A stretch of DNA of 64,000 nucleotides from Actinomycetes bacterium. Its GTDB lineage: Bacteria; Actinomycetota; Acidimicrobiia; Acidimicrobiales; Ilumatobacteraceae. The notes below the pieces were generated by a model. It ran no database searches. It saw nothing but the letters and a program-made list of their open reading frames with translations, and was not told the origin of the DNA. Location: positions 62,001-126,000 of the forward strand of contig JANYCT010000039.1 of assembly GCA_025360105.1 (NCBI GenBank), in the 5' to 3' direction. Below are positions 1 through 64,000 of the stretch, piece by piece (positions within the stretch are counted from its first letter, which is position 1; each line of letters begins with the position of its first letter). The position numbers and the translations under genes were made by a program.

Positions 1-986
1 AAGCTCCACGGAGCGGCGTTCGCGATCATGCGCTTCATCGACGACGTGTCGTACTGAGCCTTCACGTCTCCAGGCAACGCGCAGATCATGCGGATGGGGG
101 TTGGCGCGCTGAACGTAGAGGTCACCTTGTGCGTAGAGACGATACGCAACCAGTCCTCCGGCGCAAATTTGCGTTGCAACACCACCGTTTGACCAAGTGC
201 TTGTGCCATGCCCATGAAACCGCCGGGGCCCGAGTGGTACAGCGGGCCGGTTGGCAGGTACACGTCGTCGCTGTTGTAACCGACGAATGCGACCATTGCG
301 CCCGACTGCTCGGCGTTACCGCCACCGCGACGCAGCGCGCCCTTCGGCTTACCGGTGGTTCCACTGGTGTAGATCATCGTGGCACCCGCCTCGGTGGCCG
401 CTGGGATCTCGGGCTCGCGGGCGCTCGCGGTGGCCATCAAGATGTCGGCACTCTCCATGCCCTCTGGCGCAGCACCGTCGAACACGAGAATGTGCTGCAC
501 CTGCGGGATGGATTCGCGAATGCGCTCGAATGTGCCGGCGAACTCGGCATCGACGTAGACAATGGTGGCGTCGCAGTGATCGGTGACGTAGGCCGCTTCC
601 TCGTCGGAAAGCCTGTAGTTCAACGGCACGGCAGTCACGCCGAGCTTGCGTGCGGCGTTGACCATGGTGACCAAACCGATGGAGTTCTGACCACACCAGA
701 CGACCTTGGTCTCGGGCGGCCGGGCACCGAACGCAATCAGGACGTTGGCGAGACGGTTGGCCTGATCGTTCAGTTCGGCGTATGTGAGCGTGGTGATCTT
801 GCCGCCCGCGCGATCGTCGATGACGGCCGCCTTGTCAGGCTGGATCTGCGCGTAGACGGTGAGGAAGTCGGGCATGTGCCCGTTCATAGCATGCAGGGCG
901 AGGCCACTCGCATCCCGAGCCATAGTGGAGAGCACTACGGGGATGTCGAACAGGCTTCGTACACGATCGAACAGGGACCGGCTCAT
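1..986 (-). CDS. AMP-forming acyl-CoA synthetase (partial, C-terminus off the left edge)
   Basis: The reading frame is open from a start at 986 to the window edge, giving 328 residues without a stop. It contains the adenylate-forming P-loop YTSGTTGKPKGA near residue 205 and other ANL-superfamily blocks (NYRLSDEEAAYV). These enzymes activate a carboxylic acid with ATP and load it on CoA. The catalytic C-terminal lysine subdomain is outside the window. The start is supported by a TACTGT hexamer 6 nt upstream. It is divergent from the MaoC gene at 1063, and neighbouring acyl-CoA genes suggest fatty-acid or steroid-type catabolism. The substrate cannot be told. Confidence 0.88.
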   Translation of the reverse strand, partial: MSRSLFDRVRSLFDIPVVLSTMARDASGLALHAMNGHMPDFLTVYAQIQPDKAAVIDDRAGGKITTLTYAELNDQANRLANVLIAFGARPPETKVVWCGQNSIGLVTMVNAARKLGVTAVPLNYRLSDEEAAYVTDHCDATIVYVDAEFAGTFERIRESIPQVQHILVFDGAAPEGMESADILMATASAREPEIPAATEAGATMIYTSGTTGKPKGALRRGGGNAEQSGAMVAFVGYNSDDVYLPTGPLYHSGPGGFMGMAQALGQTVVLQRKFAPEDWLRIVSTHKVTSTFSAPTPIRMICALPGDVKAQYDTSSMKRMIANAAPWS

Positions 987-992
987 GGCTGC

Positions 993-998
993 ACAGTA
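993..998 (-). promoter_or_regulatory. -10 element (TACTGT) of leaderless acyl-CoA synthetase gene
   Basis: TACTGT lies 6 nt before the ATG at 986, the spacing expected if transcription starts at the start codon. Similar TANNNT hexamers precede many operon-first genes in this window. Confidence 0.4.
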
Positions 999-1062
999 TC
1001 GGCCGACCCAGCCGCGACGCTCGTTTGCAACTGGCACGCGTTCACCTGCAACACTTTCGGGT

Positions 1063-1524
1063 ATGACAGTACGAGTGATCGACGGCATCGACGGCATCAA
1101 GGCGCTCATCGGCGAACACCTTGGGTACAGCCCCTACTTTGAGGTCACGCAGGAACGCGTGAACCTGTTCGCCGACGCCACCGGCGACCACCAGTGGATC
1201 CACATCGACGTCGAACGCGCGAAGAAGGAAAGCCCGTTCGGCGGGCCCATCGCCCACGGCTATCTCACCCTCTCCCTCGGGCCGGTGCTGTACCCGCAGG
1301 TGGTGCAGATCCGTGGCTTTTCGATGGGCGTGAACTACGGCGCGAACAAGATCCGCTTCATGTCGCCCGTGCCCGTTGGCGCCAATCTGCGCCTCGGCGT
1401 GAAGCTACTCGCGGTCGACGACATCGCCGGCGGCATACAGAGCACGATGGAGTTCACCTTCGAAGTCGAGGGCAACCCCAAGCCGGCGTGCGTCGCCGAG
1501 ATCATTTTCCGCAGCTACGTCTGA
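1063..1524 (+). CDS. MaoC family (R)-specific enoyl-CoA hydratase
   Basis: This 153-residue hotdog-fold protein carries the hydratase-2 motif around residues 39-50 (ATGDHQWIHID), with Asp42 and His47 as the expected catalytic pair. It also has the typical G-PIAHGYLTLSL stretch that follows. Family members hydrate trans-2-enoyl-CoA to (R)-3-hydroxyacyl-CoA in the cytoplasm. The ATG at 1063 gives the standard family length; the longer upstream frame has no family similarity. It is divergent from the acyl-CoA synthetase at 986 and sits in an acyl-CoA catabolism neighbourhood. Confidence 0.9.
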   Translation: MTVRVIDGIDGIKALIGEHLGYSPYFEVTQERVNLFADATGDHQWIHIDVERAKKESPFGGPIAHGYLTLSLGPVLYPQVVQIRGFSMGVNYGANKIRFMSPVPVGANLRLGVKLLAVDDIAGGIQSTMEFTFEVEGNPKPACVAEIIFRSYV

Positions 1525-1551
1525 GCTGAACCACGTTCGGGCGAGCACGTT

Positions 1552-2526
1552 TCAGCGGAAGTTCGGCATCACCTGGGTGGCGAACAACTCCATTGACGTG
1601 GTCTCGGGGTAGTCGCTGCACCACGGGATGAACCCGCGACACCCGAGCGCGATGTACGCAGCGATCTTCTCGCTCACCTGTTCGGGCGTACCCACCAAGT
1701 TTCCCGCGCGCCATGACTCGAACGGCTCACCATTGAGGCTCTTGCTGCCGGCCGCCACGATTTCCGCCTCAGTCTCACGCATGAACAACTCGGGCGACCA
1801 GGTTTTGCGAATGGTTTCTTCGTCACGGCCTACGGCAGCGCAATGGCCCTTGAGGATTTCTCGCTTTCGAGCCCACTCTTCGGGCTTGCCTCCCCAGTTG
1901 CTTGCATCGGCATGCTGGGCCACCACGCGCAACGTGAGCTGCTCTCCCCCACCACCGATCCAGATCGGCGGATGCGGTTGCTGCAGTGGCTTGGGGTCGC
2001 AGTTGGCGCGCACGAGTTTGTAGTACTTGCCGTCATAGGTGGTCTCGGGCTGCGACCACATCGACTTCACGATCTCCACGCTCTCGCGCAGCATGCCAAT
2101 GCGATCTTTCGGCGCGGGGAACTCGTACCCGTAGCCGCGGTATTCGAGCTCGTACCAGCCGGCCCCGATGCCCCAATCCAAGCGACCACCGGAGATGACA
2201 TCGACGGTGGACGTGATCTTGGCCAGCAGACCCGGCGAGCGATAACTGTTACAACCGACCATCTGGCCGAGACGGATGCGGCTGGTGCGCTGACTGATCG
2301 CGGCAATCGTGGTCCAGCACTCGAACACGGTTTCATGCGCTGGCCGAGGCACGTTGTGGAAGTGGTCGTACAACCAGATCGAGTCGTAGCCGAGTTGCTC
2401 GGCCAGAAGCGCGATGTCGACCGCCCGGTTCCACTTCGCCTCCGCTCCATCAATGGAGGACAACTCCATCTTCCAGCCCTGGGGCATGAACACACCAAAC
2501 GTCACATCAGCAACCATCTCAGTCAT
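1552..2526 (-). CDS. LLM-class F420-dependent oxidoreductase (Rv1855c-like)
   Basis: This 324-residue protein is a luciferase-like TIM barrel. It shows the family's conserved blocks: WLYDHFHNVP near residue 50, IRLGQMVGCNSYRSP, GGRLDWGIGAGWYELEYRGYG, and IGGGGEQLTLRVVAQHAD. It closely resembles the mycobacterial Rv1855c-type subgroup predicted to use coenzyme F420. The substrate is unknown. Position 2526 was chosen over the longer frame (2571) because TAGGGT lies 7 nt upstream, the leaderless pattern seen elsewhere here. It is divergent from the acyl-CoA ligase at 2623. Confidence 0.85.
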   Translation of the reverse strand: MTEMVADVTFGVFMPQGWKMELSSIDGAEAKWNRAVDIALLAEQLGYDSIWLYDHFHNVPRPAHETVFECWTTIAAISQRTSRIRLGQMVGCNSYRSPGLLAKITSTVDVISGGRLDWGIGAGWYELEYRGYGYEFPAPKDRIGMLRESVEIVKSMWSQPETTYDGKYYKLVRANCDPKPLQQPHPPIWIGGGGEQLTLRVVAQHADASNWGGKPEEWARKREILKGHCAAVGRDEETIRKTWSPELFMRETEAEIVAAGSKSLNGEPFESWRAGNLVGTPEQVSEKIAAYIALGCRGFIPWCSDYPETTSMELFATQVMPNFR

Positions 2527-2533
2527 GACCCGA

Positions 2534-2539
2534 ACCCTA
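2534..2539 (-). promoter_or_regulatory. -10 element (TAGGGT) of leaderless LLM oxidoreductase gene
   Basis: TAGGGT lies 7 nt upstream of the ATG at 2526 and helps decide that start. Confidence 0.4.
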
Positions 2540-2608
2540 TGGCCCTCGCTGCTCGATGACACACAAATCACCGCTGTGGCGAATTCGCTTCATCGCCCGA
2601 CCTGCCCC

Positions 2609-2614
2609 TAGCTT
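2609..2614 (+). promoter_or_regulatory. -10 element (TAGCTT) of leaderless acyl-CoA ligase gene
   Basis: TAGCTT lies 8 nt upstream of the ATG at 2623. No Shine-Dalgarno sequence is visible between them. Confidence 0.4.
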
Positions 2615-2622
2615 GCCCCCTC

Positions 2623-4254
2623 ATGGAAACCACCACAGTCGACTTCAGCGTGGGCGATATTCACGAGGCCATTGCCGCCACTCGCCCTGACGAACTATGT
2701 CTGGTCTTTCGCGATCGTCGACTGACGTGGGCCGATGTCACCGACCGCACACGGCGTCTCGCCAACTACTTGCATGCTCAAGGACTCGGCTGCCACAACG
2801 AACGCAGCGCTCTGCACGGCTCCGAGAGTGGACAGGATCACCTTGCCATCTATCTACATAACGGCAACGAATACCTCGAAGCGATGCTCGGCGCATTCAA
2901 GGCACGCGTTGCCCCGCTGAACGTGAACTACCGCTATGTCGCCGAAGAGCTTCACTACCTGCTCAACGATTCGCAGGCGTCGGCGATGGTGGTGCACTCG
3001 CAGTTCGCCCCCACCTTGGCCGAGGTGCTGGCCGAGATGCCGTCGCTGCGCGTCATCCTGCAGGTGCCCGATGAATCGGGCAACGCGCTACTCCCCGGCG
3101 CTATGTGGTACGAGGATGCGCTGGCACAGTCGTCGAACGAGCGCCCGCCGGTCACGCCGTCGGGCGACGATCTGTACATTCTCTACACGGGCGGCACCAC
3201 CGGCATGCCCAAGGGCGTGCTGTGGCGTGGTGGCGATGCCGTCGTCGAATGCTTCGGCGGATCAAAGACTGCGACCTCGCTCGACGAGTTCGCCGCCGAG
3301 GCCGTTGGTGGTCTTCGTGCGCTATTGGCGCCACCGTTCATGCACGGCGCCGGGCATTGGATGAGCTTTCGTACGTGGAACTCAGGGGGCACGATCTTTG
3401 TACAGGAGTCACCCGACCGGCTCGACCCGGTCGATGTCTGGGGCCTGATCGAGCGCGAGCGACTCAACTTCTTGCTCATCGTCGGCGATGCGTTCGCGCG
3501 GCCGCTGCTCGACGAGCTGAACCGCCACGAGTACGACCTTTCGAGCCTCACGGTGGTGTTGTCTGGCGGAGCACCGTTGTCGGCCAATCTGAAAGAGGAG
3601 TTCCTCCGCTACCTGCCCACGCTGATGATCGTCGACGGGCTCGGTTCGTCCGAGGCCGGCGGACAGCTGTCGCAGGTCTCGGTTGGCGCCAACGCAACCA
3701 CGGGCACCTTCCCGATCAGCCCAGGCAACCATGTGCTCTCGGGCGACCTCGACCGCGAACTGGCGGCTGGCGAGGACGAGCTCGGTTGGCTCGCCAAGAG
3801 TGGGCGCCTCGCACTCGGGTACCTCGGTGACCCGGTGAAGACTGCCCGCACCTACCCCGTGGTCAACGGCGTGCGCTATGCAGTCCCCGGCGATCGTGCG
3901 AAGCTGCGCGGCGACGGCACCATCGAACTGCACGGGCGCGACAGCGTCACGATCAACAGCGGCGGCGAGAAGATCTTCGCCGAAGAGGTCGAGGCAGCGC
4001 TCAAGGCCCACCAGGGCGTGTATGACTGCGTCGTCGCCGGTCGCCCGAGCGATCGTTGGGGAAACGAGGTGGTTGCGGTGGTCCGTATCCGCGAGGGTTA
4101 CACGGTGAGCGAGGCCGATCTCCTCACCGAGGCGGCCCGTCACATCGCCCGCTACAAGTTGCCGAAGGCGTTCGTCTTCGTCGACCATATCGAGCGCTCC
4201 CCCAGCGGCAAGGCCGACTACCGCTGGGCCAAGCAGACCGCCGCCCAACACTGA
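2623..4254 (+). CDS. FadD17/FadD19-like acyl-CoA synthetase
   Basis: This 543-residue adenylate-forming ligase has the variant P-loop LYTGGTTGMPKGV at about residues 187-199. The GG (rather than SG) variant and following WRGGD are typical of the actinobacterial FadD17/FadD19 subgroup, which activates sterol side-chain or branched acids. The AMP-binding block GSSEAGGQ and the C-terminal catalytic lysine (SPSGKADYRW, about residue 530) are both present, so the enzyme looks complete. It is cytoplasmic. An EthA-like monooxygenase follows 92 bp downstream on the same strand. The assignment to sterol substrates is only by subgroup resemblance. Confidence 0.88.
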   Translation: METTTVDFSVGDIHEAIAATRPDELCLVFRDRRLTWADVTDRTRRLANYLHAQGLGCHNERSALHGSESGQDHLAIYLHNGNEYLEAMLGAFKARVAPLNVNYRYVAEELHYLLNDSQASAMVVHSQFAPTLAEVLAEMPSLRVILQVPDESGNALLPGAMWYEDALAQSSNERPPVTPSGDDLYILYTGGTTGMPKGVLWRGGDAVVECFGGSKTATSLDEFAAEAVGGLRALLAPPFMHGAGHWMSFRTWNSGGTIFVQESPDRLDPVDVWGLIERERLNFLLIVGDAFARPLLDELNRHEYDLSSLTVVLSGGAPLSANLKEEFLRYLPTLMIVDGLGSSEAGGQLSQVSVGANATTGTFPISPGNHVLSGDLDRELAAGEDELGWLAKSGRLALGYLGDPVKTARTYPVVNGVRYAVPGDRAKLRGDGTIELHGRDSVTINSGGEKIFAEEVEAALKAHQGVYDCVVAGRPSDRWGNEVVAVVRIREGYTVSEADLLTEAARHIARYKLPKAFVFVDHIERSPSGKADYRWAKQTAAQH

Positions 4255-4346
4255 CGCGCCGGCTGCGGTCGGGCCTCGACGCATCGCCGAAAGTAGAGTG
4301 CGCAGGGCGTGCCGATCAGCGCGCAGCGGATGCGAAGGACGAAGCG

Positions 4347-5840
4347 ATGATTGTTGAGCATTTCGATGTGATGGTGGTCGGCGCCGGACTTTCTGGTATC
4401 GGTGCTGGTTATCACCTCCAGGCCGAGTGCCCGGATCGCAGCTATGTCATTCTCGAGGGCCGTGACGACATCGGCGGAACGTGGGATCTGTTCCGATATC
4501 CGGGCGTGCGATCCGACAGCGACATGCACACGCTGGGGTACAGCTTTAAGCCGTGGACCGATGCCAAAAGCATCGCCGACGGACCGTCGATCATGCGGTA
4601 CCTGCGTGACACCATTGCCGAGTTCGGCATCGACAAGCACATTCGCTACGGACATCTGGTGCAACATGCCGAGTGGTCGAGCGACGACGCGCGCTGGACC
4701 GTGCGGGCCCAGCGCACCCACACCGGCGAGACCGTCTCGATCACTTGCGGCTACCTGTTCATGTGCTCGGGCTACTACAGCTACAAGGGCGGCTACACAC
4801 CCGAGTTCGCCGGCATCGACCGTTTCGGTGGTCAGATCGTGCATCCGCAGTCGTGGCCCGAGGACCTCGACTACAGCGCCAAGCGCGTGGTGGTCATTGG
4901 CTCCGGAGCGACTGCGATGACCCTGATCCCGGCCATGGCACACACCGCTGGCCACGTGACCATGCTGCAGCGCTCACCCACCTACGTGGTGGCCCGGCCC
5001 GATCAGGATCCCGTGGCCAACGCACTGCGCAAGGTGCTGCCCGACAAGGCGGCGTACAACCTGACCCGGATGAAGAACACTGCGCTGCAACAGATGATCT
5101 ACAAGCGCACGCGGAGTAAGCCTGCGGAGGTCAAGGCCAGGCTCGTCGAGATGGTGGGCAAGGAACTCGGCCCCGATTACGACGTGGCCAAGCACTTCAC
5201 CCCGAGCTACAACCCATGGGACCAGCGACTCTGCCTGGTGCCGAACGGCGATCTGTTCCAGGCGATCCGATCGGGCACGGCCTCGGTGGTCACTGACGAG
5301 ATCGACACCTTCACCGAGACCGGCATCAACCTCAAGTCCGGGCAGCATCTCGACGCCGACATCATCGTGACGGCCACTGGTCTGCAGATGGTCACGCTGG
5401 GCGAGATGGACTTCGTCGTCGACGGCGAGCCGGTCGATTTCTCGAAGACCTGGACCTACAAAGGTTTCGCATACTCGGGCGTCCCGAATCTGGCTTCGTC
5501 GTTTGGATACATCAACGCTTCGTGGACGCTTCGCGCGGACCTCACCTGCGAATATGTCTGTCGCCTGCTGAACCATATGCGCGCCACCGGCACGCAGCAG
5601 TGCACGCCAACGCTGCGGCCCACCGATATGTCGATGCCCGAGCGAGCCTGGATCGAGGGCTTCTCGGCTGGCTACATGGCCCGTTCGATGCACCTGATGC
5701 CGCGACAGGGTGACCACGAACCGTGGGTCAACCCGCAGAACTACAACAGCGACAAGAAAATGTTCCGCAAATCGCCGCTCGACGACGGCGCGATGCGGTT
5801 CACGCGTGCTCGAACGTCTGCGTCGGCGCACCGGTCATAG
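4347..5840 (+). CDS. Flavin-containing (Baeyer-Villiger) monooxygenase, EthA-like
   Basis: This 497-residue protein has an N-terminal FAD Rossmann motif (VVGAGLSGIGAG, residues 10-21) and GRDDIGGTWDLFRYPG. The Baeyer-Villiger fingerprint FGGQIVHPQSWP spans residues 160-171 and fits FxGxxxHxxxWP exactly. A second NADPH-binding Rossmann motif (VVVIGSGATA) follows at 181-190. Family members use NADPH and O2 to convert ketones to esters or to S-oxygenate thioamides. The ATG at 4347 was chosen because it is preceded by an AAGGACG-like ribosome site and gives family length; the frame extends further upstream without similarity. It probably belongs with the acyl-CoA ligase upstream. Confidence 0.88.
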   Translation: MIVEHFDVMVVGAGLSGIGAGYHLQAECPDRSYVILEGRDDIGGTWDLFRYPGVRSDSDMHTLGYSFKPWTDAKSIADGPSIMRYLRDTIAEFGIDKHIRYGHLVQHAEWSSDDARWTVRAQRTHTGETVSITCGYLFMCSGYYSYKGGYTPEFAGIDRFGGQIVHPQSWPEDLDYSAKRVVVIGSGATAMTLIPAMAHTAGHVTMLQRSPTYVVARPDQDPVANALRKVLPDKAAYNLTRMKNTALQQMIYKRTRSKPAEVKARLVEMVGKELGPDYDVAKHFTPSYNPWDQRLCLVPNGDLFQAIRSGTASVVTDEIDTFTETGINLKSGQHLDADIIVTATGLQMVTLGEMDFVVDGEPVDFSKTWTYKGFAYSGVPNLASSFGYINASWTLRADLTCEYVCRLLNHMRATGTQQCTPTLRPTDMSMPERAWIEGFSAGYMARSMHLMPRQGDHEPWVNPQNYNSDKKMFRKSPLDDGAMRFTRARTSASAHRS

Positions 5841-5865
5841 CAGCGCGTCGATCCGGCCTAGTCAG

Positions 5866-7086
5866 CTACAGCGGCAGATCGCCAGTGGCCTTCTTCGTGT
5901 TGCCGTTGTCGTTCCACGCAGCAATGGTGCGCTGCGCGATGCGCATCTGGTGGATCTCGTCGGCGCCGTCGGCGAAGCGACTCCATCGTGCCTGCATCAG
6001 CATGCCAGCCAGCGGCGTGTCGGTTGAGTAACCGAGCGCACCGTGCACCTGCACCGCGCGATCGATGATGCGCCACAAGCTGTTGGCCACGAAGTGTTTC
6101 GCCATCGAGACCTCGCTGGTGAAGTCCATCTTGTTCTCGATCTTGTACGCGGCGTGCAGCACCATCAACTTGCTCTGATAGAGCTCCATCGCCGAATCGG
6201 CGATGAGCCACTGGATGCCCTGCTTCTCGGCGAGGTACGAGCCATGGCTGTAACGCTCCATCGAACGCTGCACCATCATGTCGAGCGCCATTTCGGCCTG
6301 ACCCAGCCAACGCATGCAGTGCGCCAGGCGTGCCGGCCCAAGTCGGTACTGCCCGAGCAGATGCCCTTGGCCCTGCCCACCGAGCATGTTGGCTGCGGGT
6401 ACGCGTAGATCCTCGATGAGGATCTCGCAGTGATTGTGGCCACCGCTCATCGTCTGCACATCGCGCACGATGGTCCAGCCGGGGCTGGGTAGATCGACGA
6501 TGAAACAGCTGTTGGCTGCCTGCGGGATATCGGGGTCTTCCTCGGTGCGGGCCACAAGCAGCGCGAACTTGGCGCCACGGGCGCCGCTGATGAACCACTT
6601 GTGACCGTTGATGATCCACTCGTCGCCGTCGCGATACGCGTACGTCTTGATGAGCGTGGGGTCGCTACCGGCCACCTCGGGCTCGGTCATCGCGAAACAG
6701 CTGCGTGTCGTGCCCTCGCACAACGGACGTAGATACTTCTCTTTTTGCTCGTCGGTACCCCAATGTTCGAGCGTGTGCTGGTTGCCTTCGTCGGGCGCCT
6801 GCGCGTTCAACACGAACGGACCGATGCCCACCTTGGCGGCCTCGGCCGACACGGCGGCCATTGCCGTGGGCCCCAACGCCATCCCGCCCCACTCCTTGGG
6901 CATGTGTGGCAGCCAGAGACCCCATTCCTCCTTGGCCTTGTAGCGCAGTTTGCCGATGGTCTTGACCACCTCGGCACGATCGTTCTGGTCGGTGGCGTCC
7001 CAACGCGGGCGCACGACTTCGTCCATGAACTGACGCACTTTCATGCGAATCTCTTCCACCTCTGGCGGGAATGTGAAGTCGATCAT
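5866..7086 (-). CDS. Acyl-CoA dehydrogenase
   Basis: This 406-residue flavoprotein has the acyl-CoA dehydrogenase signature CFAMTEPEVAGSDPT near residue 130. It also has the C-terminal block VHGALGYSTDTPL and RFADGADEIHQMRIA. Length and layout match the ACAD10/11-type or FadE group of bacterial enzymes, which introduce the alpha-beta double bond of acyl-CoA and pass electrons to ETF. A GGAGG Shine-Dalgarno sequence sits 5-6 nt upstream of the ATG at 7086. It converges with the monooxygenase at 5840 and is divergent from menG. The substrate range is unknown. Confidence 0.9.
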   Translation of the reverse strand: MIDFTFPPEVEEIRMKVRQFMDEVVRPRWDATDQNDRAEVVKTIGKLRYKAKEEWGLWLPHMPKEWGGMALGPTAMAAVSAEAAKVGIGPFVLNAQAPDEGNQHTLEHWGTDEQKEKYLRPLCEGTTRSCFAMTEPEVAGSDPTLIKTYAYRDGDEWIINGHKWFISGARGAKFALLVARTEEDPDIPQAANSCFIVDLPSPGWTIVRDVQTMSGGHNHCEILIEDLRVPAANMLGGQGQGHLLGQYRLGPARLAHCMRWLGQAEMALDMMVQRSMERYSHGSYLAEKQGIQWLIADSAMELYQSKLMVLHAAYKIENKMDFTSEVSMAKHFVANSLWRIIDRAVQVHGALGYSTDTPLAGMLMQARWSRFADGADEIHQMRIAQRTIAAWNDNGNTKKATGDLPL

Positions 7087-7177
7087 GAGGGCCTCCGGTG
7101 AATGTGTGCGGCAACCAACCGCAGGCGACGCACCGAGTCTCGTCGGTCACACCCGCGTTGCGCCACTCGTTCGGCCG

Positions 7178-7183
7178 TAGCCT
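7178..7183 (+). promoter_or_regulatory. -10 element (TAGCCT) of leaderless menG
   Basis: TAGCCT lies 7 nt upstream of the ATG at 7191 and supports that start over the longer open frame. Confidence 0.4.
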
Positions 7184-7190
7184 GCAGGCG

Positions 7191-7895
7191 ATGACGAAAT
7201 CCACATGGGATCGAGAAACGTTGCCCCAAGGTGACGAGAAGGTAGTTGCTGTCCGGCAGATGTTCGACAGCATCGCCCCGCGCTACGACATGGTGAACCG
7301 CATCATGACATTCCGTCTCGACGTGCGCTGGAGGCGCAAGGCGGTGCGATTGCTGGCGCTGCCACCCGGAAGCCGGGTGCTCGATCTGGCAAGCGGCACC
7401 GGTGACCTGTGCATCGATCTCACCCGCGCCGGGTATCGGCCCCTGTCAGTGGACCTCAGCTTCGGGATGCTCGCCGCCGACCGCAGTGGATCGCCTCGCG
7501 CCCAGGCCGACATTCTGAACATGCCCTTCCCCGATGCGAGCGTCGATGGAGTCACGTGCGGCTTTGCATTACGCAATCTTGTTGACCTACCGGCCTTCTT
7601 CAACGAGCTCGGACGCGTCGTGCGCCCCGGCGGCCGCATCGCGCTGCTTGATGTTGGCATCCCCAAGAATCGTGTCGTTCGTACCGGCCATGGTTTCTAT
7701 TTCGGCAAAGTTGTGCCCAAGATCGGCGGGTTGCTCAGCGACAAGGCGGCGTACCGCTACCTCCCCAAGAGCGTGGCGTACCTGCCGTCGGCTGCGGTGA
7801 TGGTTGAGGCGCTGCGCGCCGCCGGATTTTCTGACGCCACGCATCAATTGCTGAGCGGCGGCATCACGCAACTGTTGCTCGGCACGCGGTCGTAG
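7191..7895 (+). CDS. menG: Demethylmenaquinone methyltransferase
   Basis: This 234-residue class I SAM methyltransferase has the UbiE/MenG opening FDSIAPRYDMVNRIMTF and the SAM-binding motif VLDLASGTGDLCIDL. It also has GFALRNL and the family-specific LSDKAAYRYLPKSVAYLP. MenG performs the last step of menaquinone synthesis, C-methylating demethylmenaquinone at the membrane surface. The start at 7191 follows TAGCCT by 7 nt; the upstream extension lacks similarity. menF follows after 14 bp, so the two are probably co-transcribed. Confidence 0.93.
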   Translation: MTKSTWDRETLPQGDEKVVAVRQMFDSIAPRYDMVNRIMTFRLDVRWRRKAVRLLALPPGSRVLDLASGTGDLCIDLTRAGYRPLSVDLSFGMLAADRSGSPRAQADILNMPFPDASVDGVTCGFALRNLVDLPAFFNELGRVVRPGGRIALLDVGIPKNRVVRTGHGFYFGKVVPKIGGLLSDKAAYRYLPKSVAYLPSAAVMVEALRAAGFSDATHQLLSGGITQLLLGTRS

Positions 7896-7909
7896 CCCGA
7901 GTCGATTCC

Positions 7910-9088
7910 GTGCGCGCCGTCACCACCGTCTTCGACAGGGACGTCGATCTCAACAACTTCGCAGGACCGGATGGATTTCTGTTCGTTCGCGACGGCGTTG
8001 GCCTGGCCGGACGCGGTGTGGCGGCGCGGGTGGAAGCCGACGCAGCACATGAGCTGCTGACCTCGATCGAGTGCGAGGACTACGTCGGTGCCGCCGGCTG
8101 CGGACCCGTGGCGATTGGGGTACTCCCGTTCAAACCCGGCGCATCCGCGAAGCTCGTGATCCCTTCCGTCACCATCGGCAAGGGCGCCAACGGCCAGCAA
8201 TGGATCACGATCATCGATGGTGCAGATGTTCCTGAAGCTGCCGCCGTCCCAGAGCCAACGGCAGCTGAGTTCAGCGTGCGACCGGGCGTCGACGTGGCCA
8301 CATATCTGGCGGCTGTGGCATCGGCGCGCGATGCAGTACGGGCGGGCACGCTCGACAAGGCGGTGATCGCCCGCGACATCGTCATCACGTGCACCGAGCC
8401 CATCGACGTGCACGCTGTCATGTTGCGCCTTCGCGCCAGCTTCGGTTCGAGCTACCGATACGCGATCGACGGGTTCGTCGGCGCATCGCCCGAGCTGCTC
8501 GTTGGCCTCGATGGTTCCACCGTCACATCGCATCCGTTGGCCGGCACCACACCGCGCACCGGCGATCCTTCCACCGATGCCCGCCTTGCATCCGAATTAG
8601 TGGCGAGCCCCAAGAACCAAATCGAGCATCGAATCGTGATCGACGTCGTGCACGACACGCTGCTGCCGTGGGCGAGCTATCTCGACTGGGAGCCCGAACC
8701 GTCGATTGTTGCCGTTGCAAATGTTCAGCATCTCGGCACGCGAATGGAGGGCCAGCTCTCGCAACCGTGTCCCGATGTCTTGACGCTCGCCCGAGCGCTG
8801 TCGCCCACGCCCGCCCTCGGGGGGCACCCACAGGGTGCCGCGCTCGAACTCATCGAGCGGGTCGAGGGCTTCCGGCGAGGCCGCTACGGCGGCGCAGTCG
8901 GCTGGGTCGATTCACGCGGCAACGGCACGTGGGCAGTGGCGATTCGGTGTGCAGAGTTCTCGCAGGACCGTCGTCAGGCACGGTTGTTCGCCGGCGGAGG
9001 CATTGTGGCCGACAGCGAGCCATTGGCCGAGCTCGCCGAGACGCAAGCCAAGTTTCAGGCGATGCTGTCGGCCATCATTCGCCCCTGA
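7910..9088 (+). CDS. menF: Isochorismate synthase
   Basis: This 392-residue protein belongs to the chorismate-utilising family. The C-terminal catalytic domain shows GASPELLVGL, HPLAGTTPRTG, SPTPALGGHPQG, GRYGGAVGWVD and the closing block FAGGGIVADSEP. It converts chorismate to isochorismate, the entry step of the menaquinone pathway. The GTG start at 7910 is 14 bp after menG. The N-terminal 130 residues are poorly conserved, as is usual for MenF/EntC proteins. Placement between menG and menD favours MenF over a siderophore or salicylate role. Confidence 0.92.
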   Translation: MRAVTTVFDRDVDLNNFAGPDGFLFVRDGVGLAGRGVAARVEADAAHELLTSIECEDYVGAAGCGPVAIGVLPFKPGASAKLVIPSVTIGKGANGQQWITIIDGADVPEAAAVPEPTAAEFSVRPGVDVATYLAAVASARDAVRAGTLDKAVIARDIVITCTEPIDVHAVMLRLRASFGSSYRYAIDGFVGASPELLVGLDGSTVTSHPLAGTTPRTGDPSTDARLASELVASPKNQIEHRIVIDVVHDTLLPWASYLDWEPEPSIVAVANVQHLGTRMEGQLSQPCPDVLTLARALSPTPALGGHPQGAALELIERVEGFRRGRYGGAVGWVDSRGNGTWAVAIRCAEFSQDRRQARLFAGGGIVADSEPLAELAETQAKFQAMLSAIIRP

Positions 9089-9220
9089 GCGCCGTTGGGT
9101 TGAGGCGCATGAGACTCGGGGGCTGGCAGTGGTTCCGTGCTCTCCAGGGCGCAATTCACTGCCGAGGTGACCCGACCCGGCGGCAAGCGTCACGCGTCGT
9201 TGGGCTATTGCAGAACGCCG

Positions 9221-10951
9221 TCAGGACCCGAGAGCGGCTACCACTGAGTCGGCGATGCGCTGGTGCACGGCAACGTTTGTGGTGCGATCCGATGACACAC
9301 GGATGACACTCGGACCAGCCTGCGACAGGGCCTGAGCGAATTCATTCAGGGTGATCACAGAGCGGGCCGGAATGTTGTGGGCCGCAGACAGGGCGACCAA
9401 GTCGGTGCCGTGCGGCGTGCCGAAGAGTTGTTCGAAGCGACCGCCCGACAGTGAGCTGGCCTGTGGCAGGAAGCTGAAAATGCCACCGCCGTCGTTGTCG
9501 ATCACGACGACGCGCAGATCAATGTTGCGAGCCATCAACCCAACGAGCGCCGCGCTGTCGTGCAAGAACGCAACGTCGCCGATTAACAGCGCTGTCGGCT
9601 GCTGCGTGCTTGCGGCCACACCGATAGCAGTGGCGATGACCCCATCGATGCCGTTGGCGCCGCGATTCGACTGCACCGTGACGCCTTCGTTGATGAGACC
9701 GAACCACTCGATGTCGCGGATGGGCATCGATGATGACACGACGAGATGCGCGCCGTCGGGCAACATCGAACCGATGGAACGGGCCACGAGTGGCTCTGTG
9801 AGTGCCGTGTCAGGGTCAGCCCCGAGGGCAGCGGTGATGACCACCTGGGTCCGCCCTTCGGCCGCCATCCACTCACCCGTCCAATCGGTCGGATCCATGC
9901 GGACAGTTTGCGCAAGGGCTCGGCACACGGTCGCAGAGTCGGCGACAACCCGGTGCGCAATGACTCCGTCGGCATCCGTCCACTGCGGCACTGATGTGAT
10001 GTGCACCTGTACGGCCCTCGACGTTGCGAGCCACTGTGAGAGCACCTTTGACGCAGGTGGTTCGCCCACCCGAACAACGACGTCGGGCACGTGTGCGAGC
10101 GCAAACCTGGCGCTGCGAAGCACTTGGTCGGCCGCTCTCACCACGGGGCCGCGGTGCGCACCCAATCCGGACCGGGCATCGGCGAGCACCGGCCAACCGG
10201 CGGCCTCTGCAAACTCGATGACCGCCGCAGGATCACCACAGCCGCGTCCGGCCACGATCACGCCACGCGGTTGGTGGACCAGCGCGCTCAGCGCCTCCAA
10301 TGACTGGACATCGAGCGTTGCAGCGCCGATGCGCGAAACGGGGAGACCGCTCTTCGCGGACCGCACCGGCAACGGCCCTGCGCGGCCAACGAGCGGCTCC
10401 CGGAAGGGCAGATTGAGGTGCACCGGCCCGGGCCACGAGCCAGTCGCCGAGGCAAAGCAGTGCGCGGCGAGCGAACGCCACGAGTGCGCAGCGATTTCGC
10501 TCGCGACGCCTGGGTCATGGAACCAGCGAACGGCATCGCCGTAGAGCTTGGTCTGATCGATGGTTTGTGGCGCGCCGACGTCGCGGAGTTCAGGCGGACG
10601 ATCGGCGGTGCACACGATCATCGCGACAGCAGATTGGTGGGCCTCGACGACTGCCCCGTGAAAGTGAGTGGCCGCGGTGCCACTCGTACAGAGCAGGATC
10701 GCTGGAACGCCCTGCAGTCCGATGCCGAGCGCAACGAACGACGCCGCACGCTCATCGTGTACCACGTGCACCGTGAGCTCGGCCCGGTCGACAATCGCCA
10801 ACGCCATCGGAGTGGAACGCGAGCCCGGTGCGATCACGGCGTGACGCACGCCGTGCTGGATCCATTCGTCGATCAGCGTCGCACAGAACGTAGCGGCAGT
10901 GTCCTCGGGCGAATTCGTTGGTGAGCTGTTCGGCGTGTGTGCGGGCGACAT
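9221..10951 (-). CDS. menD: 2-succinyl-5-enolpyruvyl-6-hydroxy-3-cyclohexene-1-carboxylate synthase
   Basis: This 576-residue thiamine-diphosphate enzyme opens with the MenD block VIAPGSRSTPMALA and HDERAASFVALG, which includes the catalytic Glu. It carries LLCTSGTAATHFHGAVVEA and the ThDP/Mg motif beginning GDVAFLHDSAALV with IDNDGGGIFSFLPQ. MenD condenses isochorismate with 2-oxoglutarate. It converges with menF and is divergent from the DsbA-like gene, with only 20 bp between the two start codons. The length matches MenD. Confidence 0.95.
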   Translation of the reverse strand: MSPAHTPNSSPTNSPEDTAATFCATLIDEWIQHGVRHAVIAPGSRSTPMALAIVDRAELTVHVVHDERAASFVALGIGLQGVPAILLCTSGTAATHFHGAVVEAHQSAVAMIVCTADRPPELRDVGAPQTIDQTKLYGDAVRWFHDPGVASEIAAHSWRSLAAHCFASATGSWPGPVHLNLPFREPLVGRAGPLPVRSAKSGLPVSRIGAATLDVQSLEALSALVHQPRGVIVAGRGCGDPAAVIEFAEAAGWPVLADARSGLGAHRGPVVRAADQVLRSARFALAHVPDVVVRVGEPPASKVLSQWLATSRAVQVHITSVPQWTDADGVIAHRVVADSATVCRALAQTVRMDPTDWTGEWMAAEGRTQVVITAALGADPDTALTEPLVARSIGSMLPDGAHLVVSSSMPIRDIEWFGLINEGVTVQSNRGANGIDGVIATAIGVAASTQQPTALLIGDVAFLHDSAALVGLMARNIDLRVVVIDNDGGGIFSFLPQASSLSGGRFEQLFGTPHGTDLVALSAAHNIPARSVITLNEFAQALSQAGPSVIRVSSDRTTNVAVHQRIADSVVAALGS

Positions 10952-10957
10952 CGGTTC

Positions 10958-10963
10958 TATCGT
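10958..10963 (+). promoter_or_regulatory. -10 element (TATCGT) in the 20-bp menD/dsbA-like divergent gap
   Basis: The start codons of menD (10951) and the DsbA-like gene (10972) face away from each other with 20 bp between them. TATCGT lies 8 nt before the ATG at 10972. There is no room for two 5' leaders, so at least one transcript must be leaderless or start inside the other gene. Confidence 0.4.
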
Positions 10964-10971
10964 GTCATGGT

Positions 10972-11694
10972 ATGCGGGTAGAGATCTGGTCTGACGTGGT
11001 GTGTCCGTGGTGCTACATCGGCAAACGTCGTTTCGAGACCGCCTGGGCCAACGTGGCTCACCTACCAGGGGCCGGCAACATCGAGGTCGTGTTCAAGCCA
11101 TATCAGCTTGACCCCACGGCCTCTCCCGCCAAGGTGCAGCCCGTTATCGAGGCCTACGCCAAGAAGTTCGGCGGCCCGGAACGCGCTGCACAGATCATCG
11201 AACAGCTCACGGCAGTCGCCGCCGCTGATGGCATCGAGTTCCGCATGGACCGTGCGCTGCGTGCCAACACACTGCTCGCCCATCGCTTGCTGTGGTTCGC
11301 TGAGTCGCACGGCGACCAGATCGCACTGCAGGAGCGCCTGTTGCGGGCCTACTTTACCGAGGGTCTCAACATCGGTGATCCTGACGTATTGACCGGGTGC
11401 GCGGCCGATGTCGGCCTCGACGCAGCCGAGGTTCGCACGTTTCTCGAATCTGCTGCCGGTCACGGTGAGGTCATGGAAGATCTCGCGACCGCTGCGGCCA
11501 ACGGCATCACGGCGGTGCCGACCTACGTGATCAACGGACAGTGGGCGGTGCCCGGCGCGCAAGACGTCGACGTCTTCGAACGTATCTTCGAGCGCCTGCT
11601 CGCCAAAGAGGCGGAAGCGGCGGCCGTCGATGTCGACCACGGCGGCCATGCCGAGAACGGGCAGGTCTGCGTCGACGACGTGTGCGATGTCTGA
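10972..11694 (+). CDS. DsbA family (FrnE-like) oxidoreductase
   Basis: This 240-residue protein opens with EIWSDVVCPWCYIGKRRFE, holding the CPWC redox motif at residues 11-14 of a thioredoxin fold. The helical insertion and cis-Pro region (GITAVPTYVING) follow as in the FrnE/DsbA-like family. No signal peptide is present, so it should act in the cytoplasm. FrnE proteins act in polyketide biosynthesis or as disulfide isomerases; the natural substrate is not known here. The C-terminus has an acidic, His/Cys-containing tail. The next gene (menH) overlaps it by 8 bp, implying translational coupling. Confidence 0.88.
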   Translation: MRVEIWSDVVCPWCYIGKRRFETAWANVAHLPGAGNIEVVFKPYQLDPTASPAKVQPVIEAYAKKFGGPERAAQIIEQLTAVAAADGIEFRMDRALRANTLLAHRLLWFAESHGDQIALQERLLRAYFTEGLNIGDPDVLTGCAADVGLDAAEVRTFLESAAGHGEVMEDLATAAANGITAVPTYVINGQWAVPGAQDVDVFERIFERLLAKEAEAAAVDVDHGGHAENGQVCVDDVCDV

Positions 11695-12472
11695 CGCTCC
11701 CATCGGGTGGCAACGGATCGATGGGCCGCTGTCGTCGATACGGCGCGGCTCAGGCACACGCATGGTGTTCGTGCACGGCTTCACCCAGACCGGTTCTTCT
11801 TGGCTGCCGATCGCCGAACAGTTCGCCGACAACCACGAGGTCGTGCTCATCGATGCTCCAGGCCATGGGCGCTCCTGCAACGTGCGCGCCGACCTGCAAC
11901 ACGGCGCTGATCTGCTCGTGGCTACTACGGGGACGGCCGACTACATCGGATATTCGATGGGTGGCCGGCTCTGCCTCCACCTGGCCCTCACACATCCAGA
12001 GGCGGTGAGTTCGCTCGCAATGCTCGGCGCAACCCCCGGCATCACCAACGATGCTGAACGCGCCGCCCGCGTGGCAGCCGATGAGGCGCTGGCAGTCAAA
12101 CTGGAACACGACGGTGTGGAAGCGTTCGTGACCAGTTGGCTCGATCAGCCACTCTTTGCAACGCTCCCTGCAGCTGCGGCCGGACTCGCTGACCGACTCA
12201 CCAACACCGTCGCTGGGCTCGCGAGCAGCCTGAGACTCGCCGGCACCGGCAGCCAGCAATCGTTATGGGCGGCGCTGTCGCACGTCACCGCACCCGTGCT
12301 CGTGCTTGCGGGCGAGTTCGACCAGAAGTTCACGCCGATTGCGCACGAGATCGTCGCGGCAATCGGCGACAATGCGCACTTCGATTCGATCGTTGGGGCG
12401 GGCCATGCCGCCCATCTCGAGCACCCTCGCGCCGTCGCCGCGGCCCTGCGCGAGTTCGTTGAACCGGCTTAG
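11687..12472 (+). CDS. menH: 2-succinyl-6-hydroxy-2,4-cyclohexadiene-1-carboxylate synthase (MenH-like alpha/beta hydrolase)
   Basis: This 261-residue alpha/beta hydrolase has the opening VFVHGFTQTGSSWLPIAEQF, IDAPGHGRS, and the nucleophile elbow YIGYSMGGRL. The acid (GEFDQKF) and His (GAGHAAHLEHP) are in place. This layout, the SMGGR elbow and the position next to menD and menA fit MenH, which eliminates pyruvate from the MenD product. The start at 11687 overlaps the preceding gene by 8 bp; the open frame before it is inside that gene. It converges with menA, and the two stop codons overlap by 4 bp (12469-12472). MenH resembles other hydrolases, so the exact name rests partly on context. Confidence 0.82.
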   Translation: MSDAPIGWQRIDGPLSSIRRGSGTRMVFVHGFTQTGSSWLPIAEQFADNHEVVLIDAPGHGRSCNVRADLQHGADLLVATTGTADYIGYSMGGRLCLHLALTHPEAVSSLAMLGATPGITNDAERAARVAADEALAVKLEHDGVEAFVTSWLDQPLFATLPAAAAGLADRLTNTVAGLASSLRLAGTGSQQSLWAALSHVTAPVLVLAGEFDQKFTPIAHEIVAAIGDNAHFDSIVGAGHAAHLEHPRAVAAALREFVEPA

Positions 12473-13356
12473 CGGCTGAGGATCAGACCGATAGCGGCCA
12501 GCACGCCGTAGACCATCTGCAGTCGGCCGGTTTCGCCGAGCACTGCGATGAGATCGCGACCCGATGCATTACGCAACACCCGGCGTACCGGGGCGATGGC
12601 GACGCTCACCGCAACAAGGACGAGGGCAACCCATGGCCGCCAAACGGTGGCGGCGACGATTCCCAGGGCGAACGCCGAAACGACGAGCGCCGCATAGACC
12701 CACCGCGTGCGGCGATCACCGAGGCGGACAGCCATCGTCTTCTTGCCCACCTCGCGGTCGGTGGGAATGTCACGAAGATTGTTGATGACCAACAGCGCAC
12801 ACGCCAGAGCTCCGACGCCACACCCCATCACGATGGAGAGACCGGTGATTCGTTGGGCGACGGCGAAAGTAGTGCCGACCGTTGCCACGAGACCGAAGAA
12901 CACGAAGACGAACAGCTCACCGAGGCCGAGGTAGCCGTATGGTTTTGGTCCACCCGTATAGAACCAGCCGGCGAGCAGGGCGGCAGCACCGACTACGAGC
13001 AACCACCATGATGTTGCAATTGCAAGTGCGAGACCAGCTACCGCTGCGACGCCGAACGCACCAAACGCCGCGAGCTTCACCGATTTGGCGGAGGCGAGGC
13101 CGGAGGCGACGAGACGAACTGGCCCAACGCGAACGTCGTCGGTGCCCCGTATGCCGTCGCTGTAGTCGTTGGCGTAGTTGACACCCACCTGCAGCGCCAG
13201 GCTGACGACGAGCGCGAGCGAAGCGCGCCACCACACCGTGTTCTGCACACCCGCCGCACACGCAGCGCCTACCGCAACCGGCACGATGGCCGCTGGCAGC
13301 GTTCGCGGTCGCGCCCCGAGGACCCACTTGTTTTCCACTGTTACTGCGCTTGTCAT
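12469..13356 (-). CDS. menA: 1,4-dihydroxy-2-naphthoate polyprenyltransferase
   Basis: This 295-residue integral membrane prenyltransferase has about eight hydrophobic segments. It carries the two Asp-rich substrate motifs: NYANDYSDGIRGTDD near residue 65 and NLRDIPTDREVGKKTMAVRLG near residue 185. MenA attaches the polyprenyl tail to DHNA, making demethylmenaquinone for MenG. The start at 13356 follows the motif CACACTGTTGCG, which is also found before two other genes here; the open frame upstream is not conserved. It is divergent from the amidase gene at 13438. Confidence 0.93.
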   Translation of the reverse strand: MTSAVTVENKWVLGARPRTLPAAIVPVAVGAACAAGVQNTVWWRASLALVVSLALQVGVNYANDYSDGIRGTDDVRVGPVRLVASGLASAKSVKLAAFGAFGVAAVAGLALAIATSWWLLVVGAAALLAGWFYTGGPKPYGYLGLGELFVFVFFGLVATVGTTFAVAQRITGLSIVMGCGVGALACALLVINNLRDIPTDREVGKKTMAVRLGDRRTRWVYAALVVSAFALGIVAATVWRPWVALVLVAVSVAIAPVRRVLRNASGRDLIAVLGETGRLQMVYGVLAAIGLILSR

Positions 13357-13368
13357 CGCAACAGTGTG
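13357..13368 (-). promoter_or_regulatory. Start-proximal motif CACACTGTTGCG before menA
   Basis: Read on the minus strand, CACACTGTTGCG directly abuts the ATG at 13356. The same 12 nt precedes the TMEM175-like gene (56320), and a two-base variant precedes the fucosidase gene (31359). CACACT would be the -10 element of a leaderless transcript. Confidence 0.35.
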
Positions 13369-13437
13369 ATCGGAAATATGTGCGTTGAGCGAATAGCGGC
13401 AATACTTCTTCATCAACCACCCCAAGAAAGGACAATC

Positions 13438-14346
13438 ATGTCTGGCGAGTTGTGCCGCAAGAGCGCAATGGGAATGGCTCTTCGAATCCGCAGTGGCGAG
13501 GTGTCGAGCCGCGAGCTGATCGAGGCGCATCTGGCCCGAATCGCTGAGGTCAATCCTCATCTGAACGCCATCGTGCGAGTACTCGCCGATGACGCGTGCG
13601 CTGGCGCCGACGCTGCCGGCGCTATTCCGATCGGCCGCACCAACCTTGCCGACTTCGGACTTCGTGTCCACGCCGATTCAGTTCTGCACGGGCTCACGCG
13701 CAACCCGTGGAACCCCAACCTCACTACTGGCGGATCCTGCGGTGGTGAAGCGGCCGCGATCTCGAGCGGAATGAGCCCGATCGGCCTCGGCAACGACCTC
13801 GGTGGGTCCCTGCGCAACCTGGCCGATTGCTGCGGCATCTCCAGTATCAAACCAACTACCGGTTTTGTGCCGTCGGCAACGTGCGTTCCTCCAGTCGACA
13901 AGTCGATCTCGTTCCAGATCAAGGCCGTCGAGGGCGTGCTCGGTCGCCACATCGCCGACGTGCGCACCGGGTTCAACGCTGTCGCCGGCGTTCACACTCG
14001 TGACCCCTTGAGCATCCCGGCGCGCCTCTGCGAAATGCCGACGGATCGACCAGTGCGCATCGCCGTACTTCCCGAGCCCGCTGGTGGCAGTACCGACGCA
14101 GGTATCGCCGCCCACACGTGCCGGGCCGCAGATGCAGCAAACACATTCGAAAACCTTCGGCCGGTGCTGCCTCTCGACCTGCTCGGCCCTCCCGTGGCCG
14201 TTACTCCGGCGGGGCTTTCCGCGGGGATGCCCGTCGACGTCCAGGTCATCGGCGATCGCTTCCACGATCTGTCATGCCTGTCGATCGCAGAACTCATCGA
14301 GCAGTCCCTCGGCGTCCTCACGCCAATCGATCCCGTTCTTCGCTGA
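13438..14346 (+). pseudogene. Amidase-signature protein, internally deleted
   Basis: The 302-residue frame is open but aligns in order with only parts of a roughly 450-500-residue amidase. Residues 1-45 match the N-terminal helices. The frame then jumps directly to IPIGRTNLADFG, skipping the G-P-L-H-G-VP-K block that holds the catalytic lysine. The Ser-loop (GGSCGGEAAA) and nucleophile (GNDLGGSLRNLA) are present. A second jump near residue 230 skips most of the C-terminal half before LLGPPVAVTPAGLSAGMPVDV. The start at 13438 has an AAGAAAGGAC ribosome site. I infer two in-frame deletions and loss of amidase activity; a structural or regulatory role is not excluded. menE follows 3 bp after its stop. 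Confidence 0.7.
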
Positions 14347-14349
14347 CCG

Positions 14350-15480
14350 ATGCCGCAGCTCGTCGCACTCGATCTGCCCGGAGGCGCCGACCTCGTACAC
14401 GCGCTGCAGCAGATCTGGGATGCGGGAGACGCCGCGCTGCCCATCGATCAACGTCTCGATACGAACGGACGCGCTGACCTCGTCAACGCGATGCACGCGG
14501 GGGCAGTCATCGATACATCGGGACATCACATCCTCGGCGCCGGTCACCCGACCGAACCGGGCGATGCCCTCGTCATGGCGACCAGTGGATCGACTGGCGC
14601 TTCCAAGGGCGTGGTGCTTACTCACGCGGCCATTGCTGCGTCGGCCGCCGCCACGAGCGCGCGCCTTCGGGTCACGGCCGACGATCACTGGCTGGCGTGC
14701 CTTCCTCTGTCGCACGTCGGTGGGCTGTCTGTCGTGACGCGTGCGTTGCACAGCGGTACCGCCCTCACCGTGCTCCCACGCTTCGACGTAGAGGCCGTTA
14801 CGCTCGCCGCGGCAGCGGGGGCCACACTCACGTCACTCGTGGCCACGGCGCTGGCCCGCATCGAACCGTCAATCTTTCGCTTGATCGTGCTCGGCGGCGC
14901 CCGGCCGCCCGACAACCGGCCATCGAACACCGTGACCACCTACGGTCTCACCGAAACCGGAAGTGGTGTGGTCTACGACGGCCTCCCGCTCGATGGCGTT
15001 GAGGTCGAGGTCGCGCCCGATGGCGAGATTCTGTTGCGTTGCCCGATGATGCTGCGCGCGTATCGCGACGGCTCAACACCGATCGACGAACGAGGTTGGC
15101 TCCACACAAACGACCTCGGCCGATTTCTGCCCGATGGCCGGCTGTCAGTCGATGGCCGACGCGGCGATCTGATCATCACCGGAGGCGAGAACGTGTGGCC
15201 CGAGCAGGTTGAAGCCGTACTCGTCCGACACCCGATGCTGGCCGACGTCGCCGTGGCGGGTGTGACCGATGCCGAGTGGGGTCAATTGGTCGCCGCGTGG
15301 GTCGTGCCGCGAGATCCTGCGAACCCGCCATCGCTCGACGATCTGCGCGGATTTGCACGCGAGCACCTTCCCGCGTTCATGGCCCCGCGCGCGGTCTTCA
15401 TCGCGACGTCGATTCCGCGGACGAACCTCGGCAAGATCAGGCGCACTTTGCTTCCGAGCCTCAAGACGACCGCCGAGTAG
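14350..15480 (+). CDS. menE: o-Succinylbenzoate-CoA ligase
   Basis: This 376-residue protein is a short adenylate-forming ligase, the size expected for actinobacterial MenE. It has the P-loop ATSGSTGASKGVVLTH near residues 77-92, TTYGLTETGSG, GDLIITGGENVWPEQVE and the C-terminal lysine block NLGKIRRT. MenE makes OSB-CoA for MenB. It starts 3 bp after the amidase-like frame, so the two share a transcript. The men-cluster context supports MenE over a generic ligase. MenB and MenC are not encoded in the window. Confidence 0.88.
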   Translation: MPQLVALDLPGGADLVHALQQIWDAGDAALPIDQRLDTNGRADLVNAMHAGAVIDTSGHHILGAGHPTEPGDALVMATSGSTGASKGVVLTHAAIAASAAATSARLRVTADDHWLACLPLSHVGGLSVVTRALHSGTALTVLPRFDVEAVTLAAAAGATLTSLVATALARIEPSIFRLIVLGGARPPDNRPSNTVTTYGLTETGSGVVYDGLPLDGVEVEVAPDGEILLRCPMMLRAYRDGSTPIDERGWLHTNDLGRFLPDGRLSVDGRRGDLIITGGENVWPEQVEAVLVRHPMLADVAVAGVTDAEWGQLVAAWVVPRDPANPPSLDDLRGFAREHLPAFMAPRAVFIATSIPRTNLGKIRRTLLPSLKTTAE

Positions 15481-15483
15481 AGT
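15478..15483 (+). promoter_or_regulatory. -10 element (TAGAGT) of leaderless SDR gene
   Basis: TAGAGT overlaps the menE stop codon and lies 8 nt before the ATG at 15492. Confidence 0.35.
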
Positions 15484-15491
15484 CTTCGCCC

Positions 15492-16286
15492 ATGACCACA
15501 CGACTCTTGGGGAAGGTCGCGCTCGTCACCGGCGCGGCGAGCGGCATCGGGCGGGCCATCGCACTACGGTTCCTCGCCGAAGGCGCCTCGGTGTTGATGG
15601 CCGACATCGACGAGGCGGGTCTTGGCGCTCTCGCTCACGAAGGTGGAGAGCACGCCGATTTCATTCGCTGCGACGTCACCGTTGAATCAGATGTTGAGGC
15701 TGCGGCGCAGTGTGCCGTGCAGCGCTTCGGCGGATTGGACATCACCGTCGCGAACGCCGGAAAGGGCACCTTCGGGCTCATCACCGAACACTCGCTCGAG
15801 TCGTGGCAGGAGATCATCGATCTCTGCCTCACCGGGGTCTTCCTCACCGTCAAACACGCCGGGCGCGTCATTCGCGACGGCGGTTCCATCATCAACATCG
15901 CATCGCTCAACGCGATCCAGCCCGCGGAGGGCATGGTCGCGTATTGCACGGCGAAGGCCGGAGTCGCGATGCTCACGCGCGTTGCTGCGATGGAACTTGG
16001 ACATCGGCAAATTCGCGTAAACACAATCGCGCCAGGTCTGGTCGAGACGAATGCGACCAGTGCGTTCTGGATGATGCCGAGCATCGTTGACGAATTCGTC
16101 GAGAACACAACAGTAGGTCGCTTCGCGCAACCCAACGACATTGCCAACATGGCGGTGTTTCTGGCATCGGACGAGTCCAGCTTTGTCAGCGCAAGCTTTT
16201 TTTCCGTCGATGGTGGAGCGACTACCAAGCGCTATCCCGATCTGCCCGGCGCGTTCGCCCGAATGGCCGAGACTCCCAACTCATGA
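15492..16286 (+). CDS. Short-chain dehydrogenase/reductase
   Basis: This 264-residue classical SDR has the cofactor motif VTGAASGIGRA (residues 12-22) and NAG at 88-90. The catalytic triad is Ser138, Tyr151 and Lys155 (YCTAK). ADID after strand 2 suggests NAD(H) rather than NADP(H). The C-terminal SFFSVDGGATT fits the family. Substrate unknown. The start at 15492 follows TAGAGT by 8 nt. The MFS gene begins inside its stop codon (ATGA overlap), so the two are coupled. Confidence 0.88.
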   Translation: MTTRLLGKVALVTGAASGIGRAIALRFLAEGASVLMADIDEAGLGALAHEGGEHADFIRCDVTVESDVEAAAQCAVQRFGGLDITVANAGKGTFGLITEHSLESWQEIIDLCLTGVFLTVKHAGRVIRDGGSIINIASLNAIQPAEGMVAYCTAKAGVAMLTRVAAMELGHRQIRVNTIAPGLVETNATSAFWMMPSIVDEFVENTTVGRFAQPNDIANMAVFLASDESSFVSASFFSVDGGATTKRYPDLPGAFARMAETPNS

Positions 16287-17527
16287 TGTCGTCTGCCGCT
16301 GACGCGCCTGCACCACTCGGTAGCGCGTATTGGCGACAATGGACTGCGAGCGCAATATCCAACATGGGCGACGGCATCAATGGCGCCGCGCTGCCTCTTT
16401 TGGCGCTCTCGCTCACCCGCGACAGCCGGCTCATCGCCGGGGTCGCCTTCGCGACCGTGTTGCCATGGTTCATTCTGGCGCTGCCGGTCGGCGTAGTCGT
16501 CGACAGATACAACCGTCAGACCCTTATGGTGTCCACCAATCTGGTCCGTGGCGCGCTCATGACCGGCCTCGCGATCACTGCGGCCACCGGCACTCTCAAC
16601 ATCTGGCTCCTCTATCTGCTCCTAACCGGTGTCGGCATTTGCGAGGTCATCTTCGACAGTTCTGCCCAGGCATTTCTTCCCGCCCTCGTGCATCCCCGCC
16701 AACTCACCAGGGCCAACGGGCGCCTCTACACCGCCGAGACGGTCACGAACTACTTCCTCGGTCAGCCATTCGGTGCAGTGCTGTTCGCGTTTGCCGTTGG
16801 TCTGCCATTTGGCCTCGATGCAGCGAGCTTTGCGGTGGCTGCAGTCTTGGTTGCGTCGATACGTGTACGCCCGGGCGCACTCCCTGCGCCAGCGCTCGAG
16901 CACAGCAAGTCGTTTCGCAAGGAGATCGGCGAAAGTCTGCGTGCCCTGTGGGGTCACCCTCTGTTGCGCACGATGGCTTTGATGCTGGGTGCCGCCAACC
17001 TGGCCGGCATGTTAGGCGTGAGCATTTTCGTCAAATTCGCACTCGAGACGCTGCACGTCAACGAGCGCTGGTATGGCGCGTTGCTGGCGCTGATGGCCGT
17101 CGGGGCAGTCGTGGGAGGCTTGGTGGGCCACCGCATCGTCGCCACACTCGGGCAGTCCGGCGCACTCCGCCTGAGTTTTCTCACCTTCGGACTCGCATCC
17201 ATCGGAACCGGTCTGTCGCCGAACTACTGGCTTGTTGCCGGTTTCAGCTTCATCGAGGCATTGGCGACGACCGTATGGAACATCGTGTCGGTCTCGCTTC
17301 GCCAACAGATCATTCCGAGCGATCGTTTCGGCCGGGTCAATAGCGTCTACCGCTGGATCGGCACCGGCTCGGCTGCGCTCGGAGCGCTCATTGGCGGTCA
17401 GCTTGCGTACCACTTTGGACTTCGCACACCGTTCGTAGTCGGCGGCGGTGTGATTCTCGTGGCATTCGCAATCGGTGGCCACATGCTCAGTTCCACTCGA
17501 ATTGCGGCCGCTACTGCGACCGATTGA
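16283..17527 (+). CDS. MFS transporter
   Basis: This 414-residue protein has about 12 hydrophobic segments and the MFS loop motif VGVVVDRYNRQTLM after the second segment. It resembles the enterobactin-exporter/macrolide-efflux type (MFS_3), with WNIVSVSLRQQIIPSDRFGRVNSVYRWIG-like sequence late in the protein. It overlaps the SDR stop codon by 4 bp and is likely exported from the same transcript. An efflux role is inferred from the subfamily; the substrate is unknown. Confidence 0.85.
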   Translation: MMSSAADAPAPLGSAYWRQWTASAISNMGDGINGAALPLLALSLTRDSRLIAGVAFATVLPWFILALPVGVVVDRYNRQTLMVSTNLVRGALMTGLAITAATGTLNIWLLYLLLTGVGICEVIFDSSAQAFLPALVHPRQLTRANGRLYTAETVTNYFLGQPFGAVLFAFAVGLPFGLDAASFAVAAVLVASIRVRPGALPAPALEHSKSFRKEIGESLRALWGHPLLRTMALMLGAANLAGMLGVSIFVKFALETLHVNERWYGALLALMAVGAVVGGLVGHRIVATLGQSGALRLSFLTFGLASIGTGLSPNYWLVAGFSFIEALATTVWNIVSVSLRQQIIPSDRFGRVNSVYRWIGTGSAALGALIGGQLAYHFGLRTPFVVGGGVILVAFAIGGHMLSSTRIAAATATD

Positions 17528-17552
17528 AGCCGCGCCGTCGCGCCGCGCCACA

Positions 17553-18860
17553 TCAGTGCGGAGGTGGTGCCGTCGAAGAATCCACACCGCGTGCTGTCAC
17601 CACGCTGACGGCAACTCGTCGCACACGCCGTCCCTCGACTTCAAACGCCGAGAAGCGCCACCCCTCGAAATCGACGCTCTCGCCAACTGCGGGCACGTGC
17701 TCGAGTGTGCCGAACAGGAAGCCACCAATGGTCTCCCAATCGTCGTCGGGGAGATTGAGCTCGAGGAGATCGTTGAGATCGCTCACCGACATGCCTCCAT
17801 CGACGATGTAGTCGCCGTTGCTCAGCCGCTCGATCTCTTCTTCCTCGGTGTCGTGTTCATCGACGATCTCGCCCACGAGTTCCTCGAGGCAGTCCTCGAG
17901 CGTGATCAAACCAGCGATCGCGCCGTATTCATCGGCGACGATGGCGAGATGGAACTTCTGCGCCTGCATCTCGCGCATCAGCCGACTCACCGGTTTGTTC
18001 TCGGGGATCACGATCACGGGTCGTGCGCCATCGCGCACGAGCGCTGCACCCTTGCCTTCGCGTTCGAGCCGCATCAGGTCCTTGGTGTACGCGAGACCGA
18101 TCACGTCGTCGTCGTCGCCCTCGCCTAAAACAGGCAGTCGGCTGACGCCGTTGTCGATGGCGATATCGAGTGCTGCGGTGACCGTGGCGTCGAAATCGGC
18201 CACCACCATGTCGGGTCGGGGCACCATGATCTCGCGGGCGACGGTGTCGCCGAATTCAATGACGGACTCAATGAGGAGGTGCTCTTCGGGTTCCACGATG
18301 CCATCGTGCGCAGCCGCCTGCACGATTCCGAGCAACTCCTGCTCGGACACGAACGGGCCCTTCTCCAAGCCCTTTCCCGGCATGATCACGTTGGTGAGCC
18401 AGATGAGACCCTTTGAGATCCAGCGCAACGGAGGAAACGCCACCAGTGCCGATGCTGGACGAGCCGTTGCCAGTGCGGCTCGCTCTGGGTACAAGACCGC
18501 ATATGTCTTGGGCACGGCTTCGGCAAACACGAAGAACACCACGACGTTGATCACGACACCGAGCGCAACACCCCAACGACCGAACAGGTCGTCGAAGACG
18601 ATGGCCGTGAGCGTGGACTGCAAGATCTGACAGGTGAACACGGTGAGGAGCAACGGGTTGATCCACCGCTCGGGTTCGCTGACCAGCTTCACGAGCACCT
18701 TTGCCGAGCGGTGTCCCTTGTCGACGAGCGCGGCGGCCTTCGGACGGGTCATCCGCGACAGGCCCATTTCGGCCGCAGAGCAAAAGGCCAACGTGACGAG
18801 CAGTATCCCAATCGCGACCAGCATCCACATGTCGGCGTTAGAGAAATTGTTGGCGATCAC
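17553..18860 (-). CDS. Hemolysin-family CNNM/CorC-like membrane protein (DUF21, CBS pair, CorC_HlyC)
   Basis: Residues 1-190 form a DUF21 membrane domain with four hydrophobic segments. Two CBS domains follow (about 205-330; REIMVPRPDMVV, LAIVADEYGAIAGLITLEDCLEELVGEI). A C-terminal CorC_HlyC domain ends the 435-residue protein. Relatives are implicated in Mg2+/Co2+ homeostasis. I chose the GTG at 18860, which overlaps the ybeY stop as GTGA and has an AGGAG about 10 nt upstream; a longer frame to 18908 lies wholly inside ybeY. The order phoH-ybeY-corC-like is a widely conserved cluster. Confidence 0.9.
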   Translation of the reverse strand: MIANNFSNADMWMLVAIGILLVTLAFCSAAEMGLSRMTRPKAAALVDKGHRSAKVLVKLVSEPERWINPLLLTVFTCQILQSTLTAIVFDDLFGRWGVALGVVINVVVFFVFAEAVPKTYAVLYPERAALATARPASALVAFPPLRWISKGLIWLTNVIMPGKGLEKGPFVSEQELLGIVQAAAHDGIVEPEEHLLIESVIEFGDTVAREIMVPRPDMVVADFDATVTAALDIAIDNGVSRLPVLGEGDDDDVIGLAYTKDLMRLEREGKGAALVRDGARPVIVIPENKPVSRLMREMQAQKFHLAIVADEYGAIAGLITLEDCLEELVGEIVDEHDTEEEEIERLSNGDYIVDGGMSVSDLNDLLELNLPDDDWETIGGFLFGTLEHVPAVGESVDFEGWRFSAFEVEGRRVRRVAVSVVTARGVDSSTAPPPH

Positions 18861-19456
18861 GTTGGCGGGAACTCCTGTCGAAACCCGGCAGGAGCGGGGC
18901 CCTTCCAATGCAGCTGTTCGAGTAGCTGCAGCTCGCGGTCACGCATGAGCACGGCTTCGCCGGATTCAGCATGATCGTGACCGAGGATGTGCAAGATGCC
19001 ATGCACGACGAGCAAGGCCAGTTCGTCGTCGACCGTGCCCGCGTGAGTGGGCGCCTGCTGTGCTGCCACCTTCGGGCAGATCACGACATCACCCAGCAGC
19101 ATGGGCAGATCGGATGGATCGAGCGGCGCTCGGTCAGGCCCGCGCGTTACTCCCGACCCGATGGGTGAGAGATCGATGTCAGCGGCGTCGATCGGAAATG
19201 ACAACACGTCGGTGGGTCCGGGTGAACCGAGGAACGACTCATTGAGCTCGGCAATGTCGGCTTCGCCCACGAAAATCACCGACATCTCGGTGCCGCCACG
19301 AATGCCTTCCGCAGCGAGCACGCCCTCGGCCAAGGCCTGCCAACGCATCAGATCGACGGCGATATCGCTCTGCTCATCGGAGCAGAACACTTCAGGGTCC
19401 ACGTCGCCGCCGACTTTGGGCTTGCCCCCGAGGCGGGGTCGAGACGAGTCAGCCAC
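18857..19456 (-). CDS. ybeY: Endoribonuclease YbeY (rRNA maturation factor)
   Basis: The zinc-binding motif H-x3-H-x5-H is explicit in VVHGILHILGHDH. It is preceded by FLGSPGPTDVLSFPID, a YbeY hallmark. YbeY is a metal-dependent RNase acting in 16S rRNA 3' maturation and ribosome quality control. The GTG at 19456 overlaps the phoH stop by 8 bp and gives 199 residues; another GTG lies at 19465, so the exact start is uncertain. The 40-residue N-terminal extension is not conserved. It lies in an operon with phoH and the CorC-like gene. Confidence 0.9.
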   Translation of the reverse strand: MADSSRPRLGGKPKVGGDVDPEVFCSDEQSDIAVDLMRWQALAEGVLAAEGIRGGTEMSVIFVGEADIAELNESFLGSPGPTDVLSFPIDAADIDLSPIGSGVTRGPDRAPLDPSDLPMLLGDVVICPKVAAQQAPTHAGTVDDELALLVVHGILHILGHDHAESGEAVLMRDRELQLLEQLHWKGPAPAGFRQEFPPT

Positions 19457-20444
19457 GTCGGCCACCGGCGACGGGAAGCACTGACACGGTCGCGGCCGCA
19501 GTGGCCCGTTCGTATGCAGCCACGATGTCGCCGACAATTCGGTGACGCACCACATCGCCCTGGCCGAGATGCACGAAACTCAGACCGTCGATATCGGTGA
19601 GCATGCGCTCGAGACCAGACAGGCCGCTGCGGCCATCGGGAACGTCGACCTGAGTGGTGTCGCCGGTGACGACTACCTTCGACCCGAACCCGATGCGAGT
19701 GAGGAACATCTTCATCTGTTCGGGAGTGGTGTTCTGCGCCTCGTCGAGAATGATGAAGCTGTTGTTCAACGTGCGACCGCGCATGAATGCGAGAGGAGCG
19801 ACCTCGATGGCCTGGCGCTCGATGAGCTTCTGCGTGCCCTCTGCTTCGATCATGTCGTACAACGCGTCGTAGAGGGGGCGAAGGTATGGGTCGATCTTGG
19901 CCATCAGGTCGCCCGGCAGAAAGCCGAGACGTTCGCCCGCTTCCACGGCCGGGCGGGTGAGGATGATGCGCTGCACCTGCTTGCTCTGCAGAGCTTGCAC
20001 GGCCATCGCAATAGCGAGCCAACTCTTCCCGGTGCCAGCGGGCCCAATGCCGAAGGTGATCACATTCTCCCGAATGGCGTCGATGTAGCGCTTCTGGCCG
20101 GCTGTCTTTGGCCGAACGGCGCGACCCTTGGCACCGCGAAGAATGTCGTCGGTGAGCACCCGACTCGGGAGCTCGTGCTGTTTCACCATGTCGATCGAGC
20201 GCGACACCATCGCGGTGTCGAGATGCTGACCGCGTTGGAGCACGAGTACGAGTTCCTCGAACAGGCGGGCAACCTGCTCGGCGTCGTCACCCGCCAGGCT
20301 GATCTCATTGCCGCGAACGATCACGCTGGCGCCTGGAAAGGCCTGCTCGATCTGGCGGACGAATTCGTCGCGAGGCCCGACGAGCGACGACATCAAATGT
20401 GAACCGGGGACAACAACGGTGACCGTGGTACCAAGCTGGGTCAT
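19449..20444 (-). CDS. phoH: PhoH-like ATPase (PhoH/YbeZ)
   Basis: This 331-residue protein has the Walker A motif FGIGPAGTGKSWLAIAMA and Walker B FIILDEAQNTTPEQMKMFL, both diagnostic of PhoH. The N-terminal KH-like/PhoH-N segment is present (IVRGNEISLAGDDAE). YbeZ/PhoH works with YbeY in rRNA processing and is a predicted RNA helicase or ATPase. The ATG at 20444 gives the normal family start (MTQLGTT); the frame is open upstream to 20576 without similarity. It is first in the phoH-ybeY-corC-like operon. Confidence 0.92.
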   Translation of the reverse strand: MTQLGTTVTVVVPGSHLMSSLVGPRDEFVRQIEQAFPGASVIVRGNEISLAGDDAEQVARLFEELVLVLQRGQHLDTAMVSRSIDMVKQHELPSRVLTDDILRGAKGRAVRPKTAGQKRYIDAIRENVITFGIGPAGTGKSWLAIAMAVQALQSKQVQRIILTRPAVEAGERLGFLPGDLMAKIDPYLRPLYDALYDMIEAEGTQKLIERQAIEVAPLAFMRGRTLNNSFIILDEAQNTTPEQMKMFLTRIGFGSKVVVTGDTTQVDVPDGRSGLSGLERMLTDIDGLSFVHLGQGDVVRHRIVGDIVAAYERATAAATVSVLPVAGGRRG

Positions 20445-20591
20445 AGATCCCGAGCCGTCGATGGTTTCATGCAGCCCACGGTAGCGCCACTGCGACCCCC
20501 GGCAACACACATTTGCCCGACCGCAGCGACAGAGGAATCCGAACCATCTCCGGGCAATGTCACTCTTTGTGCTCAACCGGCCACAAAGGTG

Positions 20592-20597
20592 TAGATT
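20592..20597 (+). promoter_or_regulatory. Candidate extended -10 (TG-TAGATT) upstream of the GGDEF-EAL gene
   Basis: TAGATT preceded by TG lies 30 nt before the ATG at 20628, with TTTGTG about 19-20 nt further upstream as a possible -35. AAGGGA between it and the ATG may serve for ribosome binding. Confidence 0.3.
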
Positions 20598-20627
20598 GAG
20601 CTACGAAAGAGTCAAGGGATACAGAGC

Positions 20628-22943
20628 ATGAAGCGAGTGATCCACACGCAGGCGTGGTGGTTTCCGGCAGCCACTGCCTGCGCCGCGCTCATGAGCGTGG
20701 TCGCATCGTCGACAACACTCAAGACGTCGATATACCTCCTCGTCACGGCCCTGATTCTGCCCGTCGCGCTCACTTCGCTGCGGCGCGGCTTGATCAACAT
20801 CAGACTGTTCATCCTGCTCATGGTCGTGGGCGGGGCCAACGGTGCTGCAGCGATTTTGCGTTCGGCCAACGACTCTCGTCTCTCAGACCGAAAGGCCGCG
20901 GACGTGTTGTCGTTGGCCGCAACGGCATGCATCATCGCCGCCCTTGCGCTCGCCGCCCGGAATCGCAGAGGCAGAGACGTACGGGGTGTCCTTGCGGACG
21001 GGGCAATCGTGGCGCTCGGGACGTGGTTGCTCGCCTGGGTCACTCTCGTTCGACCGGCCATTGCGGCCGGCAGCAATGACGCCTGGAGCGTCATCTTCCA
21101 CAGCGCATATCAGCCGCTCGGCTCCATCGTCATCTTCTTGCTCATCGTGCTGCTCTTTTCGGACACGGCTCGAACCAGAGCGGTCTGGTGCATCAGCGTC
21201 GCCATCATGATGACGCTGTGCGCCGATCTGCTTCGGGCGCTCGCCGACGCCGGCCATATCCACCCGCTCGGCGACGTGCAGCGCTCGCTTGATCTGATCG
21301 CCTACGGCTTCGTCTTCGCAGCCGTCCTCGAACCGAGCGTTCGCGGACTCTCCGAGCGACAACCCATCGGCCCACACCGACCCATGTTCGGTCGCATCAT
21401 CGCAACAACAGCAGCTCTTGTTGTGCCGATGATCGTGATTGCCGCGACCGTGCCGCATGGCCGAGTCGACGTTGCGGTTCGAACCGTGTCGGTTGGACTC
21501 CTGTCGTTGTTCGCAACTCTCCGTGTGGTGCACGCGGTGCGCTCGAACCGAAGCGCGCAGGAGGATCTCCTACGTTCGGCGCAGACCGACCCACTGACGG
21601 GACTACCGAACCGCGGACTTCTCCTCGAACACGTGAACGCGACCCTGCAGGACGCATGGAGAGGCACGACGCATCCGACGCTGTTTTTCATCGACCTCGA
21701 TCGATTCAAGAACATCAACGACAGCCTTGGTCATGCTGCAGGCGATCGCGTGCTCTGCACGATTGCTGATCGACTCCGCAGAGCTGTGCCCGATCGGGCC
21801 ATCGTCGCGCGCATCTCGGGCGATGAATACGTGGTGCTCGATCCCGCTTCCCCGTCGCTGGGCGCGGCGATGGGCCTGGCCGAACGACTCCTCAACGAAT
21901 TTCGCGAACCACTTCCTCTCCCCGCTGGCGATGTGTTCATCAGCGCGAGCATCGGCGTGGCGCGTTCGGAGCCACAGTCATACCGAGACGCCGATCTGCT
22001 GTTACGACACGCCGACACAGCGATGTATCAGGCAAAGGATGCAGGCCGCAACTGTGTCGCGCTGTTCGACGAATCGATGCATGCCCGTGTCGCCCATCGC
22101 CTCGCCGTGGAGACCGCTCTGTTCCGAGCCCTCGATCGTCGCGAACTGAGGTTGTTCCATCAGCCAATTCTCGAAATGTCCACGGGTGACGTCATCGGGT
22201 TCGAAGCCCTGATGCGGTGGCAGCAGGGTGACGGCACGATCATCTCGCCCGCGGAGTTCATTCCGATCGCCGAGGAAACAGGCACCATCATCGCCATCGG
22301 TTCATGGGCGTTGCTGGAGGCGCTCAACCAACTGCGTTCCTGGATCGACGATGGCGTGTGTTCGAGCATGGCAACAATGTCGGTCAACGTGTCACCCCGC
22401 CAACTCGCCGACCCCACCTTTCCCTCGATCGTCAACGAAGCGTTGCTGCGCGCGCGGGTGTCGCCTCACCTGCTCTGGCTCGAGATCACCGAGGGGATCA
22501 TGATCACGGAACCAGAGTTGGCGCTCGCAACGCTGCGCCGACTTCGGTCGCTCGGCGTGCGAGTCGCGCTCGACGACTTCGGCACGGGATATTCATCGCT
22601 GTCACTGCTGCAGAAGTTTCCCTTGCAACGAATCAAGATCGATCGTGCCTTTGTTCACGGCGTTGCAGACAACGCGAACGACCGCTCACTCGTACGCACC
22701 ATCATCGCAATGGGTTCATCGCTGGGACTGGACATGGTGGCAGAAGGTGTGGAGACGGTGATGCAACTGGAGGTTCTGAGCGAACTGGGCTGCACGAAGG
22801 CACAGGGTTATCTGATCAGCCATCCGATTCCGGCAGACGCGATGCGCACCACCGTCAAAGCTCTCGAACGCATGGGCGCATGGCCGGGCGTGCGGCGCAA
22901 CCGCGAGTCGGTGATGGCACCCGAAGCAGAGTTCACCGCTTGA
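20628..22943 (+). CDS. Membrane-anchored GGDEF-EAL protein (c-di-GMP turnover)
   Basis: The first 310 residues of this 771-residue protein contain about eight to nine hydrophobic segments. A GGDEF domain begins at about 321 (DPLTGLPNR), with the active-site loop SGDEY near residue 397. An EAL domain follows, with FEALMRW near 525 and DDFGTGYSSL near 650. SGDEY is an accepted active variant, and the EAL metal-binding acids look intact, so both cyclase and phosphodiesterase activity are possible. No PAS or other sensor domain is visible apart from the membrane part. Its 3' end overlaps the convergent acetoacetyl-CoA synthetase gene by 11 bp. Confidence 0.92.
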   Translation: MKRVIHTQAWWFPAATACAALMSVVASSTTLKTSIYLLVTALILPVALTSLRRGLINIRLFILLMVVGGANGAAAILRSANDSRLSDRKAADVLSLAATACIIAALALAARNRRGRDVRGVLADGAIVALGTWLLAWVTLVRPAIAAGSNDAWSVIFHSAYQPLGSIVIFLLIVLLFSDTARTRAVWCISVAIMMTLCADLLRALADAGHIHPLGDVQRSLDLIAYGFVFAAVLEPSVRGLSERQPIGPHRPMFGRIIATTAALVVPMIVIAATVPHGRVDVAVRTVSVGLLSLFATLRVVHAVRSNRSAQEDLLRSAQTDPLTGLPNRGLLLEHVNATLQDAWRGTTHPTLFFIDLDRFKNINDSLGHAAGDRVLCTIADRLRRAVPDRAIVARISGDEYVVLDPASPSLGAAMGLAERLLNEFREPLPLPAGDVFISASIGVARSEPQSYRDADLLLRHADTAMYQAKDAGRNCVALFDESMHARVAHRLAVETALFRALDRRELRLFHQPILEMSTGDVIGFEALMRWQQGDGTIISPAEFIPIAEETGTIIAIGSWALLEALNQLRSWIDDGVCSSMATMSVNVSPRQLADPTFPSIVNEALLRARVSPHLLWLEITEGIMITEPELALATLRRLRSLGVRVALDDFGTGYSSLSLLQKFPLQRIKIDRAFVHGVADNANDRSLVRTIIAMGSSLGLDMVAEGVETVMQLEVLSELGCTKAQGYLISHPIPADAMRTTVKALERMGAWPGVRRNRESVMAPEAEFTA

Positions 22944-24891
22944 GCGCAGGGTGCGATGCGATGGCATCAACCGCGTCGGGATTGGCAATCGAGTCCCGAT
23001 TGCGCACCACGCGACCATTGACGGCATCGGCCACTGCGATCTCGACCAGCTTGCCGCTATACGTGCGCGGCAGCTCATCGACGGCCAGAATCACCGCCGG
23101 AACGTGACGGGGACTCAACGCTGATCGAACCGACATTTTGATGTGCGCGATCAACGTATCGTCGAGCACACATCCGTCAACGGGCCTCACTGCCAGCACG
23201 ATTCGCACATCGTTGTCCACCTGCTGCGCAAACGCAATCGACTCTGCCACCTCTGGCATGGCATCTACGACCCGATAGATGTCGGCGGTGCCGATGCGCA
23301 CTCCCCCGGGGTTGAGGGTGGCGTCGGAACGACCATGGATGACTACTCCGCCATGCGCGGTCCATGACGCAAAATCGCCGTGCGCCCACATGCCGACAAA
23401 GCGCTCGTAGTACGTGGCCTGATAGTTGGGTCCATCAGGGCCAAACGGCGTGTCGTTCCACAAGCCGAGCGGCTGCGAGGGAAAGGCTTGGGTGCATACC
23501 AACTCGCCCGCACCGTCACCGGCCGCGAGCGGAACACCGGCGTCGGAGACGAATGCCACCGCCATACCCAGCAATGGCGCCTGGATCTCGCCGGAGAACA
23601 CGGGGATGGTGGGCACCCCACCAACAAAACTCGCGCAGAGATCGGTGCCACCTGAGATGGAGGCCAGATGAACGTCGACCTTGACGCTGCGATACACGTA
23701 CTCGAAGCCATGCGGTGACAGCGGCGAGCCCGTGGAGCAGATGGTGCGCAGAGCCGTCAGGTCGTGAGTCCCGCCGACGTCAATGTCGTGGGTGGCGAGG
23801 GTGTCGATGAATCGCGCTGACACGCCGAGGAGCGAGACTCGCTCACGGTCGGCGAGATCGAAGAGCTGATGCTGTGTTGGGTGAAGCGGCGAGCCGTCGT
23901 ACGTCACGATGGTTGCGCCAGTGGCCAGCACCGACGCGAGCCAGTTCCACATCATCCACCCCGTGGTGGTGTAGTAGGTAACGACGTCACCTGCACCGAC
24001 GTCGCAGTGCAGTCGATGTTCCTTTGCGTGCATCAACAACACACCGCCGGCGCGATGCACGATGCACTTCGGTTTGCCGGTCGTTCCCGAACTGAACAGC
24101 ACGTACCACGGATGATCGAATGGCAGCTGCTCGAATTCAAGACGGGCGTCGTGATGAATCCACTGCAATTCATCCCATGCGACAAAGCCCGCAAGGTGCT
24201 CGTCTCGCTCACCGATGACCACACGCATGCCAAGGGTGGGAAGTGCTGCCGCAATGTCGGCCAGCGTGGCTCGACAGTCGATGCGCTTGCCGGCGTACAC
24301 GTACTCCGGGGTACCAACGAGCACAACCGGCTCGATCTGACCAAAGCGATCGAGTACGGCGGTCTTACCAAAGTCAGGCGAGGCCGATGCAAACGACGCT
24401 CCGATCGACGCGGCCGCCAGCATCGCGATTATCGCCTCCGGGCCATTCGCCACGAAAGCCGCCACCCGATCGCCAACCGCAACCCCGGCATCGCGAAGCG
24501 CCTCAGCGAACGCGGCAACGGCCCGGCGGAGTTCATCGGCCGAGAGCGATCGACGATGCCCAGACTCGTCGTGGGCAACGATGGCCGGGGCCTGCGCGGG
24601 AAGTCGAGCCAAGAGGTTCTCGGCGACGTTGAGGCGCGCTCCGGGGAAGAACCTCGAAGCAGCGAGATTGTCGTGCCGGCGAAGCACCTCCTCGCCCGGC
24701 TCGCCGACGACACCGCACTGCGCCCAGATCGCTCGCCAGAACTGCGCTGGTTCGCTCACCGACCACCGGTGCAGCGAGCCGTAGTCCAACGGATCGTGGC
24801 CGACTGCCTGTGCGAAACGGGCCATGTTGCAGTTCAGCGCGCGTTCTGGGTCAGGGGTCCACAGCGCACCGCTGGTCGACGAAGCTGTCAC
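22933..24891 (-). CDS. aacS: Acetoacetyl-CoA synthetase
   Basis: This 652-residue adenylate-forming enzyme has the AacS length and layout. It opens LWTPDPERALNCNMARFAQ, then W-S-V-E-P-FW, RFFPGARLNVAENLL, the P-loop LFSSGTTGKPKCIVH, and TGWMMWNWLAS. ISGGTDLCASFVGG and the C-terminal lysine block RTYSGKLVE complete it. It converts acetoacetate, ATP and CoA to acetoacetyl-CoA. The GTG start is preceded by TAGCGT at 6 nt. It lies near the carnitine genes, which would release acetoacetate, giving it a clear role there. Confidence 0.93.
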   Translation of the reverse strand: MTASSTSGALWTPDPERALNCNMARFAQAVGHDPLDYGSLHRWSVSEPAQFWRAIWAQCGVVGEPGEEVLRRHDNLAASRFFPGARLNVAENLLARLPAQAPAIVAHDESGHRRSLSADELRRAVAAFAEALRDAGVAVGDRVAAFVANGPEAIIAMLAAASIGASFASASPDFGKTAVLDRFGQIEPVVLVGTPEYVYAGKRIDCRATLADIAAALPTLGMRVVIGERDEHLAGFVAWDELQWIHHDARLEFEQLPFDHPWYVLFSSGTTGKPKCIVHRAGGVLLMHAKEHRLHCDVGAGDVVTYYTTTGWMMWNWLASVLATGATIVTYDGSPLHPTQHQLFDLADRERVSLLGVSARFIDTLATHDIDVGGTHDLTALRTICSTGSPLSPHGFEYVYRSVKVDVHLASISGGTDLCASFVGGVPTIPVFSGEIQAPLLGMAVAFVSDAGVPLAAGDGAGELVCTQAFPSQPLGLWNDTPFGPDGPNYQATYYERFVGMWAHGDFASWTAHGGVVIHGRSDATLNPGGVRIGTADIYRVVDAMPEVAESIAFAQQVDNDVRIVLAVRPVDGCVLDDTLIAHIKMSVRSALSPRHVPAVILAVDELPRTYSGKLVEIAVADAVNGRVVRNRDSIANPDAVDAIASHPALKR

Positions 24892-24897
24892 GACCCC

Positions 24898-24903
24898 ACG
24901 CTA
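24898..24903 (-). promoter_or_regulatory. -10 element (TAGCGT) of leaderless acetoacetyl-CoA synthetase gene
   Basis: TAGCGT lies 6 nt before the GTG at 24891. It sits in a 36-bp divergent gap with the metallophosphoesterase gene. Confidence 0.4.
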
Positions 24904-24914
24904 CGCGCTCGATG

Positions 24915-24920
24915 TACTCT
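24915..24920 (+). promoter_or_regulatory. -10 element (TACTCT) of leaderless metallophosphoesterase gene
   Basis: TACTCT lies 7 nt before the ATG at 24928, back-to-back with the -10 of the divergent gene only 12 bp away. Confidence 0.4.
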
Positions 24921-24927
24921 CGGCGGA

Positions 24928-26340
24928 ATGACTCGAGTGATCCGAAACGACCTCGGCGGTGCCCCGGCGCTTGCACGTGGCAAGGTACTGCTCGCACTCG
25001 CCCACGTGACCGACACGCACGTGCTCGACGCAGCATCGCCGGCGCGTGCCGAGTGGGTGCAACTCGAGGCCCACGACCCGACGTTTCGACCGTTGTTGCA
25101 CATGCATCGGCCCTACGACGCCCTCACTTCGTGGGCGTTGCATGCGCACGTCGAAGCGATTGCGCAGAACCCGTCGGCACCGGGATCAGACTGCGCCTTC
25201 GATCTCGTGGTGTCTACCGGCGACAACATCGACAACGCACAGCGCAACGAGCTCGATGCATACCTTGCATTGATGAGTGGCGGCGTGGCCCAACTGAGCG
25301 CGGTCGGCAGTGCGCAGGATGCGTCAGAGCGCAACACCGGTCAGCCGTGGCCGTACTGGTGCCCCGAGGAACACGTCGGCGACACGTGGCGCACGCTCGG
25401 TTACCCGACCGTACAGGACTTCGTCGCGCGTGCCAGCGCCCCGATCGCCTCGCAAGGTCTCGGTATTCCATGGACCAGCGTGCCCGGAAATCACGACCTG
25501 ATGCGTCAGGGCACGGCGCTCACTACCCCGGCGCTCGAACGGCTGGCGATCGGTTCAACGAAATCGCTCACTCGGCCGATTGGCTTCGAACCAGACGATC
25601 CGCTCAAGCTCTACCTTGACGAGCCAGAGGCATTCTCGTGTGGACCGGAGTTCCCTATTCTTGCCGACACGGCACGGCGCGCCATCGATCGTCGGGAGTG
25701 GATCGACGCTCACATCCGCGCTGGGGCCATTGGCTACTCGGTGGATCACCTGCAACGTGGTAGTTGCGACACGATCATCGACACCGAGCACGTGCGTCTC
25801 GTGCTGCTCGACACGAACCATCCCGACGGCGACTACCAGGGCAGCGTCGGATTGGCGCAGCTCGCTTGGCTCGACGAGCGCCTCAGCGAGGTGGACGGCG
25901 ACTCCGGTCGTCTCGCGATCCTGGTGAGTCACCATGGCGCAGACACACTCATGAACGAGCGCGGGCACCGCGCCGATCGCGGCTTGGCGCCCGATTTGGC
26001 GGCCGTGGTGCATCGCCACCACTGCGTAATCGCGTGGCTGGTTGGGCATCGCCACATCAACCGCATCGAGCCACGACCTGGAGCAGCCGGAGGCTTCTGG
26101 GAGATCACCACGTCGTCGATCATCGATTGGCCGTCGCAGGCACGTTCCATCGACGTGTTCCGTCACGCCGACGGCTCCATCGAGTTGCAATGCACGATGA
26201 TGGATCACCGTGGTACGCCAGATGGTCTCGCGAGTCTGCACCGCACATTGGCCCGACGCTTCTGCTCAGACAGTGTCGCCGCACGCATGAGCGGGCGCGA
26301 TATCGATGGCGACGTGAGCTTGTTGCTACCCCGTCGATGA
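24928..26340 (+). CDS. Metallophosphoesterase (PPA1498-type family)
   Basis: This 470-residue protein contains every calcineurin-like motif in order: D-x-H (HVTDTHV, Asp29/His31), GDNID, GNHD (VPGNHDLM), VSHHG and GHRH (LVGHRHINR). The long insertion between GDNID and GNHD resembles the actinobacterial PPA1498-like group. No signal peptide is seen from the ATG at 24928, though some relatives are exported. The frame is open far upstream, inside the divergent gene, and that part is a shadow. Its 3' end overlaps the dioxygenase gene by 15 bp. Substrate unknown. Confidence 0.85.
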   Translation: MTRVIRNDLGGAPALARGKVLLALAHVTDTHVLDAASPARAEWVQLEAHDPTFRPLLHMHRPYDALTSWALHAHVEAIAQNPSAPGSDCAFDLVVSTGDNIDNAQRNELDAYLALMSGGVAQLSAVGSAQDASERNTGQPWPYWCPEEHVGDTWRTLGYPTVQDFVARASAPIASQGLGIPWTSVPGNHDLMRQGTALTTPALERLAIGSTKSLTRPIGFEPDDPLKLYLDEPEAFSCGPEFPILADTARRAIDRREWIDAHIRAGAIGYSVDHLQRGSCDTIIDTEHVRLVLLDTNHPDGDYQGSVGLAQLAWLDERLSEVDGDSGRLAILVSHHGADTLMNERGHRADRGLAPDLAAVVHRHHCVIAWLVGHRHINRIEPRPGAAGGFWEITTSSIIDWPSQARSIDVFRHADGSIELQCTMMDHRGTPDGLASLHRTLARRFCSDSVAARMSGRDIDGDVSLLLPRR

Positions 26341-27552
26341 GTGGGTCGCTGAGTAGGTCGCGGATGTTGCGACGCGCTTCTCGCGCATCGACCGCTCGAG
26401 CATGCGCAGGCGCGAATACAACTCATCGCGCTCGGTGTAGCAACCACGCAGATGACGACGGCCGCCGACGTCGGTGAACTCGCTACGAGCGTGCAGCGCG
26501 CGGCGGTTATCGAACGCGATCAGGTCGCCGGGCTCGAAGCGGAAGCGCAGCTGTAGATCGGTTCGATACGTCATCTCGAACAAGACGCGATACGCGCTGT
26601 AGGCACGCTCGACATCGTCAAAGGGCAGATCCAGCGGAGCCCGCAGCCAGTTGCCGACGCGCACCTCGTTCACCGAGCCATCGGGCGCGCTGACGATGAG
26701 CGGCGACCGGAACCGATAGTCGGTGGTGGTTGCGCGGTTGGCCCAGTTCCACGGCACCGTGGTAAGCGTGCGGTAGTGCTCGGGGTACTGCCTGCGGAGC
26801 AATTCGGCGATACGGAAGCCGTCGACGAGGATGCTGTCGCCCCCGATGGCCTCGTTCTCGAGGCAATGCAAGAACTGCAGACCCGGTTGGTACTCGCGTG
26901 TGGGGAGATCCACATGCGGCGGCAGCGGCAGCGCAGTATTCGCGTTGGTCACCGGATTCGGTTCGCTCCAGACATCCCACAACACGCCGAAGTTGGTTTC
27001 GCGCACAATGCCGATTCGGCCGGCGATGTCGCCAATGGCGGTGTCGGTGCAGGGCACGTTGCGCAGCCGAGTGGCGCCGTAGGTGCGCAGTGCGGTGAGC
27101 CACTCGTACAGCGCATCGTCGTCGCTGAGCACCGCAAGTCCGTCGAACGTGGGCGGAACCGACCATGTGCTGGCGTCCCAGGTGATGATCGGTGACACGC
27201 GCGCGGCGCGTGCTTCGTCGCCGTAGTCGTTGGCCCGCAACCAACCGGCGTGGAACAGACTGGAATGCTCGAACTCGGACCAAATGATCGAAAGCCCACC
27301 TGATGCGGCGACCGTTGCTGAGATCGCATGTACGTCGGATGAGACCGACACCAGCTCGAACATCTGCTCGCGCGTGCCCTGGTGAACACACTCGTCGCAC
27401 GGGCAGTTGTCACGCAGCCAGATGTGGTGGAACCGGCTGATGCGACCATCGGACCACACCACCTGCACCCAAACGTCGCGCGACTCGGCCGACATGATGG
27501 TGTGCTCGATCGGATAGGTGTCGAAATCGGGCGTCGTCACTGCCACGACCAT
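26326..27552 (-). CDS. Gamma-butyrobetaine hydroxylase-like TauD/TfdA dioxygenase
   Basis: Residues 25-110 form the N-terminal zinc-binding domain of the BBOX/TMLH family, with IWLRDNCPCDECVHQGTR. The catalytic double-stranded beta-helix follows: HVDLPTREYQPGLQFLHC supplies the H-x-D iron ligands, and NRRALHARSEF the distal His. RHLRGCYTERDEL ends the core. Family enzymes use Fe(II) and 2-oxoglutarate to hydroxylate gamma-butyrobetaine to L-carnitine. The start at 27552 gives the family length (408 residues). It is divergent from BKACE and the carnitine dehydrogenase fusion, which supports a betaine substrate. Confidence 0.87.
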   Translation of the reverse strand: MVVAVTTPDFDTYPIEHTIMSAESRDVWVQVVWSDGRISRFHHIWLRDNCPCDECVHQGTREQMFELVSVSSDVHAISATVAASGGLSIIWSEFEHSSLFHAGWLRANDYGDEARAARVSPIITWDASTWSVPPTFDGLAVLSDDDALYEWLTALRTYGATRLRNVPCTDTAIGDIAGRIGIVRETNFGVLWDVWSEPNPVTNANTALPLPPHVDLPTREYQPGLQFLHCLENEAIGGDSILVDGFRIAELLRRQYPEHYRTLTTVPWNWANRATTTDYRFRSPLIVSAPDGSVNEVRVGNWLRAPLDLPFDDVERAYSAYRVLFEMTYRTDLQLRFRFEPGDLIAFDNRRALHARSEFTDVGGRRHLRGCYTERDELYSRLRMLERSMREKRVATSATYSATHSSTG

Positions 27553-27624
27553 AGCCCGCCGGTTTTCGGCGATGTGTATTGTGATTTCCGCCAGACGGAA
27601 TCTTTCCGAAACAAGGACGTGAGC

Positions 27625-28518
27625 ATGAATTGGGACGTATATGTGACCTGCGCAATCACCGGCGCCGGAGACACCACGGGCAAGAGCCCACACGTACCAG
27701 TGACCCCGCAGCAGATCGCCGAATCAGCCGTTGAAGCCGCCCGCGCCGGGGCCGCGGTGGTGCATCTGCACGTGCGCAATCCCGAGACTGGCGCAGGGGC
27801 GCGCGACACCGAGCTGTACGCAGAAGCCGTCGAACGTATCCGCGCCGCCGATGTCGACGTGGTCATCAATCTCACAGCGGGGATGGGTGGCGATCTTGTG
27901 CTCGGAAGCGGCGAGAATCCGCTGCCGGCCAACCCCAATGGCACCGACATGGCCGGAGCAACCGAGCGCCTCAAGCACGTACGCGCCATCCTTCCCGAGA
28001 TCTGCACCCTCGACTGCGGCACGATGAACTTTGCGTCGGGCGGCGACTACATCATGGTCAATACCCCGAGCATCCTGCGCGAGATGGCCAAACAGGTGCA
28101 GGCCCTGGGCGTGCGCCCCGAGCTCGAGGTGTTTGACACCGGACACTTGGTGATGGTGAAAGAGATGATCCGCGACGGCTTGCTCGACGACCCTGTGATG
28201 GTGCAGTTGTGCATGGGCATTGCCTACGGCGCACCCGACGACGTGACATCGCTGATGGCAATGATCAACCTGCTCCCTCCGCAGTGTGTGTTCTCCGCGT
28301 TCTCCATCGGCCGGATGCAGATTCCCTATGTGGCGATGGCTGCGCTCGCAGGCGGCAACGTGCGCGTCGGACTCGAGGACAACCTCTATCTGGGTGCGGG
28401 CCAGTTGGCCACCAACGCGCAGTTGGTCACTCGCGCCGTCGACATTCTCACGAACATGAACGCGAAGGTCATGTCTGCCCAGGCCGTACGCGACCAACTG
28501 CAGTTGGTGAAGCGATGA
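27625..28518 (+). CDS. BKACE family beta-keto acid cleavage enzyme (predicted dehydrocarnitine cleavage)
   Basis: This 297-residue (beta/alpha)8 protein (formerly DUF849) has the zinc ligand motif VVHLHVRNPETG near residue 46 and the late GLEDN block. BKACE enzymes condense a beta-keto acid with acetyl-CoA, giving acetoacetate and a new acyl-CoA. The next gene encodes a carnitine dehydrogenase-thioesterase fusion, overlapping by ATGA, so 3-dehydrocarnitine is the likely substrate and betainyl-CoA the product (as CdhC in Pseudomonas). The ATG at 27625 has an AAGGAC ribosome site; the upstream open frame is a shadow of the dioxygenase. Confidence 0.88.
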   Translation: MNWDVYVTCAITGAGDTTGKSPHVPVTPQQIAESAVEAARAGAAVVHLHVRNPETGAGARDTELYAEAVERIRAADVDVVINLTAGMGGDLVLGSGENPLPANPNGTDMAGATERLKHVRAILPEICTLDCGTMNFASGGDYIMVNTPSILREMAKQVQALGVRPELEVFDTGHLVMVKEMIRDGLLDDPVMVQLCMGIAYGAPDDVTSLMAMINLLPPQCVFSAFSIGRMQIPYVAMAALAGGNVRVGLEDNLYLGAGQLATNAQLVTRAVDILTNMNAKVMSAQAVRDQLQLVKR

Positions 28519-30005
28519 GTGCAATCCCCGGTCTCGGTCACGTCGGCCTGCTCGGCGGCGGCGTAATCGGCGGCGGTTGGGCGGCTCGATTCCTGCTCAA
28601 CGGAGTGGACGTCACGCTGTACGACCCGGATCCCGAGGCGCCTCGGAAAGTGGGCGAGGTCATGGCAAATGCCCGCCGCGCGCTCAGCACGCTCACGATG
28701 GCGCCACTGCCCGCCGAGGGCGCGCTGCGGTTCGTCACCACACCCGAAGCAGCCGTGATTGGTGTCGACTTCGTGCAGGAGAGCGCCCCCGAACGACTCG
28801 ATCTGAAGCAGTCGATCCTGTCGCGCGCCAGCGCGGCGGCCGATCCGTCAGTGGTGTTTGGGTCATCCACATCCGGTCTTCTTCCCACGCAGATTCAAAC
28901 CGGAATGCATAACCCCGAGCGTCTGGTCGTCGGCCACCCCTTCAACCCCGTGTACCTGCTGCCGTTGGTGGAGGTGTGCGGTGGCGACGCCACGTCCGAG
29001 GCGGCGAAAGCTCGCGCTGTCGAGGTCTACACCGCCATCGGCATGCGGCCACTGCTGCTCGCCAAGGAGATCGATGGCTTCGTGGCCGACCGCCTGCTCG
29101 AAGCGCTGTGGCGCGAGGCGCTCTGGCTCGTGAACGATGGCATCGCCACGACTGAGCAGATCGACGACGCCATTCGGTTCGGTGCGGGATTGCGCTGGAG
29201 CTTCATGGGCACGTTCCTCGTGTACCGCATCGCCGGAGGCGAAGCCGGAATGCGTCACTTCATGGCGCAGTTCGGTCCTGCGCTGCAGTGGCCGTGGACG
29301 AAGCTGATGGACGTCCCCGAGCTCACCGACGATCTCCTCGACCGGCTCGTGGGACAGTCCGATGACCAAGCCGCAGGCGCAACCATTCGTGAACTCGAGG
29401 CACTGCGCGACGATTGCTTGGTGTCGGTGATGCAGGGCCTGCGCACCGTCGGCTACGGCGCCGGCGAGGTGCTCGCCGACTACGAGCGCGCCCTGTTCGA
29501 CCGGGCACCCGCACCCGCTGCGGAAGGCGACCTCTCGCAACCCTTGAAGGTGCACGAAGTCCGTATCCCCACCGATTGGGTGGACTACAACGGGCATACC
29601 AATGACAGCCGTTACGCGCAACTTTCGGGCGATGCCGCCGACGCGTTCCTGCGCTACATCGGTATGGACGCGGACTATCTGCGCGGCGGGCACAGCTACT
29701 ACACGGTCGAGAGCCACATCTCCTACATCGCGCAATCACACGCGGGCGATGTCGTGTACGTGACCGCCCAGGTGATGGCCCACGATGCCAAGCGGCTGCA
29801 TCTGTTCAACCGCATCCACCGCAGTGACGATGACAGCATCATTGCGACCGGCGAGCACATGTACCTGCATGTCGACACCGAGATCGGCAAAACCGTGCCT
29901 GCGCCGCAGTACATGATCGATCGCATCGCCGCGATTGCCGATGGGCAGGCCGGGTTGGAGCGTCCAGCTCAAGCAGGCCGTTTCGTCGGCGCGCCTCGTT
30001 CCTGA
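28515..30005 (+). CDS. L-carnitine dehydrogenase fused to betainyl-CoA thioesterase
   Basis: Residues 1-320 are a 3-hydroxyacyl-CoA-dehydrogenase-type NAD domain: GHVGLLGGGVIGGGWAARF near residue 8, VQESAPERLDLKQ and GHPFNPVYLLPLVEV. Residues from about 350 form a hotdog thioesterase with VDYNGHTNDSRYAQL. This two-domain layout is known for rhizobial carnitine dehydrogenases, whereas Pseudomonas splits it (CdhA and CdhB). The predicted reactions are carnitine to 3-dehydrocarnitine and betainyl-CoA to glycine betaine. The start at 28515 overlaps the BKACE stop (ATGA). The 496-residue length fits the fusion. Confidence 0.88.
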   Translation: MSAIPGLGHVGLLGGGVIGGGWAARFLLNGVDVTLYDPDPEAPRKVGEVMANARRALSTLTMAPLPAEGALRFVTTPEAAVIGVDFVQESAPERLDLKQSILSRASAAADPSVVFGSSTSGLLPTQIQTGMHNPERLVVGHPFNPVYLLPLVEVCGGDATSEAAKARAVEVYTAIGMRPLLLAKEIDGFVADRLLEALWREALWLVNDGIATTEQIDDAIRFGAGLRWSFMGTFLVYRIAGGEAGMRHFMAQFGPALQWPWTKLMDVPELTDDLLDRLVGQSDDQAAGATIRELEALRDDCLVSVMQGLRTVGYGAGEVLADYERALFDRAPAPAAEGDLSQPLKVHEVRIPTDWVDYNGHTNDSRYAQLSGDAADAFLRYIGMDADYLRGGHSYYTVESHISYIAQSHAGDVVYVTAQVMAHDAKRLHLFNRIHRSDDDSIIATGEHMYLHVDTEIGKTVPAPQYMIDRIAAIADGQAGLERPAQAGRFVGAPRS

Positions 30006-30015
30006 GGTCGTGCGG

Positions 30016-31359
30016 TCAGCGCGCGCCGGTGATCGCAAACACGGTCGCTGGCGAGGCCGGCAGATGGTCGACCAACGAGATCACCAGTTCGTCGCCGTCG
30101 ACGCGGTGAGCAAGCTCGCGGCTGTTGCCGAGCATCCGCACGGACGAACCCTGTGACACCGAGACCCCTGGGAGGCGAACCTCGCCGCTCGGACCACCCT
30201 CGATACACGCATGGACGATGTCACCGTTCGCCGTGTACCGAACCTGGCGGCCATCGCCGGTGACACCACTTTGGATGCGCCACAGACGAGTGCCGTAGAT
30301 GGCCTCGCCGTTGACCCGCAGCCACCAGCCGAGCGCTGTCAGCCGCGCCGCCTGTGCCATCGGGATCTGCCCATCTGCGGTTGGCCCCACGTTGAGTAAC
30401 AGATTGCCGCCACGGGCGACGATGTCGACCAGCATCCACACCAACTCGTCGGCCGTCGGCATGGTTGCCTCGGTCTCCATGCGGTTGTAGCCGAACGATC
30501 GGCCGATACCGCGACACACCTCCCACTTGCGATCGCTCGATGCGGTCGTGGAGTACTCGGGCGTGTCGATGTCGGCGTGCAGCTTGCCCTGCTTGACGGC
30601 GATGATGTTCCACCGGTCGTTCACGATGCCGTCCGGCACGCGGTCGTAGTAGTAGCGAAACATGTCGTTGGGGTCGAGCGGCATCGGCCAGGCAATGTCG
30701 TTCCACATAAGGCTCGGGCTGTATCGATCAGTGAGCTCGCGCACATGAGCGGTGACGTATTCGCAGTACTCGGTCGTGACCGGGATGTTCTGCACCATGC
30801 CCATGATGCTGTCGAAGCCCGGCTTGCTGAAGGTCCAGTCAAGGCCACCGGAGTAATACGTGCCAAAGCGCATGCCGCGGCTGCGCGATGCCTCGGCGAG
30901 CTCGCCCACATGATCGCGCTCTGCCATCCAGCCCGATCGATTCGGGTTCGGGATGCCGCTCTGCCACATCAGGAAGCCGTCGTGGTGTTTGGTCACCGGC
31001 ACCACGTAGCGCGCTCCGGCCGCGGCAAAGAGATCGGCCCAGTGAGCCACGTCGACGCCACCGGATCGGTCGCGGAACTCCTCGACAAAGCTGTCGTAGC
31101 CGCGCTCGCCGTATGTGGCCGCGTGATGCAATGCGGTGGGGCTGCCCTCGAGCGCCCACGAGTTGAGGTACCACTCGCAATACGGGCTGGCGCGGAACGC
31201 CTCGGTCCAATTGCCGCTGCCGAAAAGGTCGCCCATGTCGTGATCGAGTGGAGCAAAGCATGGAACGGCATACGGACCCCAGTGGATGAAGATCCCGAAC
31301 TTGGCGTCGTCGTACCACGTGGGGATGGGGCGGTCGGCGAATGGCATCGTCTGTGACAT
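30016..31359 (-). CDS. Alpha-L-fucosidase (GH29)
   Basis: This 447-residue protein shows the GH29 opening WYDDAKFGIFIHWGPYAVPCF, YVVPVTKHHDGF, and SPSLMWNDIAWP with the presumptive nucleophile Asp. GGNLLLNVGPTADGQIP closes the catalytic domain, followed by a short beta-domain. No signal peptide is visible, so it may act on imported fucosides. The ATG at 31359 directly follows the motif CACACTGTCGCC. It is divergent from the GNAT gene with a 14-bp gap and converges with the carnitine fusion gene 10 bp away. Confidence 0.9.
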   Translation of the reverse strand: MSQTMPFADRPIPTWYDDAKFGIFIHWGPYAVPCFAPLDHDMGDLFGSGNWTEAFRASPYCEWYLNSWALEGSPTALHHAATYGERGYDSFVEEFRDRSGGVDVAHWADLFAAAGARYVVPVTKHHDGFLMWQSGIPNPNRSGWMAERDHVGELAEASRSRGMRFGTYYSGGLDWTFSKPGFDSIMGMVQNIPVTTEYCEYVTAHVRELTDRYSPSLMWNDIAWPMPLDPNDMFRYYYDRVPDGIVNDRWNIIAVKQGKLHADIDTPEYSTTASSDRKWEVCRGIGRSFGYNRMETEATMPTADELVWMLVDIVARGGNLLLNVGPTADGQIPMAQAARLTALGWWLRVNGEAIYGTRLWRIQSGVTGDGRQVRYTANGDIVHACIEGGPSGEVRLPGVSVSQGSSVRMLGNSRELAHRVDGDELVISLVDHLPASPATVFAITGAR

Positions 31360-31371
31360 GGCGACAGTGTG
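31360..31371 (-). promoter_or_regulatory. Start-proximal motif CACACTGTCGCC before the fucosidase gene
   Basis: Read on the minus strand it abuts the ATG at 31359 and matches the element before menA and the TMEM175-like gene at 10 of 12 positions. Confidence 0.3.
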
Positions 31372-31373
31372 TC

Positions 31374-32171
31374 ATGCTCATGAACGTGGACGCCGCCGAC
31401 AACTCCGCTGCCGCCGACATCAATCTCGCCGCAACATGGGCCGCGCTCGGCCGGGCTTTGGGGTTCGTTGTCGGCGAGGCACAGAACCTGACGATGGTGA
31501 CCTCGGGCCTGCCACTCGCGTTCTTCAACGGCGCCTATGTGACCGGGCCGATCGCCGACCCTGTGCAATCGCTCGGCGAAGCAACCGACTTCTTCGCATC
31601 GCGAGGAGTGCCGTGGTTGTTGTGGGCCCGGCCCGGGGTGGCCGATGATCTTGTCGACCTCGCGGAGGCGGCGGGCATGAAGCGTCGCTCCGGACCACCG
31701 CAGATGATCCTCGCGCCGATCAGGAAGGCACCTGCGCCACCGTCTGAGCTCACCGTCGAGATCGTCACCGACGAAGCCGGACTCGAGCAGCATGCCGAGA
31801 TGCTTCGGCTCGGCTTCGCGATGCCCCGCGAGGTGACTGACCGAATCATCGGCCCGGGAATCCTTCGGGTGCCCGACGTGGCCGTTTTCGTCGGCACCGT
31901 AGACGCGGCACCGGTCTCGTGTTCGTTACTCTCAGTCTCGGGTGACACCGCTGGTGTCTACAACGTGGCCACGCCGGAAGCATTTCGCGGCAGGGGTTAT
32001 GGCGAGGCACTCACGTGGGCGGCAAGTGCCGAGGGTGCGCGGCGCGGGTGCACGCACGCGGCGTTGCAGGCGTCACCCGATGGGTACCCGATCTATTCCC
32101 GGATGGGCTTCGCCGATCTCGGCCCATACATACAGGTCGAAGGCCTGGCGACGGGGTCCGTAACTCCGTGA
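31374..32171 (+). CDS. GNAT family N-acetyltransferase
   Basis: This 265-residue protein has a poorly conserved N-terminal half. The C-terminal GNAT domain shows VYNVATPEAFRGRGYGEALTWA (acetyl-CoA binding R-G-x-G-Y/G-x-A), followed by the ASPDGYPIYSRMGF block. It transfers an acetyl group from acetyl-CoA to an unknown amine. The start at 31374 leaves a 14-bp gap to the divergent fucosidase; another in-frame ATG lies at 31380. UspA follows 61 bp downstream. Confidence 0.82.
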   Translation: MLMNVDAADNSAAADINLAATWAALGRALGFVVGEAQNLTMVTSGLPLAFFNGAYVTGPIADPVQSLGEATDFFASRGVPWLLWARPGVADDLVDLAEAAGMKRRSGPPQMILAPIRKAPAPPSELTVEIVTDEAGLEQHAEMLRLGFAMPREVTDRIIGPGILRVPDVAVFVGTVDAAPVSCSLLSVSGDTAGVYNVATPEAFRGRGYGEALTWAASAEGARRGCTHAALQASPDGYPIYSRMGFADLGPYIQVEGLATGSVTP

Positions 32172-32232
32172 GTGCAAGAAGCGAGCCGATCCTCGCTTGC
32201 GTGTGCCTCGCGCAGGTGTAACAATCGGCGGA

Positions 32233-32688
32233 ATGTACAAGAACATCGTGGTGGGGACAGACGGATCGGACACCGCTGAGGTCGCGGTACTGCACGCCGC
32301 AACACTGGCCAAGTTCAGCGATGCGAAGCTGCACGTTGTGCACGCCTACCAGCCGGTCTCGTTCAGCGTGGCTGCAATGTCGGCCAGTTCGGGCGGGCCG
32401 GTGATCGATCTCGATCGCCTCAATGCAGGCATCGCCGAAAGCGCCAGCTCGGTCTGCGATCAGGCCCTCACCACATGCAGCAAGCTGGGCGTCGACGTCG
32501 AGACGCATGCTGTCACCGGCGATCCAGCAGATGCCCTCGTCAGCGTTGCCACGGCAGTGTCGGCCGACTTGCTTGTTGTCGGCAACCGTGGCATGACCGG
32601 CAAGAAGCGGTTCATCCTCGGCAGCGTACCGAACAAGATTTCGCACCACGCGCCCTGCAGCCTGCTCATCGTCGACACCACGAAGTAA
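32233..32688 (+). CDS. Universal stress protein (UspA family)
   Basis: This 151-residue protein opens KNIVVGTDGSDTAEVAV and ends with the nucleotide-binding motif GNRGMTGKKRFILGSV, matching G-x2-G-x9-G-S. The ATP-binding type of Usp is therefore likely. The ATG at 32233 gives family length. It is the last gene before an eroded stretch beginning at about 32.7 kb. Confidence 0.9.
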   Translation: MYKNIVVGTDGSDTAEVAVLHAATLAKFSDAKLHVVHAYQPVSFSVAAMSASSGGPVIDLDRLNAGIAESASSVCDQALTTCSKLGVDVETHAVTGDPADALVSVATAVSADLLVVGNRGMTGKKRFILGSVPNKISHHAPCSLLIVDTTK

Positions 32689-32940
32689 CGCAGGTCGAGC
32701 GACAGACCGCGCATCAACCCGGTTTGTCGGGGCCGCCCACCCGCACATCGGCTCTCGCGCGCCCTCCCCCAACCAGTTGCTCGGGCGCAGTTGGCGCCGT
32801 TGCCGGGCACGGTGGTCGACGCAACGTTGATCAGCATGGCTGGGCCAATGGGGCGCGACTCGAAAGGTTCGATGATCGGCGGCCGGATGCGCTTGTCGCT
32901 GGACCGCAGCAGCGTCGCAGCAGGCCAAGTGACGCTCCTC
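32689..32940. other. Intergenic stretch without a recognisable gene
   Basis: No frame here shows a protein family I recognise. The stretch separates UspA from an IS30 remnant and may be decayed insertion DNA. Confidence 0.4.
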
Positions 32941-33060
32941 GCCGTCCAGGACGCGCTCAACAGCAGGCCCCGGAAAGTCCTCTGCTGGAAGACCCCAGCC
33001 GAAGCCCTCGACGAGCAGCTACGGTCGCTCCAACACGCAGGTGTTGCAACGACTGGTTGA
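32941..33060 (+). pseudogene. IS30-family transposase C-terminal remnant
   Basis: The last 39 codons of a frame that ends at 33060 read AVQDALNSRPRKVLCWKTPA and then EALDEQLRSLQHAGVATTG. This is the usual C-terminus of actinobacterial IS30 transposases, where LNxRPRKxLxWKTPAEAL is conserved. The DDE catalytic region upstream is missing or unrecognisable, so this is a relic. It marks decayed mobile DNA between UspA and the lipoprotein gene. Confidence 0.65.
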
Positions 33061-33248
33061 ACCTGGTCTGTGTCGATACCCGTTGGACGCCACGAGGTGG
33101 TCTGCAACCTGGCAGGGCACTACGCCACCGATCAGCGTCGTGCGGTGTCTGAACCGAAGTTCTCGTTGACTCATTGTCGGCGGGACAGTGCGCACCGATG
33201 TCCACACGGGTGAACGCCATCAGCGAGTAGCAACTGTTGTGGCCGCAA

Positions 33249-33279
33249 GGGCGGGGCGATCCCTGTGTTCGCCCCGCCC
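33249..33279 (-). terminator. Strong GC hairpin downstream of the lipoprotein gene
   Basis: GGGCGGGGCGA (33249-33259) pairs perfectly with TCGCCCCGCCC (33269-33279) around a 9-nt loop. It lies 9 bp past the stop of the minus-strand lipoprotein gene. No clear T-tract follows on either strand, so termination is inferred from position and stem strength. Confidence 0.5.
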
Positions 33280-33288
33280 CCGTTTGCC

Positions 33289-34200
33289 CTACTTCGCGGC
33301 GACGGTGAACTCCGCGACGTGCACGGAGCTGGCTGCGGCGAATTGCATGAACAGACGATGCAACCCGGGCGCGGCCACCTGACCCATGAACGTCAACGAC
33401 CCGTTGTTCTCGTCGGCGCTGCTCGGGTGAATGTGGGTGTACGCGAGGTCGGACGAATCAAAGGCGACGAGATGGCCAAACGCGCCCAGGTACGGTTCGA
33501 GCTTCACCGGCTTGCCTGCTGAATCGACCACAGTGAAGGTGAGCGCTGATTCGGCGGTGGTTCCGAGAACTCCGGTGATCTGCACGGTGTAGCCATCGAC
33601 CGTTACCTTCGTCGACGGGGCCGGCAGGGCAACGTCGGTTCCCGTACCGGCCACCGTCAGGTCGGTAGTCAGCGCGACCCGGGGGGTTGCGGTGCCACCG
33701 AGCACAGGAACGAAGTCGGCGACCATGCGATAGGTGCCACCATTCGCAAAAGTGACCGGCAGGGACCATCTGCCATCGCTGGACATCGTCGGATGCAGAT
33801 GCTGGAAGCCGGTCAGGTCCGAACGGACGAGGATCAGATGAAGCAACTTGGTCTGCTCAACCTGGAAACGGGTCAGCGTCGACCCGTCGCTCGCGATCAC
33901 CGTGAAGGCCAGCGTGTCCGGCTGACCCGCAACAAGTCCCGCTGACGCCACCTGCAATGTGAGACCCTGGGTGCCAGAGTCGGGGCCGCCCATATCCATG
34001 CCACCCATCGGATCGGTGCCCATCGTCATTGGGTCTGTGGTCGATGCGACCGATCCTGTTCCGGGCATCGTGTCCATCGGCATGGTCGGCACAGAGGTCT
34101 GCGGTTTCGATGTGGTCGCTGGGGCAGTGGAGCTACCGCACCCGGCGGCAACGAGTGTGGCTGCGAGCGCGAACGCGCCGAAGAGGATTCGAGATTTCAT
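33289..34200 (-). CDS. Met/His-rich lipoprotein, possible copper/metal-binding
   Basis: A 20-residue signal peptide ends in lipobox LVAAGC (Cys21). A Met-rich linker follows (residues 40-75: PMDTMPG, DPMGGMDMGGP). Two related beta-rich segments come next, each with a His cluster: TGFQHLHPTMSSDG near 140 and LAYTHIHPSS near 265. The protein is 303 residues. Met- and His-rich exported proteins commonly bind copper, but I do not recognise a characterised family. The ATG at 34200 follows a GGAG-like ribosome site (GGAGAACACATC). It sits 64 bp downstream of a small membrane protein with a similar His/Met bias. Confidence 0.72.
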   Translation of the reverse strand: MKSRILFGAFALAATLVAAGCGSSTAPATTSKPQTSVPTMPMDTMPGTGSVASTTDPMTMGTDPMGGMDMGGPDSGTQGLTLQVASAGLVAGQPDTLAFTVIASDGSTLTRFQVEQTKLLHLILVRSDLTGFQHLHPTMSSDGRWSLPVTFANGGTYRMVADFVPVLGGTATPRVALTTDLTVAGTGTDVALPAPSTKVTVDGYTVQITGVLGTTAESALTFTVVDSAGKPVKLEPYLGAFGHLVAFDSSDLAYTHIHPSSADENNGSLTFMGQVAAPGLHRLFMQFAAASSVHVAEFTVAAK

Positions 34201-34264
34201 GATGTGTTCTCCTGAGTCGTGTTTCTTATGTGGTGGATTGCGAGATACGGACGCGACGGCCGCC

Positions 34265-34687
34265 TCAGCAACGCACCACGCACAACATCGACAAACCAGG
34301 AGGTCGCTCGGCGCGCAGCACCGGCAGCACAAACTTCGCTGAAAGCTGTCCACGAACCGTCGCGATGCACCGCGCCCGCCACGACGCAACAACCCGCATC
34401 AGGACCAAGCCGAATGCGGTGACCAGGACCATCAGGTCACACATCATGAGCATCGACATCCCCGAACCATGCACAGGTGCAGGCCTCGGATTGTGCGCCG
34501 GCATCGGATGGTCCGCACCTGGGATTGTCATCGCGTGCGGCATCGCCGAAGCGGTGACCGCGACAGCGGCCTTGAGGGTCGTCATTGTGTCCATCGAGGA
34601 ATGATCGATCGTCCCGAGATGCGACGCTGTGATGACGAACGCAAGCAACAGCATCACGGTCACAGGGAACGAGGACAAACGGTACAT
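34265..34687 (-). CDS. Small membrane protein, DUF6153-like
   Basis: This 140-residue protein has an N-terminal hydrophobic segment (VTVMLLLAFVITAS), a His/Met/Pro-rich linker (SAMPHAMTIPGADHPMPAHN), a second segment around MSMLMMCDLMVLVTAFGLVL, and a Cys/Arg-rich tail. This arrangement resembles small actinobacterial membrane proteins (DUF6153 group) found near copper genes. Function unknown. It likely shares a transcript with the lipoprotein gene 64 bp downstream. Confidence 0.55.
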   Translation of the reverse strand: MYRLSSFPVTVMLLLAFVITASHLGTIDHSSMDTMTTLKAAVAVTASAMPHAMTIPGADHPMPAHNPRPAPVHGSGMSMLMMCDLMVLVTAFGLVLMRVVASWRARCIATVRGQLSAKFVLPVLRAERPPGLSMLCVVRC

Positions 34688-34968
34688 ATTGACACCACAT
34701 GCTACCCGGGCGCGCCGCTCGATACCGACGCACGCCGAGCGCTTCGTACCCAGGACTGGGCCAACTCTGATGGCCGTTCGGCCGTTGTCGGTGATCCACC
34801 AGCGTTGCGGCCGGAGGTCTGGTCACCCCACCCCCACAGCGGTGGCAAACCCACCACACCCCCTCACGCTTGGCCCGACTCAGAGGTTTGGCCGCGCCCA
34901 CGATCGCACTTCGACACATTCGCTCTGGCGAACCGCCTCGAACGGCGCCCAGGGGCCGCTACGAAACC
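34688..34968. other. Intergenic stretch, no gene recognised
   Basis: Frames across this region are open but match nothing I recognise. It probably contains decayed upstream sequence of the integrase remnant that follows. Confidence 0.35.
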
Positions 34969-35153
34969 GCGGGTACGCGGCGTCTCCGGCTGGGGCGGGC
35001 GTTCCCGTGAAGGAGTTGTCGCAACGACTCGGTCACCCGGACGTAGGCGTGACCCTCAAGGTCTAAGCACACGCGATGCGCGGCGATGTTGAAGCGGCGG
35101 CGCGTTTGGCGGCCGACGAGATTTTCGAAAGGAGATCCGTGACCATTCTGTGA
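34969..35153 (+). pseudogene. Tyrosine recombinase (integrase) C-terminal remnant, catalytic Tyr codon is TAA
   Basis: The frame reads AGVPVKELSQRLGHPDVGVTLKV, stop, then AHAMRGDVEAAARLAADEIF and a final stop at 35151. LGHxxVxxTLxVYxH is the box holding the nucleophilic tyrosine of tyrosine recombinases. The stop (35064-35066) falls exactly at that Tyr. Only the tail survives. It points toward the 3' end of tRNA-Cys 60 bp away, as expected for a tRNA-targeting element. Confidence 0.72.
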
Positions 35154-35213
35154 CCAGAACGGCCCAGACGGTCGCCAACATGTGCCTTGAGCTGGACTTT
35201 TACTCCGGAGCAC

Positions 35214-35288
35214 TGGAGGCGACGCCGGGAATCGAACCCGGATACACGGCTTTGCAGGCCGTTGCCTGAACCATTCGGCCACGTCGCC
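35214..35288 (-). tRNA. tRNA-Cys (GCA)
   Basis: On the minus strand the gene begins GGCGACGTGGCCGAATGG and folds as a cloverleaf. The 7-bp acceptor stem pairs GGCGACG with CGTCGCC. The anticodon loop is CTGCAAA, giving anticodon GCA. The T-loop block is GGTTCGATTCC. The discriminator base is U, as expected for Cys, and CCA is encoded (35214-35216). An integrase remnant abuts its 3' side. Confidence 0.95.
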
Positions 35289-35402
35289 GCGGGTTCACCA
35301 GCGTGAACATCGGCTCCGGCACGATACCGCCTCGACACGCCGTTCGTTAGGTCGGATTCTCCCAACAAGGCGCGCGGCGGCGATTTCTGGCACGATCCTC
35401 CG

Positions 35403-36671
35403 ATGCCTTTGCGTCATCGTTATCTCGCCGTGTGCCTCGTGGTTGGTCTGTTCGTCACGGCCTGCAGTAGTACCTCCAGCACGTCGTCGCAGAGCACCCC
35501 GGCAGCCACAAGTCCCGTGACCGCGACCACTGTCGCGCCCACGACAACCACTGTCGATCCCGCACTGGCAAATGCGTACGTCGAGCCTGGTCCGTTTCCC
35601 GTCGGCGTCACTACGGCAACAATGGCCAATGGGGTGAAGGTAGAGATCTGGTATCCAGCGGTGGCTGGCAGCTCGGGCACCGAGACATACGACGCGCGCG
35701 ACTTCACCGATCCGGTGCTTCGTTCCCTCCTCACCGGCAACGTCGATGCCACGGTTACCTACGCAGCAACGCGCGACGCTGCCGTCGCCGACGGCAAGTT
35801 CCCGGTGGTACTCAACAGCCACGGCGTATCCGGATGGCGTTCGGTCAGCAGCTTTCTCACATCACACCTCGCCTCGTGGGGGATGGTCGTGGTGTCGCCC
35901 GATCATGCCAGCCGCGATCTGTACCACCTGATCTCGAACCTACCGAACCTGAGCGGTGGCGGTACCGGCTCGACCACCACGACGGTCACGCCCGACACAT
36001 CGAACACGACCACGACCATCGATCCCAAGGCTCTGGCCCGCTTCAATGAGTCCGTCGACGACTTGCTCGGCAGTCTGGACTACATCACGGCGCAGAACGG
36101 CGATGCAGCCAGTCCCTTCAAGGGCCATATCGATCTCGATCATGTCGGAGCTCTCGGGCACTCGGCTGGCGGCGGCACAATCTTGAAAGCGTCACTCGAT
36201 CCTCGCATCGATGGCTACGTCTCGATGGCCTCGGGCATCTTCACGACTCAGACAGAACTTCCCGCCAAGCCGAGCTTCTTTCTCTCGGGCGCAATCGACC
36301 ACGTCGCCGACACCGAGCGCACCTACAACGCGTACCTCACGGTTCCCACGCCGTCGTTGTTCTGGAGGATCGACGAGGCGGGCCACAACGCGTTCGACGA
36401 TCTCTGCACACTCGGCGGCGGCAAGGGCATCATCGGTGTCGCAGAGGCCTCGGGCCTCGGCCCGTTCCTGGATGGGGCACCACTCGTCCGAAAGCTCGGT
36501 TCCGACGGATGCGTGCCACCTGCTGCCCCTGCGACTACGACATTTCCCATCATCCAGCACGCAGTCACAGCGTGGTTCCTTCAGCTCTTCGGCAAGGACG
36601 CAACGCCGAAGGGGCTCGACTCCTCGGTGTCTGGTTCGTACGCAGTGAAGGTCACCGTCGAGCAACGCTGA
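35403..36671 (+). CDS. Lipoprotein alpha/beta hydrolase (platelet-activating-factor/chlorophyllase type)
   Basis: A 20-residue signal peptide ends at lipobox FVTAC (Cys21), followed by a Ser/Thr linker. The hydrolase domain has PVVLNSHGVSGWR (oxyanion region), the nucleophile elbow ALGHSAGGGT and a late DEAGHNAF with the likely catalytic His. A second Thr-rich stretch (GTGSTTTTVTPDTSNTTTT, about residues 190-208) interrupts the domain before the elbow. The protein is 422 residues and should act outside the cell membrane on an ester. Substrate unknown. Confidence 0.82.
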   Translation: MPLRHRYLAVCLVVGLFVTACSSTSSTSSQSTPAATSPVTATTVAPTTTTVDPALANAYVEPGPFPVGVTTATMANGVKVEIWYPAVAGSSGTETYDARDFTDPVLRSLLTGNVDATVTYAATRDAAVADGKFPVVLNSHGVSGWRSVSSFLTSHLASWGMVVVSPDHASRDLYHLISNLPNLSGGGTGSTTTTVTPDTSNTTTTIDPKALARFNESVDDLLGSLDYITAQNGDAASPFKGHIDLDHVGALGHSAGGGTILKASLDPRIDGYVSMASGIFTTQTELPAKPSFFLSGAIDHVADTERTYNAYLTVPTPSLFWRIDEAGHNAFDDLCTLGGGKGIIGVAEASGLGPFLDGAPLVRKLGSDGCVPPAAPATTTFPIIQHAVTAWFLQLFGKDATPKGLDSSVSGSYAVKVTVEQR

Positions 36672-36713
36672 TCGAGGTGCCGTCGACCTCGACGTCGACA
36701 CACGAGTATTTTG

Positions 36714-36755
36714 GGCGGACACTTTCAATTTCTGACGCACGCGATAGTGTCTGCC
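36714..36755 (+). promoter_or_regulatory. Inverted repeat upstream of cspA
   Basis: GGCGGACACT (36714-36723) and AGTGTCTGCC (36746-36755) are complementary over 10 positions with one G-T pair, separated by 22 nt. The second arm ends 45 nt before the cspA start. It could be an operator or a 5'-UTR stem. Confidence 0.35.
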
Positions 36756-36800
36756 AGCAAGTCACGTCGGCGAGGCCGTCGTTATTGAAAGAAGAGTGCA

Positions 36801-37001
36801 GTGGCACAAGGCACCGTTAAGTTTTTCAACACCGAGAAGGGCTACGGCTTCATCTCCCGCGAGGGCGGAGCAGATGTTTTCGTGCACCACACCGGCATCG
36901 CCGGTAATGGCTTCAAGAATCTCCAAGAGGGTCAGGCCGTCGAGTTCGACGTCGTGCCCGGCCGCAAGGGTGACCAGGCCGAAAACGTTCGCGCACTGTA
37001 A
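36801..37001 (+). CDS. cspA: Cold-shock protein
   Basis: This 66-residue OB-fold protein has RNP1 (KGYGFI) and RNP2 (DVFVHH), the RNA-binding motifs of cold-shock domains. It is of standard length. It uses a GTG start with a GAAAGAAGAG stretch upstream as the likely ribosome site. It acts as a cytoplasmic RNA chaperone. The gene is monocistronic, with an inverted repeat in its upstream region and a weak hairpin downstream. Confidence 0.95.
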
Positions 37002-37014
37002 ACAACGGGTTGCC

Positions 37015-37036
37015 TCGGGCCAATTGGGGCGCCCGA
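37015..37036 (+). terminator. Possible weak terminator after cspA
   Basis: TCGGGC (37015-37020) pairs with GCCCGA (37031-37036), followed by AGTTT. The stem is short, so confidence is low. Confidence 0.3.
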
Positions 37037-37227
37037 AGTTTCGCACCTGACGACGTTGGACTTTCTGACGCCATCGTCGTTGCTGTGACGCGCCGCAACA
37101 CTCGTAGCGGCGCGGCGCGGCACGCCAGTCGGAGTAGGGCCGATGGGCACGGCCGTCTTTTGCAAACGGTCGAGATGAAAACACGCATCTGAGGTAACCG
37201 ACTGCGAGACTCGTTGCGGAGGTAGTC

Positions 37228-39855
37228 GTGGACGAGAAGTGGCCGCTCATCGGACGAAACGAAGAACTGTCGGTGGTGGCAGCTGCGTTGGCCAATCCGG
37301 ACTCGAGCGGAGTGGTACTCGTCGGACCCGCCGGGGTCGGCAAGACACGACTCGCCACGGGGTGCATGAGCCTGGGCATCGCACGCGGCTTCGCGACAGC
37401 GCGGGTAGTGGCGAGCAGAGCTGCGTCCGCTATCCCGTTTGGCGCCCTTGCTCCCCTGCTGCCACCGGGCGCCGTAGCCATCGAACGTGGTTTGAATGCG
37501 CTGCGGCAAGCAACGATCGCATTGACAGATCTCGCCGACGGTAGGCCGCTGATGCTGCTCGTCGACGACGCTCACGCGCTCGACGACGCATCAGCCGTTC
37601 TGTTGCAGCAACTCGCTGCGACACGCGCAGCATTTCTCGTGGTGACGTTGCGCAGCGGCGAAACTCCTCTCGATTCGATTGTGTCACTGTGGAAAGACCA
37701 CGGCGTCGAGCGACTGACCATCGAGCCGCTCTCGCGTCCGAACGCGGATCAATTCGTGAGCACGATGCTCGGAGGCGAAGTCGAGACGGGCACACTCAAC
37801 ACGTTGTGGTCCAAGACGCAGGGCAATCCGATGTTCTTACGCGAACTTGTCCTCGGCGCCACCGAACATCAATCGCTTGAACAACGAACAGGTCGTTGGT
37901 ACACCGTTGGCGAGCTCGAGCCATCCGATCGCCTGTCTGAACTGGTGAGCTCGCGGCTCAGCGGTTTGGCGCGAACCGAGTTGGAGGCACTCGAATTGGT
38001 CGCCTTCGGCGAGCCGATCGGGGTGGGCATGGTGACCGATCTCAGCGATGCGCACGTGATCGAGGAACTCGAACGGAAAGGACTCATCGCCATGGTGCGC
38101 GACGGACGCCGCAACGAGATCCGCCTTGCGCACCCAATGTACGGCGAGGTGCTGCGGGCGCGCACACCTGCACTGCGTATTCGCTCCGTGTGTCGCAGCC
38201 TCGCCGAAGCCGTGGAGGCAACCGGCGCCAACCGACGTGAGGATGCGTTGAGGGTGTCGTTGTGGAGGCTCGATGGTGGCGGCGTGGCACCGATGCCGCT
38301 GTTGCTCGCGGGTACCGCGCAGGCCTACTTCGCGAACGATCTCCTCACGGCCGAGCGCCTTGCACGAACCGCATTCGACATCGAACCCAGCTTCACTTCG
38401 GGGTTGTTGCTCACCGAAATCCTCTATGAACTCGGTCGCGGGCGCGAGTGCGTTGTCGTGCTCACGACAGTTGCCCGCATCGCCGAAACGGAATTCGAAC
38501 GTGCCCGCGTGGCAGTCGTCCACGCAACGACGTTGTTCTGGAAGTTGGGCGACATCGATCAGGCCCGACAGGTGATGCACGACGCGCTCGAAACGTTGAC
38601 GTCGCCATCCGAGCGCGACGAGGTCACCGCGTTCCAGGCGTTGGTCGACGTGCAAGCGGGTCAGCCGCACTTGGCACTACACATCACGATGCCCGTACTG
38701 ACCACCGGCTCCGGCCGGCCCTACGTGCTCGCCGCGCTCGCAGGCGCGCTCGCCATCTCGATCGTTGGCCGACCACTCGATGCGATCGAGATGGCCGACA
38801 AGGCGGTAGAGATGCGTCAGGAACTGGGACAGGAGCTCACGCTGTTCCAGACGGGGCTGCTCCTCGTGGCCAAGATGGGTGCGCTGCAGGAGGCCGGACG
38901 CATCGACGAGGCCTACGAGCTTGCGGAGTTCACTCGCTCGCTGGCGGCCGAAACCAACGACCTCTCGAATCAGGGGTTCTGTTGCATCAGCCTGGCGCGA
39001 ATCACACTCGCCGCGGGGCGGCTGCACGAGTCTGCTGCCCGCGCTGCAGAGGCAGTTGACCTGTTCCGTCGATGTGTCCATCCGGGACCCATGCGTTGGG
39101 GTCTCGGATATCTCGCGCTCGCATCAGCGATGTCGGGCGATCTGCGCACCGCACGAGATGCACTCTCGGAGTTGGCCGTACTCGCGCCGCATCCGGCGCT
39201 CATGTTGGAGATCGACTGCGACCGAGCCCGAGCATGGACTGCGGTGAGCGAAGGTCGCCTCGGCGATGCACGGATCATTCTTCGGACCGGCGCAGAGGCA
39301 ATGCGCGCGTCGGGCCAGATCTCGTTCGAGGCGTCGGTTCTGTTCGATATCGCCCGCCTCGGCACTCCAAAGGACGTGACGGTCAGGCTCGGCGAGATCG
39401 CTGACATCGGCCAGAGCGAGCTGCACCATGCCATGGCCGCAACGGCTTCGGCGCTCGCACGTTGCGACGCCGCAGCACTCGCCGAGGCTGCCAATTCGTT
39501 TGAACGGTTCGGCACATACCTGTTTGCGGCGGAGACTGCGGTCGCAGCTGCCGACGCGTACCGCAAAGCGGGCGACCGACGACGCTCAGCCGAGTGGTCG
39601 CGCCGCTCGGTGGAGTTTGCGGCGCGGTGTGATGGTGCGCGAACACCCGGGCTCACACACGTCGCTTCGCATGTGCCGCTCACCCAACGCGAGCGCGAAA
39701 TCGCTACCCTCGCCGGGCAGGGCCTGTCGAGCAAGTCCATCGGCGAGAGACTGTTCGTTGCCAGCCGCACTGTCGATAACCATCTCGCGCGCATCTACGA
39801 CAAGCTCGGCGTCGCCAACCGCGCCGATCTCGCCGACGCAATGTCCAGTCTCTGA
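37228..39855 (+). CDS. LAL-type LuxR family ATPase regulator
   Basis: This 875-residue protein has an AAA/STAND ATPase with Walker A VGPAGVGKTRLA (residues 32-43) and Walker B LMLLVDDAHALDD near 108-120. A long TPR-like helical middle follows. The C-terminal LuxR helix-turn-helix begins LTQREREIATLAGQGLSS near residue 813 and includes TVDNHLARIYDKLGV. This is the large ATP-binding LuxR (LAL/MalT) layout; such proteins activate transcription in response to a ligand. The GTG at 37228 has a GGAGG site 5-6 nt upstream. Targets are unknown. Confidence 0.92.
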   Translation: MDEKWPLIGRNEELSVVAAALANPDSSGVVLVGPAGVGKTRLATGCMSLGIARGFATARVVASRAASAIPFGALAPLLPPGAVAIERGLNALRQATIALTDLADGRPLMLLVDDAHALDDASAVLLQQLAATRAAFLVVTLRSGETPLDSIVSLWKDHGVERLTIEPLSRPNADQFVSTMLGGEVETGTLNTLWSKTQGNPMFLRELVLGATEHQSLEQRTGRWYTVGELEPSDRLSELVSSRLSGLARTELEALELVAFGEPIGVGMVTDLSDAHVIEELERKGLIAMVRDGRRNEIRLAHPMYGEVLRARTPALRIRSVCRSLAEAVEATGANRREDALRVSLWRLDGGGVAPMPLLLAGTAQAYFANDLLTAERLARTAFDIEPSFTSGLLLTEILYELGRGRECVVVLTTVARIAETEFERARVAVVHATTLFWKLGDIDQARQVMHDALETLTSPSERDEVTAFQALVDVQAGQPHLALHITMPVLTTGSGRPYVLAALAGALAISIVGRPLDAIEMADKAVEMRQELGQELTLFQTGLLLVAKMGALQEAGRIDEAYELAEFTRSLAAETNDLSNQGFCCISLARITLAAGRLHESAARAAEAVDLFRRCVHPGPMRWGLGYLALASAMSGDLRTARDALSELAVLAPHPALMLEIDCDRARAWTAVSEGRLGDARIILRTGAEAMRASGQISFEASVLFDIARLGTPKDVTVRLGEIADIGQSELHHAMAATASALARCDAAALAEAANSFERFGTYLFAAETAVAAADAYRKAGDRRRSAEWSRRSVEFAARCDGARTPGLTHVASHVPLTQREREIATLAGQGLSSKSIGERLFVASRTVDNHLARIYDKLGVANRADLADAMSSL

Positions 39856-39871
39856 CCCAGTGCCCGACGTT

Positions 39872-39886
39872 GAGTATCGAATACTC
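39872..39886. promoter_or_regulatory. Perfect small palindrome after the LAL gene
   Basis: GAGTAT-CGA-ATACTC is a perfect 6-bp inverted repeat 16 bp after the LAL stop and 173 bp upstream of the next gene. It could be an operator. No second copy was noticed. Confidence 0.25.
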
Positions 39887-40058
39887 ATGACACGTAGATC
39901 GCGACGTGCTCGAATTGACGCTGTGCGATTCCACGCTCGTCGAAAGACCACCGAAGGTTTGAACCTTTTCTTCGGCACAAGTGAAATCGACGCCCTCCTT
40001 CACCGTTACTCCTTGTGTTGCGTCCACTACGGGGCGTCCACTTTCCAAGGAGCACACC

Positions 40059-40829
40059 ATGAACGGCCCAGCTATCGCCAGATCGGCCAGGAAGTTTGTT
40101 GCCGCAGGGGCAAGCCACCGCAGAGCAGTGATCGTTGGCATGATCGCCGCGCTGGCGGCCGCCACGGCGGCCGGTGCGGCACCCGCCACCTTCACGCCCT
40201 GGTCGGATCACCACGAGCCGACTGCGGCGAGCCAGACCACCGTGCTCAGCACCGAGTCGACCGTGGCTGCGACATCCACCACAGATCTGAAGGGGTCGGG
40301 GGGCGCAACAACGACACCGCCGGCGCCAACCTCCACCGAGGCTTCCCACCACGAACCTTCGACCACGGTTGCGCCACAGGTGCCCCCGCCCACCTCAACC
40401 CAGCCCGCGTCAGTCGAGCCGCCGCACACGATGCCCCCGCCTCCCCCGCCGTCCACGACCCTCGCCCCGCATACCGAGCCGCCGACCACGTTGGCCGGAG
40501 CGCACGAGGCACCGCCGAGCACCACCGAGGTGAAGACTCCCGCAACGTTGCAGCTTGCCTGCAACATCGTCGGCGAGCACCTCAACAACGTCAACTGCGA
40601 GTGGACCGGGCCGGTGCCGGCAGGGTTCAGCCGCTATCTGCTGCTACGCGGCAACCAGACTGCGAAGGGCCGAGTGCCATTCGCGTCGGGCGACCCAACT
40701 GCTCACTCGTTCATCGACCTCGCAGTGCCGGCGGGCGCCTATACATACGTGCTTGTCGTGGTCGATGCGGGCGGCAAGCCGATCGCACACAGTTCCGTTG
40801 TGCCGATCACAATCATCGCGGGCGGCTGA
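40059..40829 (+). CDS. Membrane-anchored envelope protein with Pro/Thr stalk and C-terminal beta domain
   Basis: This 256-residue protein has a short basic N-terminus, one hydrophobic segment (about 22-43; AVIVGMIAALAAATAAGAA), and a 100-residue Pro/Thr/Ser/His stalk. A C-terminal domain of about 90 residues follows, starting PATLQLACNIVGEH, with two Cys, ending AHSSVVPITI. The same C-terminal domain is found in the protein at 41472-42278. The ECF sigma gene starts 16 bp downstream, suggesting a shared transcript. Start at 40059 has an AAGGAG site 6 nt upstream. Family not recognised; the terminal domain looks fibronectin III-like. Confidence 0.7.
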   Translation: MNGPAIARSARKFVAAGASHRRAVIVGMIAALAAATAAGAAPATFTPWSDHHEPTAASQTTVLSTESTVAATSTTDLKGSGGATTTPPAPTSTEASHHEPSTTVAPQVPPPTSTQPASVEPPHTMPPPPPPSTTLAPHTEPPTTLAGAHEAPPSTTEVKTPATLQLACNIVGEHLNNVNCEWTGPVPAGFSRYLLLRGNQTAKGRVPFASGDPTAHSFIDLAVPAGAYTYVLVVVDAGGKPIAHSSVVPITIIAGG

Positions 40830-40845
40830 GCGATATCAGGTGTCC

Positions 40846-41472
40846 GTGACCGAAACACCGCGAACGCAACGTCCGCGGCCAGAGTCCCCCTCCAGCGGTG
40901 AGGGCTCGTTCGATGACGAGCGAGCCCTCACCGAACGGGCGCGCACCGACCGAGACGCGTTCGCTCAGCTCTACCGCCGTCATGTGAACGCCGTGTACGC
41001 GTTTGCGTATCGCCAAAGCGGATCGAGAGAAGCTGCCGAGGAGGCAACCTCGGCGACGTTCGAGCGGGCACTGCGGGGCATTGCCTCGTTCGAATGGCGA
41101 GGCGGCGGCGTACGCGCGTGGCTGTTTCGCATCGCATCGAACGAGGTCACCGAGATCTACCGTCGCCAGTCGCGCGCAACTCGGCCGAGGGGGCAGTTGG
41201 CAATGCGAGACCTCGCTCCGGATTCCTACGGTGTCGAGGTACACGCGAACCTCGACGCAGGCGTCGACACGGCTGTTCTGCACAACGCGATTTCGTCTTT
41301 GCACCCGCGCTATCGCGAAGCGGTAACGCTGCGGTATTTAGCCGGGTTCTCGTCGGAGGAGGCAGCATCGGCGCTCGGGTGCTCGAAGGCAATCTTGGCA
41401 GTGACGTTGCACCGCGGTCTCAGCGCACTTCGCAAGGCACTGAACACCCATCTCGTAGTGGAGGAGACGTGA
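40846..41472 (+). CDS. ECF-type RNA polymerase sigma factor
   Basis: This protein of about 208 residues has sigma region 2 (DAFAQLYRRHVNAVYAFAYR, then ATFERALRG and RAWLFRIASNEV) and region 4 (SLHPRYREAVTLRYLAGFSS, EEAASALGCSKAILAVTLHR). It directs RNA polymerase to a stress or envelope regulon. Two GTG codons (40840, 40846) are possible starts; 40846 has AGG about 5 nt upstream. The next gene begins at its last base (41472), so the two are coupled, a sigma/anti-sigma type arrangement. Confidence 0.85.
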   Translation: MTETPRTQRPRPESPSSGEGSFDDERALTERARTDRDAFAQLYRRHVNAVYAFAYRQSGSREAAEEATSATFERALRGIASFEWRGGGVRAWLFRIASNEVTEIYRRQSRATRPRGQLAMRDLAPDSYGVEVHANLDAGVDTAVLHNAISSLHPRYREAVTLRYLAGFSSEEAASALGCSKAILAVTLHRGLSALRKALNTHLVVEET

Positions 41473-42278
41473 TGCGAATCAGTCGCCGCTCACTCAAGTC
41501 ATCACTCACCCAACTCGGGAAAGCACCGGCTCCCGATGCCGACCCCGCCTTCGTCGACCGGTTGGAAGCGCAGTTGATGACCGACGGCGCGACACCGCCA
41601 TTGCCTGCCGACAACGTGATCCCGTTCCGTAGTCGCGCCCATCGCGCTTTCGTCATCGGTGTTGCAGCCGCAACGCTCACCGGCGCAGCGGCCGCTGCAG
41701 CGCTCGTCATGGGTACGGGCAACGACAGTCACCGTCTGATCACCGCGACTGAGCCCACCGCAACGAGCACTGCGACGAGCACTGCGACGACAAATACCGT
41801 CGAGCCGACGTCGACAACAAGTACACCGCTCAACACCACGACCACGACCTTGCCAACGTCGACGACTCTCGCTTCAGGGGTCACTACCACCATCCCCGCC
41901 GGACCTACACCGACGACGGTCAGCAATGTGGTGCCGCCCGTGACGGTGCCCGACACGACGACCACCACACTGACTGTGGGTTCGACCAGCACCACCGAAG
42001 TGCACGTTCCGGCGACATTGGGCATCAACTGTGTCGTCGATGGTTCGCACATCACGTGCATCTGGACCCCAGGGCCCGGCGGAACCGATCACTACCTCGT
42101 ACTACGTTCGCGGCCGGGCGGCACCGATGGGCGCGTGCTTACACCCCTGCCCGGACAGCTCACGTATACCGATACCCAGATCGTCAGCGGCGATTCATTC
42201 AACTATCTCGTGCACGCGTTCGACGCAACTGGAAAGAGCGTGGCGCACAGCACCGCCGTGCTCGTGACCGTTCCATAA
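41472..42278 (+). CDS. Predicted anti-sigma-like membrane protein with Thr-rich stalk and C-terminal beta domain
   Basis: This 268-residue protein has about 55 cytoplasmic residues (DADPAFVDRLEAQLMTDG is typical for actinobacterial anti-sigma-like proteins). A hydrophobic segment follows at about 57-78, then a 110-residue Thr/Ser/Pro stalk and a C-terminal domain starting PATLGINCVVDG. That domain matches the one in the 40059 protein (C-x-WT, YL-LR, GRV, DA-GK-AHS). No HxxxCxxC zinc anti-sigma motif is present. Its start codon overlaps the sigma stop. Anti-sigma function is inferred from order only. Confidence 0.7.
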   Translation: MRISRRSLKSSLTQLGKAPAPDADPAFVDRLEAQLMTDGATPPLPADNVIPFRSRAHRAFVIGVAAATLTGAAAAAALVMGTGNDSHRLITATEPTATSTATSTATTNTVEPTSTTSTPLNTTTTTLPTSTTLASGVTTTIPAGPTPTTVSNVVPPVTVPDTTTTTLTVGSTSTTEVHVPATLGINCVVDGSHITCIWTPGPGGTDHYLVLRSRPGGTDGRVLTPLPGQLTYTDTQIVSGDSFNYLVHAFDATGKSVAHSTAVLVTVP

Positions 42279-42297
42279 TCCGTTGCGCCTGATTGCG

Positions 42298-42597
42298 TCA
42301 GCTCGCGTGTCCGCCCACGGAACGTGATGCTGCCGACGCCACTGCCGCGCGTGTGAGCGGCACGCGACGAAGGGGAGGAAGCGACGGGGGCGGCTGCCGC
42401 CGTGGCGGCAGATCGCGAAGCAATTCGGCCGACGCCTGCGTGATCGTGAACACGGCGCGCTCGAAGGCAGCCTCGGTGACCGCGGTGGTCTTTTGCACAC
42501 CGCTGATCTTGCGCACGTACTGACGCGCGGCTGCAGCTATCTCGTCAGGAGTTGCCAGCGGCTCGAGGCCACGCAACGTTGTGATGTTCCGGCACAT
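42298..42597 (-). CDS. DUF2277 family protein
   Basis: This 99-residue protein opens MCRNITTLRGLEPLATPDEI and continues AAARQYVRKISGVQKTTAVTE, the conserved core of DUF2277. A Pro/Arg-rich tail of about 35 residues follows. Function unknown. It converges with the envelope protein at 42278 and lies 44 bp from the MarR gene's 3' end, on the same strand. Confidence 0.82.
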   Translation of the reverse strand: MCRNITTLRGLEPLATPDEIAAAARQYVRKISGVQKTTAVTEAAFERAVFTITQASAELLRDLPPRRQPPPSLPPLRRVPLTRAAVASAASRSVGGHAS

Positions 42598-42641
42598 GCC
42601 GCGATGGTAGGTCGCCCAGCCCTGCAGCAGCGACCGGTAAT

Positions 42642-43247
42642 TTACTGCAGCCGTGTTGGGCGGTTTCGGCGACCCTCGAGCGGAATTGGGCCGGCCGCTG
42701 CCACCGCTGCGGCGCTGGCGAGCACCTTGGCGAGCACCTTCAGGAGCGTCTTGCGCTCGCTGCTGGTCAGTTCCGCAAACACGGCCTGCTCGATCTTGCG
42801 GATGCCCGGCAGCAGTTGATCGGTAATAACTCGACCCTCAGGGGTGATCTCGATGAGCAGGCTGCGGCGGTCGTCAGGGTTCGGGAGCCGTCGCACCCAA
42901 CCCCGATACTCGAGCATGTCGAGCGTGCCGGTCATCGTGGCAGACGATGTGAGCGAGCGCTCGCTGATCTGACTCGGTGTCAGTGGCTCGCCGGCGCCAT
43001 CGATGATGGCCAAGCTGTTCAGCACGCTCTGCGACACGCCGAATGTGTCGAGCATCGTCCGCTCGATCTCATGGATCAGCGCGAGACCCGTGCGGATGAG
43101 GGTGGCGTAGGCCTCGGCGGCCACCGGATCGCCGTCGGGGAACTCGTCGGCGAAGTCTGATCCCACCTTCACGACGCCAAGCGCGGCCGGCGAAGGCGAG
43201 CCGAAGCTCACCTTTCGCGGCCGGCCCGGACGTCGTTGGTCAGACAC
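42642..43247 (-). CDS. MarR family transcriptional regulator
   Basis: This 201-residue winged-helix protein has LTPSQISERSLTSSATMTGTLD as the recognition helix region and the wing RRLPNPDDRRSLLIEITPEG, which is diagnostic of MarR. A 45-residue basic N-terminal extension precedes the dimerisation helix. The GTG at 43247 overlaps the stop of the upstream small gene by 8 bp, implying coupled translation. A palindrome upstream of that gene (43579-43598) is a candidate binding site, suggesting autoregulation. Confidence 0.88.
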   Translation of the reverse strand: MSDQRRPGRPRKVSFGSPSPAALGVVKVGSDFADEFPDGDPVAAEAYATLIRTGLALIHEIERTMLDTFGVSQSVLNSLAIIDGAGEPLTPSQISERSLTSSATMTGTLDMLEYRGWVRRLPNPDDRRSLLIEITPEGRVITDQLLPGIRKIEQAVFAELTSSERKTLLKVLAKVLASAAAVAAAGPIPLEGRRNRPTRLQ

Positions 43248-43512
43248 TTTCGAAGATCTCGATCCGCGGGGCCGAGGTGACACCGGCGCGCTGCATTGCT
43301 GCGCCGAACTTCGCATCGTGGGTGAAGGCATCTGCCTGGTCCACCGTGGGGAACTCGTGGGTGATGAACACGTCGTTCGCATCGGCGGGAAGACGCAGGA
43401 CGCGCTGGCCGGTGCAACCGTGCTCGGCACGAACTGGTTCGACTTCGTCGTAGACGGCGCGCCATGCGGCGTAGTCGGCAACGGTGTGACGGACAACAAG
43501 GGTTGCGCTCAT
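43240..43512 (-). CDS. Small dimeric alpha/beta-barrel (ABM/Dabb-like) protein
   Basis: This 90-residue protein has the ferredoxin-like pattern of antibiotic-biosynthesis-monooxygenase folds: LVVRHTVADYAAWRAVYDEV, then DVFITHEFPTVDQADAFTHD. Members dimerise and act as small oxygenases or stress proteins. I used the ATG at 43512; a TTG nine bases upstream is also in frame. It is translationally coupled to marR and has its own sigma70-type promoter at 43558-43586. Confidence 0.75.
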   Translation of the reverse strand: MSATLVVRHTVADYAAWRAVYDEVEPVRAEHGCTGQRVLRLPADANDVFITHEFPTVDQADAFTHDAKFGAAMQRAGVTSAPRIEIFESV

Positions 43513-43557
43513 ACTGGTCAACTTTCTCGGAAGGAAGCTACGTGCTTCGGTGTGGTT

Positions 43558-43586
43558 ACTTTAGCGATATTTCACCACGGAGTCAA
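43558..43586 (-). promoter_or_regulatory. Sigma70-type promoter (TTGACT-17-TAAAGT) of the ABM/marR transcript
   Basis: On the minus strand -35 TTGACT (43581-43586) and -10 TAAAGT (43558-43563) are separated by 17 nt, with start expected about 40 nt before the ATG at 43512. It is one of the few near-consensus promoters in the window. Confidence 0.6.
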
Positions 43587-43598
43587 GTCATTTACTCC
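43579..43598. promoter_or_regulatory. Candidate MarR operator overlapping the -35
   Basis: GGAGTCAAGTCATTTACTCC is a 20-bp imperfect palindrome (GGAGT...ACTCC with matching AA/TT inside). It covers the -35 box of the promoter that drives the marR gene. Binding by the MarR protein would repress its own operon. Confidence 0.4.
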
Positions 43599-43614
43599 CG
43601 AACTATATTTCCTA

Positions 43615-45405
43615 TCAGGGTGCTTGAGTCGTCAACGCGCCGGGCATGGTGCCGGTCTCGCGCCAGCGTTCGAGATAGCCGGCGTAGTCCAGCAAACTGC
43701 CTGCGTACACCAGGTTGCGGGCGGCCTTCGCGTTTGCGTAGACCTGCTCGCTGTTGTAGTAGCTCGGCGTGCAGTCGACGCTGTACCGAGCCGCCCCAGC
43801 CGCAGCGCCGTAGAGCACTAGCAGCCATTCCTCTTCGGCTTCTGCGCTTGCCTCGATCGTGGCGATACCTCGCTCCTGGCACGCTGCGATGATGCTGGCG
43901 ACGTGTTCAGTGGACTTGGACAGGAAGTGCAAGAAGTTGGTGCCGAATCCGGCCTGCACGAGGCTGATGATCAACAGATTGGGGAACCCACCGGAAAGCA
44001 CGCCGTGCAAGGTTCGTGCGCCCTGATCCCAGCGCTGGCTCAACGCGATGCCATCGCGGCCGACCGGATCGAAACCCAGTCGACGATCGAGGTCGGACGT
44101 CACCTCGAATCCAGACGCGAAGATAAGACAATCAACGGGGTACTCCACGCCGTCAACGACCACGCCCGTGGCGGTGATGCGTTCGACACCGAGTCCATTC
44201 GTATCGACGAGATGCACGTTGGGGCGGTTGAAGGCGGGGAGATACTCGTCGTGGAAGCACACCCGCTTGCAGTTCTTGCTGTACCACGGCTTGAGCTTGG
44301 CGGCCGTCGCCGGGTCATGCACGACCTGATCGACCCGATCGCGAATTGATTCCATCGTCGCAAAGTCGCTCTGTTCGAGCGCTGCGGCTTCCTGATCGGA
44401 CTCGGGAAGTTTCTGGGTGTTGACCCACATTACATCGGTCCATCCGTCAGCCACGAGGTTCTTCTCCGGTTTTACACCCGTGACAGCATGTGTGAAATTG
44501 ACGATGCGTTCGGCCTGCCAACCCGGGGCGAGCCCGTTGAACCACTCGAGGTCAGTGGGTCCGTTGTTGCGAACCCCAACCGCCGATGGTGTGCGCTGGA
44601 AGACGTACAGCTCTTTGGCCGCCCTGGCGAGCTGCGGCACGGCCTGCACGCCCGTGGCTCCGGTGCCGATGATACCGACACGCTTGTCGGCCAGCTTGTC
44701 CATGAATTCGGTGTTGCTTCCGCCGGTGTATTCGAAGTCCCACCTGCTGGTATGAAACGCCTTGCCTTCGAAGTGCTCGATACCGGGGATGCCGGGGAGC
44801 TTGGCCTTGTGCAACAGCCCACCCGCTGTCACGAGATACGTCGCCGACAGCTTGTCGCCGCGGCTGGTGCCGACGAGCCACCGATTCGCCGTTGCGTCCC
44901 ACTCCGCAGAGGTGATCACCGTCTGGAACAACGCACGCGGGTACAGGTTGAACTGTCGGGCGAGCAACTGACAGTACGCGAAGATCTCCGACGCACTGGC
45001 GTACTTCTCTGTGGGCACGTAACCGGTTTCTTCGAGCAGTGGCAGGTACGTGTACGACTCGACATCGCACATACATCCCGGGTAGCGATTCCAGTACCAG
45101 GTGCCACCAAAGTCACCGGCCTTTTCGACAATCCGCACGTTCGTGATCCCGAGCTTGGCGAGATTGATCGCCGTGAGCATTCCGGCAAAGCCGCCACCGA
45201 CGATGACCACGTCAGACTGCTCGACCACCGGATCTCGCGAGAAGTTCGGATCCACGAATGGGTCACGATCGAAGGCCTCGTAGTCGTCCTTCAGCTCGCG
45301 GTACTGAGCAGTGCCATCTGCGCGAAGTCTCTTCTCGCGTTCGATTCGATAGTGCTCGCGGAGTTCATCGACCTCGACGTCCACTCCGCTGTCGTCCATG
45401 CTCAT
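43615..45405 (-). CDS. Flavin-containing (Baeyer-Villiger type) monooxygenase
   Basis: This 596-residue protein has the FAD motif [11 protein letters not shown] (66-76), [19 protein letters not shown] (from 99) and the fingerprint [12 protein letters not shown] (212-223), fitting FxGxxxHxxxW[PD]. The second Rossmann motif [12 protein letters not shown] (243-254) binds NADPH. Length and sequence type match cyclohexanone/phenylacetone-like type I BVMOs. AGAGGAG precedes the ATG at 45405. The ABM-like and marR genes follow 102 bp downstream on the same strand, suggesting regulation of a ketone or xenobiotic response. Confidence 0.9.
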
Positions 45406-45588
45406 GTGCTCCTCTGATTCCTACCGACTCACTGCGGCGTTGTGATGTACCCGCGCAACAGGCGGCGATCGGCTCCTGACCAGCATTCTCCATGCCCGAG
45501 CGCGACTCCAAGTCGGTCGAACAAAACGCGCCCGTCACGGGTTTGGCAGTGTTGGCGCGTCGGAATTTCGTCGTGTTCGAGACCCCAT

Positions 45589-45594
45589 TAGGCT
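45589..45594 (+). promoter_or_regulatory. -10 element (TAGGCT) for a leaderless 17-codon leader ORF
   Basis: TAGGCT lies 7 nt before the ATG at 45602, the same spacing as other leaderless starts here. Confidence 0.35.
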
Positions 45595-45601
45595 GTGGCG
45601 C

Positions 45602-45655
45602 ATGAACTGTCTGCATGTAGCTCGCTCCATCGGCGTGCCCGGGTTGATCCGATGA
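45602..45655 (+). CDS. Putative 17-codon leader peptide upstream of the methyltransferase gene
   Basis: The frame MNCLHVARSIGVPGLIR starts 7 nt after TAGGCT. Its stop codon overlaps the ATG of the methyltransferase gene (ATGA at 45652-45655). Leaderless initiation here followed by coupling would explain why the methyltransferase has no ribosome-binding site of its own. It is too short for family recognition; the alternative is that the methyltransferase starts at GTG 45595. Confidence 0.4.
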   Translation: MNCLHVARSIGVPGLIR

Positions 45656-46449
45656 TGCTCGACGTGCCCCGTTCGAGGCTATGCACCCAGGAGGAACTGG
45701 AGTCTCCGAGCTTCCAGCGATGGGCGCAGATTTTACGCGAACCTCACATGTACTTGCATCGCAAGCTCTGGGAGTGGAGCTTCATCGCCGAGATACTCGA
45801 TCGCGACGGCATGCTCGCACCAGACAAGCGGGGTCTTGGCTTTGCTGTCGGCCACGAACCACTCGTCGCGGCCTTTGCGGCCCGCGGCGCGACAGTGACG
45901 GCAAGCGATTTGGACGTCGAACAGGCAGCTCTCGCCGGTTGGGTCGGATCGAATGAGCACGCGGCCTCGTTGAGCAAGTTGAACGATCGTGGCCTCTGCA
46001 GCGCGTCTGAGTTTGCTCGGCTCGTCACGTTCCGAGTTGTCAACATGTTGGACATCAACGTCGACGAGCTCTGCGACTTCGACTTCACGTGGTCGTCGTG
46101 CGCCTTCGAGCACCTCGGCGGCCTCGATGCCGGACATCAATTTGTCCTTAACTCGATGAAGTGCCTGAAACCGGGCGGCCTCGCGGTGCACACGACGGAG
46201 TTCAACGTTGCATCCAACGATGCCACGGTGGACACCGGCGGCACCGTCATTTACCGCCAGAGAGATATCGAAGCTCTCGTCGCTGACCTCCGCAGTCACG
46301 GCCACCGCGTGTGGTTGGACTTCGATCGTGGTTCGTTGCCCATTGACTATCACGTCGATGTGCCGCCCTACACGCACGATCCGCACCTGAAACTGCACCT
46401 GATGGGCTACACCACGACGTCGATTGGCATCGTTGTTCGATGCAGTTGA
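45652..46449 (+). CDS. SAM-dependent methyltransferase (class I)
   Basis: This 265-residue protein has the Rossmann glycine region GLGFAVGHEPLVAAFAARGA, then TASDLDVEQA (motif II acid). Later blocks are FDFTWSSCAFEHLGGLDAG and LKPGGLAVHTTEFN (post-motif III). N-terminal SRLCTQEELESP and LHRKLWEWSFIAE resemble methyltransferases of cell-surface glycan clusters. The acceptor is unknown. It overlaps the following GT-C membrane protein by 10 bp, so the two likely work together. Confidence 0.8.
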   Translation: MMLDVPRSRLCTQEELESPSFQRWAQILREPHMYLHRKLWEWSFIAEILDRDGMLAPDKRGLGFAVGHEPLVAAFAARGATVTASDLDVEQAALAGWVGSNEHAASLSKLNDRGLCSASEFARLVTFRVVNMLDINVDELCDFDFTWSSCAFEHLGGLDAGHQFVLNSMKCLKPGGLAVHTTEFNVASNDATVDTGGTVIYRQRDIEALVADLRSHGHRVWLDFDRGSLPIDYHVDVPPYTHDPHLKLHLMGYTTTSIGIVVRCS

Positions 46450-47846
46450 GGCTCTTGGCCAAATCTCCTGATGCGGTCGTTGGAGGCCTTCTCTTTTTCG
46501 GCTTCGTTCTGTTCTATGCGTCGTTCCAACGAGGCAGGACACCGACGTACGACGCTGGGATCTACATCGATGTTGCCAGGAACTTGGCTGAGCACCTCTC
46601 GGTCCACGTCCGCAACGATGCCTACGCGCCGCTGAACAGTCCATACGCGAGCTACGGATTGGGGCTCTCGCTGATGATTGTCCCGTTGGTGTTCGTGCAG
46701 AAGTGGGTACAACCGGGCGGTCAGGAGATCGTGTTGCTGGCCAACGTCTTCGTGATCGCGTCCACCGCGGTTCTCGTGTACTTCGTTGCTCTCGCGTTGA
46801 AATTCTCGCGGCTGGGGGCGGTCTGCTCGGCGCTCGTGTTCGGAGTGACAACCATGGCTCTCCAACAGGCCACCGACCTGTTCAGCGAGCCAGGCATCGC
46901 GCTCTTCACGGTGCTGACCGTGTTCGGGCTGGTCAAATGGCGCAGCGGGTCAGCCTTCGGCCCTTGGCTTGTGGGCTGCGGAATTGCACTCGCGATCACG
47001 TTTCGGTCGGACTCGATGGTTCTGTCCGCAGTGGTCCTCGTCGCGGTGCCACTGTTCGTGCCACTGAATACGTTGAGACAGCGCAAAGCTCAGTGGCTCG
47101 TCGGTGTCTGCCTTCCTATCGCCGGCGCGATGGTCTACCAACTGGCCTACAACCACCTCCGTTACGGCAAATTCACCCAGTTCGGGTATCGGAGCGAGGG
47201 CTTCACCACACCGTTCTTGACTGGCCTGTACGGCAACACGTTCAGTCCAGGAAAAGGCTTCTTCATCTATAGCCCTTTCCTGATTCTCGGCATCCCCGGT
47301 CTGGTCCTCATGTGGCGCCGCGATCGCGCCGTCGTATCGGTAATTCTGCTGCTTGGGCTCACGCGCATCTTGTTCTACGCCCGCTGGCATTCATGGCCGG
47401 GTGGTGTTGCATGGGGGCCCCGGTTCATGTTTCCGCTGTGTGCACTGCTCGCGATTCCTTCCGTCGAAACGGTGCGTTACGTCACCTCGAGAGGACGCCG
47501 ATCACGCGTGATCGGACTCGTCGGTGCTTCAGTCCTGTTCGTCGCGGGCGCCGCCGTCGCAGTGCTCGGCGTGATGTTTCCCTTCGAACGCTGGTGGCAG
47601 ATCATGAACGGCAGTGCAGCAGACCCGCAAAGCGCAGCGACGACCGCTCAGCGGATGCACGACTACACGTGGACCTTCGGTGGCAGTCCCATTGCCGGAA
47701 ACCTTCGACTACTGCGCCACGCTGAGCCAACCGCGTTGCTGTGGTTCAGCCACGGTCGACTCTTACTGGGTGTCACCATTCTGCTGGGCGGACTTCTGCT
47801 ACTCGGCGCAGCAACGGTGCTGGCCCGACGTGTCGAGGTGTCATAA
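46440..47846 (+). CDS. GT-C type membrane glycosyltransferase-like protein
   Basis: This 468-residue protein has about 11 hydrophobic segments. After the first lies TYDAGIYIDVARNLAEH, an acidic loop as in GT-C polyprenyl-phosphate-sugar transferases. Further conserved loops are LFSEPGIALF, FRSDSMVL, NHLRYGKFTQFGY and FSPGKGFFIYSP, plus WGPRFMFP. The same loops occur in the protein at 49381-50886. It probably moves a lipid-linked sugar to an exported acceptor. No close named family is recognised. Confidence 0.75.
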   Translation: MQLRLLAKSPDAVVGGLLFFGFVLFYASFQRGRTPTYDAGIYIDVARNLAEHLSVHVRNDAYAPLNSPYASYGLGLSLMIVPLVFVQKWVQPGGQEIVLLANVFVIASTAVLVYFVALALKFSRLGAVCSALVFGVTTMALQQATDLFSEPGIALFTVLTVFGLVKWRSGSAFGPWLVGCGIALAITFRSDSMVLSAVVLVAVPLFVPLNTLRQRKAQWLVGVCLPIAGAMVYQLAYNHLRYGKFTQFGYRSEGFTTPFLTGLYGNTFSPGKGFFIYSPFLILGIPGLVLMWRRDRAVVSVILLLGLTRILFYARWHSWPGGVAWGPRFMFPLCALLAIPSVETVRYVTSRGRRSRVIGLVGASVLFVAGAAVAVLGVMFPFERWWQIMNGSAADPQSAATTAQRMHDYTWTFGGSPIAGNLRLLRHAEPTALLWFSHGRLLLGVTILLGGLLLLGAATVLARRVEVS

Positions 47847-47914
47847 CCGCGCGAAATCGCTGCAGATAGACTGCGGCAGCCACGGCGTCCGTAGGCGAAT
47901 ATAGAGAGGCAGAT

Positions 47915-49186
47915 GTGTCGACTGACATCGAAGTGATCGAGACCCTTGAGCGTCTTGATGAGAAGCTGCGCGAGCTCGACGGCCTTGCGCTGGTCTCTGA
48001 TGATTCGCTTCGCCGCGGCTTCGAGACGTTTCGCATGAACTTCCCCATGCCGTCGGATCTGGACCCCTACTCGGACGAGTATCGCGAGCACCAGTTCAAG
48101 TTGTACGAGACCATTTCCGGTCGCAATTACGCCGTCAAGAACGAAGTCGCCGCATTCGATGTGGCGGCCGCCAGCATCCGCCCATTCCCGTACACCTCGG
48201 AGAGTCCGTCGACCGTCGGGCATCAGTTGATCGCGATCGGGTTTCTCATCTCGCTCCTGCCGTCGCGCACCCCTGAACGTCCGCTGCGAATACTCGAGTT
48301 CGGGCCTGGCTGGGGAAACACCACGCTTGCCATGGCCACGATGGGATACAACGTGACTGCGATCGATATCGCGCCGGGCTTTTGTGAACTGATTCGCACT
48401 CGTGCCGACATGCTGGGCATCGAGGTCGATGTCGTCAACGGTGATTTCAGCCTCATCGAGGACGTCGTCGAGCCGTACGACGCCGTGGTGTTCTTCGAGT
48501 GCTTCCATCACTCGTCCGATCATCTCCGTCTCCTGCGATCCCTCGCCGCAGCAACGACGCCAGAGGCCCGGGTTCTCTTTGCCGCTGAACCCATCGTCGC
48601 GGACTTTCCCGTGCCGTGGGGCCTGCGCCTTGACGGTGAGTCGCTCTGGGCAGCTCGAAATTTTGGCTGGCTCGAGCTTGGGTTCAACCAGACCTATTTC
48701 GAAGAAACCGTGAAGCGGTGTGGTTGGGATCTCGTCAATCACCGTCTCGACGGCACACCATGGGCAAACGTGTGGCTCGCCCAGAAAGAGCCGACGGTGC
48801 TGCGACTCGATCCCTCACAATCGACATTTCATACCCAGGTCGGCGAGTATCGCGACGGGGCGATGTACTCGGACGGCACCCAGGGCTTCCTGCAATATGG
48901 GCCATATCAGGCTCTGGAGTCAGGGAGATATCAGGCAGTGGTCGACTTCTTTTCTCTAGACGGAGCCAGCGGGCTAGTGGCGATCGATGTCGTGTCGTCG
49001 TCAGGTTCGGTTTCGCACGGTCGCCTCGAGATTCAGGTCGACCACATGCAACAGCACAACGCAGTGTCTCGGCTCGAGTTCACCCTTGCGCCAGCCGTGG
49101 CTGATCTCGAGCTTCGAGTATTCGTCACGGCGGGAACCCGCGTTGCACTTCGGTCCAGTCGAATACTGCCGCTTCCAGCGGAGTGA
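47915..49186 (+). CDS. Methyltransferase with C-terminal beta-sandwich domain
   Basis: Residues 115-290 form a class I SAM methyltransferase: LRILEFGPGWGNTTLAMA (motif I), YNVTAIDIAPGF, VVNGDFS and VVFFECFHHSSDH. A C-terminal region of about 130 residues (GEYRDGAMYSDGTQGFLQYG onward) looks like a carbohydrate-binding-type beta sandwich. The same methyltransferase core is common in glycan gene clusters. The GTG start at 47915 has GAGAGG 5 nt upstream. It lies 68 bp after the first GT-C gene. Total length 423 residues. Confidence 0.78.
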   Translation: MSTDIEVIETLERLDEKLRELDGLALVSDDSLRRGFETFRMNFPMPSDLDPYSDEYREHQFKLYETISGRNYAVKNEVAAFDVAAASIRPFPYTSESPSTVGHQLIAIGFLISLLPSRTPERPLRILEFGPGWGNTTLAMATMGYNVTAIDIAPGFCELIRTRADMLGIEVDVVNGDFSLIEDVVEPYDAVVFFECFHHSSDHLRLLRSLAAATTPEARVLFAAEPIVADFPVPWGLRLDGESLWAARNFGWLELGFNQTYFEETVKRCGWDLVNHRLDGTPWANVWLAQKEPTVLRLDPSQSTFHTQVGEYRDGAMYSDGTQGFLQYGPYQALESGRYQAVVDFFSLDGASGLVAIDVVSSSGSVSHGRLEIQVDHMQQHNAVSRLEFTLAPAVADLELRVFVTAGTRVALRSSRILPLPAE

Positions 49187-49380
49187 CCGAACGTCATCTG
49201 CCGGCGAGCGGCACCGCCTCATCGGTACGTCGCGGCCAATCTCATCGACGCGCCAGACCCAACGACACCCCACTGAGAGAGACGCTCCACGATGCTGGAA
49301 CCAAGAACAAACATCAGTAGCCCGTACCCACCGAAGCTGACGCAGGAAACCGCACGGTTGACCGAGGGGATGCGCCCGCA

Positions 49381-50886
49381 ATGACGACTGCTCTCAGCGC
49401 GCCAGCCGACATCGTGCCGGCCGACGACGTGCGGATCGATCGTCAAATCTCGATCGCGCTCTTCGGCGGGCTCTTTGCGATCTATCTCGCTGTGATGCGC
49501 GGCCAGATCGAGGTGTACGACACCCAAGCGATGCTTGCCGTGGCCCAAAACCTCGTGAACCATGGTTCGCTCAAGGCCGAGGGCGCCGGATACGCCCTGT
49601 CGACTCCGTGGTCACCGTATGGCATCGCCATCAGTGTGTTGGCTGTCCCCCTCTACGCCCTGTCGAAGTGGGTCGGTCACTACGCACTGCTCGTGTCTCT
49701 CATCGCTCCGGCATTCACCGCGGCCTGCGCCGTCGTGATCTACCGGATCTCCAGGGCGATGCGGTGGGGATCCGTATACGGACTCTTCGCGGCCCTCAGC
49801 TTCGGGCTCTTCTCCATGGCGGTTTGGTATAGCACCCAGCTCTTCAGCGAGCCCGCAGTCACCCTGTGCCTGCTCGTCATCATCTTGCAAATGATCCGCT
49901 GGCAGCACGGCTCACATCGGGCGGTGCTATGGATAGGCATCGCTGCGGCCTGCGCACTTCAACTCCGGTCCGACTCGCTGTTCACGATCTGGATCGGCCT
50001 TGCTGCTATCCCTTTTTTTGTTCCGAAGGCGGCGTTCCTCTCGAAACGCTCACTGTTGTCACTGGGCATTCCAATGCTGGTCAGCGTTGCCATTCTCGTT
50101 TGGTACAACGAAGTCCGCTATGACCGTGCCTTCATCGGCTCGTATGGACCTGGAGGAGGTTTCAGCACTCCTGTCCTCCACGGCCTTGGCGGACTGCTGT
50201 TCAGCCCCGGCAAGGGTCTCTTCATCTTCAATCCATTGGCGATCATGGGGTTCGCCGGTCTCGTCGTGATGTTCATCGGCCCGCAGCGCGAACGCAATCG
50301 AGGTTTGGCTGTCGTCTGTCTGTTGTTCATCGTGCCGCGCATTGTTTTCTACGCGAAGTGGGGTGTATGGGACGGCGGCTCGGTGTGGGGGCCTCGATTT
50401 CTCTTGCCGTCGGTCGGAGCTCTCGCGGTCACGGCAGTTCCCCTGTATCAGACGGCAGTGCCAAGCCGGGTGGCCGTCGTGTGTCTGCGCGCTGCGACAG
50501 TGCTCCTCGCCGCCTTTGCAGCTGTCATTAACTTCTTGTCGATTCGTGTTCCCCTCGGCGAGTGGATCGGCGTGCTCAGCTCACCCGAATGGCGTCAAGA
50601 ACTCGGCATCCATGGAATCAACAGTGGGGCCGATGTTACGACAGCGCTGGACTTCCATTTCATAGGGACCCCGATCTGGGGATTTGTCATCTTGCTGCGC
50701 AGAGGCGTTGCCCTCACCAACGCACACTGGTGGGCGACGGGCCACGCCTGGGTCGGGTGGCTCGGACTCGCCCTCGGCTTCGGATGTCTGCTGGCTGCCG
50801 CCGGCCTCGCTCGTGACCAGGACAGAGATCCAGAGATCGAGCCATTCGCGTACGAAGCGGCCGAGGTCGAACCCGCCGTCTCGTGA
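49381..50886 (+). CDS. GT-C type membrane glycosyltransferase-like protein (paralogue)
   Basis: This 501-residue protein has about 11-12 hydrophobic segments and shares the loop motifs of the protein at 46440-47846. These are VYDTQAMLAVAQNLVNHGS, SPYGIAIS, LFSEPAVTLC, LRSDSLFT, NEVRYDRAF, FSPGKGLFIFNP and FYAKWGVWDGGSVWGPRF. A disordered acidic tail ends the protein. The 194 bp before its start hold no gene I can support. The pair probably arose by duplication and may act on related substrates. Confidence 0.75.
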   Translation: MTTALSAPADIVPADDVRIDRQISIALFGGLFAIYLAVMRGQIEVYDTQAMLAVAQNLVNHGSLKAEGAGYALSTPWSPYGIAISVLAVPLYALSKWVGHYALLVSLIAPAFTAACAVVIYRISRAMRWGSVYGLFAALSFGLFSMAVWYSTQLFSEPAVTLCLLVIILQMIRWQHGSHRAVLWIGIAAACALQLRSDSLFTIWIGLAAIPFFVPKAAFLSKRSLLSLGIPMLVSVAILVWYNEVRYDRAFIGSYGPGGGFSTPVLHGLGGLLFSPGKGLFIFNPLAIMGFAGLVVMFIGPQRERNRGLAVVCLLFIVPRIVFYAKWGVWDGGSVWGPRFLLPSVGALAVTAVPLYQTAVPSRVAVVCLRAATVLLAAFAAVINFLSIRVPLGEWIGVLSSPEWRQELGIHGINSGADVTTALDFHFIGTPIWGFVILLRRGVALTNAHWWATGHAWVGWLGLALGFGCLLAAAGLARDQDRDPEIEPFAYEAAEVEPAVS

Positions 50887-50936
50887 GCGCGATCAAAGGT
50901 GGTCGCGATCAAACGGCGCTGGACTGGACTCACTTC

Positions 50937-50964
50937 TGGAGCGGATGACGAGGTTCGAATTCGC
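50937..50964 (-). repeat. Partial copy of a tRNA 3' end (att-like)
   Basis: TGGAGCGGATGACGAGGTTC and the following AATTCGC match the T-arm, acceptor strand and CCA of the tRNA-Gly remnant at 52304-52354, differing at two positions. No anticodon arm is present, so it is not a tRNA gene. It forms a direct repeat with the 52.3 kb copy, flanking 1.35 kb. Confidence 0.6.
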
Positions 50965-50979
50965 TGCACGTCGGAGAGC

Positions 50980-50985
50980 TAGATT
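50980..50985 (+). promoter_or_regulatory. -10 element (TAGATT) of leaderless PG-binding lipoprotein gene
   Basis: TAGATT lies 6 nt before the ATG at 50992, just past the att-like repeat. Confidence 0.35.
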
Positions 50986-50991
50986 GCGCGG

Positions 50992-51519
50992 ATGAAGCGC
51001 ACTGCCGTGGTCCTCGCCAGCTCACTCCTCGTTGTCGCTGCGGCCTGCAGTAGCGCCACCACCTCGAAAGGCGCAACGGGCGACACCTCCACGACAACGG
51101 GCAACACCAGCGCTGCTGTGTCAGCGTCGACGGCGACAAGCGCCGCATCGACACCCACCTCGGCCACAGCGACATCGGCTCCGCCAGCGCCCACCGCACC
51201 AGCACCGACCGCGCCAGCACCGACCACCCCGCTCACGACCCCGAATGTCTCGCCCACTACCGATGCATGCCGTGTAGTGGGCGATCTGTTCTCCGCGGAT
51301 ATCGCAACGGTGTCGGTGCGGCGCGGCGACTGCGGCGAAGGCGTTCGCCAGGTCCAAACGCAGCTGAACTACAAGCTGGGCATCTCACTCAACACCGACG
51401 GCATCTTCGGTGCAGGCACCCAGCAGGCGGTCCGCAACTTCCAGGCATCGGTGGGCATCGCCGCGGATGGCATCGTCGGATCATCGACCTGGATTGCGCT
51501 CACCGACGACGGCACCTGA
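50992..51519 (+). CDS. Peptidoglycan-binding lipoprotein
   Basis: An 18-residue signal peptide ends in lipobox VAAAC (Cys19). About 70 residues of Thr/Ala/Pro linker follow. A C-terminal PG_binding_1 domain (about 105-172) has LRRGDCGEGV-type start SVRRGDCGEGVRQVQTQLNY, then DGIFGAGTQQAVRNFQASVG and ADGIVGSSTW. It should be anchored in the membrane and grip the cell wall. No catalytic domain is present in its 175 residues. Confidence 0.88.
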   Translation: MKRTAVVLASSLLVVAAACSSATTSKGATGDTSTTTGNTSAAVSASTATSAASTPTSATATSAPPAPTAPAPTAPAPTTPLTTPNVSPTTDACRVVGDLFSADIATVSVRRGDCGEGVRQVQTQLNYKLGISLNTDGIFGAGTQQAVRNFQASVGIAADGIVGSSTWIALTDDGT

Positions 51520-51645
51520 GCGTACCCGCAAGGCATCATCGGCACAGCGCTGGTTCCGCCTCGCTCTGCAGCCGACCTCCCCGATCTCGGCGCGATGGAG
51601 GCGGAGGAGCTGCTGACCGACGTGTCGAGCTTCCCACTCGCACTG

Positions 51646-52029
51646 TCAGGTGTTGTTGTCGACGTGCTCTGTTCGAGCTTGGGCAACGAGTTGATGGGCG
51701 AGCTGTCCGGCGGCTTGGGGGCTGAGTCTTGCCCCAGTTTCGTAGGCGGCGGCGAAGGCGTTGCGACCCATGGTGTCGCGGATCGTCACGATGGCCGGCG
51801 AAAGTGTTGCAGCCATCTCAGGGTCCACAAGATTGACGGCTCCATAGAGTTGGGCTGCTCCCTCGAGGTAACCGAGGCGCGCGAGCATGTCCGCAGGCTG
51901 ACCAACACCGGACGCGGCGTAGCTATCGCCCATGACTTGCCAGACGTCGACCTGCTCAGCGAACAACGAAAGTGCTGCATCGACCTCGATGGTGTCGGCG
52001 AGCAATCCCATCTGCATCCTGCGAAGGGC
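51646..52029 (-). pseudogene. C-terminal remnant of a LuxR/adenylate-cyclase type ATPase protein
   Basis: The frame ends with DMLARLGYLEGAAQLYGAV and TMGRNAFAAAYETGARLSPQ. This is the typical tail of large AAA-ATPase LuxR or cyclase-coupled regulators (LARxGxxExAAxLxGA ... LGExxFxxAxxxGxxLS). No ATPase or HTH is attached, and the first 50 codons of the open frame match nothing. I read it as a truncated relic at a rearrangement boundary. Confidence 0.5.
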
Positions 52030-52266
52030 CGACTCGAGGCGTCGGTTCCCTGATCTGACCGTGATTGTCGCCGCGTTCTGCTGGCCGTTCGGACAGCACG
52101 CTCTCGACGTCGAGATTCGGCTCTGACCGAAGGGACCAGACGAGGCGGGCGTAGTCCGGAGAAATCGACTTTTCGGCAATTTTCACCTGCTTACCAGGAG
52201 TGACTCAGGGGCGAAGCGAACCTGACGGTACAGCGCGAGGGTATACCGGCAAGCCGAAAACGCAGG
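52030..52266. other. Intergenic stretch, no gene recognised
   Basis: No supported gene is seen between the LuxR-type relic and the hairpin at 52267. The sequence looks like degraded or junction DNA. Confidence 0.3.
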
Positions 52267-52291
52267 TCAGCGGCCCCAGTAGGGCCGCTGA
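52267..52291 (-). terminator. 10-bp hairpin terminator of the displaced tRNA-Gly
   Basis: TCAGCGGCCC (52267-52276) pairs perfectly with GGGCCGCTGA (52282-52291) around a 5-nt loop. Read on the minus strand it lies 12 nt past the tRNA 3' end and is followed by CCTGCGTTTTCGG, a T-tract. This is where a tRNA terminator would sit. Confidence 0.6.
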
Positions 52292-52303
52292 TCTGGTGTT
52301 TCT

Positions 52304-52354
52304 TGGAGCGGATGACGAGATTCGAACTCGCGACCCTCACCTTGGCAAGGTTGT
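52304..52354 (-). pseudogene. 3' portion of tRNA-Gly (GCC), probable attachment-site remnant
   Basis: On the minus strand the sequence contains the anticodon loop TTGCCAA (GCC), variable region, T-arm GCGAGTTCGAATCTCGT, acceptor strand CATCCGC, discriminator T and CCA. The D-arm and 5' acceptor strand are absent. The anticodon stem has two mismatches. This is the pattern left when an element integrates into a tRNA gene and displaces its 3' end. Confidence 0.75.
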
Positions 52355-52361
52355 GGTCACC

Positions 52362-52442
52362 GTCCGTACAGTCCGTCTACTGCACTGCAGTACTCCACAG
52401 TCCGCAAAACCGTCCGGGAAATCCGTCTGTTCCGTCTAGTTC
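52362..52442. repeat. TCCGT-type repeats and palindrome beside the tRNA remnant
   Basis: Six TCCG(T) words occur within about 80 bp (for example GTCCGTACAGTCCGTC). TACTGCA-C-TGCAGTA (52378-52392) is a perfect palindrome between them. Such arrays next to a tRNA core resemble integrase arm-type and excisionase sites; this reading is inference. Confidence 0.45.
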
Positions 52443-52513
52443 GTATACCGGTCTACCATCGCTCGTTCCGAGTCGCCCGATGAAACCCGATACGACACAC
52501 CGAATAAGGGTGA

Positions 52514-52519
52514 TAGCAT
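52514..52519 (+). promoter_or_regulatory. -10 element (TAGCAT) of the leaderless toxin gene
   Basis: TAGCAT lies 7 nt before the ATG at 52527. Confidence 0.4.
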
Positions 52520-52526
52520 CGCTGCT

Positions 52527-52877
52527 ATGCCCTGGGGAACCGTCGAACTGGAACCCGAGGTCGTCAGCTGGCTCGACTCCCTCACCGACAACCAGTTCGG
52601 TCAAGCCGAACGCTACATAGACCTCCACGGCGACCAAGGCGTACACCTGAGCGAACCCTTCACCCGCCAACTCGACGGCAAACTCCGCGAACTGCGGTTC
52701 TACCTCGATCGCCAACCAACCCGAATCAGCTACTACATCGCCACCGGACGAATCATCGTCCTATTGACCGTATTCACCAAAACCCGACCCCGAGAACGAG
52801 CAGAAATCGACCGAGCCCGCCGAGCAATGCAGCGCTGCATCACCGACGGCCACCTCAGCGAGGAGCAACCAACATGA
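52527..52877 (+). CDS. RelE/HigB-type toxin (phage-derived Gp49-like)
   Basis: This 116-residue basic protein has the Gp49-like/HigB pattern: VVSWLDSLTDNQFGQAERYI, then LDGKLRELRFYLDRQPTRIS and IIVLLTVFTKTRPRERAEI. The L-R-ELR and FxKKT-like (FTKTRPR) blocks are the toxin-family hallmarks. Members are ribosome-dependent mRNA interferases. The antitoxin gene starts inside its stop codon (ATGA overlap). The toxin-first order is typical of HigBA. It sits directly beside the att-like site, so it probably stabilises the integrated element. Confidence 0.86.
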   Translation: MPWGTVELEPEVVSWLDSLTDNQFGQAERYIDLHGDQGVHLSEPFTRQLDGKLRELRFYLDRQPTRISYYIATGRIIVLLTVFTKTRPRERAEIDRARRAMQRCITDGHLSEEQPT

Positions 52878-53176
52878 CCACCAACTGGACCGACATCAAA
52901 GCCAGCCGGGCTGACAGCGACGAACGACGCCACGGCTACGAACACGCCGGACGCGCCATCCGTCTCGCCTTCGAAATCAAGGAACTACGAGAGAGGAAGG
53001 GCCTCAGCCAACGCCAACTCGCCGAACTAGTCGGCACCACCCAATCAGCCATCGCCCGACTCGAAGGCGGCCGCATCTCCCCCAGCCTCCCCACCCTCGA
53101 CCGAATCGCGAACGCCCTCGACGCCGAACTCACTGTCACCCTCACCGACACCCAACAACTCCTCGGCGCTCGCTGA
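52874..53176 (+). CDS. Xre/HigA-type antitoxin
   Basis: This 100-residue protein has an Xre helix-turn-helix at about 36-90: LRERKGLSQRQLAELVGTTQ, SAIARLEGGRISPSLPTLDR. The N-terminal 35 residues, likely the toxin-binding part, are charged. It should neutralise the upstream toxin and repress the operon promoter. It overlaps the toxin gene by 4 bp. Confidence 0.9.
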   Translation: MTTNWTDIKASRADSDERRHGYEHAGRAIRLAFEIKELRERKGLSQRQLAELVGTTQSAIARLEGGRISPSLPTLDRIANALDAELTVTLTDTQQLLGAR

Positions 53177-53287
53177 CAACGGACCCGCTCGGCGCTGTTG
53201 TCGCCGAGTGGCACCAGCGTGGGCTGACAGCTGAAGCCGACCCCGACTCCCTCCACGTTCAGCGTGAGTTGCCTTGCTGACAGGTCA

Positions 53288-53908
53288 TCAAGAGCCGCGT
53301 ACTCGATCTGCCTCGCCGGCGAGGAGATCGGCAATGTAGTCGGCGGCGTCGCGATCGGCACCCGGAACGCAATGGCCGTAGACGTTCAGGGTCGTCGACG
53401 CGCGGGCGTGGCCAAGTCGTTGCGCGACGGTCACCACGGCAACACCATGGGCGAGCATCTGAGTAGCCATGAAGTGTCGGAGGTCGCGCAACCTGAACTC
53501 GCCGACCCCTGCCCGACGCCGATGCGCGATGAACGTCTTGGTCACCCGGTTCGGCAACCACGGCGCCCCACCATCGGCGTCGGCGGTGAAGACCCCTGCC
53601 GCAACGATGACAAGGGAAATCCCGACGCCCATTGCGACCCACAGGACGGGGTGAGTTTCCTTCTGGGTTGTAGCGCTTCCCGCTGGGCCGGCAAATGGGG
53701 ACGGCGACGGTAGCGGCACACCGGGAGATTCGCTTTTGGCCTGGTCAAGGTCGAGAGGAGCCGTACGCGGCGCGGTGTCACCTAGCGCTTGTTCGGACTC
53801 CTCGGCAGTTGTAGACGTTCGGAGTGACGCTCCACAGTTCTCACATTTCCTGGCGGAAGGCGAGCTCAATAATCCACATTGTTGACAGGGGCCGTTATGT
53901 CGTTTCAT
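53288..53908 (-). pseudogene. Chimeric ORF: zinc-ribbon membrane protein fused to integrase C-terminus
   Basis: Residues 1-115 (53564-53908) are a zinc-ribbon protein: CQQCG and CENCG, an acidic linker, and one membrane segment (WVAMGVGISLVIVAAGVF). Residues from 116 (53288-53563) are a tyrosine recombinase tail: PWLPNRVTKTFIAHRRRAGV, RDLRHFMATQ, LGHARASTTLNVYGH with the nucleophile Tyr. The HxxR box has Arg in place of His. The junction lies near ADGGAPW. Neither half is complete, so I infer a rearrangement; expression as a fusion cannot be excluded. Confidence 0.7.
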
Positions 53909-53968
53909 CGTGGCTGTGCCCCTCTCGACTTGGTGATTCGAAATGCCGAGGACCGCTTAGCTCGGTTC

Positions 53969-55370
53969 TCAATGGGATGGTCCGCAAAATGCGCCGATGT
54001 CATGTCGCACGTTTGCAACACGTAGGGCTGCTTCATTGATTCGTTGTTCAGAGATTCTTCCGGTGTCGACGGCGCCGATGAGAGCAGCGATGACCGAGGC
54101 GGTCTTGTTGGTTTCGGTGAAGATTACGACGTCGATACCTGCCTGGATTGCCCGGATTGATGCCTCGGGGAGATCGAGGCCGACGGCACCCATGCCAAGG
54201 GCGTCCGTCATCACGAGCGCCCACCCGGACGTGTCGATCACGTTGGCGGCGAAGGCCTTGGCAACGGCCTCGTCGCTCGATCCGTCCACGCCTCCGGGCA
54301 GCAGCGACGCGACCAGCGTCGAGAGGCTGATGCTGCCGATCGACTTCATGCTGTCGAGCAGCGTCGTCTGGTCGAGAACCAGTGGGATTCCCGTGGCCGG
54401 CTCGATCACCTTCGTCGTCACGGGAGTGGCGAGCCGGGCGAAGGTCTTCGCAAGCTCCTGCTGGAGGTCGCCGGCCGCCGAACACTTGGGGGCCACCGCG
54501 CAGTCGGCGGCGAAACGACCGAACGCCGCCGCGAGGTCGTTGGCGCCCCCACCCGCGCCGACTGCGACGGGCGTTCTCGAGACCGGCGCCGTCACCGACG
54601 TCGGATCCTGGTCGATGATCTGCAGGGCGATGTCGGCCCCAGCGCTGCCGGCGTACAAGGCCCACGTCGAGATGCCGAGCGCCCGACGTACAACCTCGGT
54701 GTCGGCCGCCACGACCCGGTGATCGAAGATCGACGCAAACGGCACCACGCTCTGCTCCGCCTTCGCGAAACACGCCTTCACCGCTGCTGCGGCTGCCGTG
54801 CCAAGATTCATGGTGCTGATCTCGGCTGAGTAGGTAGTGAGCTCCGGGCAGGTGGTGCCGCCATCGCTGCGACCGGCACCGCGCTGATCGACCCAGATCA
54901 GGTCGTGGCCCTGAAAGACGTCTGCGGCCTTCGGGTCAGTCCACGGGTAGGACGGCGTCGTGCCGAGGATCGACAGGACAGGTGCGTTCCATTTCGATGC
55001 GTCCGCACGCCGAACGGTCACGGCCAACGCAATGGTTCGACCACCGCCCTTCGTCGGGTCAACAGGCACCGCAACTGTCAGGCAGGTGAGCGTCTTCGGT
55101 GCGCCGTCCGGACAGGTCGCAAGCGTCGCCACCGCGATGGGCGCAGTCGTAGGCGGTGCCGCGCTGGTAGGTGGATCCGTGACCGGCGCCGCAGTCGTGC
55201 CAGGCGCCGCAGTCGTGCCAGGCCGCCGCGGTCGTGCCAGGCGCCGTGGTCGCGGAACGCACGATGGTCGATGCGGGAGTCGACGCGGCCGTGCTGCTGT
55301 CCGAGCTGCAGCTCGTCGCCACCAGCGCAAGCGCAATGCCGAGACATGAGATGACAACTCTCCAACGCAT
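53969..55370 (-). pseudogene. Frameshifted, chimeric exported alpha/beta hydrolase with a GH3 tail
   Basis: A lipoprotein signal (lipobox LVATSC, Cys21) begins at 55370 in one frame. After an APGTTA repeat at 55221-55228 the protein continues in another frame, consistent with one extra base. The body resembles TAP-like hydrolases (VDQRGAGRSDGGTTCPE, LYAGSAGADIAL). Near residue 380 it stops matching, and the last 81 residues read VMTDALGMGAVGLDLPEASI and ISEQRINEAALRVANVR, the end of a GH3 (NagZ-like) glycosidase. The hydrolase's usual C-terminal catalytic His block is missing. It is probably non-functional as written, or a sequencing error accounts for the frameshift. Confidence 0.65.
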
Positions 55371-55645
55371 GGATACTCGATTCGGTCGTAGGTGCCGCCA
55401 CCATGCGACCGACCGACTTCAATCCGGCATCAATCCGGGTTCGACCCCCGCTCACGCGCCCTCTGGGGCCGCGTCCTCGATCGAGATGTCACGGTCGGTT
55501 CGTTACGTTCCGTTCCATTCATCCTGATGGAGGGCGAATCGCGTCCGGCGCGCGATTGGCCTCGCTCAGTGTGTGTCGGCATGTAGGACTCGGTCATTCA
55601 GCGCGGTTCGGGCGCGGGCACCCACCGAGGTGCGTACCTCATCGC

Positions 55646-56320
55646 CTACGAGAGAGGTGCGGCCGGCGTGGGTGTCGGCGGTTGCGAGGCGAAGACCGTG
55701 CCGATGAAGAACAGTGGAAGCGCTATAAACGCCACGAGCGACGCGACCGGCGCGACGAAGGCCAGCGCGGCGGCGATCGGGTAGACGATCACGCTGACGA
55801 GAGCCTGCTTCGATGCGACACGCGTGAACGCAACATCCTCACCGGCGCGCAGAAGGTGCGGGCTGCGCTGAACGCAGCGATAGACCAGGAGCCACGCCAA
55901 GGGGACGAGAAGGCCGACGATGGCAAAGAGCACGGTTGCCGCGACCTGGTCGCGGTGGTTGCCGTCGCGGATCGCCTCGGCGATAACTGAGGCCGGCCAG
56001 GGGAACAAGGAGCTGACCATTAGCAGCAGCAGGTTTGCGCAGATGAGGCGGGCATCGACTCGGTGGATGCGGGTGAACAGGTCGTGGTGGCTGATCCAGA
56101 TCGCGGAGATGTTCAGGAATGCGGCGAGGTACGCGACGTATGCGGGCCACTGGTTCAGGAGTTCGTGGAGGAACTGTCCCCGTCCGCCGCTCGGACTGTG
56201 CAGGTCGAGCACGAGCAGGGTGATGGCGATCGCGAACACGCCGTCGCTGAACGCTTCGACACGGGTGCTCTCCGGGAGCCGGCGAGAGGTTGTGGGCGCG
56301 TCGTCATCGAGATCCGTCAT
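55646..56320 (-). CDS. TMEM175-family (DUF1211) potassium channel-like protein
   Basis: This 224-residue protein has about six hydrophobic segments and the family signature RVEAFSDGVFAIAITLLVLDL in the first. The FSDGVFAIAIT pore helix is diagnostic of bacterial TMEM175 homologues, which form K+ channels. I used the ATG at 56320, preceded by CACACTGTTGCG; the upstream frame is not conserved. Its separate start-proximal element suggests a transcript independent of the operon upstream (74 bp away). Confidence 0.85.
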   Translation of the reverse strand: MTDLDDDAPTTSRRLPESTRVEAFSDGVFAIAITLLVLDLHSPSGGRGQFLHELLNQWPAYVAYLAAFLNISAIWISHHDLFTRIHRVDARLICANLLLLMVSSLFPWPASVIAEAIRDGNHRDQVAATVLFAIVGLLVPLAWLLVYRCVQRSPHLLRAGEDVAFTRVASKQALVSVIVYPIAAALAFVAPVASLVAFIALPLFFIGTVFASQPPTPTPAAPLS

Positions 56321-56332
56321 CGCAACAGTGTG
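56321..56332 (-). promoter_or_regulatory. Start-proximal motif CACACTGTTGCG before the TMEM175-like gene
   Basis: It directly abuts the ATG on the minus strand and is identical to the element before menA, with 17 identical bases including the first codons. Confidence 0.35.
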
Positions 56333-56393
56333 GCGACCGCTCGGGGACAGGTGGTGGATCGCTGCCGGGGTTTGAGCTCGCTCGATCGGGGAT

Positions 56394-57059
56394 TCAGTCG
56401 GCGGATCGCACATCGCCCGCGGTGAGGTGCGCCCACATCCGTTCGGCAATCCCTCCTGACCATGTCGCCCGTGATCGGGCTTCTTCATCGGTGAGGACGA
56501 GGCCTTCGTCGGTTCCGGTTCGGAGGATGTCGAGTTCGACTCGCGCGGAGTCCTCGAGGTACCAGGCGAGCACTACTGCGCGCTCGATGGAGTCGGCAAC
56601 CACGATGGCACCGTTGCCGCGCATCACGATGGCGTTTCGGTCGCCGAGTTGCGCAGCCAACTCCTGTGCTGTCTCGCGAGTGCGGACCAGTTGCGGGTCT
56701 GACCAGTAGGCAATCGACAGGTAGGCGCCGAACCCGTGGCGAGGGACGGGGACTCGTGCCATGGTCGACAGCGAGATCAGCTTGGGCGGCTGAACCCGGC
56801 AGATGGCGGTCACGTCGGGTCTGGCCTTGTAGATCTCCTGGTGCGCGAGCACCTCGCCGGCGACGCCGTCCGGAAGTGGCCCTTCGGTCGGGACGACGAT
56901 CCCGAGCTCGTCGATCGCGATCAAACCGAGTGGAACGCTCGGGGTCACGAGGAAGTGGCCTTCGTTGAGCCGGGTCGATGCGTGCCCGTAGGCGTGGAGA
57001 AGTCCGGCCCTCGACAGGGCGCGGGCGGCCTGACCGAGGAGCATCGCCTGCTCGGTCAT
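56394..57059 (-). CDS. Class II aldolase/adducin-family protein lacking zinc ligands
   Basis: This 221-residue protein has the class II aldolase fold blocks: LLHAYGHASTRL (20-31), EVLAHQEIYKARPDVTAI (69-86) and RNAIVMRGNGAIVVADSIER (141-160). The usual HxH of VVHTHPP is replaced by R88 and Q90 (CRVQPP), and the third His of RGHG by Asn149. The conserved Glu69 remains. A zinc-dependent aldol or decarboxylation reaction is therefore doubtful. It overlaps padR by ATGA (57056-57059), tying it to the operon. Confidence 0.78.
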   Translation of the reverse strand: MTEQAMLLGQAARALSRAGLLHAYGHASTRLNEGHFLVTPSVPLGLIAIDELGIVVPTEGPLPDGVAGEVLAHQEIYKARPDVTAICRVQPPKLISLSTMARVPVPRHGFGAYLSIAYWSDPQLVRTRETAQELAAQLGDRNAIVMRGNGAIVVADSIERAVVLAWYLEDSARVELDILRTGTDEGLVLTDEEARSRATWSGGIAERMWAHLTAGDVRSAD

Positions 57060-57646
57060 GTGCCGCAGTTGGTCATCGTCTCGAGGATCTGAAGCGCTCG
57101 TTCGGCGCATTCGGATCTGGCACGTGCGACATCGATCAGTCCTTGGAATGCGTTCGCCTTGAGTTCCGCAACGGCCTCGTGGATCGCCTCTGGTCGGTGC
57201 TTGAGCCGCTCCTTCAGCAGCGGCGCCTCGAGCTCACGGAGCTGGGCGATGTGTTCTTCCCATCCGTCGATGAGGTCGTTCTGTTGGCCGATGAAGGCGC
57301 GAAGCATCACGGCGGCTTCGGTCGGGTCAGCCAAGTCCAGAAAACCGACCTTGACGAGCAGCGGATCGCGCAGGTACGAAGGGGTCGGCTCGGTGACCGC
57401 CCACTTGAGGAGCTTGGTGAGCCCGAGGTCCGTCAGGCTGTACGTGCGGCGTTCGAGCTTCTCGCCGCGAAGGTCGGTGGTTCCGACGAGCAGCCCTTCC
57501 TCTTCGAGGCGACGCAGCTCGGGGTAGATGTTCGAGTGCGGAGCGGACCACACCCATGCGGCTGATTGTCCGAAGAACTGCGCGAGTTCGTAGCCGGTCA
57601 TCGGTCGGGCTTCGAGAACGCCGAGAAGTGCGTATCGCAGACTCAC
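57056..57646 (-). CDS. PadR family transcriptional regulator
   Basis: This 196-residue protein opens MSLRYALLGVLEARPMTGYE, with the winged helix and SNIYPELRRLEEEGLL as recognition region. The C-terminal Vir-like helical domain follows. PadR proteins usually repress genes for phenolic or aromatic compounds and respond to their ligands. It lies 37 bp after the FAH genes on the same strand and is coupled to the class II aldolase-like gene. It is the most likely local regulator of the catabolic operon. Confidence 0.88.
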   Translation of the reverse strand: MSLRYALLGVLEARPMTGYELAQFFGQSAAWVWSAPHSNIYPELRRLEEEGLLVGTTDLRGEKLERRTYSLTDLGLTKLLKWAVTEPTPSYLRDPLLVKVGFLDLADPTEAAVMLRAFIGQQNDLIDGWEEHIAQLRELEAPLLKERLKHRPEAIHEAVAELKANAFQGLIDVARARSECAERALQILETMTNCGT

Positions 57647-57683
57647 TGGTTTACTCCTCAGGGATGGTCACTGCCAGGCTAGG

Positions 57684-58553
57684 CTATTCGGGTGAAGTCG
57701 GATACTTGTCGGACCGGCTGGCAGAGACGAACCGGTTGCGGAGCGTGCCGAGCTGCGGGGAAGTGATCTCGACGACATCTCCGTCGTGGAGTTCGAGTGG
57801 GGGGTGTCGTGCCACACCGACGCCGGCAGGGCTGCCGGTCAGGATGACATCCCCGGCGTGCAGCGGAAGTGACCGTGCGAAGCCGGCGACGATCGAACGT
57901 ATCGAGTGAATGATTGACGTCGTGGTGGCGGTTTGGCGAAGCTCGCCGTTGACCGCCACCGTGTAGGAGAGGTCGTCGAGGTCGAGGTCGTCGGGTGTGA
58001 CGAGGAACGGGCCGAGCGGGCAGAACCCGGGGTGGCTCTTGCCGAGGAGGAGCTGGGTCGTCGGTACCTCACGTGCCGACACGTCGTTGGCGAGGCACAG
58101 GCCGGCGAGGTGACCGTCCACCTGTGCTTCGGTGATCTGAAACGTCGGCCGGCCGATCACGACGGCGATCTCGCCCTCGTAGTCGACGAAGGCCCCGGCG
58201 GGGAGCTCGATGTCGGCACCGTGGGAGGTCCAGCTGATCGGGAGTTTCGCGAAGTTGGCGGTGGGCACTGCCGGGGCAGTGGCCGACATCTCGGCCACGT
58301 GGTCGCGATAGTTGGTCCCGACACCGATCACCTGCCGCGGCGCGATCGGGCTCAACAGCTGAAGGCTGGCCAGCGCGGCTACGCCCCGGTCGAGCCCGGC
58401 GTCGGTTGAGCCAAGCCGTTGGTCGTCTCGCATCGAGCTGACGAAGGACTCGAGCGTCGCATCTGCAAGTTGTGGGAGCCACGTCACTTCGTCGTCGTCG
58501 ACCGCGCCAAAGGCAGGGCGGCCATCGGTGGTGAGGAAGCGGACGACTCTCAC
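57684..58553 (-). CDS. Fumarylacetoacetate hydrolase family protein
   Basis: This 289-residue FAH-fold protein has all the core blocks. VIGVGTNYRDHVAEM is near 75, VDYEGEIAVVIG (123-134) carries metal ligands Glu126 and Glu128, and LANDVSAREV near 154 has Asp157. GDVILTGSPAGVG closes it. Such enzymes cleave C-C bonds of acylpyruvates or hydrate/isomerise related acids. Its start overlaps the stop of a second, degenerate FAH gene by 4 bp, so the two may form a complex. Confidence 0.88.
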   Translation of the reverse strand: MRVVRFLTTDGRPAFGAVDDDEVTWLPQLADATLESFVSSMRDDQRLGSTDAGLDRGVAALASLQLLSPIAPRQVIGVGTNYRDHVAEMSATAPAVPTANFAKLPISWTSHGADIELPAGAFVDYEGEIAVVIGRPTFQITEAQVDGHLAGLCLANDVSAREVPTTQLLLGKSHPGFCPLGPFLVTPDDLDLDDLSYTVAVNGELRQTATTTSIIHSIRSIVAGFARSLPLHAGDVILTGSPAGVGVARHPPLELHDGDVVEITSPQLGTLRNRFVSASRSDKYPTSPE

Positions 58554-59254
58554 TTCGGGAGCTCCTCTTCGACGTAGATGGTGAGCTGACCGAGACCATC
58601 GATCGAGGCGACGATCTCATCTCCGGCCTCGAGCCACTGTTCGCCGCCGTCGAACGCGATCCCGTGGGGAGTTCCGGTGAGCAGCAGGTCGCCTGGTGAG
58701 ACTCGGATGCTGCGCGCGATCTGTGTGATCAAGGTGGCTGCGGACGCACGTTGCGCTTCGAGGTTGCTGCGTTGTCGGATGCGGCCGTTCACGGTGAGTT
58801 GGAGCGTGCAGTCGGCCCCCGTGGGCATGTCGCTCCAGAGAAGTCTATGTTCGGAGATCGGGGTGTGGGTCGGGTACGAACGCGCGAGGAACGCTTGCTC
58901 TGGGGGCACGTCGCGGCGCACGACGTCGAGGGCGATTCGTGCCCATCCGATGGCCCGCTCAGCTTCGTCGACGCTGACTTCGCCTGGACCGATCGGCAAT
59001 GCCATCTCCACGGCCAGTGACACACCGACGTCCAATCGTTGACAGGCCGAGGGCTTGAGCAGCCGATGCTCCATCGTCAGCGAATCAGTAGCCCGTGGGA
59101 GGAACCAGACGTCGTCGCAGGGACCGGGTCGGATGATGGATGACAGGAACGCGGGAGGGTTGAGGGCAAGTCCGGTCTTGCGCACCGTCTGTTGGTCGCG
59201 GTAGTTGTCCTCGACGCAGATGACGAGACGGTCGGTCGGATCGGCCACGAGCAC
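58550..59254 (-). CDS. Divergent FAH-family protein without acidic metal ligands
   Basis: This 234-residue protein ends with FAH blocks SIRVSPGDLLLTGTPHGIAF and EAGDEIVASIDGLGQL. The region matching DYEGE reads LDVGVSLAVEMA (74-85), with Gly and Ser where metal-binding Glu residues should be. NDVSARD is replaced by ALDVVRRDV. It resembles non-catalytic partners seen in two-domain FAH enzymes. GTG start at 59254 lies 6 bp after the LLM gene. It overlaps the active-looking FAH gene by 4 bp. Partner role is inference. Confidence 0.7.
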   Translation of the reverse strand: MLVADPTDRLVICVEDNYRDQQTVRKTGLALNPPAFLSSIIRPGPCDDVWFLPRATDSLTMEHRLLKPSACQRLDVGVSLAVEMALPIGPGEVSVDEAERAIGWARIALDVVRRDVPPEQAFLARSYPTHTPISEHRLLWSDMPTGADCTLQLTVNGRIRQRSNLEAQRASAATLITQIARSIRVSPGDLLLTGTPHGIAFDGGEQWLEAGDEIVASIDGLGQLTIYVEEELPK

Positions 59255-59260
59255 GGTGAA

Positions 59261-60187
59261 TCAGTGTCGAGTGTCGTGGTGAACGATCTCGACGACCGCT
59301 TTGAGAGCGGCGACTTGGCCGAGGTCCATCGTGACGGGGACGAGGTTGACGCCCGTGTAACCGGCACCGGCGAGTTCGAGCACTCGTCGAGCGATGTTCT
59401 CCGCGTTGCCGGCTACCACCACTTCTGCCGGGTCGTAGGCGAGGTGGCCGCGGTGGCGCGCCTGCAGAGTCGCCGTGGCCTGCTCCATTGCGGCGGTTGC
59501 ATCGGCGCCGAGTTGAACGAAGAGGTTCGTCACTCTCAGGAACGGCTGGTCGGACGTCCCGGACTCGTCGTGGAGTTCGGTGAGTCGGCGCGATGCCGCG
59601 ATGGCGTGGGCCGGGCCGCTGGTGGCGCCACCGAGGTAGCCGTCGCCGATCGCGACCGCACGGCGTAGCGCCCGGTCGGCTTGCCCTCCGATGAGCAGTG
59701 GCGGCCCAGCAATGGAGCGGGGCACAAGCCCGACTGCTGCGGCGCTCTGCCAACTGCCGGTAGCACCGGTGAACTTGAACGGTTCGCCGGACGCGCATCG
59801 ACGCACTACGGCAACCACGTCCTCGAGCAAAAGCCCGCGGTTGGCAAAGTCGAGACCGACGAGGTCGTAGTCCTCGCGTCTGCGCCCGACGGCGAAGCCT
59901 GCGATGAGCCGACCGTTGGTGAGGCGGTCGACGGTTGCGAGTTGACGTGCCAGCAGGACCGGTTCGCGCAGGGGCGCGATGAGAGCAGCGGTACCGATGG
60001 TGAGCTGCGGACGTTGGACTGCCGCGGCCGCGAGCCAGACCAGCGGTTCGGGTTGGTCGGCGAGCGGGTTCTCCAGCGACCACAGCGAGTCGAAGCCGGC
60101 TTCGTCGACGGCGCCCAGCAAAGCGTCGAGCGGTCGATCGCCGAGGAGTCCGGCGCTGTTGAGGCTGACGGCGACGCCGAGCTTCAT
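59261..60187 (-). CDS. LLM-class flavin-dependent oxidoreductase
   Basis: This 308-residue TIM-barrel protein has the bacterial luciferase-like pattern: AVDEAGFDSLWSLENPLAD, LTIGTAALIAPLREPVLLA, TNGRLIAGFAVGRRREDY, and GPPLLIGGQADRALRRAV. It should use FMN or F420 to oxygenate or oxidise a small organic acid. The start overlaps the bicupin stop by 4 bp (60184-60187), and the FAH-like genes follow, so its product likely feeds them. Confidence 0.83.
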   Translation of the reverse strand: MKLGVAVSLNSAGLLGDRPLDALLGAVDEAGFDSLWSLENPLADQPEPLVWLAAAAVQRPQLTIGTAALIAPLREPVLLARQLATVDRLTNGRLIAGFAVGRRREDYDLVGLDFANRGLLLEDVVAVVRRCASGEPFKFTGATGSWQSAAAVGLVPRSIAGPPLLIGGQADRALRRAVAIGDGYLGGATSGPAHAIAASRRLTELHDESGTSDQPFLRVTNLFVQLGADATAAMEQATATLQARHRGHLAYDPAEVVVAGNAENIARRVLELAGAGYTGVNLVPVTMDLGQVAALKAVVEIVHHDTRH

Positions 60188-61290
60188 GCCAGGTTCGCTT
60201 CGAGGCTGGCCCGGTTGGTTCGGTAGCCGGCGTGCGAGCCGATGAGGATCGGGGTCTCGCGGAGGTCTTCTTGCCAGATCTCTGTGTCCATCGCGAGGTG
60301 TAGAGCGTTGTCCTGGACGACCATCGCCAGGTCCGCGATCGGTCCGCAGGCGTGGAAGTGCACGGCCATGCCGGGCGCGCCGAGCATCAAGTCACCGGTC
60401 TCCCAGGTGACCTTGCGTCCGCCGATCACACTGTGGCCGCCGCCGCCGAAGTGGTAGACGATCGACGTTGCGGTGTGCAGGTGCGGTTTGTGCGAGACAT
60501 TGGGTGGGATGGCGCCGTACATGGCCGACAGGGTGGGCGTGGTGCTGAGCGTGCGCTCGTTGGATGTGTGCGACAGCAGTGCGACCATGCGGCCGCTGTA
60601 GGCGTCGCCGAGGGAGTCCTGCGGGTCCAGCCAGCGACGAACCTCGGCGAGCTTCCACAGCGCCGGTGTTTGCGCCGAGAGCCGGGGGTCGACGAGGGCT
60701 TCGTAGGAGCGGACGGTCGCTGCCGGGTCGCTCAACGTGAACACTTCGTCGGCGAGCGGATCGCGGAACTCGGTCCATGGCGAGCCCTCGAACGTCATCG
60801 ATGACAGGTCGCCGTCGCCGATCAACGGTACGCGCATCTGGTCGAGCAACGCTTCGTGTGTGTACATGAGACGTACTTGGATGTCGTCGCTGTCGTTGAT
60901 GTGCTGGTAGGGGGCGAGTGACGGGATCGACCACACGTCGTGGAGGTCGAAGTCGAGTTGCCGATCGGCGACCATTGCCTGCCCGGTGCCGCGGATGCAG
61001 AAGCCCACGGCTGCACCGAGATGGGCGATCGGAGCGGACCGTTCCCCAGGGAGCAGCACTTCGAGCGCGACCCGGACGCTGGGGGTGAAGCCGGGCGCAG
61101 CGTCGGGAGCGTCGGGGTGGCTGATGAGGACGCGTCTCCTGCCTCCTGCTGGCCACGGGAGCGAGGCAAGTCGCTCGACTTGGGCCTCGATCTCTGCGCG
61201 CTTTACGAGCAGTGCGGGCCACGGCTTGATGTTCGGTTGTGGCGTGTCGAAATCGTCGACGAAGCGGGCGCTGACAGGTCCTTGACTCAC
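60184..61290 (-). CDS. Bicupin dioxygenase (gentisate 1,2-dioxygenase-like)
   Basis: This 368-residue protein has two cupin domains. The N-terminal one is near 90-140 (GAAVGFCIRGTGQAMV, then YQHINDSDD). The C-terminal one has HKPHLHTATSIVYHFGGGG and HFHACGPIADLAM, with candidate metal His residues. The layout resembles gentisate/salicylate 1,2-dioxygenases, whose ring-cleavage products are acylpyruvates handled by FAH enzymes. In the N-terminal cupin the usual HxH is reduced, so the C-terminal site is the likelier one. I chose GTG 61290 (AGAGGA 7 nt upstream) over ATG 61332. Confidence 0.75.
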   Translation of the reverse strand: MSQGPVSARFVDDFDTPQPNIKPWPALLVKRAEIEAQVERLASLPWPAGGRRRVLISHPDAPDAAPGFTPSVRVALEVLLPGERSAPIAHLGAAVGFCIRGTGQAMVADRQLDFDLHDVWSIPSLAPYQHINDSDDIQVRLMYTHEALLDQMRVPLIGDGDLSSMTFEGSPWTEFRDPLADEVFTLSDPAATVRSYEALVDPRLSAQTPALWKLAEVRRWLDPQDSLGDAYSGRMVALLSHTSNERTLSTTPTLSAMYGAIPPNVSHKPHLHTATSIVYHFGGGGHSVIGGRKVTWETGDLMLGAPGMAVHFHACGPIADLAMVVQDNALHLAMDTEIWQEDLRETPILIGSHAGYRTNRASLEANLA

Positions 61291-61336
61291 GGTGCGATCC
61301 TCTGGCTTGTGGGGGTGGGTGGGACGGAGCACATGC

Positions 61337-61942
61337 TCAGGGCTTGGCCGCCGCGCGTTGCTGCTTCTTCATGTCCTCGAGCACCTTGCGGCGGGTGGAC
61401 TTCTTGGTGAAGCGAGCGGCGGATGCCATGATCGGCCAGAGGAACAGGCCCTTGGGCATCTTCACGTCGGCGGCCGGGATGGCGCCGCAGCCGGCGGCGA
61501 TGACGCGTAGATCGTCGTCGAGGATGTGCGGCATGTACTTGCGGAACATGGGCTCGCCGAGCTTGCCGGATCCCGGGAACTTGTACTTTCCGCTGATCCG
61601 GTTGACGAGTTCGCAGTGATGCTCGTCGAGCGCGAGGATCTCGAAGGACTGCCGGTGCGGGAACGAGTCCTTCGCTTTGCTGTCAGGGTTCGGTACGAGG
61701 TACTCACCCCAGGCGACGTAGTAGGGGCGGACCTCGGTGACGCGTGCATGGCGCCGTTCCTTGTGCACGCCGAAGAAGTCGTGGATGACGGTCACGACCG
61801 AACCAGCAGTCACTTCGTCGCTGTCGTACTCGACTTCGGCGTGGAAGATGTTCACGCTGAACGCGTTCTGCGGGATCTTCAGCCAGGCCCAGACCTGATC
61901 GGCCGGTACGTCCAGTCGTAGGCGTCGTTCGCATTCCCCCAT
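61337..61942 (-). CDS. SRPBCC family protein
   Basis: This 201-residue protein reads like a START/Bet v1-type (SRPBCC) ligand-binding fold: VPADQVWAWLKIPQNAFSVN, VVTVIHDFFGVHKERRHARV, ELVNRISGKYKFPGSG. The C-terminal tail is basic (KKSTRRKVLEDMKKQQ). It may bind a hydrophobic substrate of the operon. ATG 61942 has AGGGGA 8-9 nt upstream; the frame continues to 61981 without similarity. Confidence 0.7.
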   Translation of the reverse strand: MGECERRLRLDVPADQVWAWLKIPQNAFSVNIFHAEVEYDSDEVTAGSVVTVIHDFFGVHKERRHARVTEVRPYYVAWGEYLVPNPDSKAKDSFPHRQSFEILALDEHHCELVNRISGKYKFPGSGKLGEPMFRKYMPHILDDDLRVIAAGCGAIPAADVKMPKGLFLWPIMASAARFTKKSTRRKVLEDMKKQQRAAAKP

Positions 61943-62008
61943 GATGTGTTTCCCCTGTTCTTCGGTGTGCCCGTGGGACACACGCTCGTTGTCGTGACTT
62001 CGTGGTCG

Positions 62009-62920
62009 TCAGTTGTTGGCAGTCGCGGCCAGGATGGTTTCCAGGCGTGCGGTGAGTTCGGGTGTTGCCGGCGCTAGCGGCGGGCGAACGTCGGGCCGTG
62101 CGAGTCCGCGGAGGGCCAGCATCGCTTTCAGTGGTATCGGGTTGGTCTCGAAGAAGATGGCCTCGTTGACAGCGAGAAGCCGGTAATGGATCGAGCGGGC
62201 GGTCTCGATGTCGCCGGCGAATACTGCTTCAGCCATAGCGGCCATCTCGGCAGGGAACAAGTTGCCGGTGGCGCTGACGTGTCCGGCGCCGCCGAGGACG
62301 AGCATCGGGAAACACAATGCCTCGACCCCGCAGTACACGCCGAAGTTCGGCCCGCACGAGGCGATGACGTTGCTGGCATGGATGAGGTCGGGGCGGGCGA
62401 GTTTGACGCCGACGATGTTCTCATGTTGGGCAAGTTGAGCGGTGGTGTCGACCGACAGACCGACCCCGGCGCGCCCGGGGATGTCGTACAGGATGACGGG
62501 CAGCTCTGATTCGTCCGCGGCCCGCCGGAACCAGTCGAGCAGTCCGCGCTGGGGCGGCTGCACGAAGTACGGGACGACGACGAGGGCCGCTGTTGCGCCG
62601 GCGCGTTGGGCCGCTCGGCCCAGGCGCACGGTGTCGGCGAAGTCGCTGGTGCCGGTGCCGGCGAGGACTGCGCCGCGGCCGTCGACCGCTTCGGTGGCGA
62701 GGTGGAAGAGGCGTTCGCGTTCGTCGAGGGTCAGCGAGGTGGGTTCGCCGGTCGTACCGGCGATCGCCACTCCGTGCCCGCCGTTGTCGATCTGGTGCCT
62801 GATCAGTGCGGTGAACGTCACTTCGTCGATCTCACCGTTGGCGAACGGTGTCACGATCGGGGTGAGCGAGCCTCGAATGGCGGGCTGCGAGTGGACACCC
62901 GTTGTGGCGGGATCGGTCAT
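62009..62920 (-). CDS. DapA/KDG-aldolase-type pyruvate-dependent lyase
   Basis: This 303-residue TIM-barrel protein has the DHDPS/NAL signature: AGTTGEPTSLT (54-64), LYDIPGR with Tyr145, and Schiff-base Lys173 in NIVGVKLAR. It binds pyruvate as an enamine. Members include dihydrodipicolinate synthase, N-acetylneuraminate lyase and 2-keto-3-deoxy-acid aldolases. In this operon it may cleave a keto acid rather than make lysine. The ATG at 62920 overlaps the permease stop as ATGA. The frame is open far upstream but that is a shadow. Confidence 0.85.
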   Translation of the reverse strand: MTDPATTGVHSQPAIRGSLTPIVTPFANGEIDEVTFTALIRHQIDNGGHGVAIAGTTGEPTSLTLDERERLFHLATEAVDGRGAVLAGTGTSDFADTVRLGRAAQRAGATAALVVVPYFVQPPQRGLLDWFRRAADESELPVILYDIPGRAGVGLSVDTTAQLAQHENIVGVKLARPDLIHASNVIASCGPNFGVYCGVEALCFPMLVLGGAGHVSATGNLFPAEMAAMAEAVFAGDIETARSIHYRLLAVNEAIFFETNPIPLKAMLALRGLARPDVRPPLAPATPELTARLETILAATANN

Positions 62921-63963
62921 GGTTGTGCCCCTTGCGGTCGTGTGCCTTGTCGCTGTCGCCGGAATGCGAGGGTGACTGCAATGAGCAGCGCGGCGCCGTT
63001 GAAGAAGTCTTCGACCCAGCTCGCTGCGCCGGACAGTTGCAGTCCCTTGATGCCGGTGGCCAAGACGTAGACGGCGATCAGCGTGCCGAGCACGTTGATC
63101 CGATGCTTGATCTGGGTCGAGCCGAGGAATACTGCCGCGACCGCTGGGAGCAGAAACGGCGGGCCGACCGAGTCGCTGGCGAGGCCGACCTTGGCGGCGA
63201 GGACGATGCCCGCGAAGCTCGCCAACGCCGCGGATCCGAGGAGACCTCCAACCTGGATGCGCGAGGTGCGCACTCCAGCGAGGCGGGCCGCTTCGGTGTT
63301 CGCTCCGGTTGCGAACATGCGCCGCCCTGTCGGGAGCATCTCGAGGATGTACCACACGACGGCACCGGCGACGACGAGGTAGCAGAACGATCTCGGCAAG
63401 CCAAAGAACGTGCCGCGTCCGAACGCCTGGAACGTGGTCGACGTCCCACCAGAGATCGTTGCGCCAGAGGTGATCGCCTTTGCAAGGCCGAGCAGCACTG
63501 ACGCCATGCCCAGCGTCGCGATCATCGACGGCACCTTGTATCTCACGACGATGACAGATGTGATGCCGCCGATCCCGAGGCAGATGGCGAACGTGGCGAG
63601 GCAGATCAGGATGGTGTTGACGTGATAGAGCTCTCCGAGCTTGGCGACGAGCACCATCGAGAAGCCCGCCATCGCACCGAACGACAGGTCGATCGATCCG
63701 GTGCTGAACGCGATCAGCGCTCCAAGAGCGAGAATGCCGGTCACTGCGCTGTCGCTCATGATGATGCGCATCGTCGTGGTGCTCAAGAACGTGTCGGGAA
63801 TCCGCAGCGAGAACCAACCTATGATGAGCACCCAGACGTACAGGGCGGTGAACTCGGTACGGAAGACCTTTCGTGATGCGTTGCGTAGCGCTCCGCTACC
63901 GGCGGTTTCAGCTAGGGCGGCGCTCACGGTGACGCTTGGGGCGGTGATGGCGGTGTCCGTCAT
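62917..63963 (-). CDS. ABC transporter permease (RbsC/CUT2-like)
   Basis: This 348-residue protein has about ten hydrophobic segments and the RbsC-type blocks GSIDLSFGAMAGFSM, MIATLGMASVLLGLA and RRMFATGANTEAARLAGV. It would form the membrane channel of a sugar- or small-molecule importer. The ATG at 63963 has GAGGAG 7-8 nt upstream. The partner ATPase and binding protein are not in the window and should lie beyond its right edge, upstream in the operon. It is coupled to the DapA-like gene by an ATGA overlap. Confidence 0.9.
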   Translation of the reverse strand: MTDTAITAPSVTVSAALAETAGSGALRNASRKVFRTEFTALYVWVLIIGWFSLRIPDTFLSTTTMRIIMSDSAVTGILALGALIAFSTGSIDLSFGAMAGFSMVLVAKLGELYHVNTILICLATFAICLGIGGITSVIVVRYKVPSMIATLGMASVLLGLAKAITSGATISGGTSTTFQAFGRGTFFGLPRSFCYLVVAGAVVWYILEMLPTGRRMFATGANTEAARLAGVRTSRIQVGGLLGSAALASFAGIVLAAKVGLASDSVGPPFLLPAVAAVFLGSTQIKHRINVLGTLIAVYVLATGIKGLQLSGAASWVEDFFNGAALLIAVTLAFRRQRQGTRPQGAQP

Positions 63964-64000
63964 GATCGGATCTCCTCGCGTGCATCGGTGAGGCAGTGTC

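Follow-up and report, generated by a model that had tools for sequence, protein, structure and literature searches.

A displaced 3' half of tRNA-Gly(GCC) as a probable att core within a tandem array of integrated elements

Islands inserted into tRNA and tmRNA genes, such as those collected by Islander (PMC4383910), combine an intact tRNA gene with a displaced 3' fragment of it in the right orientation, and both components are present at the locus considered here; a class with crossover in the anticodon and tandem arrays are also known from that collection and have their likeness here. The differences from the islands described there are a conserved module of arm-type repeats with toxin–antitoxin (TA) genes at the distal end, and the presence of several units without an integrase or with a length below 2 kb. 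Since the Islander filters, as described, reject units of these two kinds, similar arrays may be missed elsewhere. The ssrA islands of Dehalococcoides (PMC3146451) likewise are inserted serially behind one RNA gene and are bounded by direct repeats derived from its 3' end; an integration module is lacking in 15 of 31, and their cargo includes catabolic genes. These islands depend on serine recombinases and tmRNA, whereas here the recombinases are tyrosine integrases and the target is tRNA-Gly, and a TA-array module is not among the features described in the part of that source on which we rely. The cis-mobilizable elements and accretion discussed in the same source also have att-bounded units without an integrase beside integrase-bearing ones, but those considered here carry a TA operon and measure down to about 1 kb, and their mobility is putative. 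Hence serial RNA-gene islands, many of them devoid of an integration module and carrying catabolic genes, were known before (PMC3146451), and the present locus and its relatives add the constant arm-repeat module, the distal TA genes and the units of about 1 kb. The integrative and conjugative elements (ICEs) with aromatic-degradation genes (PMC6563109, PMC9960961) share with our locus, as far as these descriptions go, the degradation cargo. The pdif modules of Acinetobacter plasmids, as they are described, resemble it in being small, some with TA genes, and in lying between short recombination sites; they rely on the host XerC/XerD and reside on plasmids, whereas the site here is tRNA-derived, about 155 bp long and chromosomal. 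The tRNA-Gly gene is the target of ICEclc and of mycobacteriophage L5, the latter having arm-type sites. In the open-licence literature no description of this tRNA-Gly locus or of TA units of about 1 kb was found, which is a weak indication of novelty.

The window, that is, the whole analysed stretch of 64 kb, covers positions 62001–126000 of contig C28 in a genome (G000) of 105 contigs, 3.89 Mb in total. Its features are listed in the table. Our main reading, to which we assign a probability of roughly 85%, is that the tRNA fragment at 52.3 kb, core1, is an att core inside a tandem array built by repeated integration at tRNA-Gly(GCC). If so, both borders of a catabolic island segment are fixed, and one tRNA gene has been used repeatedly within this family.

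Table. Features of the window, in window coordinates
Feature	Position	Strand	Sequence or remark
Chromosomal anchor: tRNA-Cys and neighbour genes	35214–37028	-	at most 3.3 kb from tRNA-Gly in G001
Flavin-monooxygenase-like gene	43615–45405	-	in G007 a 90% homologue immediately follows the att copy
core0, 28-bp fragment of the tRNA-Gly 3' end	50937–50964	-	starts in the T arm; 93% identity
Integrase start remnant	52159–52186	-	same family as the integrase start that follows intact tRNA-Gly on C77; breaks off after some nine codons
Terminator-like hairpin behind core1	52267–52291	-	TCAGCGGCCC/GGGCCGCTGA
core1, orphan 3' half of tRNA-Gly(GCC); putative att core	52303–52352	-	anticodon stem to CCA
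Repeat array; proposed integrase arm sites (P' arm)	52353–52462	-	six CGGA words (TCCG on +) in 52354–52461
Inverted repeat inside the array	52378–52392		TACTGCA-C-TGCAGTA
Toxin-like gene	52527–52877	+	PF05973, Gp49 (HigB-like)
Antitoxin-like gene	52874–53176	+	HTH_3
Fusion ORF	53288–53908	-	N-terminal part without Pfam match; C-terminal tyrosine integrase tail
In-window part of the att-bounded segment	53909–64000	.	holds the catabolic cluster; continues to core2 at 79852

The initial annotation, made from the letters alone, had described an orphan 3' half of tRNA-Gly(GCC) with a terminator hairpin behind it and, on its other side, six TCCG words, a palindrome, a TA pair and an integrase tail. 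All these features are confirmed. Core1 shares 49 identical bases with the intact tRNA-Gly(GCC) of contig C77 and is not preceded by a 5' half; over the 64-kb window ARAGORN calls tRNA-Cys as the sole tRNA and no tRNA-Gly. The terminator scan and RNA folding agree on the hairpin: there are two terminator-like sites per 500 bases near core1 against a shuffle mean of 0.5 (sd 0.8), and the tRNA half together with the hairpin folds better than 200 of 200 shuffles (z -3.5). The array has its six CGGA words directly repeated within 108 bases, the shuffle mean being 1.3 with none of 3000 shuffles reaching six; among 3356 windows scanned over 84 kb this number is reached only at the core1 array and its copy at 79.9 kb. 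Pfam identifies the TA pair (PF05973, HTH_3) and the integrase tail, which corresponds to positions 107–167 of the 172 in PF00589 and is 85% identical over 110–112 aa to intA of genome G440, a relative considered below. The Rfam search of 50–54 kb with E up to 1 yielded two matches, both far under the gathering scores. The array was also considered as an integron attC site and this was rejected, as neither of its strands folds better than the shuffled sequences (z 0.87 and -0.84).

The search of the same genome with positions 52200–52500 as the query returned four places. The second tRNA half with repeats, core2, lies on the same contig at C28:141852–142011, equivalent to window positions 79852–80011, has the same orientation as core1 and matches it at about 96–97% over 157–160 bp. 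On another contig, C77:59609–59760 matches the terminator and the tRNA half of the core1 region. Here ARAGORN finds the intact tRNA-Gly(GCC), 316 bases from the contig end, and the contig ends inside the start of an ORF that looks integrase-like at its N-terminus, without a Pfam match. The terminator and integrase start of C77 are also found behind core1 (94.8% over 193 bp). Read along the tRNA strand, C77 gives the chromosome, intact tRNA-Gly, terminator and integrase start, followed by the assembly gap; then come the right end of C28 (HTH_17/PIN, VanZ, a HigBA-like pair), array, core2 and transposase ORFs; then the 27.5-kb segment, the integrase tail, a HigBA-like pair, inverted relative to that at core2, array and core1; and finally the terminator with the broken integrase start, core0, 5.5 kb of other genes, the monooxygenase gene and tRNA-Cys. 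The short cores, such as core0, start in the T arm and may stem from a second class of integrases. Near core2 there is also a 104-bp direct repeat (89%; window-equivalent 80053–80156 and 81998–82100, or L006 16053–16156 and 17998–18100), which overlaps the end of the antitoxin gene of the pair called type 2 below and is a second, decayed copy of that end.

The earlier claim that the displaced tRNA copy marks an island junction is thus supported by the att modules at core1 and core2. The junction is real, but as a boundary it is internal to a tandem array, with core0 and an integrase remnant further to the left. Similarly, the tRNA-Gly expected downstream of 64 kb has a counterpart at 79852, but this is another displaced half, and the intact gene is on C77.

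No contig bridging C77 and C28 was found, and the two are unjoined in the assembly. The C77 tail has one other match only, of 43 bp in the window, and the C28 tail has none; the last 16–60 bases of both tails are absent from 22 integrase-flanking loci (L063–L084). Contig C47 starts inside an integrase ORF and is a candidate continuation only. On the other hand, the C77 genes before tRNA-Gly are syntenic in six of eight other genomes of the genus (G001, G003, G004, G005, G007, G008), while G002 and G006 have no tRNA-Gly match. In G001, homologues of window positions 37.0–35.4 kb and tRNA-Cys are situated within 3.3 kb of tRNA-Gly, and neither integrase nor orphan copy is seen behind the latter. 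In G008 neither is present within the 1.46 kb behind the tRNA, up to the contig end, so this genome covers the left side only. The synteny of C77 and the joining of both flanks in G001 suggest that C77 and C28 belong to one locus, probably linked across the assembly gap, and that the region to the right of about 37 kb is variable. Hence the empty site expected in relatives of an island-bearing genome is found in G001, and relatives without the island carrying the same tRNA fragment in conserved synteny, named in the initial annotation as the contrary pattern, were not seen. G007 has a 2-kb version of the locus, consisting of tRNA-Gly, an integrase lacking the part of PF00589 beyond position 79, a TA pair, array and orphan core, and then the homologue of 43.6–45.4 kb. 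Since this monooxygenase gene directly follows the orphan copy in G007, the region 45.4–50.9 kb is extra relative to that genome. Further, in contig C10 of G001 (L051, 9792–10320) an ORF for an integrase C-terminus is situated directly behind tRNA-Cys at the contig end, and this tRNA is thus a second target close to the tRNA-Gly locus.

These observations bear on the simplest alternative, that the tRNA piece arose by chance or by a duplication unrelated to integration. Other duplications can yield pieces of tRNA genes, but the 49-base identity, the second copy with its array, the constant orientation, the integrase remnants on both sides and the relative with adjacent flanks all disagree with this explanation, and we regard it as extremely improbable.

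The initial annotation had also proposed that an element extends rightwards from core1 and may include the catabolic operon to 64 kb and beyond. Given the matching core2 module at 79852, there is indeed a 27.5-kb segment with the catabolic gene cluster, running from core1 to core2 past the window end and flanked by direct att repeats, but this segment is probably composite, and its arrival as a single element is conjectural. The Pfam matches in the segment include class II aldolase, PadR, FAA hydrolases, luciferase-like proteins, cupin, DHDPS, an ABC transporter (ATPase, permease and binding protein), short-chain dehydrogenase, LigB, aldehyde dehydrogenase, DmpG type (HMGL-like and DmpG_comm), acetaldehyde dehydrogenase, sulfatase, tautomerase, glyoxalase and transposases. 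Judged from these families, the cargo looks like genes for uptake and ring-cleavage catabolism. Among 220 other genomes of the family, acetaldehyde dehydrogenase is matched in five (E <= 1e-100) and the cupin in two (E <= 1e-60); at the same thresholds neither has a match in the eight other genomes of the genus. The only trace of an integrase in the segment is the C-terminal tail in the fusion ORF. Relaxase, transfer, conjugation and phage structural families are absent from the larger segment ORFs, those given to Pfam; as far as these ORFs go, the segment differs in this from the ICEs and mycobacteriophage L5, the comparison being one of gene families and not of sequences. The GC content of the segment is 64.6%, compared to 63.7% for 1–35 kb, 62.4% for 37–50.9 kb and 62.9% for C77; the contrast of GC across the boundary, suggested as a check, is uninformative at 64.6% against 62.4–63.7%. 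The ORF at 53969–55357 has an alpha/beta hydrolase match in the middle and glycosyl hydrolase family 3 at the end, and likely is a gene fusion or a decayed region.

We consider the segment probably composite because the integrase tail is fused to another ORF, transposases are situated near core2, and the terminator behind core2 is of the chromosome type, resembling the chromosome-side ends in relatives (96% over 25 bp to G005_644). The latter does not fit simple outward displacement of one element spanning core2 to core1. The same three features, namely, the transposase ORFs near core2, the fused integrase tail at the far end and the chromosome-type terminator, are those expected if the catabolic segment is not cargo of a tRNA-Gly element at all and has been placed between old att remnants by IS activity or homologous recombination. 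This is a serious alternative, which we put somewhat short of even odds, as the segment is bounded precisely by two att modules that agree in class and orientation, and G440 has a larger element that carries cargo and has the distal end in common with it.

The module of about 155 bp, formed by the tRNA half and the array, is present in eight copies in three genomes of one family. The search with a query of 157–168 bp against 100 relatives found it in the own genome and G007, and that against 397 genomes of the order, with two candidates per genome scored at E <= 1e-20, in the own genome only; hence this class of modules is rare. In the five genomes behind the toxin loci, G440 has five copies and G007, there under another handle, has one. 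G440, whose contig C135 corresponds to JANYDH010000043.1, is an uncultured actinomycete MAG and belongs to the family of the window; it is evidently the G603 of the integrase set, since the two agree in the integrase, which is identical, and in its contig number and position. The alignment of the eight copies has an invariant GATGGTA...GTATAC...CGGA pattern, and similarity is lost outside the module; the columns of the CGGA words are invariant in 22 of 24 cases and the other array columns in 39 of 66 (p = 0.004). The modules of core1 and core2 are 97% identical while their 700-bp flanks have no similarity, whereas the modules of core1 and G440_a are 88% identical and their flanks 90% identical over 689 bp. 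Thus the histories of the module and its neighbour disagree, which implies that modules have been exchanged or have undergone gene conversion.

TA genes or their relics adjoin the array at six of the eight copies. HigBA pairs of type 1 are found at core1 and G440_a, those of type 2 at core2 and G007 and, decayed, in contig C43 of G440, and an MNT/HEPN pair adjoins G440_b; in the two other copies (G440_d and G440_C114) the contig ends after 170 bp that are 90–91% identical to the type 2 flank at core2. 'MNT' matches over att arrays were ignored, as the query ORF begins inside an array. In G440, att-bounded units without an integrase are situated beside related integrase-bearing ones: C135 has two neighbouring units of 967 and 1036 bp, each with one TA operon and no integrase, and on C43 an 11.4-kb element has an integrase ORF of full length next to the tRNA and, at its opposite end, a TA relic, array and core. 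G019, from another genus, has a 2-kb unit between two orphan copies, in which the integrase is divided among three ORF pieces and the toxin of a HigBA pair shares 80% identity with that of the window. The toxin scan yielded 71 loci from 92 stretches bearing one of two peptide patterns, and the toxin identity at L085 reaches 96%. Cores resembling tRNA-Gly occur at five of the 71 loci (orphans at L085, L086 and L131, an intact gene at L137 and a 30-bp match of 87% at L145); hence there is no general association of this TA family with tRNA-Gly. The 16-kb contig C135 (L171, L085) is unusually rich in TA genes and relics, and besides the att units has a further MNT/HEPN pair at 2261–3377 and antitoxin-like pieces at 7062–8406.

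The 967- and 1036-bp units invite the interpretation that TA operons of about 1 kb, each with an att module of about 155 bp, are moved in trans by integrases of neighbouring elements and shuffled between genomes, making tRNA-Gly(GCC) a capture site for TA cassettes, somewhat similar to an integron. The occurrence of the same module with different neighbours (core1 and core2) and of different modules with the same neighbour (core1 and G440_a) agrees with that, but gene conversion between modules could also produce this disagreement. By eye, the small units do not have the GCCCAT repeats of the integrase-bearing ends, the cores of both G440 modules involved have extra bases near the anticodon, which looks like decay, and the module is seen in three genomes only. 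Moreover, the 2-kb forms of G007 and G019 have damaged integrases, so that integrase loss explains the small units. We consider such shuffling rather unlikely and favour the small TA units being fossils kept by addiction, the TA pair being the probable reason for the retention of decayed elements. If the units of about 1 kb do move, they are very small TA-carrying mobile units.

Over all regions retrieved, the CGGA words were counted in the 110 bp before the core, omitting three orphans and one intact gene with less sequence in front. In 25 orphans of at least 40 bp, two of which (L181 and L184) border on a contig end and could be intact genes cut short there, the tRNA strand has 3.32 words on average and the opposite strand 0.16. 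Before 29 intact genes the mean is 0.69. The comparisons give p = 5e-5 and 5e-7, the rows of the orphans not being independent, as eight of them represent one module class. For the 17 orphans outside the window's class the mean is 2.1 (p = 0.008 against intact genes). Three or more words are found in 15 of the 25 orphans, and one or none in eight; hence some elements do without this word. The two orphan fragments of 28–29 bp, kept apart, have no CGGA in front. At the integrase-bearing ends, two or three direct GCCCA(T/C) repeats are visible by eye behind the terminator, and in their place C77 has TATACCATCG twice. Arm repeats on both sides of the core are the layout of the two-armed att site of lambda-type integrases, and the CGGA words are repeated in one orientation beside the core, as in such a site. 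These words travel with the att core and most likely are arm-binding sites of the integrase on the distal (P') arm.

The scheme that we favour, integration at tRNA-Gly(GCC), starts from what is observed directly: the att copies, their order and orientation, the conserved flanks, the module in relatives and the one-stranded enrichment of CGGA. Tyrosine integrases would insert elements into tRNA-Gly(GCC) at the anticodon-loop side, binding the CGGA/TCCG words of the P' arm as arm-type sites. The incoming element would supply a new 3' half with its own terminator, so that the tRNA is kept whole, and each insertion would push the old 3' half outward; serial insertion would thus produce a tandem array behind one tRNA gene. 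The long-type orphan cores begin at the anticodon stem, and hence fit the anticodon-centred class described for Islander (PMC4383910). The crossover would then fall in the anticodon loop, and both its position and the order of insertions are proposed from sequence comparison. Of 30 loci with related integrases, 21 have the integrase next to a tRNA sequence that immediately precedes it, which is an intact tRNA gene at 19 loci and an orphan tRNA-Gly copy at 2. This one subfamily of integrases has several tRNA targets in the same family (L195–L224), as its members are also found behind tRNA-Glu, Thr, Lys, Val and Leu genes. In G044, orphan tRNA-Gly copies (L052, L053) have a different conserved array and lie near an HTH gene and a 250-aa ORF without a Pfam match, and one unit of 1.76 kb has no recognised integrase.
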